A stretch of 64,000 nt of DNA from Anaerolineales bacterium (GTDB taxonomy: Bacteria; Chloroflexota; Anaerolineae; Anaerolineales; Villigracilaceae): assembly GCA_020060235.1 (NCBI GenBank), contig JAGVAO010000061.1, positions 1 through 64,000 of the forward strand, written 5' to 3'. A program made the position numbers and the translations under genes. Each line of letters opens with the position of its first letter. Positions within the stretch are counted from its first letter, which is position 1. Below the pieces are notes generated by a model. That model ran no database searches. It worked only from the letters and a program-made list of their open reading frames with translations, and was not told the origin of the DNA. Below are positions 1-64,000 of this stretch, piece after piece.

Positions 1-94
1 CTCGCTAGGTGGGTTGCCCTGATTATATTAAAGTTCACGCCTTTTGAGGAGGCGCAATTTGGATATGATTTATCTGGTCGTTTTTGCAGTGGAG

Positions 95-610
95 TCATTT
101 TTGAATCTGCGCATATTTCTTCATGCCCAGGATAATGTAAAAGGTGACGATTGCCAGGGTTATCAGGGCGGTGGTAAACAGGCCAAGCGAGGTCTGACCG
201 AACCACAGGGCAATGTCCTTTGCGCCGAGAATGCCCAAAACAGGCGTGATGACAATATGACGCAGCATATCGGCGTAGAGCGGCACCCACAACCACAGGA
301 TGAACCACCAGCCAGTGACTGCCAGGATGAAGCCCACCCCGCCCCCCAGGATGCGGCTCTGCCAGACATAATCGCCACCAGAGCGCGGCATGACCGCAAT
401 CAGCGAGGCGTATATGACCACTTCAAACAGGATGAAAAGCGCGCTGATGAGCAATGCCCAAATCAGGCCGCCTTCAAAGAAATACATCTGGCTGAAACTG
501 TACAGACCCAGCGTCACCAGATTAATGGAGAAGAATGCGTAAACAAACGCATCGAAGACAGACCACGAACGCACCAGGCCAGTGGCTTTACGGATAAAAA
601 GGTCAGACAT
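95..610 (-). CDS. APC-type amino acid permease, N-terminal part only (apparently truncated or interrupted)
   Basis: Hydrophobic ORF with APC-like N-terminus (LVRSWSVFDAFVYAFFSINLVTLG, MPRSGGDYVWQSR). Only 171 aa before a stop, versus about 450 aa or more for the family. Confidence 0.6.
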   Translation of the reverse strand: MSDLFIRKATGLVRSWSVFDAFVYAFFSINLVTLGLYSFSQMYFFEGGLIWALLISALFILFEVVIYASLIAVMPRSGGDYVWQSRILGGGVGFILAVTGWWFILWLWVPLYADMLRHIVITPVLGILGAKDIALWFGQTSLGLFTTALITLAIVTFYIILGMKKYAQIQK

Positions 611-631
611 GGGTGGGGTTCTCCTTTGATG

Positions 632-801
632 AATAAGTATTCAGCCCTGAGCGGAGCCGACTGCTTTCCCGCACTGCGTTCTGGGCAAGTGTGGCGGCGA
701 AGTCGAAGGGCGGGATTAACTTTTCAGTAACTGGCCTTCGACTTCGCTACCGCTCCGCTCAGGCCCTGATCACTGGATACTGACAACTAAATACTGCCCT
801 A
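632..801. repeat. Composite intergenic inverted repeat (CCTGAGCGGAG / CTCCGCTCAGG, inner GCGAAGTCGAAGG / CCTTCGACTTCGC) followed by CTGNNNN heptads
   Basis: 646-656 pairs with 753-763 and 698-710 pairs with 735-747. 773-800 reads ctggata ctgacaa ctaaata ctgccct. Confidence 0.75.
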
Positions 802-1740
802 CCCTTGTGTCAACACATAACTTTCTATCTTGCTCTTGCCCAGTTTGACCAGCGCGCCCTGCAAGACGCCCTGCTCGTACAGCGAACCAGGATTGATGCA
901 CAGGGTCTTGCCGATACGGCTGTGCCCGCGCCCTTCGTGGATGTGACCATGCAGCCCCAGCAAAGGCTGGTGTTTCTCAATGGCGGCACGCAAGGCGGTC
1001 GAACCGACCGGCACGAGGGCATTCCCAGCAAAGCGGGGGCGCAGGTTTTCGTCCAGGTCGGGGGCTTCGTCGAGGTTGGATTTATACGGGGGAACATGGA
1101 TATTAAAGACAGCATTCTGCGGGTCGCGCAGGCTGCCAATCATGGCGTCGTAACGCTTCGCCAGGTCGGGTTCGTCTTCTTCACGGTAGGTGTTCCAGGG
1201 GGTGCGATTCGACCAGCCGGAGGAAATCATTTCGTGACGGTCGTCCAGCGAAACAACCATCCCCTCGGCCAGGGTGACGGTTTTGGAGGCCCGCACCAAC
1301 TCGTCGATTTCGAACTGGTCATCGTTGCCCGGAGCAACGTAAACTTTCAGGCCGGTTCCGGCCAGTTTGCTCTCGGCAATCTCCAGCCACTCGGCGACAA
1401 CGCGCAAGACTTCTTTCAGGAAAATCTCGTGAATGCGGTCAGGGTTGCCTTCCAGTTCAGCCAGTTCGTCGGGGTCGGTCAGGTAGGGATAGTAGCCCCG
1501 GCTGCGGATTCGCCTGGTCATTTCGGCCAACTCGTCTGCGCCGTCGATGTCGAAATCCTGTTGTAAAAGCGAGACTTTGTATTTCCCATCCCCCAATTTG
1601 ACGACCGGCACAATCGCCTTGCCAGTCATATCGCCGCCCAGGACAAGCACATCCGCCCCGTAAAATTTGCCAGCGTTGAGAAATTTCTTCCAGCAAATAT
1701 CCGAACCGTGAATATCGGTTGCAAAAAACAGGGTCGTCAC
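799..1740 (-). CDS. Metallophosphoesterase
   Basis: FFATDIHGS, VLGGDMTGK, APGNDD and LHGHIHEGRG metallophosphatase motifs. Confidence 0.85.
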   Translation of the reverse strand: MTTLFFATDIHGSDICWKKFLNAGKFYGADVLVLGGDMTGKAIVPVVKLGDGKYKVSLLQQDFDIDGADELAEMTRRIRSRGYYPYLTDPDELAELEGNPDRIHEIFLKEVLRVVAEWLEIAESKLAGTGLKVYVAPGNDDQFEIDELVRASKTVTLAEGMVVSLDDRHEMISSGWSNRTPWNTYREEDEPDLAKRYDAMIGSLRDPQNAVFNIHVPPYKSNLDEAPDLDENLRPRFAGNALVPVGSTALRAAIEKHQPLLGLHGHIHEGRGHSRIGKTLCINPGSLYEQGVLQGALVKLGKSKIESYVLTQG

Positions 1741-1760
1741 AGGGCAGGTTGCTCCTTATT

Positions 1761-1997
1761 TCACAAGATTAAGACAAAACAGGCCGCAATCTTTGCGGTC
1801 TGTTGGTTTTCGAGATGCGTGTCTGCAAGCAGCAGGCGCGGCGCGGGCAAAAATCCTTCCGGCGCGGGCAACTGCATCTGGGTGGGCTCAATCGGCTGGC
1901 GGCGAACCTCACGCCGGTTTGGGGCAGAAGCCCAAAACAGCAAAACCAGCGAAGCGGCCAGCAGCACAAGCGCGAGGGTCAGTCGCAGGGTTTTCAC
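1761..1997 (-). CDS. Small membrane-anchored hypothetical protein
   Basis: 78 aa ORF with an N-terminal TM segment, same strand as its neighbours. Confidence 0.4.
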   Translation of the reverse strand: MKTLRLTLALVLLAASLVLLFWASAPNRREVRRQPIEPTQMQLPAPEGFLPAPRLLLADTHLENQQTAKIAACFVLIL

Positions 1998-2034
1998 GCC
2001 GCGAATTATAACTCATTTAAGGAATTGTTAACAT

Positions 2035-4094
2035 TTAACGCTTCGTGCCTGCGATGTTCATCTCCTCGCGCACGGTATGGTACAGGTTCTCGGCCTTGAT
2101 TTCGCCCAGGCTGTAACAGGGCGCTTCGAGATGGTCAGCCAACTGCTGGGCCAGGCCCTGGTCAAAGGCGGCGTGCTCCATGTTGACCACCACCGAGCGA
2201 ATATGCTGGTCGGCAATCGCCTCGGCAAAACGGAAGGATTCTTCCTGCGGGGCCATCGTCCCGACCGAGACGTTGCCTGCGCCGTCGGTCATCACCAGCA
2301 AGAGCGGCTGGACATCGGGATGCAGGCGTTTCTCGCGCTGGAGAACGTCATAGGCCATCAGCAGGCCCGCTGAAAGCGGGGTTTTGCCGCCGACGGGAAT
2401 TTCCATCAGGGCGCGCTGGGCCAGTTGCACCGAGTTGGTCGGCGGCAGGACGAGGGTGGCGCGGTCTTTCTGGAAGACAATCAGCCCGACCCGGTCGCGG
2501 CGCTGGTAGGCGTCGGTCAACAGGGAGAGAATCGCGCCCTTGGTGGCGTTCATGCGCTCGGCAACGGCCATCGACCAGGAGGCATCGACCAGGAACAGGA
2601 CGAGGTTGGCCATGCGCTTGACGCGAATCTTGCGCTGCAAGTCAGACGGCAGGATGGCAAAGGCCATGCGCTTGCGTTGTTCAGTCCGCCGGTTCTGGAA
2701 AGGCGCGGCAGCGCGGATGGTGGCGTCGAAGGCGATGTCGCTGGTCTTGCCGTTGGCCGGGCGCGCCATGATATAGCGGCCGCGCTTGCGGTCGGTGCGA
2801 GTCCGCGAGCGGCGTCCGGCATTTTTGCGGGTTAATTTGTCGAGGGGGGTGTCGAGTTTGCGCGGCGTGAAGGTCTCGCCGGTCTTTACTTTCTTGCCGC
2901 CATCCCACCAGTTGGCGTTGGTGTTGGCAAAGACATCCTGCGGGGCCGGTTCCGGCGTCCCGGCCTCCGAGGAGTCGTCTTCAATCGAGTTTTCTAGGAT
3001 TGACTTTTTTTTTCCTGCGCGTTTTCAGGGTCGCCAGGTTCAGATTGCGAATCGTCCGGCACGGGCTGTCCGGCCAACTGCTCGATGCGCTCCTGCAATT
3101 GCTGGCTGGTGATTTCAGCCTGGTAGAACGGCCCGCGCTTGATGCGGTGCGGCAGGGCCAGTTCGGCGGCCAGGGCAATATCGTGGTCGGTGATGGTGGT
3201 GCGGCCCTCGAAAGCGGCCTGGGCGCGGGCAGCCTTAAGGATGACCAGGTCGGCGCGGTGGCCGTCCACGTTGAGCGAGGAGGTCAGGGCGGCAATCGAG
3301 AGCATATCGCGCTTGGTATAGGTCACATCGCCGACCAGTTTGCGGGCCAGTTCAATCTTGCGCGAGAGGTCGCCTTCTTTTTCGATGAAGGCTTTGCGGA
3401 AGGCGTTGGCATCCGCTTCGTAGCCGATGTTGCGCTCCATAATGGCGACCCGCTCACGGGTGTCGCGAATCCCGGTAATATCAACGGAAAAAGCAAAACG
3501 GTCGAGCAGCTGCGGGCGCAGGTCGCCCTCTTCGGGGTTCATCGTCCCGACCAAAATGAAGCGGGCCGGGTGCGAGAAGGAGATGCCCTCGCGTTCGACA
3601 ATGTTCATGCCCATCGCCGCCGAGTCGAGCAACAGGTCGACGACGTGGTCGTCGAGCAGGTTGACTTCATCGATGTAGAGCAGGCCGCCGTTGGCGTTGG
3701 CCAGCACGCCCGGCTCGAAGTGGCGCTCGCCCTTCTGGATGGCTTTTTCGATGTCGAGCGTTCCGACGACGCGGTCTTCGGTGGCCGACACGGGCAGGTT
3801 GACAAAGGGGATGGGGCGGATGTCGAAAGGCAGGTCACGGCCATCGGAGGCGCGTTCCTTGCACTCGGTACACCAGGTGTTGGGCTGGTCGGGGTCGCAG
3901 CCAAAGCGGCATTCCTTGACGGCTTTTACCTTGGGCAGCAGGGCCGCCAGGGCGCGGGCGGCGGTCGATTTGCCCGTGCCGCGCTCACCGCGAATCAAGA
4001 CCCCGCCGATGCGGGTATCGACAGCGTTCAAAATCAGGGCGCGCTTCATGCGCTCCTGGCCGACAATTGCAGTAAATGGATAAATGGTTGGCAT
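2035..4094 (-). CDS. Mg/Co-chelatase I/D-type protein (AAA+ plus VWA), predicted full-length product via -1 frameshift at an A9 run
   Basis: AAA+ domain ORF (4094-2994) and VWA domain frame (open from about 3016 to 2035) are joined at 5'-cagGAAAAAAAAAGTC (minus strand). VWA motif: LVLFLVDASWSMAVAERM. Confidence 0.75.
2994..4094 (-). CDS. Chelatase ATPase (ChlI/BchI-like), zero-frame product
   Basis: GVLIRGERGTGKSTAARALAALLPKV Walker A, YIDEVNLLDDHVVDLLLD Walker B. Start at MPTIYPF with gaggaaac upstream. Confidence 0.85.
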   Translation of the reverse strand: MPTIYPFTAIVGQERMKRALILNAVDTRIGGVLIRGERGTGKSTAARALAALLPKVKAVKECRFGCDPDQPNTWCTECKERASDGRDLPFDIRPIPFVNLPVSATEDRVVGTLDIEKAIQKGERHFEPGVLANANGGLLYIDEVNLLDDHVVDLLLDSAAMGMNIVEREGISFSHPARFILVGTMNPEEGDLRPQLLDRFAFSVDITGIRDTRERVAIMERNIGYEADANAFRKAFIEKEGDLSRKIELARKLVGDVTYTKRDMLSIAALTSSLNVDGHRADLVILKAARAQAAFEGRTTITDHDIALAAELALPHRIKRGPFYQAEITSQQLQERIEQLAGQPVPDDSQSEPGDPENAQEKKSQS

Positions 4095-4134
4095 AAATGT
4101 TTCCTCGGAATAAAGATTATACTGCTTTTTTACG

Positions 4135-6159
4135 CTAACGTATCTCAACCGAGTACACGCCCGTCTCGCGGGTGAAGCGGGTGGTGCCGCTGACTACCAG
4201 GATGATTTCGTCGACCCCGCCGCCGATGCTGACCGGAATTTCGATGGACTGGTCGGCGGGCAGTTCAAGTTTTTCGATGCGTGTTTCACGGCCCTTGTAG
4301 ATGAGCGTCAGACGGAAGGTTTGCGGCAGCAGGTTCTGGACGCGGGCAAAGCCCTCGGCCTGCCAGCCGCCGTCGTCACCCTCGAAATCGGTGAAGTAAT
4401 CCAGCGCCGGGACGTTGATGTCGTCGAGCAGGAATCCCTCGCCATGCACCGCCGCATCGGTGACGTATTCGAAGCGCAGCAGGACTTCCTTCCCGGCGAA
4501 CTGCGAAAGGTCAACCGTTTCCCGAATCCAGGCGTTGGTCACGCCGTTGTAGCCCCAGCCGTACGAGTTACCGGAGGGGTCTTCGGCTGTACCGGAGGGC
4601 GTAATGACGATTTGCCAGGTCTCGCCACCATCCTCGGAGGCGACCAGGTAGACGTAGTCGTAATCTTTTTCGATGTCGTACCAGGTCTGGTAAGAGATTT
4701 CAATGGGACCTGAGACCTGCGAAAAATCGAAGGCGCGGGTCAGGGTCATGTTCGATTTGTCGCCCTTGTTCGACCAGAAGGCGTAGCGGCCTGAGTAGGC
4801 GTCAGCGCCGGGGGGCAGCAGGCGGGTCTGGGTGGAGCCTTCAAACCGCAGGCTGAAATCGCCCTCGCAAACCAGGCGGATGTAGTCGGTGCCGTATTGT
4901 TTGACGGTGCGGCCTTCCAGCGTGGCGGGACAATCTTGAACGGTTTCCGTGGCCGAGGCCTGGGGCGCGCGACTGTAGCGCTGGTAGGCATAGCGCCCGT
5001 CCAAAATGCGCGAATCGCCGAGGTAGTTGGCGAGAGTCCAATCCACAAAAAAATCGTCAGCCTGGATGAGCAGTCCATTGAGCGGGTCGAGGGCCTCGAT
5101 TTCGCGCAAAACGGCATCGACGCTGTCGAGGCCGTTTTCGGGGTGGCGCACCAGGGACTTGGTGGCTTCCTCGCCCAAACGGTCGAGAAAGTAAGCCGTG
5201 AACAGGAAACTCGCCCCATAATGCGGGGTGGTTCCGCCGGGGTTGTTGGGCCAATCGTTGAGTTGCAGGTCGGGGTTGGAAATGAAGGAAAAATCGAAGC
5301 CGCCCTGGTCATAGCCGTTGAGCAAAACCGCCAGTTCAGAGAATCCCTCGTTGAGCCAGGCCGTTTCGTTGCGGTCCTGGTACCAGTGAATCATGTGCTG
5401 GAATTCGTGCGCGATAACCCCATAGGTAAAGGGGTCAGACAGGCGAACCGTGTCGGAATTGAACAGGAACATTTCGTGAGCGTTGGAATATTTATGCGCC
5501 AGCGGGTGGACGGCGTCTGCCGAGGAAAAATAACCGGCCAGTGAGCGGCCAAGTCCGCTGGCGTACAGGATGTGAATGCGCGGGTCTTCATCGACACCGG
5601 GGTTGGGTTCGGAGCCGAAAAATTCGCGAGTGGTCGGGTAAATTTTACGGTCGAAGGCCTCGGCCAGGTCGCGCAATTCCCGCTCGTTGTAGCGGACGTC
5701 GTCCTGAATCCAGAAGTACGAACTGGGCGTCAGGTAGCGCAGGGTGGCGGTAATCTGGAAACTTTCATTGGTATCGACATTCGTGACCCAGAATTGTTTC
5801 GAATCACCCACAGCAAACGGCCCGCTGGGATAGGTCTCGGGGATATTGGCAATTCCCGACAATCGACGGGCCAGGTCGCGCGGGTCGTTAATCGGGATGA
5901 TGGTATTTTGCAATACGGACAGCGTATCGAGCGGAATTTCCTCGACCGGGGTGCGCTCGACCGCCGCCGGGGTGGGCGTAACCAGGTCGGACGAGTAGTT
6001 TTCATCATAGGGAACGGTTTCATACCGGCTGATTTCTTCACCGAACACGGTAAATCCATAATAACCGCCGACAGCCAGGATTAAGCAGCAGCAACAAATG
6101 GTAAAAGAGAGCAATAAAATGATGGTTATCGGGGAAGTCCAAAAACTTTTGTTTTCCAT
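4135..6159 (-). CDS. Secreted zinc metallopeptidase-like protein (immune inhibitor A / peptidase-MA-like)
   Basis: N-terminal TM/signal (MENKSFWTSPITIILLLSFTICCCCLI). YGVIAHEFQHMIHW (HExxH) followed by NEGFSE. C-terminal beta-rich domain. Confidence 0.7.
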   Translation of the reverse strand: MENKSFWTSPITIILLLSFTICCCCLILAVGGYYGFTVFGEEISRYETVPYDENYSSDLVTPTPAAVERTPVEEIPLDTLSVLQNTIIPINDPRDLARRLSGIANIPETYPSGPFAVGDSKQFWVTNVDTNESFQITATLRYLTPSSYFWIQDDVRYNERELRDLAEAFDRKIYPTTREFFGSEPNPGVDEDPRIHILYASGLGRSLAGYFSSADAVHPLAHKYSNAHEMFLFNSDTVRLSDPFTYGVIAHEFQHMIHWYQDRNETAWLNEGFSELAVLLNGYDQGGFDFSFISNPDLQLNDWPNNPGGTTPHYGASFLFTAYFLDRLGEEATKSLVRHPENGLDSVDAVLREIEALDPLNGLLIQADDFFVDWTLANYLGDSRILDGRYAYQRYSRAPQASATETVQDCPATLEGRTVKQYGTDYIRLVCEGDFSLRFEGSTQTRLLPPGADAYSGRYAFWSNKGDKSNMTLTRAFDFSQVSGPIEISYQTWYDIEKDYDYVYLVASEDGGETWQIVITPSGTAEDPSGNSYGWGYNGVTNAWIRETVDLSQFAGKEVLLRFEYVTDAAVHGEGFLLDDINVPALDYFTDFEGDDGGWQAEGFARVQNLLPQTFRLTLIYKGRETRIEKLELPADQSIEIPVSIGGGVDEIILVVSGTTRFTRETGVYSVEIR

Positions 6160-6161
6160 TT

Positions 6162-6812
6162 TTAAGAGACCTTGTCGGTGTGTTTCCCGGCCAGCCCGAG
6201 CCAGAATCGGGTCAGGAACCAGGCCGCCAGCCCGGCCAGCGCAATCAGGCCGAGGAAGAAGAGGATGACCGCCGAGATGCCGGAATTGAAAATCGGCGAG
6301 GGCGGCGGGTGCATGACGTAATCGGCGTTCGAGAAAGTGTACAGCAGGGCAGAAATAAACAGGATATTGCCCCAGGCCGTCACCCAGGGAAGGTTGAACA
6401 GCCACAGCCCAACCTGCAAGAGCAGCCCGGCAACGGCAAAGGTCAGCGCCAGGCGGAAGCGCGGCTCAGCCAGGAAGAGTCCATTCCAGTTGGCCTGCAT
6501 GGCCCACAGCGAAAGCGGCAGGTACGTGACCCAGAAGACGATGCCGGTGCGCCCCAGGGCAGCCGACCAGTCGTAAAAAGCGGATTGGCGGTTGGAAAGA
6601 GCGCCGACCCTGGCGGCCAGCAATCCCAGCGCCCCGGCCAGCGCAGCGGCAATAAAAGCTGCTTCAGTGGCCAGCACCCAGGCCCCGTGCAGGTAGACGA
6701 TGCGCACGCTGGGGCCGAGCGATTTCTCCTCCGGGCCAAGCAGGGAGAGCAGGGCTATTAACCCCAGGGTGGCAAAAAAGGCAAACAATGGATTTTGGGC
6801 GAGTTTTTTCAT
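6162..6812 (-). CDS. Multi-pass membrane protein (weak resemblance to CcmC-type heme export proteins)
   Basis: Hydrophobic segments and a SVRIVYLHGAWV motif. Start MKKLAQNPLF. Confidence 0.45.
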   Translation of the reverse strand: MKKLAQNPLFAFFATLGLIALLSLLGPEEKSLGPSVRIVYLHGAWVLATEAAFIAAALAGALGLLAARVGALSNRQSAFYDWSAALGRTGIVFWVTYLPLSLWAMQANWNGLFLAEPRFRLALTFAVAGLLLQVGLWLFNLPWVTAWGNILFISALLYTFSNADYVMHPPPSPIFNSGISAVILFFLGLIALAGLAAWFLTRFWLGLAGKHTDKVS

Positions 6813-6865
6813 GGGCCTGATTTTACCCGCAATCAGGAATCGGAAAACGCCGAACTGCCAATACA

Positions 6866-6900
6866 AAAGCAAGCCCGCGCAGACAAAGCGGGCTTGCTTT
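6866..6900. terminator. Hairpin aaagcaagcccgc...gcgggcttgcttt
   Basis: 13-bp perfect stem between the 6930 gene and the 6812 gene. Confidence 0.7.
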
Positions 6901-6929
6901 CCATATCAAAGACAAAAGTTTAGCAGCTG

Positions 6930-7508
6930 TTAAGCGCCGCCGAGGGTGCAAGTTACCCCCAGCACCTCATAAGAAACGATTGTGACGCTTTCGAAGGCTT
7001 CAACCCAGACTATGTGGAACGCAATGATTTCATCAATGGTCATACTCTGGGACGGGTAAATACTTGTCCAGCCGATATAATCGTTCCCGTCAGAATCATA
7101 GAGAATGATGTCAACCTTTTCATAGTGGTCCGGCGGGCATTCGGCAAAACCGGTCGCAGCCCACTTGCCGGGAACCTCGGCACTGAAGGTCTGCCCGTTG
7201 AAGAAGATGACCGCAGTCTCGCCGACATACGGGTTGAGGGATTCCATCGTGCAGGAAACATGGTCATCGTCCCTGAAGTTGCAGTACAGGTCGATGGTCT
7301 TGCCGCCCACAGTCAGGGTGTGGCCTTTCAGGTCGGCGGGCTTCCAGGTGCCGGTCACCTTGAAGACCACCGCCCAGCCCTTGACGGGCACAAACCTCAG
7401 GTCGACCAGTGTGGCCGTTTTCCCCGCCGCCAGGGCATTGATGGATGGCAGGAAAGACGATAACAGCAAACTGGCTATCATCAACAAAAACAGCAATTTC
7501 TTTCTCAT
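6930..7508 (-). CDS. Secreted hypothetical protein
   Basis: Signal peptide MRKKLLFLLMIASLLLSSFLPSINALA; no recognised domain. Confidence 0.6.
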   Translation of the reverse strand: MRKKLLFLLMIASLLLSSFLPSINALAAGKTATLVDLRFVPVKGWAVVFKVTGTWKPADLKGHTLTVGGKTIDLYCNFRDDDHVSCTMESLNPYVGETAVIFFNGQTFSAEVPGKWAATGFAECPPDHYEKVDIILYDSDGNDYIGWTSIYPSQSMTIDEIIAFHIVWVEAFESVTIVSYEVLGVTCTLGGA

Positions 7509-7688
7509 TTTTTATTTCTCCCTTTCGTTAAATACAAAAAGAACACGATGTATAAGATTATATTTGTCTTAATTGAAATTTCAATAGGCAATATTCAGAT
7601 TAAAAAATCTATCCCCGCTTTTGGCGGCTTGTGGTAAAACTCTGCTAATCAGCAATAACAAATCGCCCACCCTGACCGGAGGACTCCC

Positions 7689-8093
7689 ATGCCCAAAATC
7701 AACAGCATCAACCATGTCGCCATTGTGGTCGAAGACATGGAAAAATCCCTGCATTTCTGGCGCGACGCGCTGGGAATCGAACTGCACGAACTGCGCGATG
7801 TGCCCGCCGAGGCCAGCCAGGTGGCTTTCCTGCCTGTGGCAGGCGCGGAAATCGAACTCGTCCGCCCGACCAGCGACGATTCAGGGCTGGCCAAATACCT
7901 GGCCAAACGCGGACAGGGCATGCACCACGTCTGCCTCGAGGTGGACGACATCGAAGGCATGATGGCTCAGTTGAAAGGCAAAGGCATCCGCCTGATTAAC
8001 GAAGAACCGCGCACTGCCGCCGACGGCAAACGCTACGCCTTCATCCACCCTGAAAGCACCAGCGGCGTGCTGGTCGAGTTGTACGAAATTTAA
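7689..8093 (+). CDS. mce: VOC family / methylmalonyl-CoA epimerase-like
   Basis: INHVAIVVEDMEKSLHFWRDALG, GQGMHHVCLEVDDIEGMMAQLK, FIHPESTSGVLVELYE. RBS ggagga. Confidence 0.85.
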   Translation: MPKINSINHVAIVVEDMEKSLHFWRDALGIELHELRDVPAEASQVAFLPVAGAEIELVRPTSDDSGLAKYLAKRGQGMHHVCLEVDDIEGMMAQLKGKGIRLINEEPRTAADGKRYAFIHPESTSGVLVELYEI

Positions 8094-8126
8094 AATTCGG
8101 GGCGGAAAAGACTTCCGCCCCGAATC
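8094..8126. terminator. Hairpin attcggggcggaa-aagac-ttccgccccgaat
   Basis: 13-bp inverted repeat just after the mce stop. Confidence 0.65.
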
Positions 8127-8130
8127 TCAT

Positions 8131-8166
8131 CACTATTCCCTATTCCCCACTCCCTATTCCCTAATC
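8131..8166. repeat. AGGGAAT-type heptad array overlapping the stop of the next gene
   Basis: Minus strand reads agggaat agggagt ggggaat agggaat agtgatg. The downstream gene's TAG is inside the array. Confidence 0.7.
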
Positions 8167-11100
8167 TCGAATACGCTTCCGCTGCTTGCGCCCTGTACTT
8201 CGGGGAAGTAGGTCATCCAGGCGCGGGCGGGCAAAACGCGGAACTCACCCGGCAGCGAGGGGATGAGCGTGTAACTGAGCACATACGTCCCGGCAGGCAG
8301 GTAATCGCTCGTCCACTGGATGTGGTCGCTGTAAATGCGCGGAGTGTCGAAGTACCACCAGCCCCAGCCCACGGCGTAGGGGTCGTCGGGCGAGAAGAAT
8401 TCGACTTCGAGCGACTGCTCACCCTGCTGGCTGGTTTTCAGGGACGGGTTGACAATTTCCGCGCCCGCCGGGGCAAAATCTTCCACGTTCAGGTAATACA
8501 CATCGTTCGGCAGGCTCAGGCTGACCCGCACGGTGATTTTCCCCACCGTTTCGGGGCGCAATTGCCAGGCTTCAATCGGCTGGCAGGGGGAAATGCTGCA
8601 ATCGAAATATTCGCGGCTGACGGCAATGCCCTTGTTCAAGGCAGGCGCACCCTCCGCCGGGCGCAGGACATTCAGGATGGCGCGGTAATACAGTTTGCCA
8701 TTCCCCGCCTCGCGCAGGATTTTCAACTCATTCGGGTCGTTCAGGTACAGGCCGCTAAACGGCGTGGTGGATGTGACCGTCGTCAGCGTTTGCGGGCTGG
8801 CAGCCTGTCCGCGCGCCGCCTCGACGCCGTTCAGGGTCGCACTGAAGGGGAAATTGGCCGCAAACTCGCCCGTGCCGACCAGCGCGCTCGAAAGGGCGCT
8901 CAGCACCCAGGCGTTTTGCATCGCCCCACCCCAATCGCGGGTTGCGGAGCGATTGGCCGCCAGGTAACGGACGGCGTCGTTGAGCAGCGGCGAGGCCGGG
9001 TCGGCCTGCCCCATTGCATGGACAATGACCGCCGTCGTGTAAAGCGGCGTACCGGGCAAGCGCCAGTCACGGACGGGGGCATCCCAAAATGCGCCGGTCG
9101 AGGAGCGGTTGGCAGTCGCCGCCAGGTTTACCAGCAGCAGGCGGGCTGGCTCGCGCTCGTCCATGCCCAGGTAAGCCAGGGCCAGGTAACCCTGTCCCAG
9201 CGGGCTGAGGCGCTCGCGCCGTTCGTACAGTTCGTCAATCGGCAGTTGCGGCTGGCTGGCTGTTTTCAGGCTGCCCATCGGCCTGCCAATCGGTGAGCCG
9301 TAATAGGCCAGCATGAGGAAGGCCTGCTCGTCGAGGTTGACTCCTGGCGCATCCAGGTCGAGGGCAATCTGGGCAGAGAGATACTCCCTGGCCCGGCTGA
9401 GGGCAAAATCGTAATTGCCCGGTTCAGGCCCGGCCACCTGCGCCAGGGCATAGGCTGCATAGGCGCTCAGGAAGGGGTCGCTGGGATTTTCGCCCCACAT
9501 CCCGCGCCGGTACCAGTTCCAGCCGCCGTCGTTGTTCTGGAGGTTCGCCAGTTTGCCCGCCCAAGTCTGGACGGCGCGCTCGCGCCCGGCCAGGTCTGCG
9601 GCGGGAATGCCCGCCTCACGCAGGGCCGGCAGAATCGCCAGGTTCGCCAGCAGGTAGGAGGCTATCTCCTCGTTGCTCGAAAAAGCATCCGGTTCGGGCA
9701 GACTGTCGGCGGCGCTGAGCAGGTAAGCCCCCAGCGAAGGCGCAAGTTCGAGGGTCAGGTCGCCGCCCAGGGGTGTGAAGCTTCGGGGCAGGCTGACGAT
9801 TTCGGTCCGCGACCCGGCTGCGGGTAGCACGCCCGCGGTGACAAAGGCCTGCGGCGCGGTGTAACGCAAAATCGGAATCGCGCCGTCGTTCGGGCGGGTG
9901 GCATCCGTCAAATCTCCCGACTTGACCGAAAAGACCAGGTCGGCGGAAAGGGCCTCGCCCGCCGTCACCCACCAAGAGACCAGCGCGCGGCCGTTGGCAG
10001 GCACATCGACCTGCTGCGCGGCGGTTCGCGGGTCATCGAGACTGACACCGCTGGCTTTCAGGCTGACCTCGGCCCTGAGCGGGCTGGCGGTGGTATTGTT
10101 GACGTAAGTCGAAATCCGCGCCCGGTCGCCGACCACAAAGTAGCGTGGAACAATGGGGCGCAGCAGTAAGTCTTTGCTGGTGACCAGGTTCAGGCGCGCC
10201 GCGCCAACGCGGGTCTGGCGGTCAAGACCGCGCGTGTCCACCTGCCAGGTGGTCAGGCTGTCGGGCAGGGTCAGCGTAATTCGGGCCGAGCCATCGGCGT
10301 TGGTAACGAAGGTCGTCCACAGGGCCGTATCGGGGAAGTCCTCGCGGATGGCTGCCAGGGCTTCGCCGCCGCCCCCGCCGCCCATGCCGCCAATCGGCTG
10401 GAAATAACGCTTGGCATAGACGACGCTGGTCAGGCCAGTATGCACCGCCAGCGGCTGGAGGTCGTAAAAAGCCGGGACGATGTCACGCGCGTTGGGGTCG
10501 GCCAGCGCCAGGGCGGCCAGGTCGACCACTGCCAGTGAAAACTCTCCCTGCACCGGCTGGCCTTTCGAGTCGCTGACGCGCAAATCAAACTGCACGCTCT
10601 CGCCAGGGCTGGCCTTTTCGGGCGTGGCCTTGAGTTCCACATTCAGGATAAAGTTGCCGGGGTCGACTTCCAGATTGACGTATCCCTGACGGAATTGGAC
10701 ATCCGGCCCGAGCAGGGTAACAGAAACATAGGTATTGGGCGCGTTGTCGTCGCTGAGCGGAATGCTGACGCTCTCGCCGCCCGGCGCAACCTGCAAAATC
10801 CGTGAAGAGAGAATCGCACCGCGCTCGGTCGTCACCAGCGCCCGAACCGATTCGTCGAAGGGGTTGGGGATGAACACCCCGGCGGTCTGCCCGGGCTGAT
10901 AACTGGATTGGTCTGCCGTCAAGCGAATCTGGCTGAAGGGCATCACCGGCCAAATGGCCTGGCCCTGCCCGCCAACCCATACCAGGGTTTCGCTGGCGTT
11001 GCCGTCCACCGCGACGCGCAGGAGATAAGTGCCCGGCGCGGAGGGCGTAAAGGAGACTTCGGCCAGGCCGTCGGCCCCGGTGCGAACCTGCCTGTTCTCG

Positions 11101-14018
11101 AGCGGCGTGACCTGCTTGTCGTAACGCGGGTACGGGCTGGATTCATCGCCCGGCCTCATCTTCCAGGCAACTTGCTGGAAATCGACCTGCAGCGTCCGTC
11201 CACCCTGCGGAGTCTTGTCCAGGTTGACAACGGTCAGGGTAAAGCCCAGCGGCGTCCCGGCGCGCCCGACCCACTGCGCCGGGCGAATTCCGGGATAAAA
11301 AGCCGCCGGGTGCAGGATAGCCGATTCGCGCGCGCTGAGCGGAAATCCGCCCGATTCGCTGGCGGTCACTTCGAGCATAAAACTAGAGGTGCCATTAATT
11401 TGCAGGTCATCAAAAACCAGGTTCGCTGCGCCATCTGTTCCGGTGCGGCCCTCGCCGCTGGCAACTTCGATGCCATAGCGGCCGCTCCACATCCCCAGCC
11501 AGTCGGCCACATATTCGCCGCTCTGGAAGCCGGGGATGGAAAAATATTCCGGCTCACGGTACAGTTTCCAGGTAAAGGGCAAGTCGGCGGCGGGCGCGCC
11601 GAAGAAGTAATCGGCCCGAACCGTTGCCGTCAGCGGCTGCCCGGCCAGGCCTTCACGAGGGGTCATCGCCACCGACAAGTTGATTTCAGGCTTGCGGTAA
11701 TCGGCCACGCCGAAAGCCAACTCGAAAGTTTCATCACCGCCCCAACGGTTCTTGTCGCCTATCACCTGGATGACCCAACCGCCCGGGCCGGCATTCTCAG
11801 GCAGGTTGAACTGCCCGCTGAACGTTCCATACTCCGAGAAGGTTATCGGCGCGCCGGACACCTCCGTCCCGCGCTCGTCCCTCAGGACAACCCGCCATTG
11901 CGGCTGCGGCTGCAAGTCGCTGTAACGCCCATTAAAGGCCTGCCGGGCAATCCCGCGATACGACACCTGCTGGCCGGGGCGGTAAATTGGCCGGTCGGTG
12001 TAGAGGTACACCCGATTATGTTCACCGGTATAAAAATCAACATACAGGTCGAACTCCCAGGGCGAAATGCCAACATCAAAGTGAGTGGCCGCCATGCCGA
12101 ACCAATCGTCGCCGGGCTGGCCGAGCACAACGTAATAATTCTCGCTAATATCCAGCCTGTTGTCGAAGCGCGGCTGCCACAGGCCGCTGGCATCCGTCTG
12201 GCCGCTGGCAAGCAGGCCGCCATTCCGGTCATACAAGCCAATCGGGGCCGAGGCAACCGGCTGTCCGCTGCGCAAATCGACGGCCCAGGCCAGGGCGCTA
12301 TCCGCCGCCAATTTCAGCGTCAGGTTGACGTTGCTCGAAAGCACAGTCATCGGCTGCGGGCGGAAAGCGCCGCCCAGCAGGCTCGAATCGACGCGCGTAA
12401 AATACAGGCCGGGCGGCAGGCTGTCATCCTCGGTCAACGGAGCGTTGTAAACGCTTGTGCCGCTGCCCGCATTCGGACTCAGGGCCAGCGTCCAGGGCCG
12501 GGCAGGGACAAAATTCTCACGCTCCTGGTAGGCATTCTCCAGCCTGAAAAAGTCGGACAGCGAAATCGCGCCGGTGGTAATGTCCAAGAAAGCCAGGTTG
12601 GTCACCTGGATTCCCACATGCGGGTCTTCGGGGCGCACAAAAAACACCGGCAGGTAGGCCAGGCTCAATCCCGGCTCAGGCGGGCTGCTGCGAAAACGGA
12701 AGGTGTACGCCTGCCCCAGGCGCATCCCCCACTTGTCGGCCAGGTCGCCCGAAACAGAAGCCGTGTAAAGCGTATCGGGGTTGAACTCGCCATGAATATA
12801 GAGCGCGCCTTCATAAATATAAACGCGCACATCGCTGGCGGTCGGGCTGACCATAACCATCTTTTCGATTTCATCAGCCGTGTACTCGCCCACCGGCGCG
12901 GTCAGGAAAATCTCGACCCGCTCGCTGTAAGGTTTGGCCCCGCCGTCGAAAGGCGTGGTGTAGGCAATCGCAAAGTTTGGAACACTGGTGTAATTGCGCT
13001 GGATGCCGGCCTGCAAACCCAAGCCGCCGCGCGAGCGGGATGCGGACGAGAGGCGCAGGCTGTACGCCGCAGAGCGGACCAGGCGACCCGCAGGCTTGAA
13101 TACCGTTTGGGTGGCGTTTTCGTTCCATTCAAAGGTTCCGTTAACCGCCCCACCCGGGCCGTCGAGGCGCAAATCGGCCTCCACGCTGGCCCGGTCCATC
13201 GGCTGGTTGAAGGTGACGGTAAATGCCGGTTCGAGTTCCAGGTCGAGCTGGTCGGAGGGGCTAATCTCGACCACGCGCGGCAGGGAGGTGCGAAAAGCCC
13301 AGGCCGGGGCATTTTCGAGTTTCAGCCCGGCCAGGCTTTCCAGCGCAGGGTTGACCCGCACGGTATAGTCCGCGCCGCCGTCCAGGCCTGGGTCGGGGTA
13401 AAAGATGTAGGTGCTGGTGTTCAGCCATTCGCCGCGTCCGTTCACCGGCGGCTCGATGCTGAACCCGGCAGGCAGCCCGGCAGAATCGCTCCCAAGCGGC
13501 ACGACCGGCTGGTTGAAAGCCACCACAACCGCCGAATCGGTACGGATGTCTTCGCCATCGGCGGCGGGCAGGGTCTGGGTGACAGCCAGGGCCGGGGCGG
13601 TGAAAAACCCGGCAGTCCAGGGTTCGAGCAGGACCAAACCGTTCGCGGCTGTCGCGCCAATGGACAGGCTAAAGGTCACGGGTGAATCCGCCGGGAGCGG
13701 CTGGAGCGGGGTAAAGGTCAGGGTCGAATCGTCAATCCAGGTGTAGATGCCCTCGCCCTTATCCATCTTCAAGGCCGCTTCGACCGAGGCGCGGTTCATC
13801 GGCTGGTTGAAGAAAAAAGCAATTCCCTGCTGGACGCCAACCTGGCTGCCCGCAGGCGGGTCGGTTTCGACAATGGCGGGCGGCAGCGGCAGGGGTGTGG
13901 CGGTCGGCGTCGCCAAAAAGGGGACGTCGATTTCGACCGGCGCGGTGAAGTTGCAGGCCAGCGCGAGGCTGATAAGCAGGGCAAAAATGGCAGAGACAAA
14001 ACGCGATGTGCGGGACAT
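8154..14018 (-). CDS. Very large alpha-2-macroglobulin family lipoprotein lacking the CxEQ thioester
   Basis: Lipobox-like LALAC. MG-type repeats, YTDRPIYRPGQQVSYRGI, VTSKDLLLRPIVPRYFVVGDRARI, alpha-toroid NDGGWNWY. The thioester position reads SSNEEIAS. RBS ggagaga. Confidence 0.9.
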   Translation of the reverse strand: MSRTSRFVSAIFALLISLALACNFTAPVEIDVPFLATPTATPLPLPPAIVETDPPAGSQVGVQQGIAFFFNQPMNRASVEAALKMDKGEGIYTWIDDSTLTFTPLQPLPADSPVTFSLSIGATAANGLVLLEPWTAGFFTAPALAVTQTLPAADGEDIRTDSAVVVAFNQPVVPLGSDSAGLPAGFSIEPPVNGRGEWLNTSTYIFYPDPGLDGGADYTVRVNPALESLAGLKLENAPAWAFRTSLPRVVEISPSDQLDLELEPAFTVTFNQPMDRASVEADLRLDGPGGAVNGTFEWNENATQTVFKPAGRLVRSAAYSLRLSSASRSRGGLGLQAGIQRNYTSVPNFAIAYTTPFDGGAKPYSERVEIFLTAPVGEYTADEIEKMVMVSPTASDVRVYIYEGALYIHGEFNPDTLYTASVSGDLADKWGMRLGQAYTFRFRSSPPEPGLSLAYLPVFFVRPEDPHVGIQVTNLAFLDITTGAISLSDFFRLENAYQERENFVPARPWTLALSPNAGSGTSVYNAPLTEDDSLPPGLYFTRVDSSLLGGAFRPQPMTVLSSNVNLTLKLAADSALAWAVDLRSGQPVASAPIGLYDRNGGLLASGQTDASGLWQPRFDNRLDISENYYVVLGQPGDDWFGMAATHFDVGISPWEFDLYVDFYTGEHNRVYLYTDRPIYRPGQQVSYRGIARQAFNGRYSDLQPQPQWRVVLRDERGTEVSGAPITFSEYGTFSGQFNLPENAGPGGWVIQVIGDKNRWGGDETFELAFGVADYRKPEINLSVAMTPREGLAGQPLTATVRADYFFGAPAADLPFTWKLYREPEYFSIPGFQSGEYVADWLGMWSGRYGIEVASGEGRTGTDGAANLVFDDLQINGTSSFMLEVTASESGGFPLSARESAILHPAAFYPGIRPAQWVGRAGTPLGFTLTVVNLDKTPQGGRTLQVDFQQVAWKMRPGDESSPYPRYDKQVTPLENRQVRTGADGLAEVSFTPSAPGTYLLRVAVDGNASETLVWVGGQGQAIWPVMPFSQIRLTADQSSYQPGQTAGVFIPNPFDESVRALVTTERGAILSSRILQVAPGGESVSIPLSDDNAPNTYVSVTLLGPDVQFRQGYVNLEVDPGNFILNVELKATPEKASPGESVQFDLRVSDSKGQPVQGEFSLAVVDLAALALADPNARDIVPAFYDLQPLAVHTGLTSVVYAKRYFQPIGGMGGGGGGEALAAIREDFPDTALWTTFVTNADGSARITLTLPDSLTTWQVDTRGLDRQTRVGAARLNLVTSKDLLLRPIVPRYFVVGDRARISTYVNNTTASPLRAEVSLKASGVSLDDPRTAAQQVDVPANGRALVSWWVTAGEALSADLVFSVKSGDLTDATRPNDGAIPILRYTAPQAFVTAGVLPAAGSRTEIVSLPRSFTPLGGDLTLELAPSLGAYLLSAADSLPEPDAFSSNEEIASYLLANLAILPALREAGIPAADLAGRERAVQTWAGKLANLQNNDGGWNWYRRGMWGENPSDPFLSAYAAYALAQVAGPEPGNYDFALSRAREYLSAQIALDLDAPGVNLDEQAFLMLAYYGSPIGRPMGSLKTASQPQLPIDELYERRERLSPLGQGYLALAYLGMDEREPARLLLVNLAATANRSSTGAFWDAPVRDWRLPGTPLYTTAVIVHAMGQADPASPLLNDAVRYLAANRSATRDWGGAMQNAWVLSALSSALVGTGEFAANFPFSATLNGVEAARGQAASPQTLTTVTSTTPFSGLYLNDPNELKILREAGNGKLYYRAILNVLRPAEGAPALNKGIAVSREYFDCSISPCQPIEAWQLRPETVGKITVRVSLSLPNDVYYLNVEDFAPAGAEIVNPSLKTSQQGEQSLEVEFFSPDDPYAVGWGWWYFDTPRIYSDHIQWTSDYLPAGTYVLSYTLIPSLPGEFRVLPARAWMTYFPEVQGASSGSVFEIRE

Positions 14019-14143
14019 ATCTCTCCTCCGGGAGAAACGCAGGCTTTCGCCTGCAAACAACGATACATCAACTATTTTGATTATACAGCGGCGGGGCAGA
14101 AAGCCAATAACCAGTATAATCAAGAAAATTCTTGGAGATACCG

Positions 14144-14905
14144 ATGAAAATCCTGGTCACAAACGACGATGGTGTGCAGGCGCCCGGCCTGCTGGCGCTG
14201 GCCCAGGCCATGCGCAGGCTGGGCGAGGTGACCGTGCTGGCCCCCGACCGCAACTGGAGCGCCAGCGGGCACGTCAAAACCATGGAACGCCCCCTGCGGG
14301 TGCGTGAAACCCGACTGGCCGATGGCTCACCCGCCTACACCAGCGACGGCGCGCCCTCCGATTGCGTGGCCCTCGCCATCCTGGGCGTTTTGGACGAAAA
14401 ATATGACCTGGTGGCGTCGGGCATCAATCCCAATGCCAACATCGGCCACGATGTAACCTATTCCGGCACAGTCACCGCCGCAATGGAGGCGGTCATCTGC
14501 GGCGTGCCGGGAATCGCCGTTTCGCTCAATTCCCCGCCCGAACACGGCGAAATCGACTACACCCCGGCTGCCAACGCCGCCCTGCGAGTAGCCGAACAGG
14601 TGGCGGCGCGCGGCCTGCCCGCGGGGGTACTACTCAACGTCAACGTGCCTTACCTGAGTGAGCAGGAATTGAAGGGCTACCTGGTTACCCGCCAGGGACT
14701 ACGGGTCTATCGCGATGCGCTGGTACGCCGCAATGACCCGCGCAACCGTCCATATTATTGGATTGGCGGCGACTTCCCGACCGGCATCCCTGAAGATGGC
14801 ACCGATGTCGGCGCGCTGGCGGCGGGCTACGTCTCGCTGACGCCCCTGCAACTCGACCTGACCGCCCGAAACGCGCTCGAAAACCTGAAAACCTGGGAGT
14901 TCTAA
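14144..14905 (+). CDS. surE: 5'-nucleotidase SurE
   Basis: MKILVTNDDGVQAPGLLALAQAM, SDGAPSDCVALA, SGINPNANIGHDVTYSGTVTAAMEA. Confidence 0.95.
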   Translation: MKILVTNDDGVQAPGLLALAQAMRRLGEVTVLAPDRNWSASGHVKTMERPLRVRETRLADGSPAYTSDGAPSDCVALAILGVLDEKYDLVASGINPNANIGHDVTYSGTVTAAMEAVICGVPGIAVSLNSPPEHGEIDYTPAANAALRVAEQVAARGLPAGVLLNVNVPYLSEQELKGYLVTRQGLRVYRDALVRRNDPRNRPYYWIGGDFPTGIPEDGTDVGALAAGYVSLTPLQLDLTARNALENLKTWEF

Positions 14906-14907
14906 AC

Positions 14908-15294
14908 ATGCCCGCATTCACTTCCCCGTCCAACCCGGCAGATTTCAACGCCCGCGTCTGGCAGGTTGTGCGCCAGATTCCGCCCGGCAGGGTCATGGCC
15001 TACGGACAGGTTGGCGCGCTCGTTCCCGTCCCTGACAGCATGAGCCTGAAAGACTACGACGCCTTCCGCGCCCGCTGGGTCGGCGGTGCAATGGCCGCCT
15101 GCCCGGAGGGTGTTCCCTGGTGGCGGGTGGTCAACGCGCAGGGAAAAATCAGTCCGCGCCCGGGGGCCGAGAAGCAGCGCGCCCTGCTCGAAGCCGAGGG
15201 GGTCGTCTTCGACACCAAAGACCGTATCGACCTTTCCCGCTTTGGCTGGCATCCTGACGAAGGGCAAAACGAAAAAACCCTAACATTATTTTAA
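14908..15294 (+). CDS. MGMT-family alkyltransferase-like (ATL) protein
   Basis: VWQVVRQIPPGRVMAYGQVGAL. The active-site region reads VPWWRVVNAQGKIS, so the PCHR cysteine is replaced by Trp. Confidence 0.85.
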   Translation: MPAFTSPSNPADFNARVWQVVRQIPPGRVMAYGQVGALVPVPDSMSLKDYDAFRARWVGGAMAACPEGVPWWRVVNAQGKISPRPGAEKQRALLEAEGVVFDTKDRIDLSRFGWHPDEGQNEKTLTLF

Positions 15295-15302
15295 GAAAAA
15301 CC

Positions 15303-15378
15303 TCTTGCATTTTTGCACGCATAGGGGTAATATATAGAAGACAGACGTCAGGGTGCCCCCCTCACCCTGGCGTCTGTC
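15303..15378 (+). promoter_or_regulatory. Consensus-like promoter (TTGCAT-18-TAATAT) followed immediately by a strong hairpin; candidate leader RNA
   Basis: TTGCAT 15304-15309, TAATAT 15328-15333, hairpin gacagacgtcagggtg...caccctggcgtctgtc 15340-15378. Confidence 0.5.
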
Positions 15379-15450
15379 ATTTAAGTCTACTTTCAGGGGA
15401 TTATTGCCAAAACCAACTACCCTGAATTAAAATCAAGCCGGAGAGACTCT

Positions 15451-16662
15451 ATGGAGACGACGAATAAATCCCCGCGCTGGAACGCTAGCACCAAACTAAT
15501 CGCCGGGTTAACCCTGGTGGCGATTGTTGGTTTCCTGCTGGCCCGGTTCCAGGGCATTTTGCCGCCGTTGATTATGACTTTCCTGCTGGTGTACCTGCTT
15601 TACCCGGTGGCGAATTTCCTCAAAAACAGGCTGCGTTTCGCCTGGGGGCTGGCCGTCCTGGTGGTTTACCTGGTTCTGATTTTGCTAATTCTGGGCCTGG
15701 CAACCATCAGCGGATTCGAACTGGTGTCGCAGGTACAAAGTCTCATCAGGACGGTCGAAACCAGCCTGAGCGAACTGCCCGAACTGGCCCAGCAAATTTC
15801 TGAAATCAATTTCCAGGTTGGGCCATTGGTCTTCGAGATGAGCGCCCTCGACCTGGACACCCTCAGCGGACAGTTGATAGACGCCGCGCGGGCCATGCTG
15901 GGACGCACCGGCGAGGTCATTGGCACAGTCGCCGGGACAGCCCTCAGCTCGCTGGCCTGGACAGCCTTTGTGCTGCTGATGTCCTTCTTCATCCTGTCCG
16001 AAAGCCGCGGCCTGCCCGGAGGCATCCTGAACATCAATGCCTACGATTACGCCAACGACCTGAACCGCGCCAAGCAGGAACTGACCAAAATCTGGAACGC
16101 CTTCCTGCGTGGACAGATTATCGTCGCCAGCCTGGCAATACTTGTCTACACGCTGGTTTTAAGCACCCTCGGCGTGCGATACGCGCTCGGTCTGGCCCTG
16201 TTGACCGGCGCGGCGCGCTTCCTTCCTTATGTCGGCCCGGCCATCGGCTGGACGGTTATGGCGCTGGTGGCTTTCTTCCAGGCTTACAAGCCTTTTGGCC
16301 TGTCCGACGTCGCCTATACCCTGATAGTGATGCTGGTTGCCTGGGCCATCGACGCCGTTTTCGATAACATCGTTCAGCCGCGCATCATGGCAGACGCTTT
16401 GAAAGTCCACCCGGCGGCGGTGCTGGTGGCGGCCATCATTGCCCTCGACCTGCTCGGCGTTTTAGGAGTTATCGTTGCCGCCCCGATGCTGGCCACCCTG
16501 CAACTCGCCGGTCGTTATGTCATCCGCAAAATGCTCGACATCGACCCCTGGCAGGGATTCGAGGACAGTCACCCGCCTGAGCCTTTGCGCAAACAAATCA
16601 GCGACAAAATCGAAATCGTTAAGGCTTTATGGCAAAAACTGACCAAAAAGCCTGTAAAATAG
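15451..16662 (+). CDS. AI-2E family transporter / permease
   Basis: Multi-pass protein with AI-2E family pattern (LPYVGPAIGWTVMALVAFFQ, DAVFDNIVQPRIMADALKVHPAAVLVAAI). Confidence 0.85.
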   Translation: METTNKSPRWNASTKLIAGLTLVAIVGFLLARFQGILPPLIMTFLLVYLLYPVANFLKNRLRFAWGLAVLVVYLVLILLILGLATISGFELVSQVQSLIRTVETSLSELPELAQQISEINFQVGPLVFEMSALDLDTLSGQLIDAARAMLGRTGEVIGTVAGTALSSLAWTAFVLLMSFFILSESRGLPGGILNINAYDYANDLNRAKQELTKIWNAFLRGQIIVASLAILVYTLVLSTLGVRYALGLALLTGAARFLPYVGPAIGWTVMALVAFFQAYKPFGLSDVAYTLIVMLVAWAIDAVFDNIVQPRIMADALKVHPAAVLVAAIIALDLLGVLGVIVAAPMLATLQLAGRYVIRKMLDIDPWQGFEDSHPPEPLRKQISDKIEIVKALWQKLTKKPVK

Positions 16663-16706
16663 TCAGGGATGCTATAATTTGCTTAATATTGCGAAAGGAG
16701 TTGACA

Positions 16707-16889
16707 ATGCCTAAGAATACCGAACCCACAACCGAAACCCTGGCCGAAACCGAGAACTACCTGGTCTGGAAAGCGGACGAACCCGATGGCGAAACCACCT
16801 ATCATGTCGAGTTGGGGAACCTGACCATTCATTTCTTCAAGGAAGAGTGGGAAGAATTCCTGGCCCTGGCCCGCGCCCTGGAGGACTAA
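16707..16889 (+). CDS. Small acidic hypothetical protein
   Basis: RBS aaaggag before ATG; 60 aa product MPKNTEPTTET...ALED. Confidence 0.6.
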   Translation: MPKNTEPTTETLAETENYLVWKADEPDGETTYHVELGNLTIHFFKEEWEEFLALARALED

Positions 16890-16907
16890 TCCGTTCGCGG
16901 AACAAAA

Positions 16908-16947
16908 AAGCAAACGCGCCCAGCCTGAAAGCCGGGCGCGTTTGCTT
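16908..16947. terminator. Hairpin aagcaaacgcgcc...ggcgcgtttgctt
   Basis: Long perfect inverted repeat between convergent genes. Confidence 0.8.
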
Positions 16948-16961
16948 TGGGCGGTTGTGTG

Positions 16962-17333
16962 CTACCGTCGGTCGTCTTTGATGAAGGCCGTCAGGACAAC
17001 ACTGACAATGCTGACCACCAGGCCGCCCAGGAAGGCAGGCCAGAACCCGTCCACCGTGAAGCCGATGCCGAAATTCAGGCCAATCAGACCGGTCAGCCAG
17101 AACAAGAGGGTGTTAATCACCAGCGTGAACAGCCCCAGGGTCAGGATAATCAACGGGCAGGTCAGGAATTTGAGCAGGGGGCGTACCAGAGCGTTCAACA
17201 GGCCAAAAATCAGCGCCAGGCCCAGGTAAGAAACCCAGGTTGTCCCCGGCAGGGGCAATATCCCCGGAACCAGGCTGACAGCAGCGTACAGGGCAACGGC
17301 ATTAATCAGTAAGCGAATCAGGAATTTGTTCAT
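16962..17333 (-). CDS. Phage holin family / 4-TM membrane protein
   Basis: Matches the recalled family pattern: LINAVALYAAVSLVPGI, LGLALIFGLLNALVRPLLKFLTCPLIILTLGLFTLVINTLLFWLTG. Confidence 0.75.
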   Translation of the reverse strand: MNKFLIRLLINAVALYAAVSLVPGILPLPGTTWVSYLGLALIFGLLNALVRPLLKFLTCPLIILTLGLFTLVINTLLFWLTGLIGLNFGIGFTVDGFWPAFLGGLVVSIVSVVLTAFIKDDRR

Positions 17334-17408
17334 TTTTTTCTCCTTGTTGCGCGAGAGATTCCGGGCCGCAGGCCCTTTGGTCGCGCTATTCTGTTATACG
17401 CCCGACCG

Positions 17409-18401
17409 TCAATTTAGTTGCTGGCCGGGGGCTTCCATCCACAACAGGGTGCGCCGCGCGGAAAAACCGGCAGCGCGGATGGCTTCGTCGGCGGGGCCGG
17501 AGGGGTATTCAAGCCCCAGGCCGCGCTGGTGGACAAACGTGCGCCGGGCATACAAGAGCAGTTCGGTCAACGCCTGCGAGTCGGGATGGGGCGGCGCGGC
17601 CAGCCAGGCCGACGCCTTGCGGTTTTCGCGCAAACGGCAACTGACCGCCGCGCGCAATTGCCCGTCCTTCTCGACCGCCCATTGCGAAACGTCAATGTCC
17701 ATCAGCAGGCGGTAAAAACCGTCCCAAAGGCGCGGGCCGAACGAGTCCCACGAGGGCTGGCTGCCGGGATACCATTCCAGGTCGGGCGGATAGCCGCGTT
17801 CGAGCCAGTTGCGCTGGGAAGGCCAATCGCCCGCCGCGCGCGGACGGATTTTCAGCCCCGGCCCTGCGGTGTCCTGCGGGATGCCCCCGGAATGGGCAAA
17901 CCATTCGGTGCGGCGGGTGCGCTCGCGAAAGCCCAGGTCGTGGTAAATGTGAATGGCGGAGGGGTTGTCGTCTCGCACGTGCAGCCAGAGCGAATTTGCG
18001 CCTTTTTCGCGCGCCCGCTGCATCGCCATTTCGGTCAGAATCCGCCCGATACCGCGCCCGCGATAATCGGGGTGGGTGGCGACGTTGGCTATCAGGTAGA
18101 TGCGGCGTCCCCAACGGTGAAAGGGCACCAGGCTGGCGTTGCCGACCACTCGTCCCCCATCCTCCCAGACAAAGCCGGAGAGCGGCAGCGAAATCGCATC
18201 CGCCATGTGCGGGGCCCAGTTCAGGAAGTCGCGGTTGCGGGCGTGGCGGCGCATCTCTCCAACCTGGGCGCGCCCGTCTGAATCCAGGGTTTTGTCAAAG
18301 CACAATTCAATCAGGTCAGCAACCGCTGACAGGTCGCGCAGGATGTTGAGCGGGCGCGCCTGCCCGAAAGTAGTTGCTGCCAGGGGTAATGTCAGGTTCA
18401 T
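17409..18401 (-). CDS. GNAT family N-acetyltransferase
   Basis: YLIANVATHPDYRGRGIGRILTEMAMQRAREKGA...LHVRDDNPSAIHIYHDLGF. Confidence 0.85.
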   Translation of the reverse strand: MNLTLPLAATTFGQARPLNILRDLSAVADLIELCFDKTLDSDGRAQVGEMRRHARNRDFLNWAPHMADAISLPLSGFVWEDGGRVVGNASLVPFHRWGRRIYLIANVATHPDYRGRGIGRILTEMAMQRAREKGANSLWLHVRDDNPSAIHIYHDLGFRERTRRTEWFAHSGGIPQDTAGPGLKIRPRAAGDWPSQRNWLERGYPPDLEWYPGSQPSWDSFGPRLWDGFYRLLMDIDVSQWAVEKDGQLRAAVSCRLRENRKASAWLAAPPHPDSQALTELLLYARRTFVHQRGLGLEYPSGPADEAIRAAGFSARRTLLWMEAPGQQLN

Positions 18402-18575
18402 TACCTCAATTATAACTTGGGGGCAAAATCGAGTGTAGAATAGACTCATACGCATTTCTTACACCGTTCATTGAGTACGCCTATGCGCCTTTTGCTATAA
18501 TTCCTTCATTGTGAAGGCCCTGAGGCTGCCCAGAAAACCTGCAGGGTTGAATAAAAGACCAAAGGAAAACCTGCC

Positions 18576-20999
18576 ATGATGCGATTTGACCGCTTTACCG
18601 AACGCGCCCAGGAAGCCGCCCAACGCGCGGCGGAAATCATCCAGCGCTACGGGCACAACCAGATTGACACCGAGCACATCCTGCTGGCCTTAATTGAACA
18701 GCCCGGCGGGGTGATTCCCCAAATCCTTGAGAACCTAAACGTCAACGCCCAGGCCCTGGCCGACCGGCTGGATGCCACCCTGCGCGCCAGCCCAAAGGCC
18801 AACATCTTCGGCGGCGGGGCGGGGCAGATTTTCATCACCCCGCGCGTCAAACGGATTATCGACCTGGCCAACGAGGAAGCCAACCGCTTGAAGGATGAAT
18901 ACATCTCGACCGAGCACATCTTCCTGGCAATTTTGACGGAGCGCAACACCCCCGCAGCCCGAATTCTGGAAACGACCGGAATCACCCGTGAGCGGGTTCA
19001 CGAGGCTGTCATGCAGTTGCGCGGCGGACAGCGCGTGACCGACCCACAGGCCGAAACCCGCTACCGCACCCTTGAAAAATACTCGCGCGACCTGACCCAG
19101 ATGGCCCGCGAAGGCAAACTCGACCCGGTGATTGGACGCGATAAAGAGATTTTGCGCCTGATTCAAATCCTTTCGCGGCGCACCAAGAACAACCCCGTCC
19201 TGATTGGCGAAGCCGGGGTCGGCAAGACCGCCATCGTCGAGGGGCTGGCGCAGAAAATCGAGAGCAACGACGTGCCGGAGATTTTGAGCGGCAAGAAAGT
19301 CGTCGCGCTCGACCTGGGCGCCATGATTGCCGGGTCGCGCTTCCGCGGCGAGTTCGAGGAACGCCTGAAAGCCGTTATCGAGGAAGTCCAGCGCGCCGAG
19401 GGCGACATCATCATGATGATTGACGAACTGCACACCGTTGTCGGCGCGGGCGCGGCCCAGGGCGCAATGGACGCCTCGAACATGCTCAAACCGGCCCTGG
19501 CGCGCGGTGAGTTGCAGTGCATCGGCGCAACCACGCTGGACGAGTTCCACAAGCACATCGAGAAAGACCCGGCCCTCGAACGCCGCTTCGCCCCGATTTA
19601 TGTGGACGAGCCTTCGGTCGACGACACCATCAAAATGCTGATGGGCCTGCGCGACCGCTATGAAGCCCATCACAAAGTTCGCTTTTCAGATGACGCCCTG
19701 AAAGCCGCCGCCCAACTGGCTGACCGTTACGTAACCGACCGCCACCTGCCCGACAAGGCCATCGACCTGATGGACGAGGCCGCTGCCAAACTGCGCGTGG
19801 CGCTCTACTCGATGCCGCCCGAACTCAAGAGCATGAAAAACGACATCGAAAAACTGGCCGCCGAGGAAGAGCAGGCCGGCCTGGCGCGCGAATATGAACG
19901 CGCCGCCCAGAAAAAGGTCGACCGCCTGCGCCTGGAGGACGAGTACAAATCCCTGCGCGACCAGTGGGAACGCGAACACCACATCGACGAGGTCGTGGAC
20001 GTGCAGGACATCGCCGAGGTCGTCCACCAGTGGACGGGCATCCCGGTCACGCAAATGATGGAAACCGAATCGCAGAAACTTCTGCAGATGGAAGAACGCC
20101 TGCACGAGCGCATTATCGGCCAGGAAGAGGCCATTCACGCCATCAGTGATGCCATCCGCCGCGCGCGCTCCGGGCTGAAAGACCCGAGCCGCCCGATTGG
20201 CTCATTTATCTTCATTGGCCCAAGCGGCGTCGGCAAGACCGAACTGGCCAAGGCCCTGGCCTGGTTCATGTTCGACGACGAAGACGCGATGGTGCGCATC
20301 GACATGAGCGAATACCGCGAACAGCACACCGTCAGCCGCCTGTTCGGCGCGCCTCCCGGCTATGTCGGCTACGAGGAAGGCGGACAACTGACAGAGGCCG
20401 TGCGCCGCCGCCCCTACCGGGTGGTGCTGTTTGACGAGGTCGAGAAGGCCCACCCCGAGGTCTGGAACTCGCTGCTGCAAATCCTCGACGATGGCCGCCT
20501 GACCGACGGACAGGGCAACGTGGTCGATTTCCGCAACACGGTCATTATCATGACCTCCAACCTGGGCACTGAGTTCGTCCGCAAGAGCGGCGCGCTGGGC
20601 TTCGTGCAGCGCAATGTCAGTGAAGACGAGCGCGAGTCTCATGAGAAAATCGAGCGGGCGCTGAAAGGCACCTTCCGCCCCGAATTCCTGAACCGCATCG
20701 ACGAAATTATCATGTTCTCAGCCCTGACAGTCGAACAGATGGAACAGATTGTCGATTTGCAGATGAACGAAGTTCAAAGCCGACTGGATGAATACAAAAT
20801 AAAGGTCACGCTCAGTCCCGAAGCGCGCACCTGGCTGGCCAAGGAAGGGTACGACCCGGCCTTTGGCGCCCGCCCGCTGCGGCGGGCCATCCAGAAATTT
20901 GTAGAAAGTCCGCTTTCGATGGAACTGCTGGGGGGTAAATTCGCCGAAGGCGGCGCGGTTAAAGTAGCCGTAAAAGACGACAAAATCGTGTTTGAATAG
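18576..20999 (+). CDS. clpC: ATP-dependent Clp protease ATP-binding subunit ClpC
   Basis: Clp N-domain, [37 protein letters not shown], UvrB/C-like middle segment. Confidence 0.95.
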
Positions 21000-21010
21000 C
21001 ATCCCGCAGA

Positions 21011-21047
21011 ATCAAAAAGTGCAGGCAAAAAGCCTGCACTTTTTGAT
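21011..21047 (+). terminator. Rho-independent terminator after clpC
   Basis: atcaaaaagtgcaggc aaaaa gcctgcactttttgat. Confidence 0.85.
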
Positions 21048-21062
21048 TTATCCAGCAACGTA

Positions 21063-21971
21063 TCAGGCGAGCGGCTCCCTGAAATCGTAGATGCCGTCGC
21101 GGAAGGCCCATTTGCGTCCGCAGCCGGGGCAGTCGAGGTGGTCAGCCCGGTTGATGAGCGGGTGGGTCGTGCATTCGGGACATTGGAAGCAGTCAATGAT
21201 ATTGTGGCTGGCCGAGGCCGCCGGGATAGCATCCCGACCCACGATGGCTTTCACAAACACGCTGGGGGTCAGTTGCCAGAGTGCGCCGGTCGGTTGGACC
21301 AGGCCATCCATAGCGGCGAGCAGGCTGGCGGGTAGGAGGCGCTTGAGTATCCCCAACCGGAAGTGGGAAACGGTCAGCGTTTTCTCCAGCCGAAAGCCAA
21401 GTTCGGTCATCCACTGACGAATGGCTTTGGGATGAAAGTCGAAATTCAATGCGACGAATTCGACCGGTTCGAGGCTGAAGGGGTTCCAGTCCTGCTTGCC
21501 AAGCCAGTAGCGCAGGATGGCTTTCAGGTTGAGTTTGTTGGCAAATTCGAGGATGAAGGCCGCGCCGGGGACGAGTACGCGCCGCACCTGGGCCAGGGCT
21601 TTTGGGGCGTCGGCCATGTGGTGCAGGGTGCGAATCATGGTCGCGCCGTCGAACAGGCCGTCGACGAAGGGTATTTTGTAGACATCGGCGGCGACGTAGG
21701 TGTAGCGCGGCGAATCGCCAAGGCGCTCGCGGGCCTGGGCCAGTTGGGTGCGCGAGTAGTCGAGCAGGACGATGCGCTCGTAGCCGGTGTAGCGCGGGGT
21801 GTTGCGCCCGGCCCCGGCGCCGAGTTCAAGCAAGAGGCTGCCCTGCGCGGGCAGCATACGGCGCAGGGCAATCTCTTCGACTTTGTCTTCGTAGGCCCGG
21901 CCGCCTTTGTCCCAGAAGGAGGTTTGGTAGTCGGAGCCTTCGTAATCGCAAACGGGAGGGGAGTCAGTCAT
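21063..21971 (-). CDS. Class I SAM-dependent methyltransferase with C-terminal zinc-ribbon-like segment
   Basis: LLLELGAGAGRNTPRY motif I, MIRTLHHMADAPKALAQVRRVLVPGA. C-terminal CPECTTHPL...CPGCGRKW. Confidence 0.85.
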   Translation of the reverse strand: MTDSPPVCDYEGSDYQTSFWDKGGRAYEDKVEEIALRRMLPAQGSLLLELGAGAGRNTPRYTGYERIVLLDYSRTQLAQARERLGDSPRYTYVAADVYKIPFVDGLFDGATMIRTLHHMADAPKALAQVRRVLVPGAAFILEFANKLNLKAILRYWLGKQDWNPFSLEPVEFVALNFDFHPKAIRQWMTELGFRLEKTLTVSHFRLGILKRLLPASLLAAMDGLVQPTGALWQLTPSVFVKAIVGRDAIPAASASHNIIDCFQCPECTTHPLINRADHLDCPGCGRKWAFRDGIYDFREPLA

Positions 21972-22087
21972 CAGTATCCAGTATCCAGTGTTCAGTGTCC
22001 AGTGTCCAGTAATCAGTATCCAGTCGTCAGCCTTTAATCTGGTTACTGGTCACTGACTACTGGTTACTGGCTTCTGACCACTGGTCA
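21965..22087. repeat. Convergent heptad array: (CAGTNNN)9 then (CTGRNNN)7
   Basis: Direct reading: cagtcat cagtatc cagtatc cagtgtt cagtgtc cagtgtc cagtaat cagtatc cagtcgt cag | cctttaat | ctggtta ctggtca ctgacta ctggtta ctggctt ctgacca ctggtca. Confidence 0.95.
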
Positions 22088-22508
22088 AGTAAACGGCTTG
22101 TTCTTCCTGAATGGAAATAGCCTTGGGGTTACAGAATAAGTCGGCTTTGTTCATCATGCCACCGAGCATACGGCCTATTTCTTCGCATTTTTCGACCAGG
22201 TCTTTGGTCTGTTCAAGCGAGATGTAGCCGCAATCCAACGCAATGCCTATCCAGTGTTGGGTTTCGTGCTGCTCGCCATCAGCATCGGTCAGTTTGCTGA
22301 TGAAATGCTTTTCGTAACGTCTTTTTGCCCACGCTTCGGCAATCTGTGCGCCTACAGAACGAGATGAGCGGCGAATCTGGTCAAACAGGGAATAGGCTTC
22401 TTCTTTGGGAAACTCTTTTGTTAGCCCAAAAATCTCCCTTGAGAGCATCCGGGATTTCTTGTACACCAGCAAATCACGAAAACTGTTGACGTGTTCGAGG
22501 TCGCTCAT
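22050..22508 (-). CDS. Four-helix-bundle protein (S23 / 23S rRNA intervening-sequence, Avd-like family)
   Basis: FRDLLVYKKSRMLSREIFGLTKEFPKEEAYSLFDQIRRSSRSVGAQIAEAWAKRRYEKHFISKLTDADGEQHETQHWIGIALDCGYI. Confidence 0.88.
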   Translation of the reverse strand: MSDLEHVNSFRDLLVYKKSRMLSREIFGLTKEFPKEEAYSLFDQIRRSSRSVGAQIAEAWAKRRYEKHFISKLTDADGEQHETQHWIGIALDCGYISLEQTKDLVEKCEEIGRMLGGMMNKADLFCNPKAISIQEEQAVYLTSGQKPVTSSQ

Positions 22509-22518
22509 AGTCGGATTC

Positions 22519-22597
22519 CAGTGGTCAGTAATCAATATTCAGCGTTCAGTATCCGTTGCTCACTGGCTTCTGGTCACTGATTACTGGTAACTGACTA
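22519..22597. repeat. Second convergent CAGTNNN / CTGRNNN heptad array
   Basis: cagtggt cagtaat caatatt cagcgtt cagtatc cgttgct | ctggctt ctggtca ctgatta ctggtaa ctgacta. Confidence 0.9.
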
Positions 22598-23890
22598 TCT
22601 TCCTATCGCCCGATACTTGAAGCCCATTTCGCGCATGCGGGTTGGGTCGTAGATGTTGCGGCCGTCCATGACGATGGGGCTTTTGAGCAGGGTTTTGATT
22701 TTTTCCAAGTCGAGTTGTTTGAACTCGTTCCACTCGGTGACAACGACGAGGGCGTCGCAGCCTTTCGCCATTTCGTAGGGGTCTTTGAACATCTGGACGT
22801 CGGGCAACATGGGCGCGGCCACGTCCATGGCGACCGGGTCGTAAGCGCGGACGGTTGCGCCGGAGGCGGCCAGGGCCTGGGCAATATCAATCGAGGGGGC
22901 GTCGCGCATATCGTCGGTGTTGGGCTTGAAGGCCAGGCCAAGCAGGCCGACGGTCTTACCATTGGCCGAACCGCCGAGCAGTTCCTCCGTCCAACGCGCG
23001 ACGGCCTTGCGGCGGTCGTAGTTGACATCGGTGACAACGTTCAGGATGCGCGGGTCGAGGCCTTTTTCCTCGGCCATGTAGGCCAGGGCCAGCACGTCTT
23101 TGGGGAAGCATGAACCGCCCCAGCCAAGACCGGCATCCAAAAAGTGGCGTCCGATGCGGGCGTCATAGCCCATGCCGGCGGCGACTTCCTTGACATCCGC
23201 GCCGTAGGCTTCGCAGATTTCAGCAATTTCGTTGATGAAGGAAATCTTGGTCGCCAGGAAGGCGTTCGAGGCGTACTTAATCATCTCGGCAGTGCGCAGG
23301 TCGGTGATGACAATCGGCGCGCGCAGGGGCAGGTGCAGTTGGGCCACTTTGTTGGCAGCCTCGCGGTCGAAGGAACCAATCACGGTGCGGTGCGGCTGTG
23401 TAAAGTCGCCGATGGCCGAGCCTTCGCGCAGGAATTCGGGGCAGGAAACCACCGCAAAATCCATCGGCTGGGGCTGTTCGCGCTTGACGATATCTGCCAC
23501 CCAATCGCCGGTGCCAATCGGGACAGTCGATTTGTTGATGATAACCAGCGGGGCTTTCATGTTTTTGGCAATCGATGTGGCCGCCGAAGCAACATACTGC
23601 AAATCGGCCTCGCCGTTCACGCCGGAGGGCGTGCCGACCGCAATGAAAGCGAATTCGCAATCTTTGAGGGCCTCGGCATAATCGGTGGTAAACGACAACC
23701 GCCCGGCTGTGACGTTACGCCGCACCAGTTCTTCGAGTCCCGGCTCGTAAATGGGCATGATACCTTTTTTCAGGTTTTCGATACGCTCCTGGTTGACATC
23801 CAGCGCAATCACCCGGTTTCCCAGGTCTGAAAAGCAAGCGCCCGTCACCAGGCCAACATAGCCAACACCAACAACGCAGATTTGTTTCAT
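22595..23890 (-). CDS. UDP-glucose/GDP-mannose dehydrogenase family (UDP-glucose 6-dehydrogenase)
   Basis: [58 protein letters not shown]. Confidence 0.93.
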
Positions 23891-23930
23891 AGGTTCCTCT
23901 TTATGCAACTACATTTGGATTTTATGATTT

Positions 23931-24692
23931 TTAGAAAAAGCCATAGCCCCGAATGCCCAAAAAGGCCAGCACCCCAAAAATAAACAGGACTATCAATGCG
24001 GCGGTCGCCGCCTGTATGTTGCCATGCTCATCGGTCAACTGGAAATAAGGGTACACGCCCTCGACAATCAATTTCGGGCCCCCGAACCAGGTAAACATCA
24101 GCCCGCCCAACAGGCCGCCCAGGTGTCCCCAGTTGTCGATGCCCGGCTGCAGGCCAATCACAAAGTTGACCCCTGCAATAAACAAAACGCTTTGCAGGGC
24201 CGAGCGCGCCTGCCCACCGAACAACTCACGATGACGATACAGGAAAAGCCCCTGGGCGCCGAGCAGGCCGAAGACAGCCGTCGAAGCCCCCAGCGAGGGA
24301 TTCGGCGTCAGCAGGAAGGAGAACACATTTCCGGCAAACGCCCCGGCCAGGTAAAGCCCCAGGTAACGACCATGCCCGAAGAATCGCTCGAGGCCGCTGC
24401 CAATCACCACCAGGGCATACATATTGAATCCAATGTGCAGGATGGACCCGTGCAAAAGGGCCGGGGTGAAAAGCCGCCACAGCTCCCCATTGACAATAAA
24501 CTGGTTGATTTTCATCCCAAAATAGGCCGGGACGTCGGTGCCAAACACAACTTCGCTTAACATCTGGGCCAGGTAAACCAGCACGGTCAAGCCCAGGATG
24601 ACATAGGTCACATACGGCACAGACTGGGGCAACGCCACCCGCGCCGGCTGCGGCGGGGGATACTCACTTTGCGGATATTGCTCTTCGTACAT
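23931..24692 (-). CDS. Rhomboid family intramembrane serine protease
   Basis: HGSILHIGFNMYALVVIG, NPSLGASTAVFGLLGAQ (GxS), DNWGHLGGLLGG. Confidence 0.92.
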   Translation of the reverse strand: MYEEQYPQSEYPPPQPARVALPQSVPYVTYVILGLTVLVYLAQMLSEVVFGTDVPAYFGMKINQFIVNGELWRLFTPALLHGSILHIGFNMYALVVIGSGLERFFGHGRYLGLYLAGAFAGNVFSFLLTPNPSLGASTAVFGLLGAQGLFLYRHRELFGGQARSALQSVLFIAGVNFVIGLQPGIDNWGHLGGLLGGLMFTWFGGPKLIVEGVYPYFQLTDEHGNIQAATAALIVLFIFGVLAFLGIRGYGFF

Positions 24693-25309
24693 TAAAGACT
24701 CACATTCCTTTGCTTTACACGGTGATGCTCGGCAGAAATAATCGCCCGGATGGTATCCACCGTCTCGTCGAGAAAAAATTCACGGTTAATGACCACATAA
24801 TCAAACTCGTCCACCCGCTTCAATTCCTGGCGGGCAGTGGCAATGCGCAGGCTCAAACTTTCCGCCGTTTCGCTCTTGCGGGTTTCAAGGCGGTGCACCA
24901 AATCGTCGGCGTTTTCGGTGGTCAGGAAGATGAGAATCGCATCCGGCGCGAGTTTGCGCAGGGTGGCCGCGCCCTGCACGTCGATACGCATAATAACATC
25001 CTTGCCGCTGGCCAGGGCTTCGCGCACCTGCTGCTTGGGGATGCCCTTGTAATCGTTGTAAACGATGGCATATTCCAGCAATTCGTCCTCATCTATCATG
25101 TGGGCAAACTCTTCCTTGGACAGGAAAAAGTAATCGACCCCATGCACTTCGTTGGCGCGGCGCGGGCGGGTGGTGGCCGTGACCACAAAGTGAAACGGCA
25201 ACTCACGCTCCTTCATGCGCTGAAGGACAGTATCCTTGCCAACGCCCGAAGGGCCGGAAACAACAATCAATAAGGGTTGGGGATGGAGGACATCGAATTC
25301 GTCAGTCAT
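24692..25309 (-). CDS. gmk: Guanylate kinase
   Basis: LLIVVSGPSGVGKDTVLQRM, TTRPRRANEVHGVDYFFLSKEEF. Confidence 0.95.
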   Translation of the reverse strand: MTDEFDVLHPQPLLIVVSGPSGVGKDTVLQRMKERELPFHFVVTATTRPRRANEVHGVDYFFLSKEEFAHMIDEDELLEYAIVYNDYKGIPKQQVREALASGKDVIMRIDVQGAATLRKLAPDAILIFLTTENADDLVHRLETRKSETAESLSLRIATARQELKRVDEFDYVVINREFFLDETVDTIRAIISAEHHRVKQRNVSL

Positions 25310-25387
25310 CCTGCTATTTTACCGCCAAACTGGCCTTCCTTTTGGTGAGATTGGACGCGGACTCCCCCGCGCCTGCCCCGGCGATTC

Positions 25388-25993
25388 TCAAGCAGATTCC
25401 ACGCCCAGGCGTTGGTTCCTGCGCCAGAGAAAGATGGCAGCCGCCAGCAGGGCAATCCCCAGGGCCAGGCCGCCAAAGTTGGAAAGGAACTCGCTGACCA
25501 GTTCCCACTGGCTGCCGAAGGCGTAGCCCAGGCCGCCGTACAGGAAAACCCAGGTAGACTCGCCCAGGAACATGAACAGGAAAAACTTTCCAAACGGGTA
25601 GCGGCTGCCCCCCGCCAGCAGGTTGACCGGCACAGCCAGCGCCGTAAACAGGAAACGCGAGAAATAAATCGAGGCCCCGCCCTGGCTGTTGAAAGTTTCG
25701 CGGGCCGTCTCCCAGTGTGGTGACTGCTCGAGGAAATCGCGAACCCGGCCACGGGTGAGGAAGCGTCCTATCCCAAAGCCCAGGCTGTCGCCCAGCGCCA
25801 CGCCAGTCAATCCCCAGAGAGCAGCCAGCCGCCAGTCCATAAATTCCTGGCGGGCAAACGCGCCTGCGGCAACCAGAATCAGCGACGCGGGCACAGGCAG
25901 GCCCGCCGCGCCAACCAGGAGGAAAAACGCCAGCGCCGGGGCGCCGTACGTCAGCAACAGGGACAGCCCCAGTTCGCCCAGCGATTCGGTCAT
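25388..25993 (-). CDS. DedA/SNARE-associated family membrane protein
   Basis: DedA-like topology; GDSLGFGIGRFLTRGR...FFSRFLFTALAVPVNLLAGGSRYPFGKFFLF (start taken as ATG at 25993). Confidence 0.75.
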   Translation of the reverse strand: MTESLGELGLSLLLTYGAPALAFFLLVGAAGLPVPASLILVAAGAFARQEFMDWRLAALWGLTGVALGDSLGFGIGRFLTRGRVRDFLEQSPHWETARETFNSQGGASIYFSRFLFTALAVPVNLLAGGSRYPFGKFFLFMFLGESTWVFLYGGLGYAFGSQWELVSEFLSNFGGLALGIALLAAAIFLWRRNQRLGVESA

Positions 25994-26388
25994 GGCGGCG
26001 ACGGGGCCTCCGGCGGATTGGGCGGACGCGGAGGCCGTTCCTGCTGGTACTCGATGATAACCTCGCGGGTGCGGGTCAGGACGTAGCCCGGCTGGTCGGG
26101 GTAATAGGTGCGGTTAATCTCTTGCAGGCTGCGTTTTTCGTTCCCGGCGGCGGGGATTCCCAATTTTTCGTACAGGTAATCGGGCGGCAGGCGAAACGCC
26201 TTCGAAAGGTAAGCCGGGGTCATCCAGCCGCGAATATCCTGCGGGTTGGGCTTTTCGGGGTGGAAATCGCCGCCGCGCAGGTGAAAAAATGCCCGGCCAG
26301 CGCGCAGGCCAAAAAACACGACCAGCGCAAGGCCAAGCAGGAGCAGCAAAACCTGTACCCAATTTTTAGGCAAGGATAACTTCCTCAT
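25990..26388 (-). CDS. Hypothetical protein with N-terminal TM
   Basis: MRKLSLPKNWVQVLLLLLGLALVVFFGLRAGRAFF; 4-nt overlap with the DedA gene. Confidence 0.6.
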   Translation of the reverse strand: MRKLSLPKNWVQVLLLLLGLALVVFFGLRAGRAFFHLRGGDFHPEKPNPQDIRGWMTPAYLSKAFRLPPDYLYEKLGIPAAGNEKRSLQEINRTYYPDQPGYVLTRTREVIIEYQQERPPRPPNPPEAPSPP

Positions 26389-26402
26389 GCCGCGAGTATA
26401 CC

Positions 26403-27083
26403 CTAGGCCTTGCGCCCCTCGGCCTCAAAGCCGGGAATTTTGACTCGCGCCTCGGCCCATTTCAGGAAGGCATCGAGCAGGTAGACGACCGCCAGGTAAA
26501 CCAGCGCGACAGTCACATAAGCCCCAATCGGGTTGTAGGTGCGGGCGGCGATGGTCTTGCCGACCGCCATCAACTCAGGCACGGCAATCAGGAAGACAAT
26601 GGCGGTGGATTTGAGCAAAGAAACCGGCTCGTTGGCCCAGGCCGGGATGGCCAGCCGCAAAGCCTGCGGCAGGACAATTTCCCAAATCGCGCGCCACTTC
26701 GACATGCCAATGGCGCGCCCGGCCATCATCTGGCCTTCGCCGATTGCCAGAATGGAGCCGCGCAGATATTCAGCCTGGTACGCGCCCGAATTGAGCCCCA
26801 GCGCCAGGAAGGCCGACCACTCGCGCGAGAGGGTAATCCCAAGCCCTGGCAGGCCGTAATAGATGAGGAACAACTGAACCAGCAGCGGCGTTCCGCGAAA
26901 GAGTTCGACATACCCGACCGCCAGCCCGCGCCAGAATTTGTTGCCATACACCCGCGCCAGCGCGCTCAACAATCCCAGCACCAGCCCGGCGGCCAATCCC
27001 TGGACGGTTAACAGCAGGGTAATACCCGCTCCTTGCAGCAGTTGCGGCCAAAAGCGGAGGAAAAACTCAGGCACATCACTCAT
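26403..27083 (-). CDS. Polar amino acid ABC transporter permease
   Basis: MSDVPEFFLRFWPQLLQGAGITLLLTVQGL, YVELFRGTPLLVQLFLIYYGLP. Confidence 0.9.
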   Translation of the reverse strand: MSDVPEFFLRFWPQLLQGAGITLLLTVQGLAAGLVLGLLSALARVYGNKFWRGLAVGYVELFRGTPLLVQLFLIYYGLPGLGITLSREWSAFLALGLNSGAYQAEYLRGSILAIGEGQMMAGRAIGMSKWRAIWEIVLPQALRLAIPAWANEPVSLLKSTAIVFLIAVPELMAVGKTIAARTYNPIGAYVTVALVYLAVVYLLDAFLKWAEARVKIPGFEAEGRKA

Positions 27084-27843
27084 GCTTTTCTTCCTTATTG
27101 CCGTACAACTCGGTGATTTTCCACAGGAATTCGCGGGTGCGCTCGTGTTGCGGACGGTAGAACAGGTCGTCGGGTTTGCCCTGCTCGACGATGCTGCCTT
27201 TTTCCATGAAGACAATCCGGTTGGCGACCTCGCGGGCAAAGCCCATCTCGTGGGTGACGACCAACATGGTCATATGTTCGCGCGCCAGGGTTTCCATCAC
27301 GCCCAGCACCTCGCCAATCAGCTCGGGGTCGAGGGCCGAGGTTGGCTCGTCGAAGAGCATCACGCTGGGGTCCATCGCCAGGGCGCGGGCAATGCCGACG
27401 CGCTGCTGTTGCCCGCCCGACAACTGGCCGGGATAGTGGTCGGCGCGGTCGCTTAGCCCGACCCGGTTCAACTCATAGAGAGCCTTTTCACGCGCCCGGG
27501 CTTTGGGCATCTTTTTTACTTTTGTCAGCCCGACCATCACATTGTCCAGGGCGGTCAGGTGATTGAACAGCAGGAAGTTCTGGAAAACCATGCCAATCTG
27601 CTGGCGAACCCTGTCCTCGTTGGCCTCCGGCGTGGTAATTTCCTGGCCGTTCAGGAAGATTTGCCCGCTATTGGCAGGGGTCAGCAGGTTGATGCAGCGC
27701 AAGAGGGTACTCTTGCCCGTGCCAGACGGGCCGATAATGACAATGGTTTCGCCGCGATTGACGTCCAGCGAAATGTCTTGAAAAATGACATTCTGGCCGT
27801 AAATTTTGGTCAGGTTCTTGACTTGTAAAATAGGAGAATCCAT
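27076..27843 (-). CDS. Polar amino acid ABC transporter ATP-binding protein (GlnQ-like)
   Basis: IIGPSGTGKSTLLRCINLL, LSGGQQQRVGIARALAMDPSVMLFDEPTSALDPE. Alternative ATG at 27855. Confidence 0.93.
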   Translation of the reverse strand: MDSPILQVKNLTKIYGQNVIFQDISLDVNRGETIVIIGPSGTGKSTLLRCINLLTPANSGQIFLNGQEITTPEANEDRVRQQIGMVFQNFLLFNHLTALDNVMVGLTKVKKMPKARAREKALYELNRVGLSDRADHYPGQLSGGQQQRVGIARALAMDPSVMLFDEPTSALDPELIGEVLGVMETLAREHMTMLVVTHEMGFAREVANRIVFMEKGSIVEQGKPDDLFYRPQHERTREFLWKITELYGNKEEKHE

Positions 27844-27857
27844 GGTTTGCTCCAATT

Positions 27858-28505
27858 TCAGGCAGCCTGGGTGGGGAGTTTGGTCTTTTCGGCCAGCGTA
27901 TCGAGGCCGCGATTGACGAGGAAAACCAGCACAAAATAAATCAGCGCGGCAGCGCCAAAGGCCAGCATCGGCTGCTGGGTGGTGGCGCTCAACTGCTGGG
28001 CGCGGCGCAAAATTTCAGGCACACCCAGGGCATAGACCAGCGAAGAATCCTTCAAGACAATCGAAGCCTCGTTCGACCAGGGTGGGATGGCAATTCTCAG
28101 CGCCTGGGGCAGGATGATGTTCCGAATGGCCTGCCAGCGACTCATCCCGATGGCCCGCGCGGCAGTCATCTGCCCGCCGCTGATGGAGAGCAGCGCCCCG
28201 CGCAGGATTTCCATCTGGTAGGCCGAACTGATGATGCCCAGCGAAACCGAACCGGCCCAGAAAGGCGTCAGGTTGACAACGTTGCCAGACAGGATGAAAT
28301 ATAAGATGAAAAGCAACACCACCGGCGGCACGCCGCGCATCAACAGGCTGTAAGCCGCTGAAAGGCGTTTGAGCCAGGGGCCGCCATAGGTGTTGACCAG
28401 CGCCAGTCCCAATCCCAGCGCCAGCCCGGCAGGCAGGGCCACCAGTGTGACCGCGATGGTTATCGAAACCCCTTGCAGGATGTATGAAAAGAAATTTTGC
28501 AGCAT
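27858..28505 (-). CDS. Polar amino acid ABC transporter permease
   Basis: MLQNFFSYILQGVSITIAVTLVALPAGLALG, LLMRGVPPVVLLFILYFIL. Confidence 0.9.
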   Translation of the reverse strand: MLQNFFSYILQGVSITIAVTLVALPAGLALGLGLALVNTYGGPWLKRLSAAYSLLMRGVPPVVLLFILYFILSGNVVNLTPFWAGSVSLGIISSAYQMEILRGALLSISGGQMTAARAIGMSRWQAIRNIILPQALRIAIPPWSNEASIVLKDSSLVYALGVPEILRRAQQLSATTQQPMLAFGAAALIYFVLVFLVNRGLDTLAEKTKLPTQAA

Positions 28506-28525
28506 GGGCCTCCCAAAATAAAAAA

Positions 28526-28552
28526 CCTGGCAGGCTGGGGCAGCCTGCCAGG
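28526..28552. promoter_or_regulatory. Intercistronic hairpin cctggcaggct-ggggc-agcctgccagg
   Basis: 11-bp perfect stem between the binding-protein gene and the first permease gene. Confidence 0.6.
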
Positions 28553-28562
28553 CCATGGGTAA

Positions 28563-29354
28563 CTATTGACCGAAGTGTTTGAGCGCCAGGGCTTCGATGA
28601 AGCCTTCCGCTTCGAGTTGGGCGATGACCTCGTTAATCGCCTGGCCCAGTTCGGTTGCGCCCTCGGGGATGACGATGTTCATCGGGCCGCTCGACACAAC
28701 GCCTTCATAGACGATTTTCAGCCCGCCCAATTGCGCGGCCAGGGCCTTCATCGGCACGGAGTCGGCCATCATCACATCGATGCGGCCATTTTTCAGGTCA
28801 AGCGCGGCCTGGTCGGCACGGTCGTAGCGGAACAGGTTGGCTTCAGCCAACAAACCTTCGTCCACCAGCCCGGTCAGCCAGCCATCCTGCGTGGTTCCGT
28901 TCTGCACGCCCACTTTGTAGGCGGCCACATCTTCAGGAGCCTGGATGCTCCCGGCGAAGCCATCGGCCACCGCGAAGGCGTCTTCACCGTCGTAGTAGGT
29001 GTCGCTGAAATCCACCACCTGGTCGCGCTCTTCGGTGTAGTTGAAGGCCGAGATGGAAATATCAATCTTGCCCTCCTGCACACCGGCAATCAGGCTATCG
29101 AAGGGCATATCGACCCACTCGACCTTGACGCCCAGGCGCTTGGCAATCTCTTCCATCAGTTCGATGTCGAACCCGGCCTTGTTGCCGCTCTCGTCGATAT
29201 ACTCGAAGGGCGGATAGTCTGCGCTGGTGCCGACTTTGATGACCCCGGCCTTCTTGATGACGTCGAGTTGACTGCCCCCCGCCGCGCCGCCGCAGGCCGC
29301 GAGCAGCAGGCTCATTACAAGTACCAGGGCAAACCAAAAATACAGGCGTTTCAT
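28563..29354 (-). CDS. Amino acid ABC transporter substrate-binding lipoprotein
   Basis: Lipobox LLLAACGG, GVIKVGTSADYPPFEYIDESGNKAGFDIELMEEIAKRLG. Confidence 0.93.
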   Translation of the reverse strand: MKRLYFWFALVLVMSLLLAACGGAAGGSQLDVIKKAGVIKVGTSADYPPFEYIDESGNKAGFDIELMEEIAKRLGVKVEWVDMPFDSLIAGVQEGKIDISISAFNYTEERDQVVDFSDTYYDGEDAFAVADGFAGSIQAPEDVAAYKVGVQNGTTQDGWLTGLVDEGLLAEANLFRYDRADQAALDLKNGRIDVMMADSVPMKALAAQLGGLKIVYEGVVSSGPMNIVIPEGATELGQAINEVIAQLEAEGFIEALALKHFGQ

Positions 29355-29572
29355 ACAGGTTTCCTTCCTTTCTGTGTTGGGGAAATCTTCCGCATTGCGG
29401 AGATTTTTACAATAGCACGCCCGACAGGCCGCCGCAAGTGCAAAATGTCACGCACAAAACGGGTATTTATCAGGATATTCGGCAAAGCCCTGGCCTCGCA
29501 ATTGCGCCACCGCAGCCTTTTCGGATATACTGTGCCGGTTGCACATTCCTCCCCCAAAACTCCCCTTCAAAT

Positions 29573-30469
29573 ATGCCCCTCCTCGGTGAACTTTCCGCAT
29601 TACTGACGTCTTTTTGCTGGGCCATGAGCGCGGTCGGCTTTAGCAATGCCACCCGCGAATTCGGCTCACAGGTCACCAATCGCTTGCGAGTCGTGCTGGC
29701 GCTGGTCGCGCTCATCCTGATTAATGCCGTCCTGTACGGCAAACCCATCCCCTACGATGCCGGTCTCGACCGTTGGGGCTGGCTGGCGCTTTCGGGCGTT
29801 GTCGGGCTGGCGCTGGGGGATGCCTTCCTGTTCAGCGCCTACCGTTATATCGGCCCCCGTCTTGGGCTGCTGCTTCTCAGCCTGGCCCCGGTCTTCGGAG
29901 CGTTCGCCGCCTGGGCTTTTTTCGGCGAGACCCTCAGCCCGGTTCAAATTCTCGGCATTGTCATCACCCTCGGCGGAATCTCTTGGGTGGTGCTGGTACG
30001 CGACGAAAGCGGCACGCAAAACCGGCGCGACTGGCGCAAGGGCGTGCTGTTCGGGGTGCTGGCCGCGCTCGGCCAGGCCCTCGGACTGGTGCTCTCCAAA
30101 CAGGCCATGGGAAACGACTTCTCCCCCTTCGCCGCCACCCTGATTCGCATGATTGCCGCCGTCGCCAGCCTGTGGATTTTGGCCGCCTTCCAGGGACAGG
30201 CCGTCAAAACGGTCAAAACCGTCCTCGCCACCCCGAAGGGATTGCGCTGGGCCGTCTTTGGCGCATTCTTTGGGCCGGTTTTCGGCGTCTCGGCCTCGCT
30301 GCTGGCCGTCCAGCACACGGCGGTCGGGGTTGCCAGCACCATCATGGCCCTGCCGCCAATCATCATGCTGCCCATCAGTTACTTTTTCTATAAAGAGAAA
30401 CTCAACTGGCAATCGGTTCTCGGCACGCTGGTCGCCATCAGCGGCGTGGCGTTGTTGTTTTTACGGTAG
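29573..30469 (+). CDS. EamA/DMT family transporter
   Basis: Duplicated EamA-like TM halves; MPLLGELSALLTSFCWAMSAVGFSNATREFG. Confidence 0.88.
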   Translation: MPLLGELSALLTSFCWAMSAVGFSNATREFGSQVTNRLRVVLALVALILINAVLYGKPIPYDAGLDRWGWLALSGVVGLALGDAFLFSAYRYIGPRLGLLLLSLAPVFGAFAAWAFFGETLSPVQILGIVITLGGISWVVLVRDESGTQNRRDWRKGVLFGVLAALGQALGLVLSKQAMGNDFSPFAATLIRMIAAVASLWILAAFQGQAVKTVKTVLATPKGLRWAVFGAFFGPVFGVSASLLAVQHTAVGVASTIMALPPIIMLPISYFFYKEKLNWQSVLGTLVAISGVALLFLR

Positions 30470-30495
30470 GGGCGCAGCAATGCTGCGCCCCTACG
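30467..30495. repeat. Palindrome GTAGGGGCGCAGCAATGCTGCGCCCCTAC
   Basis: Near-perfect palindrome overlapping the EamA stop codon; ends shared with the element at 55414. Confidence 0.75.
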
Positions 30496-30499
30496 ATGG

Positions 30500-31747
30500 A
30501 TGAAAAATATGACCATTTACCCCCTCACCGCCCTGCGCGCCCTGGCCTTGCACGCCACCCGGCTGGATACCCCCAACGGGAGCGAGCCGCTCGCCAGCCT
30601 GGATTCCATCTACGAAACAGTAAACCACCTCGGCGCGGTGCAGATTGACACCCTGCAAATGGTCGCCCGCGCTCATTACCTGACCCTCTGGTCGCGGCAC
30701 GGGGACTATGACCGCGCCCTCTTCGACCGCCTGGCCTTCGACCCGTCTGAACGGCGCATTTTCGAGGGCTGGCAGCACGCCGCCTGTTACATCCCGACCA
30801 GCGAGTATCGCTACCAGATGCCGCAGCAGCGCAGTTTACGCGAAAACCCGTCCAACTGGTACACGCGCTGGCTGAACGACATCCATCACAAAGAGACGGT
30901 CGATTTTGTGCGCGAACGCATCCGGCGCGAGGGCGCGCTGCGCGTCTCCGATTTCGAGCGCGGCGACCACCCGCCCGGCGCATGGTGGAACTGGCGCCCG
31001 GCCAAGGTGGCGCTCGAATACCTGTTTGCCTTTGGCGACCTGATGATTGCCGACCGGGTCAAGTTCCAGCGCGCCTACGACCTGGCCGAGCGAGTCCTGC
31101 CCGAATGGGCCGACCGCACCGAGCCGACCGCCGAGGAGCGCGACCGCTTCTGGCTGGAGCGCGGCGCAAAAGCCCTGGGCGTCAGCCTGCCGCGCAACCC
31201 CGCCGATTACACCTGGATGAAACTGACCAAAGCCCGCCCCCTGCTGGCCGACCTGCTGCGAAACGGAATCCTGGTCGAGGTGCAGGGCGAAACGCTGACG
31301 GGTGTGCAAACGCTGCTCGTCCACCGCGACCAGGCCGAAGTCCTGGAGCGAGCGGCCAACGGCGAAATCCGCCCGCAGCGCACCACCTTCCTGAATCCCT
31401 TCGACAACCTGTGGTGGGCGCAGGGGCGCGACGAGGCCTTTTGGGGCTTCCGCCAGCGGCTGGAGGCCTATGTGCCCGCGCCGAAGCGGATTTACGGCTA
31501 CTTCTGCCTGCCGATTCTGCACCACGACCGGCTGGTGGGGCGCTTCGACCCGAAGATGGAGCGCAAAACCGGCCTGCTGCGCCTGAAAGCCCTGCACCTT
31601 GAGCCGGGCATCGCGCCCGATGACGAACTGACCGCCGATGTGGCCGCGGCCCTGCGCGATTTTATGCGGTTTCATGGGGCAAAGGATTTGGTCATCGAGG
31701 CCAGCAACCCGCCAGGGTTTGGCGAAAAACTGGCAAAGGCCCTGTAA
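30500..31747 (+). CDS. Winged-helix (HTH_42, YcaQ/AlkX-like) DNA glycosylase
   Basis: LGAVQIDTLQMVARAHYLTLWSR (Q-I-D), HAACYIPTSEYRYQMP, RTTFLNPFDNLWWAQGRDEAFWGF. Confidence 0.75.
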   Translation: MKNMTIYPLTALRALALHATRLDTPNGSEPLASLDSIYETVNHLGAVQIDTLQMVARAHYLTLWSRHGDYDRALFDRLAFDPSERRIFEGWQHAACYIPTSEYRYQMPQQRSLRENPSNWYTRWLNDIHHKETVDFVRERIRREGALRVSDFERGDHPPGAWWNWRPAKVALEYLFAFGDLMIADRVKFQRAYDLAERVLPEWADRTEPTAEERDRFWLERGAKALGVSLPRNPADYTWMKLTKARPLLADLLRNGILVEVQGETLTGVQTLLVHRDQAEVLERAANGEIRPQRTTFLNPFDNLWWAQGRDEAFWGFRQRLEAYVPAPKRIYGYFCLPILHHDRLVGRFDPKMERKTGLLRLKALHLEPGIAPDDELTADVAAALRDFMRFHGAKDLVIEASNPPGFGEKLAKAL

Positions 31748-31796
31748 AACTTGAATTCGGGATAAGACTTTTAGGCCCGATTTTGCTTAATATTTT

Positions 31797-31860
31797 CACG
31801 CAAAGCCGCAAAGTGTGCAAAGAAAACCAAAAAAACTTGGCGGTCTTTGCGGCTTTCCCG
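31797..31860. repeat. GCAAAG-word array with partial opposite-orientation copy (CTTTGCGGCTTT)
   Basis: cacgcaaagccgcaaagtgtgcaaag ... cttggcggtctttgcggctttcc. Confidence 0.75.
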
Positions 31861-31940
31861 AAGGACACCGGGACGGTGTGCGCGAGAAAAAACACAAAAG
31901 GTAGCCGGGGATTCTTGTTCCGACGTGTGTTATAAAACCA

Positions 31941-31966
31941 AAAACCACCCCAATGGGTGGTTTTTT
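31941..31966 (-). terminator. Probable terminator of tRNA-Leu
   Basis: gggtgg/ccaccc hairpin followed by a U-run on the minus strand, just downstream of the tRNA. Confidence 0.65.
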
Positions 31967-31995
31967 GATTGTCTCAGGTATAATCCTTGAGCGTT

Positions 31996-32080
31996 TGGTG
32001 CCGAAGGAGGGAATCGAACCCTCACTCCTTACGGAACACGATTTTGAGTCGTGCGCGTCTGCCAGTTCCGCCACTCCGGC
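31996..32080 (-). tRNA. tRNA-Leu(CAA), CCA encoded
   Basis: gccggagtggcggaactggcagacgcgcacgactcaaaatcgtgttccgtaaggagtgagggttcgattccctccttcggcacca. Acceptor stem, T-loop, anticodon loop ctCAAaa and long variable arm are present. Confidence 0.95.
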
Positions 32081-32130
32081 AAAAATTGTGTCGCGCCCGC
32101 AAGTATACCACTCTCAAGTTTAAGGTCAAG

Positions 32131-33183
32131 ATGAAACTCGGAATTATCGGACTCCCCCAATCTGGAAAAACTACGCTCTTTAACGCCCTGACCCGCAACG
32201 ACACGCCCACCCACGCCTCGGCGGGGCGCATCGAAGTCCACAATGCTGTTGTGGACGTGCCCGACCCGCGCGTCGACAAACTCTCGGGCATGTTCAACCC
32301 CAAGAAAACCATCTACGCCAAAGTCGCCTACGCCGACATCGCCGGGCTGGACGGCTCGAAAAGCGGCATCTCTGGCACCCTGCTCAACACGCTGACGCAG
32401 ATGGACGGCTTCCTGAACGTTGTGCGCTGCTTCGAGGATGAAAACGTCCCGCACCCCAGCGGCTCGGTCGACCCGGCCCGCGACCTGGATTCGATGCTCT
32501 CGGAACTGCTGCTCAACGACCTGATTGCCGTCGAGCGCAAACTCGAAAAACTGGCCGACGAGCGCAGGAAAGGCGGGACGGATAAGGCCCTCAACGCCCG
32601 CCAGACCGAACTCTTCGAGCGGCTTCTGGCCGCGCTGAACGAAAACCAGCCGCTGCGCAGCCTTGAATTTTCTCCCGACGAACAAAAGGAACTCGCCAGT
32701 TTCGGGCTGTTGACCCGCAAACCCGTGCTGACGGTTTTCAACCTGGGCGAGGGACAGCAAACCCCGTCCCTGGCGCTCGACCATCCCTCAGTGGCGTTGA
32801 TGGGCAAACTGGAAATGGAAATTGCCCAACTCTCGCCCGAAGACGCGGCCCTGTTCATGGAAGAATACGACATCGACGAACCCAGCCTGAACAAGATGAT
32901 TCGCCTGTCGTACGACCTGCTCGGCCTGCAATCCTTCTTCACCGTCGGCCCCGACGAATGCCGGGCCTGGACGGTGCGGCGCGGCGCGACCGCCCCTGAA
33001 GCGGCTGGCGAAATCCACTCTGACCTGCAAAAGGGATTCATCCGCGCCGAGGTGACAGCCTACACCGACCTGGTCGAACTGGGCGGGCTGGTGGAGGCCA
33101 AGGCCAAAGGCAAACTGCGGCTGGAAGGCAAGGAGTACATCGTCAAAGACGGCGATGTGTTGAATATCCGGTTTAATAATTAG
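32131..33183 (+). CDS. ychF: Redox-regulated ATPase/GTPase YchF
   Basis: MKLGIIGLPQSGKTTLFNALT, DVPDPRVDKLSGMF, C-terminal TGS-like domain (KGFIRAEVTAYTDL, VKDGDVLNIRFN). Confidence 0.95.
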   Translation: MKLGIIGLPQSGKTTLFNALTRNDTPTHASAGRIEVHNAVVDVPDPRVDKLSGMFNPKKTIYAKVAYADIAGLDGSKSGISGTLLNTLTQMDGFLNVVRCFEDENVPHPSGSVDPARDLDSMLSELLLNDLIAVERKLEKLADERRKGGTDKALNARQTELFERLLAALNENQPLRSLEFSPDEQKELASFGLLTRKPVLTVFNLGEGQQTPSLALDHPSVALMGKLEMEIAQLSPEDAALFMEEYDIDEPSLNKMIRLSYDLLGLQSFFTVGPDECRAWTVRRGATAPEAAGEIHSDLQKGFIRAEVTAYTDLVELGGLVEAKAKGKLRLEGKEYIVKDGDVLNIRFNN

Positions 33184-33185
33184 CC

Positions 33186-33773
33186 TTGTTCGACCCGCTG
33201 GCCTACCTGCTCGAAAATATCTCCTGGTACGACCCCATCTACAACATTGCCTGGGTGCTGTTCATGGTCTATGCTTTAACCCTGCCGCCCCTGCTGTTGT
33301 GGATTTTCAAACTGCCGCTGCTGCGCGATGTGCTGCCGTCACGCCCCTGGGCTTTCCAGCGCGAGACCTATGCCCACCTGCTCGGGGCGGCGTTTGTCAT
33401 TTTCTCGTTTCGACTGATTCCGTACTGGATTTTCAACGACAAGATGCTGCACTTCCTGGGCGGCGGGATAGCCATTGCGCTGGTCTATGAGTATTTCGCG
33501 CTCAACTTCGACCTGGCCCGGGGGCGCGGAATCGTCAGCCTGCGCCCGCTGGCGGGGAACAAACCCGCGCTGCTGGCAGCCAACCTGCTCCTGCTGGTCT
33601 TGTTTGCCTCGTTTTTCAGCGTCTTTTCAGAGTTGTATGAATTCGTCTCAAAATATGTAATGGGCTACCAGTTTGACTCGAGCGGCTTCGACACCTGGAT
33701 GGATATCCTGGCCAACCTGGCCGGGGCGCTGGTCGGTTACCTGGGAATCTGGTTATGGAAAGCAAACAGGTGA
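33186..33773 (+). CDS. Hypothetical multi-pass membrane protein (TTG start)
   Basis: Hydrophobic ORF coupled to ychF; ELYEFVSKYVMGYQFDSSGFDTWMDILANLAGALVGY. Confidence 0.7.
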   Translation: MFDPLAYLLENISWYDPIYNIAWVLFMVYALTLPPLLLWIFKLPLLRDVLPSRPWAFQRETYAHLLGAAFVIFSFRLIPYWIFNDKMLHFLGGGIAIALVYEYFALNFDLARGRGIVSLRPLAGNKPALLAANLLLLVLFASFFSVFSELYEFVSKYVMGYQFDSSGFDTWMDILANLAGALVGYLGIWLWKANR

Positions 33774-33800
33774 CAGTCACGTTGAACGTGACTGTCACCT
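33768..33800. repeat. Palindrome AGGTGACAGTCACGTT-G-AACGTGACTGTCACCT
   Basis: Perfect 16-bp arms overlapping the TGA stop of the preceding gene. Confidence 0.9.
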
Positions 33801-33907
33801 GCGGTCTGAAAATACGGGTGGTTTGTTTCACGTTAGCTCCGAGAGAACGTAAAAACCACATCTCAAATAGAAAACAGGAAGTATGGCGCAAATAATTCAC
33901 CGCTTTT

Positions 33908-34267
33908 TTACAAAAGCGCCGCAATGTCAAAAGCAACCCAACCCTTTAGCGCTATTTTTTCAACATCCGCTAAAAACATATCAATAGATCGGTTATGAAC
34001 ATCCGTAGGGGTTTCTTGACAAAATTCAATTGAATCAAATTCATGAAAACAATGATCGTATGTTGTCATTTTGGATGCGAGAAACAGAAAAACTTCAGGA
34101 ATTCCAATCTGACTTGCAACAAATTGACTGTCTGGCAAAAAAGCGCGCAATAAACGCGCCTCTATGTTTGGTGGGGAAATCTCTTTGGGGTTGGAAAATA
34201 CCACTTCCCCCCATTTTTTGAAATTTGCACCGTCTCGGTAAAGGTAATTGAAACGAACGCATTTCAT
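33908..34267 (-). CDS. Hypothetical protein, partner of the HNH gene
   Basis: 119 aa ORF beginning 3 nt after the HNH stop; no recognised domain. Confidence 0.6.
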   Translation of the reverse strand: MKCVRFNYLYRDGANFKKWGEVVFSNPKEISPPNIEARLLRAFLPDSQFVASQIGIPEVFLFLASKMTTYDHCFHEFDSIEFCQETPTDVHNRSIDMFLADVEKIALKGWVAFDIAALL

Positions 34268-34270
34268 CTG

Positions 34271-35032
34271 CTATGCTCGAAAAATATTATTATTGTGATA
34301 GCTCAAGAATTCATTCTGCGGCTTAAACCGCGTCGGCATATGAATTTGAGCATTGTCGTAGCGTAGCAAAAAATCTTGAACTGCAGAGTTCGATGTGTTT
34401 TTTATTGCAGGAGAAATTTTCACTCGAAAATCGGGTGTTACAGTCATCAAACCACGGTCAAATGCTCGATCATGGATGACATTCAGGCATAGACCATTTT
34501 GTGGATTAACGCGATTTTGAGTATCAATAGACCACGGCACAATATGACTTGCATTCAAAAGCTCTGGCAAGCTCAAACCGGTAATACAACAACGATAATC
34601 ATAAGCGGCAAGAACGGCCTTGCGAAAAAAACTCTGATTTACCCGTGTTTTCACAACCGATTCACGCTCTTTTCCTTCCGGCAAATCAGACAGAGATATT
34701 TCTGATACTACTTCAACCGGCTTTCCAGCCAGGTTTGCCAGCAACTTTTCACTCTCAAAACTTAATTGCTCCCAATTTTGATTAAATTCATTCCAAATTT
34801 CAGTGTCAAGACGACTACCATGTGTAGCTCCCGCAATTTGTCTCTCTTTTAAAGTGGGATCAAGGCTTGCAAAGTTTGCCAATTTCCAAGATACGGCCGA
34901 AGTAGTACGCCCAATTATTTCTGCCAGCTTAATAATTTCAGGATTATGAATGTGGATTCGCCCGAATGGGGTTTTGCAATAAAGATTGAAGGCAAGAATC
35001 AACTCATTACGAGTCCAATTTTTCTTTGTCAT
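34271..35032 (-). CDS. HNH endonuclease (HNH_2-like restriction nuclease)
   Basis: YDYRCCITGLSLPELLNASHIVPWSID...NPQNGLCLNVIHDRAFDRGLMTV; N-terminal NELILAFNLYCKTPFGRIHIHNPEI. Confidence 0.85.
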   Translation of the reverse strand: MTKKNWTRNELILAFNLYCKTPFGRIHIHNPEIIKLAEIIGRTTSAVSWKLANFASLDPTLKERQIAGATHGSRLDTEIWNEFNQNWEQLSFESEKLLANLAGKPVEVVSEISLSDLPEGKERESVVKTRVNQSFFRKAVLAAYDYRCCITGLSLPELLNASHIVPWSIDTQNRVNPQNGLCLNVIHDRAFDRGLMTVTPDFRVKISPAIKNTSNSAVQDFLLRYDNAQIHMPTRFKPQNEFLSYHNNNIFRA

Positions 35033-35317
35033 CGAATTTCTCTCTTCAACAATCGATCAAAATAACACAAACTTTTGTTCATTTTACATCATGTGGTGTT
35101 TGTCATGGTCAATATCTTATTCTCCGGTCGTCTATAGGTCTACGGACTATGAGTCACAATGCGAGATTTAATAAAAACACAACAACAAGAATCCAACTAA
35201 AATTGTTGCAGTTGTGTTTTGTGCTAATAAGCACTCATTTTGTCGGCAAGTTGGCCGGGCTGTAAGGCCGGAAGTTGCACCCCGATAGGACTCCCGCCTG
35301 AAAAGAATATCAAAACA

Positions 35318-35348
35318 GGAGACAGCCACTTTGAAAGTGACTGTCCCC
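35318..35348. repeat. Imperfect palindrome GGAGACAGCCACTTT-G-AAAGTGACTGTCCCC related to 33768-33800
   Basis: Shares GACAG(T/C)CAC.TT ... AA.GTGACTGTC with the other element. Confidence 0.8.
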
Positions 35349-35455
35349 AATACCATCCGTCCCCAACCCTGGCAAACGACGCCAAAAAAGGGACTTTCCC
35401 CGAATCCCTGATAAAATTAGGCAAACGTCTAACCCACACTTAAAGGAGTATTTCT

Positions 35456-37216
35456 ATGACCGTTAGCCTTTCCCCCTGGAGCCTGACCGACCTTTTCCCG
35501 GCCCCCGACGCGCCGGAACTGGAATCCGCTTTTGGGGAACTTGAAAAACAGGTTGCGGAATTCGAACAGTTCCGCACTGAGTTAAATCCCGGCATGGACG
35601 TGGAACGCTTCATGGAAATCCTCGAGCATTCCGAAAAGACCACTCGCCTGGCACACCGCGTCTACGGCTTTGCCGGGCTGATGTTCTCTGCCGACACCCA
35701 GAACCAGACCGCCATGGCGCTCATGGGACGCGTGCAGCAGTTCTTTGCCGAAATGGAAAACCGCGCCCTGTTCTTCAGCCTGTGGTGGAAAGACCTCGAC
35801 GACGCCAGCGTCAAACGCTTCCTCGATGTTTCGGGCGATTATCGGTATTACCTCGAAGCCCTGCGCCTGCAAAAGCCGCACACCCTGAGCGAGCCGGAAG
35901 AAAAGATTGTCAACCTGAAAAACGTCACCGGGGTCGGGGCATTGACCAACCTGTACGACTCGATTACCAACCGCTACACCTTCAAACTCGAAGTGGATGG
36001 CGAAACGAAAGAACTGACTCGCGGCGAGTTGATGTCCTACGTCCGCATGGCCGACCCCGACCTGCGCGCCGCTGCCTACCGCGAACTGTACCGCGTCTAC
36101 GGCGACGACGGCCCCATCCTCGGGCAGATGTACCAGACCGTCGTCCGCGACTGGCGAAACGAGAACGTCAGCCTGCGCAAACACGCCAACCCCATCGCCG
36201 CCCGCAACCTGGGCAACGATATTCCCGATGAAGCCGTCGACGCGCTGCTGGATGTCGCCCAGAAGAACGCGGTCGTCTTCCAGCGCTTCTTCAAAATCAA
36301 GGCCCGCCTGCTCGGCATGGACAAGTTGCGCCGCTACGATGTCTACGCCCCGGTCAGCAAATCGAGCAAGGAATATGCCTTCGACAAGGCCGCCCAAATG
36401 GTGCTCGAATCGTTCTCCGATTTCCACCCCGATTTCGGCAAACAGGCCAAACGCGTTTTTGACGATAATCACCTCGACAGTGAAGTCCGCAAGGGAAAAC
36501 GCGGCGGCGCGTTCTGCTGGACGGTCGAACCCGCCCTGACGCCCTGGGTGCTGGTCAACTACCAGGGCAAAGGCGACGACGTTGCCACCCTGGCCCACGA
36601 ACTCGGTCACGCCATCCACTCGATGATGGCCGAGGAGCATACCGCCTTTACCCAGCATTCCTGCCTGCCGCTGGCCGAAACCGCCTCCACCTTCGGCGAG
36701 ATGATGCTCATCGACCGCCTGATGGCCGAGGAAAAAGACCCGGCCGTGCGGCGCGACATGCTCTTCCGCCAGATTGACGACAACTACGCCACCATCATGC
36801 GCCAGTCCTTCTTCGCCCTGTTCGAGAAACAGGCCCACGAGATGGTGCAGAACAACGCCTCCGTGGACGACCTGGCCGCGGCTTACATGGAGAATCTCAA
36901 AATCCAGTTTGGCGACGCGGTCGAAGTCAGCGACGAGTTCAAGTGGGAGTGGGTCAGCATCCCGCACATCTACCACACCCCCTTCTACGTCTATGCCTAC
37001 GCCTTCGGGCAACTGCTGGTGCTGGCGCTCTACAAACAGTTCAAGGCCGAGGGCGAATCGTTCAAGCCCAAATATATGAAACTGCTGGCCGCGGGCGGCT
37101 CTGAATCGCCCGAAAAGATTCTCAAAGAATCCGGCATCGACATCCGCAGCGCGGCCTTCTGGCAGGGCGGCTTCGACGTGCTGGCGGGCATGGTGGACGA
37201 ACTCGAAAAACTGTAA
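35456..37216 (+). CDS. M3 family oligoendopeptidase (PepF-like)
   Basis: DVATLAHELGHAIHSMMAEEHTAF (HExxH), ETASTFGEMMLIDRL. Confidence 0.93.
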   Translation: MTVSLSPWSLTDLFPAPDAPELESAFGELEKQVAEFEQFRTELNPGMDVERFMEILEHSEKTTRLAHRVYGFAGLMFSADTQNQTAMALMGRVQQFFAEMENRALFFSLWWKDLDDASVKRFLDVSGDYRYYLEALRLQKPHTLSEPEEKIVNLKNVTGVGALTNLYDSITNRYTFKLEVDGETKELTRGELMSYVRMADPDLRAAAYRELYRVYGDDGPILGQMYQTVVRDWRNENVSLRKHANPIAARNLGNDIPDEAVDALLDVAQKNAVVFQRFFKIKARLLGMDKLRRYDVYAPVSKSSKEYAFDKAAQMVLESFSDFHPDFGKQAKRVFDDNHLDSEVRKGKRGGAFCWTVEPALTPWVLVNYQGKGDDVATLAHELGHAIHSMMAEEHTAFTQHSCLPLAETASTFGEMMLIDRLMAEEKDPAVRRDMLFRQIDDNYATIMRQSFFALFEKQAHEMVQNNASVDDLAAAYMENLKIQFGDAVEVSDEFKWEWVSIPHIYHTPFYVYAYAFGQLLVLALYKQFKAEGESFKPKYMKLLAAGGSESPEKILKESGIDIRSAAFWQGGFDVLAGMVDELEKL

Positions 37217-37236
37217 TCCAAAATAAACGATAAACG

Positions 37237-37274
37237 AAAACGGGATGATGGCAATTGGCGCATCATCCCGTTTT
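37237..37274 (+). terminator. Terminator aaaacgggatgatg...catcatcccgtttt
   Basis: Perfect inverted repeat plus T-rich tail. Confidence 0.8.
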
Positions 37275-37340
37275 CGTTTTGGGCTGGCGGGATAGTCATT
37301 GACTTTTGTCACAATCTTTTGCTCAGGGTCATATTTGATA

Positions 37341-37406
37341 TTGACAAACCAAATTTTATCAAGTAACATTGTTATCGATAACGTTATCGATAACATTCGT
37401 TATCGG
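37341..37406 (+). promoter_or_regulatory. Promoter TTGACA-17-TAACAT with tandem LacI-type operators (GTTATCGATAAC)x2 plus CGTTATCGG
   Basis: Two adjacent perfect 12-bp palindromes at 37371-37394, directly after the -10 of the sugar ABC operon. Confidence 0.85.
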
Positions 37407-37482
37407 CTGCCCATTCGTCAATCCCGGCAGGTGTGATGCCGAGAAAACACATTTATCCAAGGCAAGAAGAGAGGAAAAGAAA

Positions 37483-38568
37483 ATGAAGAAAAGTTTGACC
37501 CTCGTAATGTCGCTTTTGATGGTGCTGGCAATTGCCCTGAGCGCTTGCGCTCCGGCTGGCGGCTCCGCTGGCGGTGATGATGTCAAGACCGTCGGTATCT
37601 CGATGCCGACCAAGACCTCGACCCGCTGGATTTCTGACGGCGAAAGCATGGTGAAGGTTTTCGAAGAAATGGGTTACAAAACCGACCTGCAGTTTGCCGA
37701 CGACGACATCCCGAACCAGTTGGCCCAGATTGAGAACATGATTACCAAGGGCGCCGACGTCCTGGTGATTGCCGCCATCGACGGCAGCACCCTGACCGAC
37801 ACGCTCGCCAAGGCCAAGGAAGCCGGTGTGCTCGTTATCGCTTACGACCGCCTGCTGGTCAACTCGGCCAATGTTGATTACTACGCCACCTTCGACAACT
37901 TCGGCGTGGGCGTCATCATGGGCACCCAGATTGAAACCGGCCTCGACCTGAAGAACCAGCCCGGCCCCTTCAACATCGAACTGTTCGGCGGCTCGCCCGA
38001 CGACACCAACGCCTTCTACTTCTATGATGGCGCCATGTCGGTCCTGCAACCCTACATCGACAGCGGCAAACTGGTCGTACAGTCCGGTCAGACCGGCATG
38101 GACAAAGTCTCGACCCTGCGCTGGGACGGCATCGTTGCCCAGGCCCGCATGGAAAACCTGCTGAGCGCCTACTACACCGACAAGCGCGTTGACGCTGTCC
38201 TGTCCCCCTATGACGGCCTGAGCATCGGCATCATTTCGGCGCTCAAGAGCGTTGGCTACGGCACCGCCGACCAGCCCATGCCCGTCATCACCGGCCAGGA
38301 TGCTGAAGTTGCCTCCGTCAAAGCCATGATTGCCGGCGAGCAGACCTACACCGTCTTCAAGGACACCCGCGAACTGGCCAAGCAAACCGCCGCCATGGTC
38401 GATGCCGCCCTGAAAGGCCTGGAAGTGCCCATCAACGACACCAAGACCTACGACAACGGCGTCAAGATTGTGCCTTCGTACCTGCTGACCCCCTTCAGCG
38501 TTGACATCACCAACTACGAGAAGTACCTGGTTGAGAGCGGCTACTACACCGCTGACCAGCTCAAGTAA
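37483..38568 (+). CDS. Sugar ABC transporter substrate-binding lipoprotein (ChvE/multiple-monosaccharide type)
   Basis: Lipobox [59 protein letters not shown]. Confidence 0.92.
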
Positions 38569-38709
38569 TTTGGTTTGCAGGGGTGTGCAGGTATACAATT
38601 TGCCTGCACACCCTTTTTTTGTCGAGTGAATTGGCCAAATTCCATGTAGAATTGTAATCAAGCCGCAAGATAGAAGAAACCTGGCACAAATCTTAAGGGA
38701 AGAAGTCCT

Positions 38710-40233
38710 ATGTCAAATGTTATTTTAGAGATGCGTAACATCACAAAGACATTTCCGGGTGTCAAGGCGCTTGACAATGTAAACTTTAGCGTCAAACAGG
38801 GTGAGATTCATGCCCTGGTTGGCGAAAACGGGGCCGGGAAATCGACGCTCATGAAAGTGCTCAGCGGCGTTTATCCTTACGGCACTTATGACGGCGAAAT
38901 TTACTTCCAGGGGCAGGAATGTCGTTTCCGCGACATTGTCGAATCTGAAAAAGTTGGGCTGGTGATTATCCACCAGGAACTTGCACTTATTCCATTTCTT
39001 TCGATTGCAGAAAATTTATTCCTCGGCAATGAACGCGCCGAAAACGGAATTATCCATTGGAACGAAGCGATTTCCCAGACCCGCGACCTGCTCAAACGGG
39101 TCGGGCTGGACGAATCCCCCCAAACGCTGATTACCGACATCGGGGTGGGCAAACAACAACTGGTTGAAATTGCCAAGGCCCTGGCCAAAGAAGTCAAATT
39201 GCTCATCCTCGATGAGCCGACTGCATCGCTGAACGAAAGCGACAGCCAGAATTTGCTCAACCTGCTGCTCCAGTTCAAGGAGCACGGCATCTCCTCGATT
39301 TTGATTTCCCACAAACTAAGCGAAGTCTCGAAAGTTGCCGATTCAATCACCATCCTGCGCGACGGCGCAACCATCGAGACCATCGACTGCCACGTCGACC
39401 AGATTAGCGAAGACCGCATCATTCGCGGCATGGTCGGGCGCGACCTGACCCACCGCTTCCCGCCGCGCAACGCGGAAGTTGGCGATGTGATTTTTGAAGT
39501 GCGCGATTGGAATGTCTACCATCCCCTGCATGAAGACCGCAAGGTCAGCAACAATGTCAATATCTCCGTGCGCAAGGGCGAGGTGGTTGGCATCTCAGGC
39601 CTGATGGGTGCTGGCCGCACCGAACTGGCGATGAGCATCTTCGGGCATGCCTATGGAACGCGCATCAGCGGCAAGGCCCTCAAACACGGCAAGGAAATCG
39701 ATGTCAGCACCATCGACAAAGCCATTGCCAACGGCATCGCCTACGCCACCGAAGACCGTAAAAGTTACGGGCTGGTGCTGATTGAAACCATCAAGGACAA
39801 CATCACCATCGCCAACCTTGATGACGTCTCAAGCGGCGGGGTAATTAACGAACCGCGCGAAATCCAGGCAACTGTAGGCTACCGGGAAGCCCTGAACATC
39901 AAGTGTTCGAGCATCTTGCAAGAGACGGTCAACCTTTCAGGCGGCAACCAGCAAAAAGTAGTTCTGAGCAAGTGGCTGTTTGCCCACCCCGAAATCCTGA
40001 TTTTGGACGAGCCTACCCGGGGTATCGATGTCGGCGCAAAATACGAAATTTACACCATCATCAACCGCCTGGCTGAAGAAGGCAAGGGCATCATCCTGAT
40101 TTCTTCAGAGCTTCCTGAAATTTTGGGCGTGTGTGACCGCATCTACGTCATGCGCGACGGAAAAATTGTCGGCGAAATGGCATCGAGTGAAGCCTCGCAG
40201 GAAGCGATTATGAAGTGCATCATGACACAATAA
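38710..40233 (+). CDS. Sugar ABC transporter ATP-binding protein (two ABC domains, MmsA/GguA/XylG-like)
   Basis: [61 protein letters not shown]. Confidence 0.95.
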
Positions 40234-40247
40234 GAGGTGAATGACGA

Positions 40248-41408
40248 ATGAAAACCCTTACTGCCCTTTTTAAGAGCAACATCCGCGAATATGGCATGTT
40301 GATTGCTCTGGTCGCCATCATGATTTTCTTCCAATTTGCTACCCAGGGAATCTTGATGCGGCCAATCAACATTACCAACCTTGTGCTACAAAACAGTTAC
40401 ATCATTGTCATGGCCCTGGGCATGTTGCTGATTATCGTTTCAGGCTGGATTGACCTTTCGGTCGGCTCTGTTGCGGCCTTCGTGGGCGCGATTGCGGCTG
40501 TCTTGATGGTCAAACTGGGTTTCCACTGGAGCCTGACAATGCTGCTGTGCCTGGTTGCAGGCGCGCTTGTGGGCGCCTGGCAGGGTTACTGGGTCGCTTA
40601 CGTCAAAATCCCGGCCTTCATTGTCACCCTGGCAGGCATGTTAATTTTCCGCGGCCTGACCCTGCTCATCCTGCAAGGCGAAGCGGTCGGCCCCTTTCCG
40701 GTTGAATTCCAGCGCTTGAGCACGGGTTTTATCCCCGACATTTTCAACTTTGAAGGTTTTCACATCACGACCATGCTGATAGCGGTCATCATGGTCGTCG
40801 GTCTGTTTGTCATGGACTATCGCGCCCGCCAAAACCAGCTGCGCTACGGCTTTGAAGTCACCCCCATGTACTTTTTCATCGCCAAGAACGCACTCATCTC
40901 CGGCGCGATTCTGGGCCTGTGTTATTTGATGGCCTCGTACAAGGGCCTGCCAAACGTGCTCATCGTCATGGCCGCCCTGATTGCGCTTTTCTCATTCGTG
41001 ACCAGCCAGACGGTCATCGGACGCCGCATTTACGCCATGGGCGGGAACGAGAAAGCGGCCCGGCTCTCGGGCGTCAACACCCCGCGCCTGCTCTTCCTGA
41101 CCTTCGTCAACATGGGCGTCCTGGCTGCCCTGGCCGGCATGATTGTGGCCGCCCGTCTCAACACTGCCACCCCCAAGGCCGGCGTCGGCTTTGAACTGGA
41201 TGTGATTGCGGCCTGCTTCATCGGCGGCGCATCGGCCAGCGGCGGCATCGGAACCATCATCGGCGCGGTGGTCGGCGCCTTCGTCATCGGCGTCATGAAC
41301 AACGGCATGTCCATCATGGGCATTGGCATCGACTGGCAGCAGGCAATCAAGGGCTTTGTGCTCCTGATGGCCGTTTTCTTCGATGTGTATAACAAGAACA
41401 AGGGCTAA
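40248..41408 (+). CDS. Sugar ABC transporter permease (MmsB/GguB/XylH-like)
   Basis: LGMLLIIVSGWIDLSVGSVAAFVGA, GIGWQQ-like C-terminus IGIDWQQAIKGFVLLMAVFFDVYNK. Confidence 0.93.
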   Translation: MKTLTALFKSNIREYGMLIALVAIMIFFQFATQGILMRPINITNLVLQNSYIIVMALGMLLIIVSGWIDLSVGSVAAFVGAIAAVLMVKLGFHWSLTMLLCLVAGALVGAWQGYWVAYVKIPAFIVTLAGMLIFRGLTLLILQGEAVGPFPVEFQRLSTGFIPDIFNFEGFHITTMLIAVIMVVGLFVMDYRARQNQLRYGFEVTPMYFFIAKNALISGAILGLCYLMASYKGLPNVLIVMAALIALFSFVTSQTVIGRRIYAMGGNEKAARLSGVNTPRLLFLTFVNMGVLAALAGMIVAARLNTATPKAGVGFELDVIAACFIGGASASGGIGTIIGAVVGAFVIGVMNNGMSIMGIGIDWQQAIKGFVLLMAVFFDVYNKNKG

Positions 41409-41465
41409 AGCCGGGGTTTAGGCAAAAAATTCCGGCTCGCAAACAACTTGTTTCCTCCTTCAAGC

Positions 41466-41494
41466 GACAGCCCCCGCCTAATGCGGGGGCTGTC
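41466..41494. terminator. Hairpin gacagcccccgc-ctaat-gcgggggctgtc
   Basis: 12-bp perfect stem between convergent genes. Confidence 0.8.
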
Positions 41495-41518
41495 CAGGTT
41501 TATTCGGCGGGCTGTTGG

Positions 41519-42541
41519 TTACGGGGTACTGTTGCGAAGCACCAACTGCGTTTGCAGGGTGACGACCCTCTCAGTTTGTTCCTGGCCTTCAATTTGGGCC
41601 AGCAGGGTCTTGACGGCTAAAATTCCCGCTTCACGCAATGGATGGGTAACTGTGGTCAGCGACGGGCTAAAATAGGCCGATTCGGTCAGGTCGTCGAACC
41701 CGACCACGGCCAGGTCTTCAGGCACGCGGATGCCATTGGCGTGGCAATAATGCAGCACGCCCAGCGCCATCTGGTCGTTGCTCGCAAAAACCGCGTTCAT
41801 TTGCGGATATTTTTGGATAAGTTCGGCAAAAGCGGCCTCCCCGCTGGCCGAAGACCAGTTACCCTGCGACCATTTCTTCGCGCCCGCATCCACCCCGACG
41901 TTGGCCAGGGCATCCTCCCAGCCTTGCCTGCGCTGGCGGGCCTCCAGCCAATCCAACGGGCCGGTAATCAAGCCGATATGCCGCCTTCCAACCGAGAGCA
42001 GATATTCGACCGCCTTGCGCGCCCCGCCGTAATTATCAACGCAAACGCTGGCATAGTTCGGATTGGGCTGGCTCTTCAGGAATACAATCGGAGGACAAAA
42101 CGAGGGCAACTGCGATTGCACCACTTTGACGTTCTCGTTAACATCCGGCGCGGCATAGACAATGCCCTCCACATGGCTGGCAATCAACGTCTCGATGACC
42201 GGCACAATGTTGGGCGTATTAAAACGCGGCAACTCTTTAACCAGCAGCGAGTAACTTGCTTCTTCGCAGGCTTCATTGATGCCGTTCAAGGTTTGCGACA
42301 CGCCCACATAACGCAGCCCGGCAATGATTACCCCCAGCGTATAACTACGCTGCTGCACCAGGCTGCGCGCCAGCGCGGATGGGCGGTAGCCCATTTCGGC
42401 AATCGCATTTTCGACCAGTTCGCGCGTCTCCGGCGAAACATCGGGGCGTTTGTTGATAACCCGCGAAATGGTCTGGGTCGAGACGTTACAGATGCGCGCA
42501 ATGTCTTTGATGGTCACTTTTTGAATGCGTTGTTTTGCCAT
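41519..42541 (-). CDS. LacI family transcriptional regulator
   Basis: VTIKDIARICNVSTQTISRVINKRPDVSPETRELV; periplasmic-binding-like effector domain. Confidence 0.95.
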   Translation of the reverse strand: MAKQRIQKVTIKDIARICNVSTQTISRVINKRPDVSPETRELVENAIAEMGYRPSALARSLVQQRSYTLGVIIAGLRYVGVSQTLNGINEACEEASYSLLVKELPRFNTPNIVPVIETLIASHVEGIVYAAPDVNENVKVVQSQLPSFCPPIVFLKSQPNPNYASVCVDNYGGARKAVEYLLSVGRRHIGLITGPLDWLEARQRRQGWEDALANVGVDAGAKKWSQGNWSSASGEAAFAELIQKYPQMNAVFASNDQMALGVLHYCHANGIRVPEDLAVVGFDDLTESAYFSPSLTTVTHPLREAGILAVKTLLAQIEGQEQTERVVTLQTQLVLRNSTP

Positions 42542-42569
42542 AATCCTGTTCCCGGGAATCTTTTTTAAC

Positions 42570-42632
42570 TTGTAATTTCTATTATACCTTTGTTATAATA
42601 ATATGTGAACGATAACGGTAACGATAACATAT
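42570..42632. promoter_or_regulatory. Divergent promoter/operator region (operator AACGATAACGGTAACGATAAC)
   Basis: Operator 42608-42628. -10 TATAAT on + at 42594-42599. Minus-strand TTCACA-17-TATAAT for lacI. Confidence 0.75.
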
Positions 42633-42671
42633 ACCAAATCTTTATTCCCTGCCCTTTTCAGGAAACCCGCC

Positions 42672-43136
42672 ATGGAAACCACACTAAGCCAGTTATTGCA
42701 GGAAGAATCTGAATTGCAGTTTGCGCAATTCAACGAACAAACCGCCTGGCAACTTGGCAGCCTGCTGGTAGCGCGGGCAACGGCGCAGGGTTTGCCTGTG
42801 ACCATTGACATCATGCGCGGCGAACAGCAGCTCTTTCACGCCGCCCTCCCCGGCGCCGCCGCTGACAACGACGAGTGGATTAAGCGCAAGGTGCGCGTGG
42901 TCTATCGCTTCGGGCACAGTTCGTTTTATATGGGACAAAAACTGAAAGAACAAGGCAAAACAATCGAAGAAGCGTATCTCATCCCCGAAAGCCTGTTTGC
43001 CGCTCACGGCGGCTGCTTCCCCGTCATCGTGCGCGGTACAGGTGTCGTAGGGGCGGTCACGGTTTCCGGCTTGCCGCAAGAAGATGACCACAAGATGGTC
43101 ACGCAAGTCATCCGTGAATTTTTGGCAAAGGAGTAA
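42672..43136 (+). CDS. UPF0303 / heme-degrading-domain (GlcG/HbpS-like) protein
   Basis: Recalled family pattern: LVARATAQGLPVTIDIMRGEQQLFHAALPGAAADNDEWIKRKVRVVYRFGHSSFYMG. Confidence 0.8.
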   Translation: METTLSQLLQEESELQFAQFNEQTAWQLGSLLVARATAQGLPVTIDIMRGEQQLFHAALPGAAADNDEWIKRKVRVVYRFGHSSFYMGQKLKEQGKTIEEAYLIPESLFAAHGGCFPVIVRGTGVVGAVTVSGLPQEDDHKMVTQVIREFLAKE

Positions 43137-43138
43137 CC

Positions 43139-44305
43139 ATGCAACTTAACCCTGTCATTGCCCTGCTTGGGCGTCGTTTGCGCCTGGCCGTCATCGGCGG
43201 AGGCCCTGGCTCGTTTATCGGCGCAATGCACCGTCAGGCCGCCCGGCTGGATGACCGCTACGAAATTGTCACCGGCATGCTATCGTCGAATCCCGAAAAA
43301 GCCCTCCAGGCGGGAAAAGAACTCGGCTTCGCACCCGACCGCCTGTATACCGATGTAAAAGCCTTGCTCGACGCTGAATCCGCCCGGCCTGACGGCGTCG
43401 ATGCGGTCGCCATCATGACCCCCAACGACAGCCACTTCGACTATTCCATGTGGGCATTGGAGCGCGGCATCGATGTCATCTGCGACAAGCCGATGACCAA
43501 CACCCTGGTCGAAGCCGAAGCCCTGCACGCCAAAGTGCAGCAAACCGGCCTGGTCTTTTGCCTGACCCACAACTACACCGGCTACCCGATGGTGCGCCAG
43601 GCGCGCGCCATGGTCGCGGACGGTCAACTGGGCACGATTCGCCTCGTGCAGGTCGAGTACGTCCAGGGCGGCAAAGCGGATGAAGAAAAAGTCTTCTCTC
43701 CCGACAACTGGAAATTCGACCCCGTGCGCGGCGGCCCCTCGCGCGTCATGGGCGACATCGGCACCCACGCCCACAACCTGACCCGCTTCATCACAGGCCT
43801 CGAAGTGGACGAAGTCGCCGCCGAAATCGGCGCAATCGTGCCGGGCCGCCCAATCCACGACTATGCCGGGGCGCTGCTGCGCTTCGACAACGGCGCGCGC
43901 GGCAATTTCTGGGTCACGCAGGCTGCGGCGGGAGTCGAAAACTGCCTGCGCATCCGCGTCAGCGGCACGAAGGGCAGCCTCGAATGGATGCAGGAATTTC
44001 CGCAGGCGCTGACCTTCAAGCCCCTGCGCGGCCCATCCGAAAACCGCACCCCCAACGGGCCCGGTACGCTCCCGCTCGCGGCGCGCGTCACCCGCCTCGT
44101 CGCCGGACACCCCGAAGGTTTCCCCGACGCCTTTGCCAACCTTTACTCCGACGCCGCCGAAGCCATCGCCGCCCGCCGCGCCGGAACCCAGCCCGACCCG
44201 CTCGCCCTGCACTTCCCCAACTCACAAGACGGCCTGCTGGGTGTGCGCTTTGTGGATGCGGTCATCCAATCCAGCAATTCCAACGGCGCGTGGGTCAAAT
44301 GCTAA
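43139..44305 (+). CDS. Gfo/Idh/MocA family oxidoreductase
   Basis: LRLAVIGGGPGSFIGAMHRQAARLD, DAVAIMTPNDSHFDYSMWALERGIDVICDKPMTNTLVEAEAL. Confidence 0.93.
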   Translation: MQLNPVIALLGRRLRLAVIGGGPGSFIGAMHRQAARLDDRYEIVTGMLSSNPEKALQAGKELGFAPDRLYTDVKALLDAESARPDGVDAVAIMTPNDSHFDYSMWALERGIDVICDKPMTNTLVEAEALHAKVQQTGLVFCLTHNYTGYPMVRQARAMVADGQLGTIRLVQVEYVQGGKADEEKVFSPDNWKFDPVRGGPSRVMGDIGTHAHNLTRFITGLEVDEVAAEIGAIVPGRPIHDYAGALLRFDNGARGNFWVTQAAAGVENCLRIRVSGTKGSLEWMQEFPQALTFKPLRGPSENRTPNGPGTLPLAARVTRLVAGHPEGFPDAFANLYSDAAEAIAARRAGTQPDPLALHFPNSQDGLLGVRFVDAVIQSSNSNGAWVKC

Positions 44306-44311
44306 AAGCAA

Positions 44312-44380
44312 ACCGCCAAGAAACCAAGGAGCCAAGACGCCAAAAACAAAAAAATTCTGGCGACTTGGCCCCTTGGCGGT
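44312..44380. repeat. NNNCCAAG octad array with inverted end (ACCGCCAAG ... CTTGGCGGT)
   Basis: ccgccaag aaaccaag gagccaag acgccaaa ... cttggccccttggcggt. Confidence 0.85.
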
Positions 44381-44394
44381 AAAAGGATTTTTCC

Positions 44395-45387
44395 ATGACC
44401 GAACCCGCCCTCATCCTCGTTACCGGCGCGACCGGCAAAGTGGGACAAAACTTCATTGCCCGCCTGCTGGCTGACCCGGCTTTCGACCACTTCAGCGTGC
44501 GCGCCCTGTGCCATAAGCGCGCCTTCCCGGCTCACCCGCGGGTCGAGAGCGTTTTCGGCTCCATCGAACACCGCGACGTTGTCGAAACCGCCATGCAGGG
44601 CGTTAGCCATGTTTTACACCTCGCCACAGTCAAAGAAACGCCCGAACAAATCATGGATGTGGCCGTCAAGGGACTATTCTGGCTACTCGAAGCCTGCCGC
44701 ACCAGCCCGACCTTCCGCCAGTTCATCATGGTCGGCGGCGATGCGGGTATGGGGCATTTCGTCTATCCCCACCCCATCCCCGTCACCGAAACCCAGAAAC
44801 ACTCGGCCTACCCTGGCTGTTACGCCCTCTCCAAAGTGCTCGAAGAAGTCATGCTTGAGCAGTATTACATTCAATACGACCTGAACGGCTGCTGCCTGCG
44901 CGCGCCCTGGATTATGGAAAAGGACGATTTCAAATTCCAACTCTCGTTTGGCGAGGACGTTTTTGGCGGCCCCCGCTGGCGGGATTTGGTCGACGCCGAA
45001 GCGGCGGATGCCTACATCCGGGCCGGGGCCATACCGGTCATGCTCGACCCGGCGCTGGCTCCCGTTAAACGGAATTTTGTCCACGTCCATGATTTAGCCA
45101 GCGCCATCCTGGCCGCCCTCAACCACCCCAAAGCCCGCCAGCAACTCTTCAACATCTGCATGGACGAACCGGTCGATTACGGCGCAATGGGCGCTTACCT
45201 GCACGAAACGCGCGGTTTGCCCCTCGTCGAAATCCAGACCAAATACCACTCCACCTGGCTCGACAACACCAAAGCCAAATTCCTGCTCGGCTGGCGTCCC
45301 GAATACGACCTGAAGCGGATGATTGACGAGGCTTTCGACTACGTCCGCGCAGGCGACGACCCACGCAAAATCTGGTATCCGGGATAA
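44395..45387 (+). CDS. NAD-dependent epimerase/dehydratase (extended SDR)
   Basis: LVTGATGKVGQNFIARLL, YALSKVLEEVML (YxxxK). Confidence 0.9.
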   Translation: MTEPALILVTGATGKVGQNFIARLLADPAFDHFSVRALCHKRAFPAHPRVESVFGSIEHRDVVETAMQGVSHVLHLATVKETPEQIMDVAVKGLFWLLEACRTSPTFRQFIMVGGDAGMGHFVYPHPIPVTETQKHSAYPGCYALSKVLEEVMLEQYYIQYDLNGCCLRAPWIMEKDDFKFQLSFGEDVFGGPRWRDLVDAEAADAYIRAGAIPVMLDPALAPVKRNFVHVHDLASAILAALNHPKARQQLFNICMDEPVDYGAMGAYLHETRGLPLVEIQTKYHSTWLDNTKAKFLLGWRPEYDLKRMIDEAFDYVRAGDDPRKIWYPG

Positions 45388-45456
45388 GACTGAGGGAAGA
45401 CCGAAGACGGAGGGCAAATGGAAACCCTCGGTCGTCCGTCAACCGTCCTCCGTCCC
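45388..45456. repeat. GAAGACGGAGG / CCGTCNN convergent short-word array
   Basis: ggaagac cgaagac ggagggc ... tcggtcg tccgtca accgtcc tccgtcc. Confidence 0.75.
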
Positions 45457-45471
45457 AAAAAGGAGATGAAC

Positions 45472-47076
45472 ATGAACCAAATCGACATCCAATACGCCAT
45501 CACCAGCGGGAAAACCACCCTGGGCATCGAACTCGGCTCGACACGCATCAAAGCGGTGCTGATTGCTGAAAACCATGTCCCCATCGCCTCCGGCAGCCAT
45601 GAGTGGGAAAACCTTTACGAAAACGGTGTCTGGACTTACCACCTGGGGGATGTCTGGGCGGGCTTGCAGGATGCCTTCCGCAGCCTGCGGGCCGATGTCA
45701 AAACCCGGTACGGCGTCCCGCTCCAAACCACCGGCGCAATCGGGTTCAGCGCCATGATGCATGGCTACATGGCCTTCGACAAGAATGGCGGCCTGCTAGT
45801 CCCCTTCCGCACCTGGCGCAACACCATCACCGGCCAGGCCGCCGAACAACTGACGCAATTATTCCAATTCAACATCCCGCAGCGCTGGAGCATCGCCCAT
45901 CTGTGCCAGGCCATCCTGAATGGCGAAACGCACATCAACGAAATTGACCACCTGACCACCCTGGCGGGCTATGTCCACTGGAAATTGACCGGCCAGAAAG
46001 TGCTTGGCGTGGGCGAGGCTTCGGGCATGTTCCCGATTGATAGTGCCACCAATGACTGGGACAAAGACAGGCTGGCCCTGTTTAACGCACAACTCGCGGA
46101 AAAGAACATCGCCTGGAAACTCGAAGACATCCTGCCAAAAGTCCTCGTTGCGGGTGAAAACGCCGGGACGCTGACCGCCGAAGGCGCGCAACTGCTCGAC
46201 CCGGTTGGCGAACTCAAAGCCGGGATTTCGCTCTGCCCCCCCGAGGGCGACGCCGGAACCGGCATGGTCGCCACCAACAGCGTCGCGGCTCGCACCGGCA
46301 ACGTCTCGGCTGGCACCTCGGTTTTCGCCATGATTGTGCTCGAAAAACCGCTTTCCAGGCTTTATCCCGAAATCGACATGGTCACCACCCCGACCGGCAA
46401 ACCGGTGGCGATGGTTCATTCCAACAACTGCACTTCCGACCTGAACGCCTGGGTGGGCCTGTTTGAAGAATTTACCCACGCCCTGGGGATGGAAGTCAGC
46501 CAGTCCACACTGTTCGAGACGCTCTACCAGCAGGCCCTCAAAGCCGACGCCGACGCGGGCGGGCTGCTGGCCTACAACTATGTATCGGGCGAGCACCTGA
46601 CCTACTTCGAGGAGGGCCGTCCGCTCTTTGTCCGCACGCCCGAAAGCCGCTTTACGCTGGCAAACTTCATGCGCGCGCACCTGTTCTCCTCGCTCGGCGC
46701 GCTGAAAATCGGCATGGACATTCTCTTCGAGCAGGAAAAAGTTGGACTCGACCAGATTCTCGGTCATGGCGGCTTTTTCAAGACGCCCCAAGTCGGCCAG
46801 AAGATGATGGCGGCAGCGCTGAACGTTCCCGTCTCGGTTATGTCCACCGCCGGGGAGGGCGGCGCGTGGGGCATGGCCCTGCTGGCCGCGTACCTGCTGA
46901 ACAAATCGGGCGGCGAATCTCTCGAAGCCTATCTCAACGAAAAAGTCTTTGCCGCTGAAAACCCCCTGACCATCGCCCCCGACGCTAATGATGTAGCCGG
47001 GTTTGCGGCCTTTATGGAACGCTACAAGCACGGCCTGGCGATAGAACGGGCGGCGGTGGAAGGGCTGAAAGCGTAA
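45472..47076 (+). CDS. FGGY-family carbohydrate kinase (ribulokinase-type role inferred from context)
   Basis: [65 protein letters not shown]. Confidence 0.85.
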
Positions 47077-47133
47077 TTCGATAATTCGATACTCGAATAA
47101 AGAATTATCGAATTATCAAGTTATCGACTATCG
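47075..47133. repeat. ATTCGATA / AATTATCG convergent octad array
   Basis: attcgata attcgata ctcgaata aag aattatcg aattatca agttatcg actatcg. Confidence 0.85.
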
Positions 47134-47149
47134 CACTCCCGGAGAACCC

Positions 47150-47839
47150 ATGCTCGAACAACTCAAAGAACAAGTCTTTCTCGCCAACCTGCAACTCCCT
47201 AAACACGGCCTGGTCACGTTCACCTGGGGCAACGTCTCAGGGATTGACCGGGCCAAGGGATTGGTGGTCATCAAACCTTCGGGCGTTTCTTATGAGACGA
47301 TGAAAGCCGCCGATATGGTGGTGGTCGATTTGGCAAGCGGCAAGGTGGTGGAAGGTTCACTCAAGCCATCCTCCGATACCCCCACCCATCTCGAACTGTA
47401 TAAAGCCTTCCCCAACCTCGGCGGGATTGTGCATACCCATAGCCGCTGGGCGACCAGTTTTGCCCAGGCCGGGCGCGGAATCACGCCGCTTGGCACGACC
47501 CACGCCGATTATTTCTACGGCGAGATTCCCTGCACGCGCAAGATGACAACGGCTGAAATTCAGGGCGAATACGAAAAGGAAACCGGCGCGGTGATTATCG
47601 AGACCTTCCAGGACAAAGACCCCGATGCCATTCCTGCGGTGCTGGTGTACAGTCACGGCCCGTTTGCCTGGGGCAAAAGCCCGGACGACGCCGTCCACAA
47701 CGCGGTCGTGCTGGAGGAAGTCGCATTTATGAACTTCCACGCCCTGGCGCTCACGCCCGGCCTGCCACCGATGCAGCAGGAATTGCTCGATAAGCACTAT
47801 TTGCGCAAGCATGGCAAAAATGCCTATTATGGACAGTAA
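47150..47839 (+). CDS. araD: L-ribulose-5-phosphate 4-epimerase
   Basis: [82 protein letters not shown]. Confidence 0.93.
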
Positions 47840-47846
47840 TCCAAAA

Positions 47847-47937
47847 ACCCGTACACGGATTTACGGATAAACACGGATAGAGCATTAAAACTTTAAAAAA
47901 TCCGTGTTCATCCGTGTAATCCGTCAAATCCGTGTCC
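47847..47937. repeat. CACGGATTTA / ATCCGTGTT convergent short-word array
   Basis: cgtacacggatttacggataaacacggatag ... atccgtgttcatccgtgtaatccgtcaaatccgtgtcc. Confidence 0.88.
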
Positions 47938-47959
47938 CAAAAGAAAAAGGAGACCCTCA

Positions 47960-49471
47960 ATGATTGACTTAACCCAATATGAAATCTGGTTTGTAACCGG
48001 CAGCCAACACCTGTACGGCCCCAGGACGCTGGAACAGGTGGCCGCCAACTCGCGCGAAGTCGCAGCGGCGCTGGACGCATCGGCAGAAATGCCGGTCAAC
48101 GTGGTTTTCAAACCGGTTGTTACCACACCGGAGGCTATCCGGGAATTGTGCCTGGCGGCCAACTCGGCCAAAAACTGCATCGGCCTCATCACCTGGATGC
48201 ACACCTTCTCGCCCGCCAAGATGTGGATTTCCGGCCTGTCCCTGCTCAAAAAGCCGTTTGCCCACTTGCACACCCAGTACAACCGTGAAATCCCCTGGGC
48301 CGACATCGATATGGACTTCATGAACCTGAACCAGGCCGCGCACGGCGACCGCGAGTTCGGATTCATCGGTTCGCGCCTGCGCCTCGAGCGCAAGGTCGTC
48401 GTCGGTCACTGGCAGGATGCCGAAGTCCAGCGCGAACTGGGCGTTTGGGCGCGGGCCGCCGCCGCCTGGGCCGACTGGCAGGGCGCAAAGGTCGCCCGCT
48501 TCGGCGATAACATGCGCGATGTGGCCGTCACCGAGGGCGATAAAGTCCAGGCCCAAATCCAGTTCGGGTATAGCGTCTACGGCTACGGCGTGGGCGACCT
48601 GGCCAACGCCGTCAACGAAGCCTCCGAAACAGAAATCCAGCAGACGATGCAGGCCTATCTCGACGAGTACGAGGTTGCCCCGGTCCTACGTCCCGGCGGT
48701 GAGCGCAATACTTCCCTGCGGGAAGGCGCGCGCATCGAGGTCGGGATGCGCAACTTCCTGACGGCGGGCAACTTCAAGGCCTTCACCACCACCTTCGAAG
48801 ATTTGCACGGGCTGGCGCAGCTGCCCGGCCTGGCCGTCCAGCGATTGATGCGCGACGGCTACGGATTCGGCGCGGAAGGCGACTGGAAAACCTCGGCCCT
48901 CGTCCGCGCGATGAAGGTCATGGCGTCCGGGCTGGAAGGCGGCGTCTCGTTCATGGAAGATTACACCTACCACTTCAGCGCGAGCGGGGACAAAGTTCTC
49001 GGCGCGCACATGCTCGAAATCTGCCAGTCGATTGCCAAATCCGGCGCGAAGCCCAAACTGGACATCCTGCCGCTCTCGATTGGCGGCAAAGCCGACCCGG
49101 TGCGTCTCATCTTCGACGCCAACACCGGCCCGGCCATCGGCGCGTCCATCATGGACATGGGCCAGCGCTTCCGCATGGTTGCCAACGTGGTCGATGTCGT
49201 CCCGACCGACGAACCGCTGCCCAAACTGCCGGTCGCCCGCGCCCTGTGGCTGCCGCGCCCAAACCTGAAAACCGCCGCCGCTGCCTGGATTTTCGCCGGC
49301 GGCGCGCACCACACCAGTTTCAGTTATGTCGTAACCGCCGAGCACCTGCGCGATTTTGCTTCGATGGCCGGAATTGAATTCCTGCTCATCGACGAGAAGA
49401 CCGAAATCGAGGCATTCAAGGACAAACTGCGCTGGAACGACCTGTATTTCCACTTCAGCAAAGGGCTATAG
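47960..49471 (+). CDS. araA: L-arabinose isomerase
   Basis: [95 protein letters not shown]. Confidence 0.97.
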
Positions 49472-49482
49472 TGAGCCTCACA

Positions 49483-49520
49483 AAAAGCGGGATGATGGCA
49501 ATCGCCACCATCCCGCTTTT
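49483..49520 (+). terminator. Terminator aaaagcgggatgatgg...ccaccatcccgctttt
   Basis: Long inverted repeat and T-rich tail after araA. Confidence 0.8.
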
Positions 49521-49533
49521 ATTTTGTAATTGC

Positions 49534-49914
49534 TCAGGCCTCATACTCCCCGGCGTCTTCATCCACTTCCATCACCGGTTCATCGGCAGGTTTGCGGTCG
49601 AGCATTTGCATTTGCAAGGCCACAACCTTGGTGAAGTATTTGGTTTCACCTTTTTCGTCATATTTATCGGTCTTCAATCGGCCCTCTATGTACACCAGAG
49701 AACCTTTGTGCAAGTACTTCTCGCAAATCTCGCCCAGCCCGCCCCAGGCCTCGATGTTGACCCATTCGGTATATTCCTTGGTCTCACCGGCGGTCTTCCA
49801 ACGCTGGGTCACTGCCAGGCTAAAAGTTGTCACCTTCTTGCCCGTTGGCGTGTAGCGGCTCTCAGGGTCTTTACCCAGGTAGCCCATCAATTGAACGCGA
49901 TTAAGTGCTGGCAT
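49534..49914 (-). CDS. ssb: Single-stranded DNA-binding protein
   Basis: MPALNRVQLMGYLGKDPESRYTPTGKKVTTFSLAVTQRW, KYLHKGSLVYIEGRLKTDKY. Confidence 0.95.
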   Translation of the reverse strand: MPALNRVQLMGYLGKDPESRYTPTGKKVTTFSLAVTQRWKTAGETKEYTEWVNIEAWGGLGEICEKYLHKGSLVYIEGRLKTDKYDEKGETKYFTKVVALQMQMLDRKPADEPVMEVDEDAGEYEA

Positions 49915-50069
49915 GGCTTCCTCCCGAACGAAAAAGAATTTGTACCCGTTTCGGGTAAAATCGTGCTTTTTCTCAGGGCAGGAACGCACAACTTTCACCC
50001 GCAGGCATTATATAAATAGTGTAGGGAGAAAGAAGAAAATGTCAAGCACTTTTTTTCACAACTCTTCCA

Positions 50070-50966
50070 CTATCCCAGTGCCAGGCGTTCCACCAACCCG
50101 GTCACCCCGGCCTCATCGCAGGGACAGGACTCCACCCGGTGCAATTCCCAATGCTCGACATGGGTCAGGGAATCTCCCGGCGCAAGCAGGCTGACAGGCC
50201 CCAGGGTTTCCAATTCAATGAATTGCTGGTTGCAATAACACTCGCTCGAACTGCCAAAATCATAATAATGGGCGCCGGGCCGGTATGCGGCGCGCTTGAC
50301 AAACAAGACACCCTGGTTCCAATAAGCCAGCCAGCCGCGCGGATTTGGGAAGCCAACTTTGAAAGGCGATTTCAGGTTGGCAGAAAGCAAAATGTGCCGC
50401 CGCTCCCAGGCCAGGTTGGGGTCCGACATATCCGTATAGGGCCAAATCGCAAGGCTGCGATTTGGCAGCAGGCCGGTTTCCTCGTCCGCCTGCGGCAGGA
50501 TGGCCATCCCCCCGGTCTTGAGTTGGGTAATCGCCCAGGGAGCGCACTCGACCGGCCACAATCCGCGGTTGGTCAGCGTATGGGTGACAACCAGGCGTGG
50601 TGCGCCCGCTTCCAATTCGATTCGGATAATTTTCTCGATGCCCGTCTCAGTCTCAAGCGCTTGGCGTACGACAAGCCCCCCCGGCAGCGGCTCGATTTCG
50701 ACCTGGGCATCATCCACCACATACGTGCGCGGCATATGCTCCGGCGCATGCCACAAGCGGTGCCCGCCAATAAAATGATAGAGCCTGCCATCGGGGCGCT
50801 CAGCCACCGCGTCAGGATGCTCGGCAAACAAATTCTCCCCGCCCTCGAAACGCAACGAAAGGATGCGCGGCCCGACAGAACAAGTCACCAGCAGTTCGAC
50901 CTGCTCATTTGCCAGCCTGGCACAATCGTAGCCAGCATAGTTCACAAAATCGTGTTTTGCATTCAT
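50070..50966 (-). CDS. DUF4380-like (aldose-epimerase/galactose-mutarotase-like fold) protein
   Basis: VGPRILSLRFEGGENLFAEHPD, GGHRLWHAPEHMPRTYVVDDAQVEIEPLPGG, APWAITQLKTGGMAILPQ. Confidence 0.65.
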   Translation of the reverse strand: MNAKHDFVNYAGYDCARLANEQVELLVTCSVGPRILSLRFEGGENLFAEHPDAVAERPDGRLYHFIGGHRLWHAPEHMPRTYVVDDAQVEIEPLPGGLVVRQALETETGIEKIIRIELEAGAPRLVVTHTLTNRGLWPVECAPWAITQLKTGGMAILPQADEETGLLPNRSLAIWPYTDMSDPNLAWERRHILLSANLKSPFKVGFPNPRGWLAYWNQGVLFVKRAAYRPGAHYYDFGSSSECYCNQQFIELETLGPVSLLAPGDSLTHVEHWELHRVESCPCDEAGVTGLVERLALG

Positions 50967-51027
50967 AATCCTCCAAAAAAATTATTCCAGCCAGGTTTTT
51001 GAAAGCAACGCCGCCATATTCGCCACT

Positions 51028-51075
51028 GGTATCGTTGCCGTTATCGCTAACGAAGTATTGTAACAAAGGTATAAT
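51028..51075. promoter_or_regulatory. Second LacI-type operator/promoter region, homologous to 42570-42632
   Basis: GGTATCGTTGCCGTTATCGCTAACG followed by TAACAAAGGTATAATA, matching the other lacI upstream region. Confidence 0.75.
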
Positions 51076-51112
51076 AAAAATTACAAGACAAAACCGCCCC
51101 CAGGAATCGATT

Positions 51113-52135
51113 ATGGCGAAACAACACATCCACAAAGTGACAATCAAAGACGTTGCCCGCGTGTGCAACGTTTCAACCCAGACCATCTCACGGGTCATCA
51201 ACAAACGGTCCGACGTCTCCCCCGAAACCCGCCAACTGGTCGAAAAAGCCGTCGCCGAAATGGGCTACCGCCCCTCCGCCCTGGCGCGCAGCCTGGTGCA
51301 GCAGCGCAGTTACACCCTGGGCGTCATCCTGGCCGGGCTGAAATATGTAGGTATTTCACAAACCCTGAACGGCATTAATGAACGCTGCGAATCCTCGCAA
51401 TATGCCCTGTTCATTAAAGAATTGCCGCGCTTCGATACGCCCGATATTGTGCCGGTCATCGAGGCGCTCATGGAACGGCATGTTGAAGGCATCATCTTCG
51501 CCGCGCCTGAAATCAACGAAAACGTAAAACTTGTCCAGTCACAACTGCCCTCCTTTTGCCCGCCCATCGTCTTCCTAAAAAGCAGCCCCAATCCCAACTA
51601 CACCAGCATCACCGTCGATAACTACGGCGGCGCGCGCAAAGCCGTCGAACACCTGCTCGCCAGCGGCAGGAAACATATCGGCCTGGTCAGCGGCCCGCCA
51701 GAATCGCTCGAAGCCCGCCAGCGTAAACAAGGCTGGCAAGATGCGCTCAAAGACGCCAGCCTGCCCGCCAGCCCCGAAAAACAGGCAATCGGCAACTGGT
51801 CTTCGGCCAGCGGCGCATCGGCCTTCGCAGAACTCGTTCAAAAATACCCGGCCATGAACGCGGCCTTCATCAGCAACGACCAGATGGCCCTCGGCGCGCT
51901 GCACTACTGCCACGCCAACAGCACCCGCGTACCTGAAGACATCGCCATTGTCGGCTTTGACAACCTGGCCGAATCGGCTTACTTTCACCCCTCCCTGACC
52001 ACCGTCATCAACCCCCTGCGCGAACTGGGCATCCTGGCAGTCGAAACCCTGCTGGCCCAAATCAACGGCGAGGCCCAGCCGGGGCGTGTCATTTCCCTGC
52101 CGACCGAATTGCTGGTACGCGCCAGCGCGCCCTGA
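51113..52135 (+). CDS. LacI family transcriptional regulator, close paralog of 41519-42541
   Basis: MAKQHIHKVTIKDVARVCNVSTQTISRVINKRSDVSPETR; nearly colinear with the first LacI. Confidence 0.95.
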   Translation: MAKQHIHKVTIKDVARVCNVSTQTISRVINKRSDVSPETRQLVEKAVAEMGYRPSALARSLVQQRSYTLGVILAGLKYVGISQTLNGINERCESSQYALFIKELPRFDTPDIVPVIEALMERHVEGIIFAAPEINENVKLVQSQLPSFCPPIVFLKSSPNPNYTSITVDNYGGARKAVEHLLASGRKHIGLVSGPPESLEARQRKQGWQDALKDASLPASPEKQAIGNWSSASGASAFAELVQKYPAMNAAFISNDQMALGALHYCHANSTRVPEDIAIVGFDNLAESAYFHPSLTTVINPLRELGILAVETLLAQINGEAQPGRVISLPTELLVRASAP

Positions 52136-52138
52136 CCG

Positions 52139-53176
52139 ATGCAAAAAAAACTTCTCTCCCTGCTGCGCCTGGGGATAGCGCTAAGCCTGCTCAGCGGCTG
52201 CGGCCTTTACCCCGCCTCCCGGCCTGATACTGCCCCGCAGCCTGCTCCCACAACGCCCTCCCCCGAAATTGCTCCCACTTCGACGCTTGGGCCTACATCC
52301 ACGCCCGCCGCCACGCCGACCAACACCCCGACAGCGACTCCAACCGAAATGCCCCGCCCACGCCGTGTGCTGATACTCAGCATCGACGGCCTGCGCCCCG
52401 ACGCCATTTTTATGGCCCCCATGCCCAACCTGCTGGCGCTGATGGAATCTGGCGCTTATTCGCTCAACGCCCAGGCGGTTTTCCCCAGCGCAACCCTTCC
52501 CAACCACGCCTCCATGCTCACCGGTCAATGCCCGGCCAAACACGGCGTTAATTGGAACGATTACATCCCCATGATGGGCTATGCCGAAGGTCAATCGCTC
52601 TTCAGCCTGGCAAAAGACGCCAAACTGCGCACCATTATGGTTGTGGGCAAAGAAAAACTGCGCCAGGTGACTCCCCCTGAGACGACAGACGTGTACCGCT
52701 ACATTCCCGACCGCGACCTGGTCATCGCCGCCGAAATCATCCCCGAACTGCAAAAAGGCTTTGACCTGGCTTTCATCCACTTCCCGACCACCGACTGGAT
52801 GGGGCATCTTTACGGCTGGCTTTCCCCAGAGCAATTCAGCGTCCTGCGCCGCGCCGACGAAGCCCTCGGCAATATCCTGGCCGCCCTTGAAGAATCCGGC
52901 CTGCGTAAAGACACCCTGCTCATCATCTCAGCCGACCATGGCGGGCGTGAGCGCTCGCACGGTTCGCGCCACCCTGAAGAGATGACCATTCCGTGGGTCA
53001 TTCATGGGCCGGGCATTACGCCAGGACAGTTGGGTGTGTCCATTCACACCACCGACACCGCCGCCACCGCAGCCTGGGCGCTCAACCTGTCCATCCCGCC
53101 GGAGTGGGACGGCTACCCCGCGCGCGAGGCCTTCGGTGCGCTGCCAGCCCCACGCACCGACCCGCGCTGTCCGTAG
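52139..53176 (+). CDS. Alkaline phosphatase / nucleotide pyrophosphatase superfamily lipoprotein
   Basis: LLSGCGLYPAS lipobox, LILSIDGLRPDAIFMAPMPNL, ATLPNHASMLTGQCPAKHGV, LIISADHGG. Confidence 0.9.
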   Translation: MQKKLLSLLRLGIALSLLSGCGLYPASRPDTAPQPAPTTPSPEIAPTSTLGPTSTPAATPTNTPTATPTEMPRPRRVLILSIDGLRPDAIFMAPMPNLLALMESGAYSLNAQAVFPSATLPNHASMLTGQCPAKHGVNWNDYIPMMGYAEGQSLFSLAKDAKLRTIMVVGKEKLRQVTPPETTDVYRYIPDRDLVIAAEIIPELQKGFDLAFIHFPTTDWMGHLYGWLSPEQFSVLRRADEALGNILAALEESGLRKDTLLIISADHGGRERSHGSRHPEEMTIPWVIHGPGITPGQLGVSIHTTDTAATAAWALNLSIPPEWDGYPAREAFGALPAPRTDPRCP

Positions 53177-53196
53177 AAAGAGCAGGATGAACTACC

Positions 53197-54636
53197 TCAA
53201 CGGGCATCGACCAGGTATAACTCCAAAAAACCGACACGCTGGAGCCAGGTAAGGCTCTCCATATCGAAGAGATTCAATTCCAACCGCTTTTGGGCAATAA
53301 CCTGCTCAACGGTCTGCTCATAGTAGGTTGATGTCAATATAAAGGCCCGCTGAAAATCTTCACGAATGTGCCAGGCTGAATCGTCCACGCCTTCACGGTG
53401 CAGGTAATACCAGAGCGTCGTATCGTTTGGATAGCCAGCCAAGACCATATCGCCAGGCTGGATTGCGCGCGCTATATCATGAGCGATGACTTCAACATTG
53501 CTTAATTTGTTCCAACTGGCGGGGATTTCAGGAACGGAAACCAGGGCCATAAATGCCAGCAGGCCTATGGACAGGAAAACCAGCCCTTTACTGGCATTAA
53601 ACTTCATCCCCTTGAGGAGCCAATCAGTCAACCCGAGCCAGCCTGAGGCAGCCCAGAGCATGCCCAGGGGCAACAGGAAAGAGAAGAAACGGTCAAAAAT
53701 TTGCGGGTGGCGGAGAAGAACGTAAAGGGTAATCCACAACACAATCGGAACGGCAAAATGGAAACGGGCGCCAGCGTTCCGCGCCGAAAAGACCAGGGAC
53801 AGCGCAATGCCGAGGATGAGCAAAAAGCCTAAGACTGGCAGCATTTCCCGATTCCAAAATTCCCAGATTTGAGAAAGTTGACGCAGGAGAATTTTTGAAA
53901 AATAAGCATCAGGCTCAACCGGCTGGATAAAACTGTTGGCAAATAATTTCCGCCAGCCGGTGACAAGCAATACCGGGGTATAGAATGCCAGGGTCAAGAG
54001 ACCCGCCACAAAACCAGAAGAAAGCCAATGCAAGTAAGGCGAAAATCTTCTCTCGCCGCGCATCCAGGTTTCGCCCAGGGCCCAGAGATAAATTCCGCCC
54101 GCAGGCAGGGCCATGGTCGGCACCGAGAGGAATCCCAGCGCAATACTTATCGAAAGCCCAAGCCAATCATGCCACCTGCCCTTTTCGATTGCAGACCAGG
54201 CAAACAAGAAGCCAGACAGGGTGAACAGGCTCACCAGGCTATAGCCGCGCGCGCCAGTATCGTAATGAATAATTGCTGGCAAGCCGGCCACCAATGTAGC
54301 GGCAAGCAAAGCGACATTGGTGTTGTACAAACGCCTGCCCAGCCCATAGACCAGGGGAATGGCCGCCAACCCGGTCAGGGCCGCGGGCAAGCGCAACATC
54401 CAGGGGTGATTGCCTAACAGGCCCGTGCTTATTTTGATAAGCAAAGTATTGAATATGTGGTTATTGGGCAGGCTGTAATCTGATAGTATCCCCCACCAGT
54501 CCTGCCGGACAAAGGCCATGTAGGTGTAGGCTTCATCGTAAGTAACCGGCAAATTCAGTTTTTCTACGCGTAAAACCGCCCCCAGGAAAATAATACTAAT
54601 AAGCAGGCTGTTTTGTTCCAGAAACTTAAGTTTCAC
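53197..54636 (-). CDS. Glycosyltransferase family 39-like (ArnT/PMT) membrane protein
   Basis: LNLPVTYDEAYTYMAFVRQDWWGILSDYSLPNNHIFNTLLIKISTGLLGNHPWMLRLPAALTGLAAIPLVYGLGRRLY. Confidence 0.85.
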   Translation of the reverse strand: MKLKFLEQNSLLISIIFLGAVLRVEKLNLPVTYDEAYTYMAFVRQDWWGILSDYSLPNNHIFNTLLIKISTGLLGNHPWMLRLPAALTGLAAIPLVYGLGRRLYNTNVALLAATLVAGLPAIIHYDTGARGYSLVSLFTLSGFLFAWSAIEKGRWHDWLGLSISIALGFLSVPTMALPAGGIYLWALGETWMRGERRFSPYLHWLSSGFVAGLLTLAFYTPVLLVTGWRKLFANSFIQPVEPDAYFSKILLRQLSQIWEFWNREMLPVLGFLLILGIALSLVFSARNAGARFHFAVPIVLWITLYVLLRHPQIFDRFFSFLLPLGMLWAASGWLGLTDWLLKGMKFNASKGLVFLSIGLLAFMALVSVPEIPASWNKLSNVEVIAHDIARAIQPGDMVLAGYPNDTTLWYYLHREGVDDSAWHIREDFQRAFILTSTYYEQTVEQVIAQKRLELNLFDMESLTWLQRVGFLELYLVDAR

Positions 54637-55399
54637 GTTGGTTCATTTCCCAGATAATACGTAGGCCATCCAGCGTCAGCCAGGGGGCAATGTGGTCAAT
54701 GACCTCGGTTTCGCGGGCGACAACTTCCGCCAGCCCGCCGGTGGCAATCACTTTCATCTGCGGCCCCAGTTCTGCCCGGAAGCGCGCCACCATGCCCTCG
54801 ACCATGCTGACGTACCCGAACAGCAACCCCGACTGCATGGCATGGACGGTGTTGCGCCCGATGACGCTCGGCGGGCGCTGCAAGTCGATGCGCGGCAATT
54901 TGGCCGCCCGCTGGAACAAAGCCTCGGCAGCCAGGTTGACCCCGGCGGTAATTGCCCCTCCCAGATAGTCGCCTTCGGCGGTGACAGCGTTGAAGGTAGT
55001 GGCTGTGCCAAAATCGACCACGCAGGCCGGGCCGCCGTACAACTTCATCACCGCCGCCGCATCGCAGACGCGGTCCGCGCCAACCGCTTTGGGGTCTTCG
55101 TAACGAATGCGGATGCCGGTCTTGACGCCCGCATCGACCACCAGCGGGTCAGTTTTCAAGTATTCGTTGCAGGCCCGTGTCACGCGCCCGGTCAGGTTGG
55201 GCACGACCGAGGCGGTGGCAATACCGGTCAGGTCGGCGGGTTTGTGTCCGGCATGGGTCAGCAGGCCAAGCAGTTGCAAGCCATATTCATCTGGCATACG
55301 GGCATGGTCTGTCGCCAGCCGCCAGTGCCAGGCCAGCGTTTCACCCTCGTATAAACCGATGGTCAGGTTGGTGTTGCCGATGTCGATGGTCAGTAGCAT
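54626..55399 (-). CDS. coaX: Type III pantothenate kinase
   Basis: MLLTIDIGNTNLTIGLYEGE, GADRVCDAAAVMKLYGGPACVVDFGTATTFNAVTAEGDYLGGAITAGV. Confidence 0.95.
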   Translation of the reverse strand: MLLTIDIGNTNLTIGLYEGETLAWHWRLATDHARMPDEYGLQLLGLLTHAGHKPADLTGIATASVVPNLTGRVTRACNEYLKTDPLVVDAGVKTGIRIRYEDPKAVGADRVCDAAAVMKLYGGPACVVDFGTATTFNAVTAEGDYLGGAITAGVNLAAEALFQRAAKLPRIDLQRPPSVIGRNTVHAMQSGLLFGYVSMVEGMVARFRAELGPQMKVIATGGLAEVVARETEVIDHIAPWLTLDGLRIIWEMNQRET

Positions 55400-55413
55400 A
55401 ATGTCGTCCTCTG

Positions 55414-55441
55414 TAAGGGCGATTCGTGAATCGCCCCTACA
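55414..55441. repeat. Palindrome GTAAGGGCGATTCGTGAATCGCCCCTAC
   Basis: Inverted repeat between coaX and the HMT-MTHFR gene; arms match the 30467 element. Confidence 0.75.
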
Positions 55442-55445
55442 ATCA

Positions 55446-57287
55446 TTATTTCGATGCCTCGATAATCTCCGCCACCAAATCATAACGGTGGAATTGCGGC
55501 ATGATGTAAACACCCTGCCCCCATTCCTTGATTTGCTGGATTAATTCAATCGCAATTTTAACACCTTCGGCGGAGGCTGATTCTGCGGACTCTATCCGTT
55601 TCATGGTCGATTCGGGAATCACAATTCCTGGCACTTCGTTTTGCAGGAAGTTGGCATGGCGCACGCTGGCGAGGGGCAGGATGCCGACCAGCACCGGTTT
55701 GTCGAGCGGCGCGCCGGTCTCTTGGGCGAAACGCTGTAAAAATGCCCTGGCTTTTTCGGCGTCATAGATGGGCTGGGTCAGGAAGAAATCCGTTCCGGCT
55801 TTGAGTTTGCGTTTGAGATTTTTGATTTCGGTCTCAGGCTGGGGCGAACACAAATTGAGCGCGGAACCGGCAAAGAAGGAGGTCGGCTGGCCTATCGATG
55901 TGCCGGAATGGTCAACGCCAGCGTTGAATCCCTGCTTGATGAGTTTAATCAGGCCGGATGGAACCAGGTCATAATTATCGGCGGCTTCGGGGTAATCGCC
56001 TATCGAGGTCGGGTCGCCCATGACGACAAAGATGTTGCGAATGCCCAGGGCGTGCGCGGCCAGCAGGTCACCCTGCACGCGCAGCAGGTTGCGTCCGCGG
56101 GTTGGGAAGTGCAGGGTGGTTTCTATTTCCACTTTGCGCTGGACAGTGTTGCAAACCGCCCAGGCCGACATGCGCATACGCGCCATCGGGCTGTCGGCCA
56201 CGTCGATGACATCGGCTCCGGCTTCCTTGAGCAGCGAGGCAGCGGCCACCAGTTTTTGGGTTGCCAGCCCACGCGGCGGGTCCATTTCAACGGCGAAGAC
56301 AAACCGTCCGGATGCCAGTTTCTGCGCCAGTTCGGAGGGAACCTCGGCGGGTTCGGCATCGCCCGTCGAAACGGCGGACAGGCTGACGGGTTCGACCGTG
56401 ACCGCCGGGGCGGAATCCAGCGTATTTCGCATGGCGGCAATATGTTCGGGCGTTGTCCCGCAGCATCCGCCTATTACATTGGCCCCGGCTTTCCAAAACT
56501 CGAGCACGTAATCGCGGAAATATTCGGGCGCGGCGGCGTACATCACCCGCCCGCCAACGTGTTCGGGCCAGCCCGCGTTGGGCTTGACCCACAGGCGGGC
56601 TTCGGGGGCTGCGCGGCGCATTTCGCGCAGGATGCGGATGAGTTGGGCCGGCCCGCCGGAACAGTTGACGCCGATGACATCGGCCCCGGCTTCGGCCAGG
56701 GACTTTGCCACTTTGGCCGGGTCGTCGCCGAGCAGGGTGCGGTCGTCGCGGGTAAAAGTCATGGTGGCGACAACCGGCGTTTCGGGCAGTGTGGCTTTGG
56801 CGGCGGCGATGGCTTCGACGGTTTCGTACAGGTCGGTCATGGTTTCGATGACGATTAAATCGACCCCGGCCAGGGCTTGAATCTGTCCGGCGAAGGCTTC
56901 ACGGGCTTCGTTGGGCTGGACGCGCCCGTAAGGGGCCAGGCGCACGCCGAGCGGCCCGACATCGCCAGCAACAAGCACATCTTTGAACGAAGCATCCACC
57001 ACGCGGCGGGCAAGGGCAACAGCAGCGCGGTTGATTTCGGCGGTTTTTTCGTCCAGGCCATGTTTGTGTAGTTTGTAGCGGTTGGCGCCGAAAGTATTGG
57101 TCAGGATGATTTGCGCACCCGCTTCGATGTACTGACGGTGGACATCGGCGACTTTGGCCGGGTCGGTCAGGTTGAGTTCGTCGAAACAGTGGGTGTGCTC
57201 CACGCCGTGGGTGTGGAGGAGGGTACCCATCGCGCCGTCAGCGAGCAGGGGGGTGGGGGATTGGAGTAACTGTAAAAAGTTTGGCAT
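55446..57287 (-). CDS. Bifunctional homocysteine S-methyltransferase / methylenetetrahydrofolate reductase
   Basis: N-terminal DGAMGTLLHTHGV and GGCCGTTPEHIAAM; C-terminal FVFAVEMDPPRGL, MGDPTSIGDYPEA, FFLTQPIYD. Confidence 0.93.
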   Translation of the reverse strand: MPNFLQLLQSPTPLLADGAMGTLLHTHGVEHTHCFDELNLTDPAKVADVHRQYIEAGAQIILTNTFGANRYKLHKHGLDEKTAEINRAAVALARRVVDASFKDVLVAGDVGPLGVRLAPYGRVQPNEAREAFAGQIQALAGVDLIVIETMTDLYETVEAIAAAKATLPETPVVATMTFTRDDRTLLGDDPAKVAKSLAEAGADVIGVNCSGGPAQLIRILREMRRAAPEARLWVKPNAGWPEHVGGRVMYAAAPEYFRDYVLEFWKAGANVIGGCCGTTPEHIAAMRNTLDSAPAVTVEPVSLSAVSTGDAEPAEVPSELAQKLASGRFVFAVEMDPPRGLATQKLVAAASLLKEAGADVIDVADSPMARMRMSAWAVCNTVQRKVEIETTLHFPTRGRNLLRVQGDLLAAHALGIRNIFVVMGDPTSIGDYPEAADNYDLVPSGLIKLIKQGFNAGVDHSGTSIGQPTSFFAGSALNLCSPQPETEIKNLKRKLKAGTDFFLTQPIYDAEKARAFLQRFAQETGAPLDKPVLVGILPLASVRHANFLQNEVPGIVIPESTMKRIESAESASAEGVKIAIELIQQIKEWGQGVYIMPQFHRYDLVAEIIEASK

Positions 57288-57299
57288 TTTGTTTTCCTG

Positions 57300-60200
57300 C
57301 TATCGCATCAACTGCTCAACTCTCGACTCACCTACCGAGTAATACTTCGCCTTGGGATGATGCACAATAATTGCCGCAGTGGATTGCTCGGGGATTAACT
57401 GGTAAGCCGGGCTGAGACTCATGCCGAGTTCGCTCTCAGCCGGGAGCAGGTCGAAGACTTTGCGGTGGTCTTCCAACTCAGGGATGGCGGGGTAGCCCCA
57501 CGAATAGCGTTTGCCCTGGCCGGCAGGCAGCCCCAACTCGCGGATGATGTGTTCGTGCAGGTAATTGGCGGTGGCTTCGGCGGTCTGGACGGCCAGTCCG
57601 TGCACAAAGTAGCCTTCGGTGTAGTCGTGGGCGGCTTGAAGGGCGTCGAACTTTTCGGTGGCTTCCAGACCAACGGTGACAACCTGGAGGGCGACCACGT
57701 CCATCTGGCCGGATTCGACGCTGGCGAAGTAGTCGCTCAGGGCAAGATGGTCATCGTAGGGCTGGCGGGGGAAGGTCATTTTCGTCAACTGCCTGGAAAC
57801 AGCTGAAGGGTCGTAGATGATGAGGTCGTCGCCATCGGATTGGCAGGGGAAGTAGCCGTAGACGGCCTGGGGTTTAAGCCAGCCAGTTTTCATGGCGTCG
57901 CGCTTCATCTTGTCGAGCCGGGCGTCGAAGTCGGCTTTGAGTTTGGTCCACTCGTCACCGTGGGTGTTCTTGGCGCCCCACGAAAGCCGGTAGAGTTCGT
58001 TGATGTTCAGGTGCTGGAAAACCATCTCGAGCGGCATGGCGCGGACAACTTTCCAGCCGAAGCTAACGCCTTGCGGCAGCGAGACAGGCTGCGGGTCAAT
58101 TGTGCTGCGCTGTCCCGTTTTCCGGTGCTCCGGCGTCTGGGAAGCGCGCCCGAGTTCCATATCAGCATCTTTTTTCAATTGTTCCAGCAAAACCGGTTTG
58201 CGCTCGGGGTCGATGAGTTTGTCCATCGTTTCGAGGCCCTCGAAGGCGTCTTTGCAATAGAACACGCCGGGCTGGTAGTATTCGCCGTTTTCGGTTTGCA
58301 GGATGCGGCGGCCAAAGCGGCGGTTGATGGCAGCCCCACCGACCAGGACGGGGAATTTGAGATTGCGGCGTTGCAGTTCATTGACGATGAGCGGCATCTG
58401 CTTGGATGTGGAAACCAGCAGCGCCGAAAGGCCGATGGCGGTGGCATTGGATTCGACGGCTTTGCTGATAATGGTTTCCGCGGGGACTTGCTTGCCAAGG
58501 TCGATGACATCGTAGCCGTTGTTGGAGAGAATCGTCTTGACCAGGTTTTTGCCGATGTCGTGCACGTCGCCATAGACGGTGGCCAGCACGACCAGGCCCT
58601 TGCTGACGCCTTCCTGCTTTTCGAGATAGTTTTCGAGGTGGGCGACGGCTTTTTTCATCACTTCGGCGGATTGCAGCACGAAGGGCAGGATGAGTTCGCC
58701 CGCGCCGAATTTGTCGCCGACTTCTTTCATGGCTGGCAGCAGGACGGTGTTGAGGACGCGCACGGCGGTCTCGTGTTTGCTCGGTTCGGTGCCATCGGCA
58801 ACAATTTCATCGATATCGGCTTCGATATTTTCCTTGTGCCGCGACAGGATGCGCCAGTGGATGCGCTCCGCGACGGTCATGCCAATGGTCGGGTCGACCT
58901 GTTCTTTCTCACCGCTGCCCTGGAATCCCTCGAAATATTCGATATAACGCTGGAGTGCGTCGGGGCGGCGGTTGAAAATCAGGTCTTCAGCCAGTTCGCG
59001 TTCCTCGGTGGGGATTTCGCCATAGGGCTTGACGTGCGCCGGGTTGACAATCGCCATATCCAGCCCGGCTTTGACGCAGTGGTAAAGCATAATCGAATTG
59101 AGCGTCGGGCGGGCGTTGGCAGACAGGCCAAAGGACAGGTTCGAGACGCCCAGCGAGGTCAGTACACCGGGCAGGTTCTCTTTGATAAGCCGGATGCCTT
59201 CGATGGTCTCGATGGCCGACTCGGCAAATTCCGGGTCGCCGGTGGCGAGGGTGAAGGTCAGGTCGTCGAAAACCAACGCGGAGGGGGCCAGGCTGTGCTC
59301 GTTGACGGCCACATCGTAAATGCGTTTGGCAACGGCCAATTTATCTTCGCGGGTTTTGGCCATGCCCTTCTCGTCGATGGTCAGGATGATGACGGCAGCG
59401 TTGTGTTCTTTGGCGAGTTTGAAAATCTTGTCGGCTTTTTCGCGCCCTGCTTCAAAGTGAGTCGAGTTGATGAGGCAGCGCCCCGGCGCGGTTTTCAGCG
59501 CCACTTCGAGCACGTCCACTTCGGTGGTGTCGATGACCAGCGGCAGGTCGATGCCCGCCGTCACCAGTTTGCGCACCACCTGCTTCATCAGGAAGGGCTC
59601 ATCGGCACGTTCGGTGACAGCCACCGAAATATCCAACCCGTGCGCACCGTTGCTGACCTGGTCCTGCGCGACGGTCAAGATGGAGTCCCAGTCTTCGGCC
59701 AACAGCAGGCGTTTGAAGGCACGGCTGCCCTGGGCGTTGCAGCGTTCGCCAATCAGGAAGGGCGCCGGGTCTTGCTGCATGGTCATGGCCTTGATGCCGG
59801 ATGCCAGTTTCGGCACGCCGGATTCGGGACGCGGCGGGTGCTGGAAGTTGTTCAACTTTTCGACGAGCAGTTTCAGGTGCTCGGGCGTAGTGCCGCAACA
59901 TCCGCCGACAACCGAGATGTTGTTTTTGGTGACAAATTCAACCAGCGCATCTGAAAACGGCTCCGGCTCGAGCGGGTAAACCGCCTGACCATCGACATTC
60001 AGCGGCAGTCCGGCATTCGGAATGCACGAAACGGGCAGGCGCGTGCCTTCTCCGAGGATGCGAATCGGTTCGCGCATGTGTTCGGGGCCGGTCGAGCAGT
60101 TCAGGCCGATGACGTCAATCGGCAGGTCTTCGAGGATGGCGATGGCAGCTTCGGCGTCGGTGCCGAGCAACATGCGTCCGCTGGTGTCGAGGGTAATCTG

Positions 60201-60806
60201 ACATTGAATCGGCAGCCAGACGCCGGTCTCCTCGAAGGCTTTGGTCACGCCATTGATGGTTGCCTTGACTTCGAGAATGTCCTGCGAGGTCTCGATGAGA
60301 ATCACATCCACGCCGCCTTGAATCAGCCCGACCGCCTGCTCACGGAACAGGTCGGCCAACTCGTCGAACTGCATATTCGACAGTTCAGGGTCATCAGCGG
60401 AGGGCAGTTTTCCCGAGGGACCAATGGAACCGGCGACGAAGCGCGGCTGGCCGGTTTTGGCGGCATACTCGTCCGCGAGGCGGCGAGCCAGAGAAGCGGC
60501 TGCCACGTTGACTTCGATGGTGCGCTCGCCAATGCCATATTCCCCCAGCGTCAACCGGTTGGAGCGGAAGGTGTCGGTTTCGAGCACATCCACGCCGACG
60601 TCGAGAAAGGAGCGGTGGACTTTCTCGACGGCTTCGGGGTACGAGATGACGAGGAAGTCGTTGCATCCGTTGTATTGTTCGCCGCCAAAGTGCTCGGCGG
60701 TCAGGTTTTGCTTTTGCAGGCTGGTGCCCATCGCGCCATCGAAGACGAGCACTTTCTTTTCGAGGGCGTCGAGGTAGCGGCGGTTGGTGTAGGTGCGAGG
60801 GGTCAT
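57300..60806 (-). CDS. metH: Cobalamin-dependent methionine synthase
   Basis: VFDGAMGTSLQKQNL, VGGCCGTTPEHLK, ERCNAQGSRAFKRLL, TVYGDVHDIGKNLVKTILSNNGYDVIDLGKQVP, C-terminal activation domain. Confidence 0.96.
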   Translation of the reverse strand: MTPRTYTNRRYLDALEKKVLVFDGAMGTSLQKQNLTAEHFGGEQYNGCNDFLVISYPEAVEKVHRSFLDVGVDVLETDTFRSNRLTLGEYGIGERTIEVNVAAASLARRLADEYAAKTGQPRFVAGSIGPSGKLPSADDPELSNMQFDELADLFREQAVGLIQGGVDVILIETSQDILEVKATINGVTKAFEETGVWLPIQCQITLDTSGRMLLGTDAEAAIAILEDLPIDVIGLNCSTGPEHMREPIRILGEGTRLPVSCIPNAGLPLNVDGQAVYPLEPEPFSDALVEFVTKNNISVVGGCCGTTPEHLKLLVEKLNNFQHPPRPESGVPKLASGIKAMTMQQDPAPFLIGERCNAQGSRAFKRLLLAEDWDSILTVAQDQVSNGAHGLDISVAVTERADEPFLMKQVVRKLVTAGIDLPLVIDTTEVDVLEVALKTAPGRCLINSTHFEAGREKADKIFKLAKEHNAAVIILTIDEKGMAKTREDKLAVAKRIYDVAVNEHSLAPSALVFDDLTFTLATGDPEFAESAIETIEGIRLIKENLPGVLTSLGVSNLSFGLSANARPTLNSIMLYHCVKAGLDMAIVNPAHVKPYGEIPTEERELAEDLIFNRRPDALQRYIEYFEGFQGSGEKEQVDPTIGMTVAERIHWRILSRHKENIEADIDEIVADGTEPSKHETAVRVLNTVLLPAMKEVGDKFGAGELILPFVLQSAEVMKKAVAHLENYLEKQEGVSKGLVVLATVYGDVHDIGKNLVKTILSNNGYDVIDLGKQVPAETIISKAVESNATAIGLSALLVSTSKQMPLIVNELQRRNLKFPVLVGGAAINRRFGRRILQTENGEYYQPGVFYCKDAFEGLETMDKLIDPERKPVLLEQLKKDADMELGRASQTPEHRKTGQRSTIDPQPVSLPQGVSFGWKVVRAMPLEMVFQHLNINELYRLSWGAKNTHGDEWTKLKADFDARLDKMKRDAMKTGWLKPQAVYGYFPCQSDGDDLIIYDPSAVSRQLTKMTFPRQPYDDHLALSDYFASVESGQMDVVALQVVTVGLEATEKFDALQAAHDYTEGYFVHGLAVQTAEATANYLHEHIIRELGLPAGQGKRYSWGYPAIPELEDHRKVFDLLPAESELGMSLSPAYQLIPEQSTAAIIVHHPKAKYYSVGESRVEQLMR

Positions 60807-60891
60807 TGATTTACTCCTGGTTTCTTTCGCATCGAATTCGCGAATTTTACGATTTATTTTTGTCGAATAAGTGCGGCGCATGTTGTTTGAT

Positions 60892-61335
60892 TTACTTGCC
60901 AATTTCGGAGATTTTTTCGGCATCTTCCAGCACCGCCCGCGCCCATTCGGTCACATCCTTGCAGTAGATTTCTGCACTTTCAGTTCGGACATCGCAAATC
61001 GTCCTGGCCCACGCGGTTTTGGCGATGACCGGCTGGCCGGTGCGGGATTTGATTTTGAACTGGCGTTTGCCGCTGTCAACCACATCCCGATTTTGTTGGC
61101 GGACGAGCGCGGGAGGTTTGTTTTCGACCAGGAATTCCCGCAATAACTCGCGCTCGTAAAGCCAGCCTTCCCGGGTCAGTTTGCTCGAATGCTGCAACAT
61201 ATAGGCGGCAACCGTCAGGTGGTGGACAGCGCCATAGCCGGGGTCGCTGAACTCGAGGGCAAGGAATTCGTCGAAGCGGGTCTGGCAGAGGCTGCCAGAC
61301 GCACCGCACTCGGGACAAATCTGTTCCTGTTCCAT
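60892..61335 (-). CDS. DUF5946-like zinc-ribbon-type hypothetical protein
   Basis: MEQEQICPECGASGSLCQTRFDEFLALEFSDPGYGAVHHLTVAAYMLQHSSKLTREGW; first ORF after the SAM riboswitch. Confidence 0.6.
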   Translation of the reverse strand: MEQEQICPECGASGSLCQTRFDEFLALEFSDPGYGAVHHLTVAAYMLQHSSKLTREGWLYERELLREFLVENKPPALVRQQNRDVVDSGKRQFKIKSRTGQPVIAKTAWARTICDVRTESAEIYCKDVTEWARAVLEDAEKISEIGK

Positions 61336-61354
61336 CCGAGCCTTTCCAAGTAAC

Positions 61355-61379
61355 AAAAACGCCTCTCCAGCGAGAGGCG
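61355..61379 (-). terminator. Riboswitch expression-platform terminator
   Basis: Minus strand cgcctctcgctggagaggcgtttttg. Confidence 0.8.
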
Positions 61380-61397
61380 ACAATCGAAAAGTGTCCG

Positions 61398-61497
61398 CTC
61401 TCATCTCCCAGGCCGCGCGGCCTGCCGGAATTGGCACCAGCATTTTGCGGTTGCCGAGGCTTCACAGGGCCGGTCCCTCTGCCTCTCTGGATGAGTA
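61398..61497 (-). promoter_or_regulatory. SAM-I (S-box) riboswitch aptamer
   Basis: Minus strand ctcatccagagaggcagagggaccggccctgtgaagcctcggcaaccgc...ggtgccaattccggcagg...gagatgagag: canonical S-box core and closing P1. Confidence 0.93.
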
Positions 61498-61631
61498 CTA
61501 ATTGGGCAGTTTATATCATAGCGAACAAGGCTTGTCAATTTAAATATCCCCCAGTTCACTATTCCCCATTGTCAACCCTGCGATATACATTTATAATCGG
61601 CGCAATCTCTTTGTACTGGAGCAATCTCTTT

Positions 61632-62900
61632 ATGATGGAACAACAAAATGCCCAGTTGGGCAACGGGGGCAGTGAAGAACTGATTCCCGACAGCAATGGC
61701 GCAATGGAAAGCATGGAAGCCTTGATGCAGTCTGACACCGGTTTGGAATTCCCAAGCCAGGGTGAAATTCGGACCGGCGTCATTGCCAGCATTTCCCCCT
61801 CCCAGATTCTCGTCAGCGTTGGCGCCAAGTCAGAAGGCGTCCTCACCGGGCGTGAACTGGACCAAATTCCCGCATCGGAGCGGGAAGCCCTGCAGGTAGG
61901 CCAGGAAATCCCTGTCTACGTCGTCAACCCTGAAGACCAATACGGCAACGTGGTCTTGTCCTATGTCCGCGCCCGCGAGGCAATGGGCTGGGAAGTGGTC
62001 GAACAAATGCAGGAAAGCGGCGAAACCTTCGACGGCCTTGTTGAAGGCTACAACAAGGGCGGCCTGATTGTGCTGGTTCACGGCCTGCGCGGCTTCGTGC
62101 CCGCATCCCAAATCAGCATGGCCCGCCGCGGACAAATCCAGGGCGACACGCCTGACCGCTGGGCCAAGCAGGTCGGCGAGACCATCAGCGTGCGCATCAT
62201 CGAGGTAGACCGCTCCCGCCGCCGCCTGATTCTCTCCGAACGCGCCGCCAACCCCGAAACCCGCCAATCCATCAAAGAACGCGTCATCGAAGAACTCGAA
62301 GAAGGCCAGGTGCATACCGGCCGCGTCACCAGCGTTGCCGAATTTGGCGTCTTCGTCAACATCAACGGCGCCGATGGCCTGGTGCACCTTTCCGAGGTTT
62401 CCTGGGAGCGCGTCCAGCACCCCAACGAAGTGCTCGAAGTCGGAGACGAGGTCAAGGTCAAAATCATCAACATCGACCGCGAAAAGAAGCGCATCGGCCT
62501 GTCCATCAAAGCCTTGCAGGAAGACCCCTGGCAGGACAAGGTCAACGTTTTCAAAGTCGGCCAACTGGTCGAAGGCACCATCACCCGCCTGACCAAATTC
62601 GGCGCGTTCGCGCGTCTCGAAGGCGACATCGAAGGCCTCATCCACATTTCGGAACTGTCCGAGAACCGCATCAACCACCCCAAGGAAGCCGTCAAGGAAG
62701 GCGACAGCCTGACCCTGCGCGTCATCCGCATCGACTCCGACCAGCGCCGCATTGGCCTGAGCCTGCGAAAAGTTGACTCGGCAGCCTACACCGACCTCGA
62801 CATGAAATCCCTGACCGCTGAACTGGGCGAAGAAATCATCGAGCAGGTCGAAGATGAGGCCGAAATCGAAGACAAAGCCGAATCTGAAGACAAAGAATAA
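61632..62900 (+). CDS. rpsA: S1 RNA-binding-domain protein (ribosomal protein S1 homolog)
   Basis: Four S1-like repeats (e.g. GRVTSVAEFGVFVNINGADGLVHLSEVSWERV; GTITRLTKFGAFARLEGDIEGLIHISELSENRI). Confidence 0.92.
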   Translation: MMEQQNAQLGNGGSEELIPDSNGAMESMEALMQSDTGLEFPSQGEIRTGVIASISPSQILVSVGAKSEGVLTGRELDQIPASEREALQVGQEIPVYVVNPEDQYGNVVLSYVRAREAMGWEVVEQMQESGETFDGLVEGYNKGGLIVLVHGLRGFVPASQISMARRGQIQGDTPDRWAKQVGETISVRIIEVDRSRRRLILSERAANPETRQSIKERVIEELEEGQVHTGRVTSVAEFGVFVNINGADGLVHLSEVSWERVQHPNEVLEVGDEVKVKIINIDREKKRIGLSIKALQEDPWQDKVNVFKVGQLVEGTITRLTKFGAFARLEGDIEGLIHISELSENRINHPKEAVKEGDSLTLRVIRIDSDQRRIGLSLRKVDSAAYTDLDMKSLTAELGEEIIEQVEDEAEIEDKAESEDKE

Positions 62901-62918
62901 GCCGGAACAAACCATGCA

Positions 62919-62947
62919 AGAGCGCACCAACCCCGGTGCGCTCTTTT
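62919..62947 (+). terminator. Terminator agagcgcacc-aacccc-ggtgcgctctttttct
   Basis: 10-bp stem plus T-run after the S1 gene. Confidence 0.9.
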
Positions 62948-62954
62948 TCTAACC

Positions 62955-64000
62955 ATGACCCATCTCATCATAGATGCACATCAAGACCTGGCCTGGAACA
63001 TGCTCACCTACGGGCGCGATTACAGCCTGTCGGCACACGAAATCCGCCAGCGTGAAATCGGCAGCCTGGCCGCCGAAAAAAACGGCGACACCCTGCTGGG
63101 CTGGCCTGAGTTCCAGCAAGGCCGGGTCGCCTTGGTCTTCGGCACCCTTTTCGCCGCGCCCACCCGAACCAAACTGGGTGATTGGGACATCCTGACCTAC
63201 GCCAATGCGGAGGAAGCCCGGCGGATTTACCTGGCCCAAATGGACGCCTACGACCGCCTCTTTGACCGCCACCCCGACAAATTCCAGCCGGTGCGCACCA
63301 CCCGCGACCTGTCCGCCGTTGTCGAAAAATGGAAGCAACCCGGCAACCCGCCCGCCCCGACCGGCCTAGTGACGCTGATGGAGGCCGCCGAGGCCATCCG
63401 CAGCGTGGATGAACTCGACGAGTGGTGGCAGCGCGGGGTGCGCATCATCGGCCCGGCCTGGAAATCCACCCGCTTCTGCGGCGGGACGCGCGAACCCGGG
63501 CCGCTCACGCCCGAAGGCCGTTCCCTGCTGGCAGGCATGGCCGAGCGCGGATTCAGCCTCGACATCAGCCACATGGCCTGGGAATCGGCACTCGAGGCCC
63601 TCGACCTCTACGAAGGCCACATCGTCGCCAGCCACGCCAACCCGCTCAAAATGGTGCGGCACGGCGAAAGCAACCGCTTCCTGACCGACGAAATCATCGA
63701 CAGGCTCATCGAGCGCGGCGGAGTCATCGGCGTCATCCCCTTCAACCTCTTCCTCGACCAAGCCTGGCGCAAGGGCGACCCGCGCAGCCAATGTCCGCTC
63801 GACATGGTCGCCAGCCACATCGACTACATCTGCCAGCGCGCCGGGAACGCCCTGCACGCCGGCATCGGCAGCGATTTCGACGGCGGTTTTGGGTTACAAT
63901 CTGTACCGCCAGAACTTGATACTATCGCCGACCTGCAAAAACTGCCCGCCCTGCTCGAAGCGCGGGGCTATTCGACAGGCGATATTCAATCCATCATGGG
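62955..64000 (+). CDS. Membrane dipeptidase (M19 family), runs off the window
   Basis: LIIDAHQDLAWNML, GLVTLMEAAEAI, DISHMAWESALEALDLYEGHIVASHANP, GIGSDFDGGFG; no stop before 64000. Confidence 0.9.
   Translation, partial: MTHLIIDAHQDLAWNMLTYGRDYSLSAHEIRQREIGSLAAEKNGDTLLGWPEFQQGRVALVFGTLFAAPTRTKLGDWDILTYANAEEARRIYLAQMDAYDRLFDRHPDKFQPVRTTRDLSAVVEKWKQPGNPPAPTGLVTLMEAAEAIRSVDELDEWWQRGVRIIGPAWKSTRFCGGTREPGPLTPEGRSLLAGMAERGFSLDISHMAWESALEALDLYEGHIVASHANPLKMVRHGESNRFLTDEIIDRLIERGGVIGVIPFNLFLDQAWRKGDPRSQCPLDMVASHIDYICQRAGNALHAGIGSDFDGGFGLQSVPPELDTIADLQKLPALLEARGYSTGDIQSIM

Follow-up and report, generated by a model that had tools for sequence, protein, structure and literature searches.

An AT-rich island in an Anaerolineales genome pairs an HNH_2 nuclease with a small acidic protein of an apparently undescribed, restriction-linked family

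What is a nuclease gene doing beside a small gene of no recognisable family, in a short block of AT-rich DNA? The question is raised by a 64,000-nt stretch of DNA (the window), contig C105 of a 4.0-Mb draft genome that is 96.9% complete and has its kin in Chloroflexota. The initial annotation had described an AT-richer island of about 1.5 kb between ychF and pepF, bracketed by two related palindromes and holding an HNH_2-like endonuclease gene with an unknown 119-aa ORF 3 nt downstream, and had taken the whole for a horizontally acquired two-gene defence or restriction cassette. The island itself is readily recovered: at positions 33802-35317 the GC content is 0.400, whereas the window averages 0.583, and 0 of 625 sliding 1.5-kb windows across the 64 kb are as low. 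By nucleotide comparison with same-genus relatives, from which it is absent, the island spans 33766-35404 (~1.6 kb; GC 0.40 vs 0.58 window-wide). Similarity to the same-genus genome G401 stops at 33765, and similarity before pepF in G400, G401 and G403 resumes at ~35405, so the block is private to this strain within the sample. Not only in the window but also in 7/7 Chloroflexota relatives examined, the paired genes have a higher AT content than their own flanks.

The placement of the island holds on its right side, where pepF, an oligopeptidase F-like (Peptidase_M3) gene, lies at 35456-37216 on the plus strand. The true left neighbour is not ychF but a VanZ-like ORF of 195 aa that follows it (33186-33773, plus strand; a sub-threshold match, with an 83% ortholog in G401). 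A tRNA-Leu (CAA) lies directly upstream of ychF at 31996-32080 on the minus strand and is overlapped by the mechanical start of the ychF ORF. The empty-site alleles that the initial annotation had looked to were sought between ychF and pepF in relatives (G401, G402 and G407), and no clean one was found because the flanks are themselves rearranged: G401 has ychF and the VanZ-like ORF in common with the window and diverges immediately after, and G402 has the order ychF, lipoprotein-like ORF, pepF. In G407 a nucleotidyltransferase-like and HEPN-like gene pair (L193, 3280-4036) sits inside the same interval, and defence-type genes may therefore use the ychF-pepF interval as a small site of insertion. 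A similar nucleotidyltransferase/HEPN-like pair adjoins the nuclease pair at another locus, L111.

Both palindromes are present where they had been described, but their reading as REP-like recombination or insertion ends did not survive. Palindrome 1 (33767-33801) is perfect, CAGGTGACAGTCACGTT-G-AACGTGACTGTCACCTG, its 17-nt arms separated by a single nucleotide; the stop codon of the VanZ-like ORF (TGA, 33771-33773) falls within it, and the folding energy of its RNA form is -29 to -31 kcal/mol (z -6.5 to -7.1). Palindrome 2 (35318-35348), between the divergent HNH and pepF genes, is a degenerate copy of the same hairpin that is imperfect as DNA, its A/C mismatches becoming G-U pairs on the minus strand to give a 14-pair stem. 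T-rich tails follow both copies on the minus strand. The core pattern GTGACAGTCA-N-TGACTGTCAC, for which 0.00 matches are expected by chance, occurs in 31/61 genomes of the family at 1 to 27 copies each, whereas a reversed control pattern has no match in these genomes. The core GTGACAGTCA/TGACTGTCAC is invariant and two further pairs covary, one at the outer edge and one in the inner stem (28/30 and 29/30 paired vs 10.3 and 13.2 expected). A stop codon lies within 40 bp of 26/38 copies, with 11 copies between convergent and 2 between divergent genes, a distribution that suits a terminator-like or REP-like element; a role as a binding site is a further candidate. The hairpin is thus dispersed at gene 3' ends across the family, and it is absent from 8/8 related loci that carry the gene pair; it is therefore not an end of the cassette.

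The window genome has other copies of the hairpin on contigs C8, C175, C188 and C250, and in some genomes, G436 among them, more widely spaced core pairs and clusters occur as well. With respect to REP elements and their RAYT transposases, the palindromes are dispersed, conserved and intergenic (the 31/61 genomes above), and a RAYT search of the window genome found one Y1_Tnp domain, in the C-terminal part of a 548-aa protein (L019, contig C196, 1465-3111, minus strand). This IS200-type transposase domain follows an apparent response-regulator-type N-terminus, and the protein is possibly a domesticated transposase.

The larger gene of the island (34271-35032, minus strand) encodes a 253-aa protein made of a helical N-terminal domain and a C-terminal HNH domain. 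The call of an HNH_2-like endonuclease is supported by Pfam (HNH_2, E=4.9e-14) and by an intact motif, with H163, N179 and H187 all present. PADLOC model PDLC04132 matches the protein over its full length (3.5e-100) and PDLC03546, labelled 'Type II restriction enzyme', matches it at 7.4e-44; both models are also matched by 33/33 aligned members of the HNH family. As judged from these matches, the gene would be the restriction endonuclease gene of a type II restriction-modification (R-M) system. In an AlphaFold2 model (pLDDT 91.6) the N-terminal half is entirely helical and the HNH domain comes after it; the only solved structures that Foldseek finds significantly or near-significantly similar to this model are VcaM4I (6yex, E=3e-6) and TagI (6ghs, E=4.6e-3). 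No modified-base sensor domain of the SRA or EVE kind was recognised, Pfam finding HNH_2 only and the N-terminal half being helical. The protein is basic, with a pI of 8.9. EcoBLMcrX was considered as a relative and rejected, since PMC5487053 describes it as having no relation to McrA, a member of the HNH family.

The second gene (33908-34267, minus strand), 3 nt downstream of the first, encodes the 119-aa protein, and its description as an ORF of no known family is upheld by searches of Pfam, NCBIfam and PADLOC, none of which returned a match. For 73 aligned members of what we call the 119 family, NCBIfam, PADLOC and PHROGs contain no convincing family, and Pfam gives a few scattered matches (best 4.7e-4, three members) that are inconsistent across the family. 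The window protein is modelled with confidence (pLDDT 94.0, pTM 0.87) and has no significant fold match in PDB or BFVD; its best viral fold match, to a protein annotated as an antirestriction protein, is non-significant (E=0.12). Single-protein scans of viral contigs confirmed no close relative. The family is acidic, with a mean pI of 4.9 and a mean charge of -9 (window copy pI 5.3), and the window copy retains every invariant residue (F6, Y8, Y10, R11, D12, N15, K17, F49, D71 and E76).

How closely the two genes belong together can be read from relatives of the small protein. Scanning its alignment against 84,980 species genomes gave 214 relatives, of which the best 80 were analysed. The same HNH family adjoins 37 of these 80, a biased fraction, the 80 having been kept for their similarity to the query, and the hosts include eight phyla (Chloroflexota, Acidobacteriota, Kryptoniota, Chlorobiota, Bacteroidota, Pseudomonadota, Thermodesulfobacteriota and Verrucomicrobiota). 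Among the 37, the gap between the genes is <=24 nt in 25 of the 32 pairs in which it could be measured, and the gene order is reversed at L117 and L120. Distances among the paired HNH proteins track those among their 119-type partners (Mantel r=0.77, 0/5000 permutations), as expected for joint travel, with shared host history contributing too. An apparent HNH-119 fusion at L115 was rejected, as the HNH C-terminus is replaced there, as after a frameshift.

Starting instead from the nuclease, in 400 Chloroflexota genomes sampled regardless of the small protein, a 119-type neighbour is absent at 14/14 other full-length HNH homologues; pairing is therefore not obligate, and the HNH protein does not depend on the 119-aa protein. 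Consistent with this, the HNH tree nests solitary genes (L047-L049) in the paired clade, requires 7 changes of the paired/solitary label and includes a vertically kept solitary lineage in family f35, so the small gene has evidently been gained and lost and the nuclease is viable alone. The consistent pairing that the initial annotation anticipated thus stands as a frequent association and fails as a universal one, and the unpaired distribution that it held would count against the cassette is found in part, among the 14 solitary homologues.

The remaining neighbours of the 119 family point to restriction. A restriction-type gene lies within ~1 kb at about 60/64 loci outside a mobile-element group described below, by our own reading of the neighbourhoods. 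In several proteobacteria the operon order is C5-methyltransferase, HNH, 119-like, EcoRII-C, and at three loci (L135, L171 and L185) methyltransferase and HNH are fused, so that the relatives of the HNH family appear to be nuclease parts of cytosine-C5 R-M operons. Members without an HNH partner adjoin or lie near RE_HpaII, RE_BsaWI, NOV_C, SAD_SRA-HNH, a DUF3427/PLD helicase or an SLFN-g3 helicase, and further neighbours include an AAA_5 ATPase, Vsr and an HNH_2 protein with a different N-terminus (L109); a similarity of that N-terminus to the DUF3427 domain was too weak to keep. At one conserved site in Mucilaginibacter the small gene is kept although its neighbour varies, being HNH in two species (L151 and L172) and a DUF3427/PLD helicase in another (L139). 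In the phage-derived locus L022 the HNH gene adjoins a C5-methyltransferase-like ORF and an apparent GHKL ATPase, assigned without profile confirmation. We also note a Neisseria gonorrhoeae locus (L020; NZ_CP119142.1, from PLSDB) at which pheS-like and pheT-like genes enclose an HNH homologue, 46% identical, and next to it a Vsr-like gene and an apparently broken C5-methyltransferase gene; at 2.17 Mb, this entry is apparently a chromosome labelled as a plasmid.

Given the pairing at 37 of the best 80 loci, the restriction proteins beside most of the others and the co-divergence, the proposal of a horizontally acquired restriction-type cassette holds up, as does that of the 119-aa protein as a genuine partner in it. 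As an acquired restriction cassette the island looks ordinary, but the family of its partner protein is undescribed, widespread and linked to restriction.

The initial annotation saw no methyltransferase gene adjacent to the pair, and this is true well beyond the neighbourhood: a genome-wide search, which covered C5 families, found no C5-methyltransferase in the 96.9%-complete genome (PF00145; the control gave a signal in 10/14). EcoRII likewise has no match there, an absence that carries little weight because the control genomes also gave nothing. Several other Anaerolineales carry the intact pair with no C5-methyltransferase within 5 kb. With no C5-methyltransferase in its genome, the window pair is probably a methyltransferase-less offshoot of an R-M module.

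On balance we favour, with modest confidence, the reading that the pair is a small, horizontally acquired restriction module in which an HNH_2 nuclease is joined by a modulating small acidic protein and has a type IV-like trigger. The nuclease would cut incoming DNA, and the 119-aa protein, made from the same message, would limit or tune it; most likely, as the charges of the two proteins suggest, the acidic protein moderates the basic nuclease. The window version would have lost, or never had, a methyltransferase, and since it has none the nuclease is most likely triggered only by some foreign feature, modified DNA being an example. The same is suggested by the persistence of the HNH gene, for which neither methyltransferase nor obligate partner is needed. 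A counterpoint comes from the C5-methyltransferase operons, whose HNH proteins cannot depend on 5mC at the same site in any simple way.

How the small protein would act is constrained by the company it keeps. Since one small family occurs with so many unrelated nucleases, it more probably acts on DNA or on a shared step than by binding tightly to one fold; direct-binding inhibition of so many nuclease folds by one small protein is unlikely. Since it lies beside many unrelated restriction enzymes in distant bacteria, the family may be an overlooked general restriction accessory, exchanged among unrelated nucleases and acting via a shared target (DNA or a common step), a suggestion we offer tentatively. 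Accessory proteins common to unrelated restriction systems are, to our knowledge, rare; Vsr and C proteins are examples. The family is compact and confidently folded yet absent from Pfam, NCBIfam, PADLOC and PHROGs, so that its description would improve the annotation of defence systems, and it may reveal how host DNA is spared by nucleases that come without a methyltransferase.

The same breadth of nuclease partners leaves two other accounts of the small protein as serious rivals. It could be a positive subunit or targeting factor that recognises DNA or its modification for several restriction nucleases, and not an inhibitor; we think this somewhat unlikely. Neighbours from many unrelated nuclease families suit a protein that acts on DNA and not on the nuclease, and six of the invariant residues are polar (R11, D12, N15, K17, D71 and E76), but an acidic family is unusual among DNA-binding subunits, HNH homologues occur without it, and no DNA-binding fold was recognised in PDB or BFVD.

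The second of these rivals arises from the standalone genes, which make up 16 of the best 80 relatives, all in Chloroflexota, where RadC-like and DUF6094 genes join them in a conserved cluster that is apparently a mobile element. Contig C160 of the window genome carries a standalone paralogue of this kind, 41% identical (L061); the other cluster loci are L137, L141-L143, L146, L147, L149, L157, L160, L164, L168, L177, L179, L180, L183 and L186, and the cluster, conserved in Anaerolineales, also has AbrB/PIN-like genes, its DUF6094 protein being a methyltransferase. The 119 family could thus be an anti-restriction protein of mobile elements, captured beside restriction genes and a passenger in the window. 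The antirestriction annotation of its top viral fold match would fit, but that match is not significant, and the tight spacing and co-divergence with HNH argue against a passenger, so that we consider this origin improbable.

An addiction module, toxin-antitoxin or nuclease-immunity, that does not restrict foreign DNA is less probable still. The arrangement, a nuclease gene with a small acidic partner encoded only a few bases downstream, has the form of one, and the G407 interval holds its nucleotidyltransferase-HEPN-like pair; however, restriction is indicated by the methyltransferase fusions and operons and by neighbours such as EcoRII, HpaII and Vsr, and Chloroflexota lineages have kept solitary HNH genes with no small partner. 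That the pair is a decayed, non-functional leftover of an R-M operon, as the missing C5-methyltransferase, the (weak) EcoRII absence and the apparently broken methyltransferase gene beside the gonococcal relative might suggest, is very doubtful, as both ORFs are intact with all invariant residues kept and several Anaerolineales have the same intact pair with no C5-methyltransferase within 5 kb.

Returning to the favoured reading, a methyltransferase-less restriction module, we compared the pair with known systems. According to PMC2292703, in whose consulted passages the 119 family was not found, MORC and paraMORC operons bring together cytosine methylases, Vsr and nucleases of the HNH or EcoRII type; L022, with its HNH gene beside a C5-methyltransferase-like ORF and an apparent GHKL ATPase, resembles them, whereas no GHKL gene lies beside the window pair. 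The phosphorothioate-dependent HNH enzymes of NF045808 (PMC7461809) show weak whole-protein similarity over residues 67-252 of the window nuclease (E=2.4e-20), but the score of 72.8 bits is below the curated cut-off of 180 and the first 66 residues are uncovered. VcaM4I (EVE-HNH) and TagI (SRA-HNH) are modification-dependent nucleases (PMC7897488, PMC6212794) that have a C-terminal HNH nuclease domain like that of the window protein, whose N-terminal half is all-helical and has no EVE or SRA domain. PADLOC models PDLC04132 and PDLC03546 both match the nuclease, the former over its full length, but are silent on the 119-aa partner, and the window copy lacks a methyltransferase. EcoRII-type C5 R-M operons differ in that the window has no methyltransferase or EcoRII nearby, and no library searched annotates the 119-like gene as part of them; the likeness lies in the relatives, where C5-methyltransferase, HNH, 119-like and EcoRII-C genes form a single operon.
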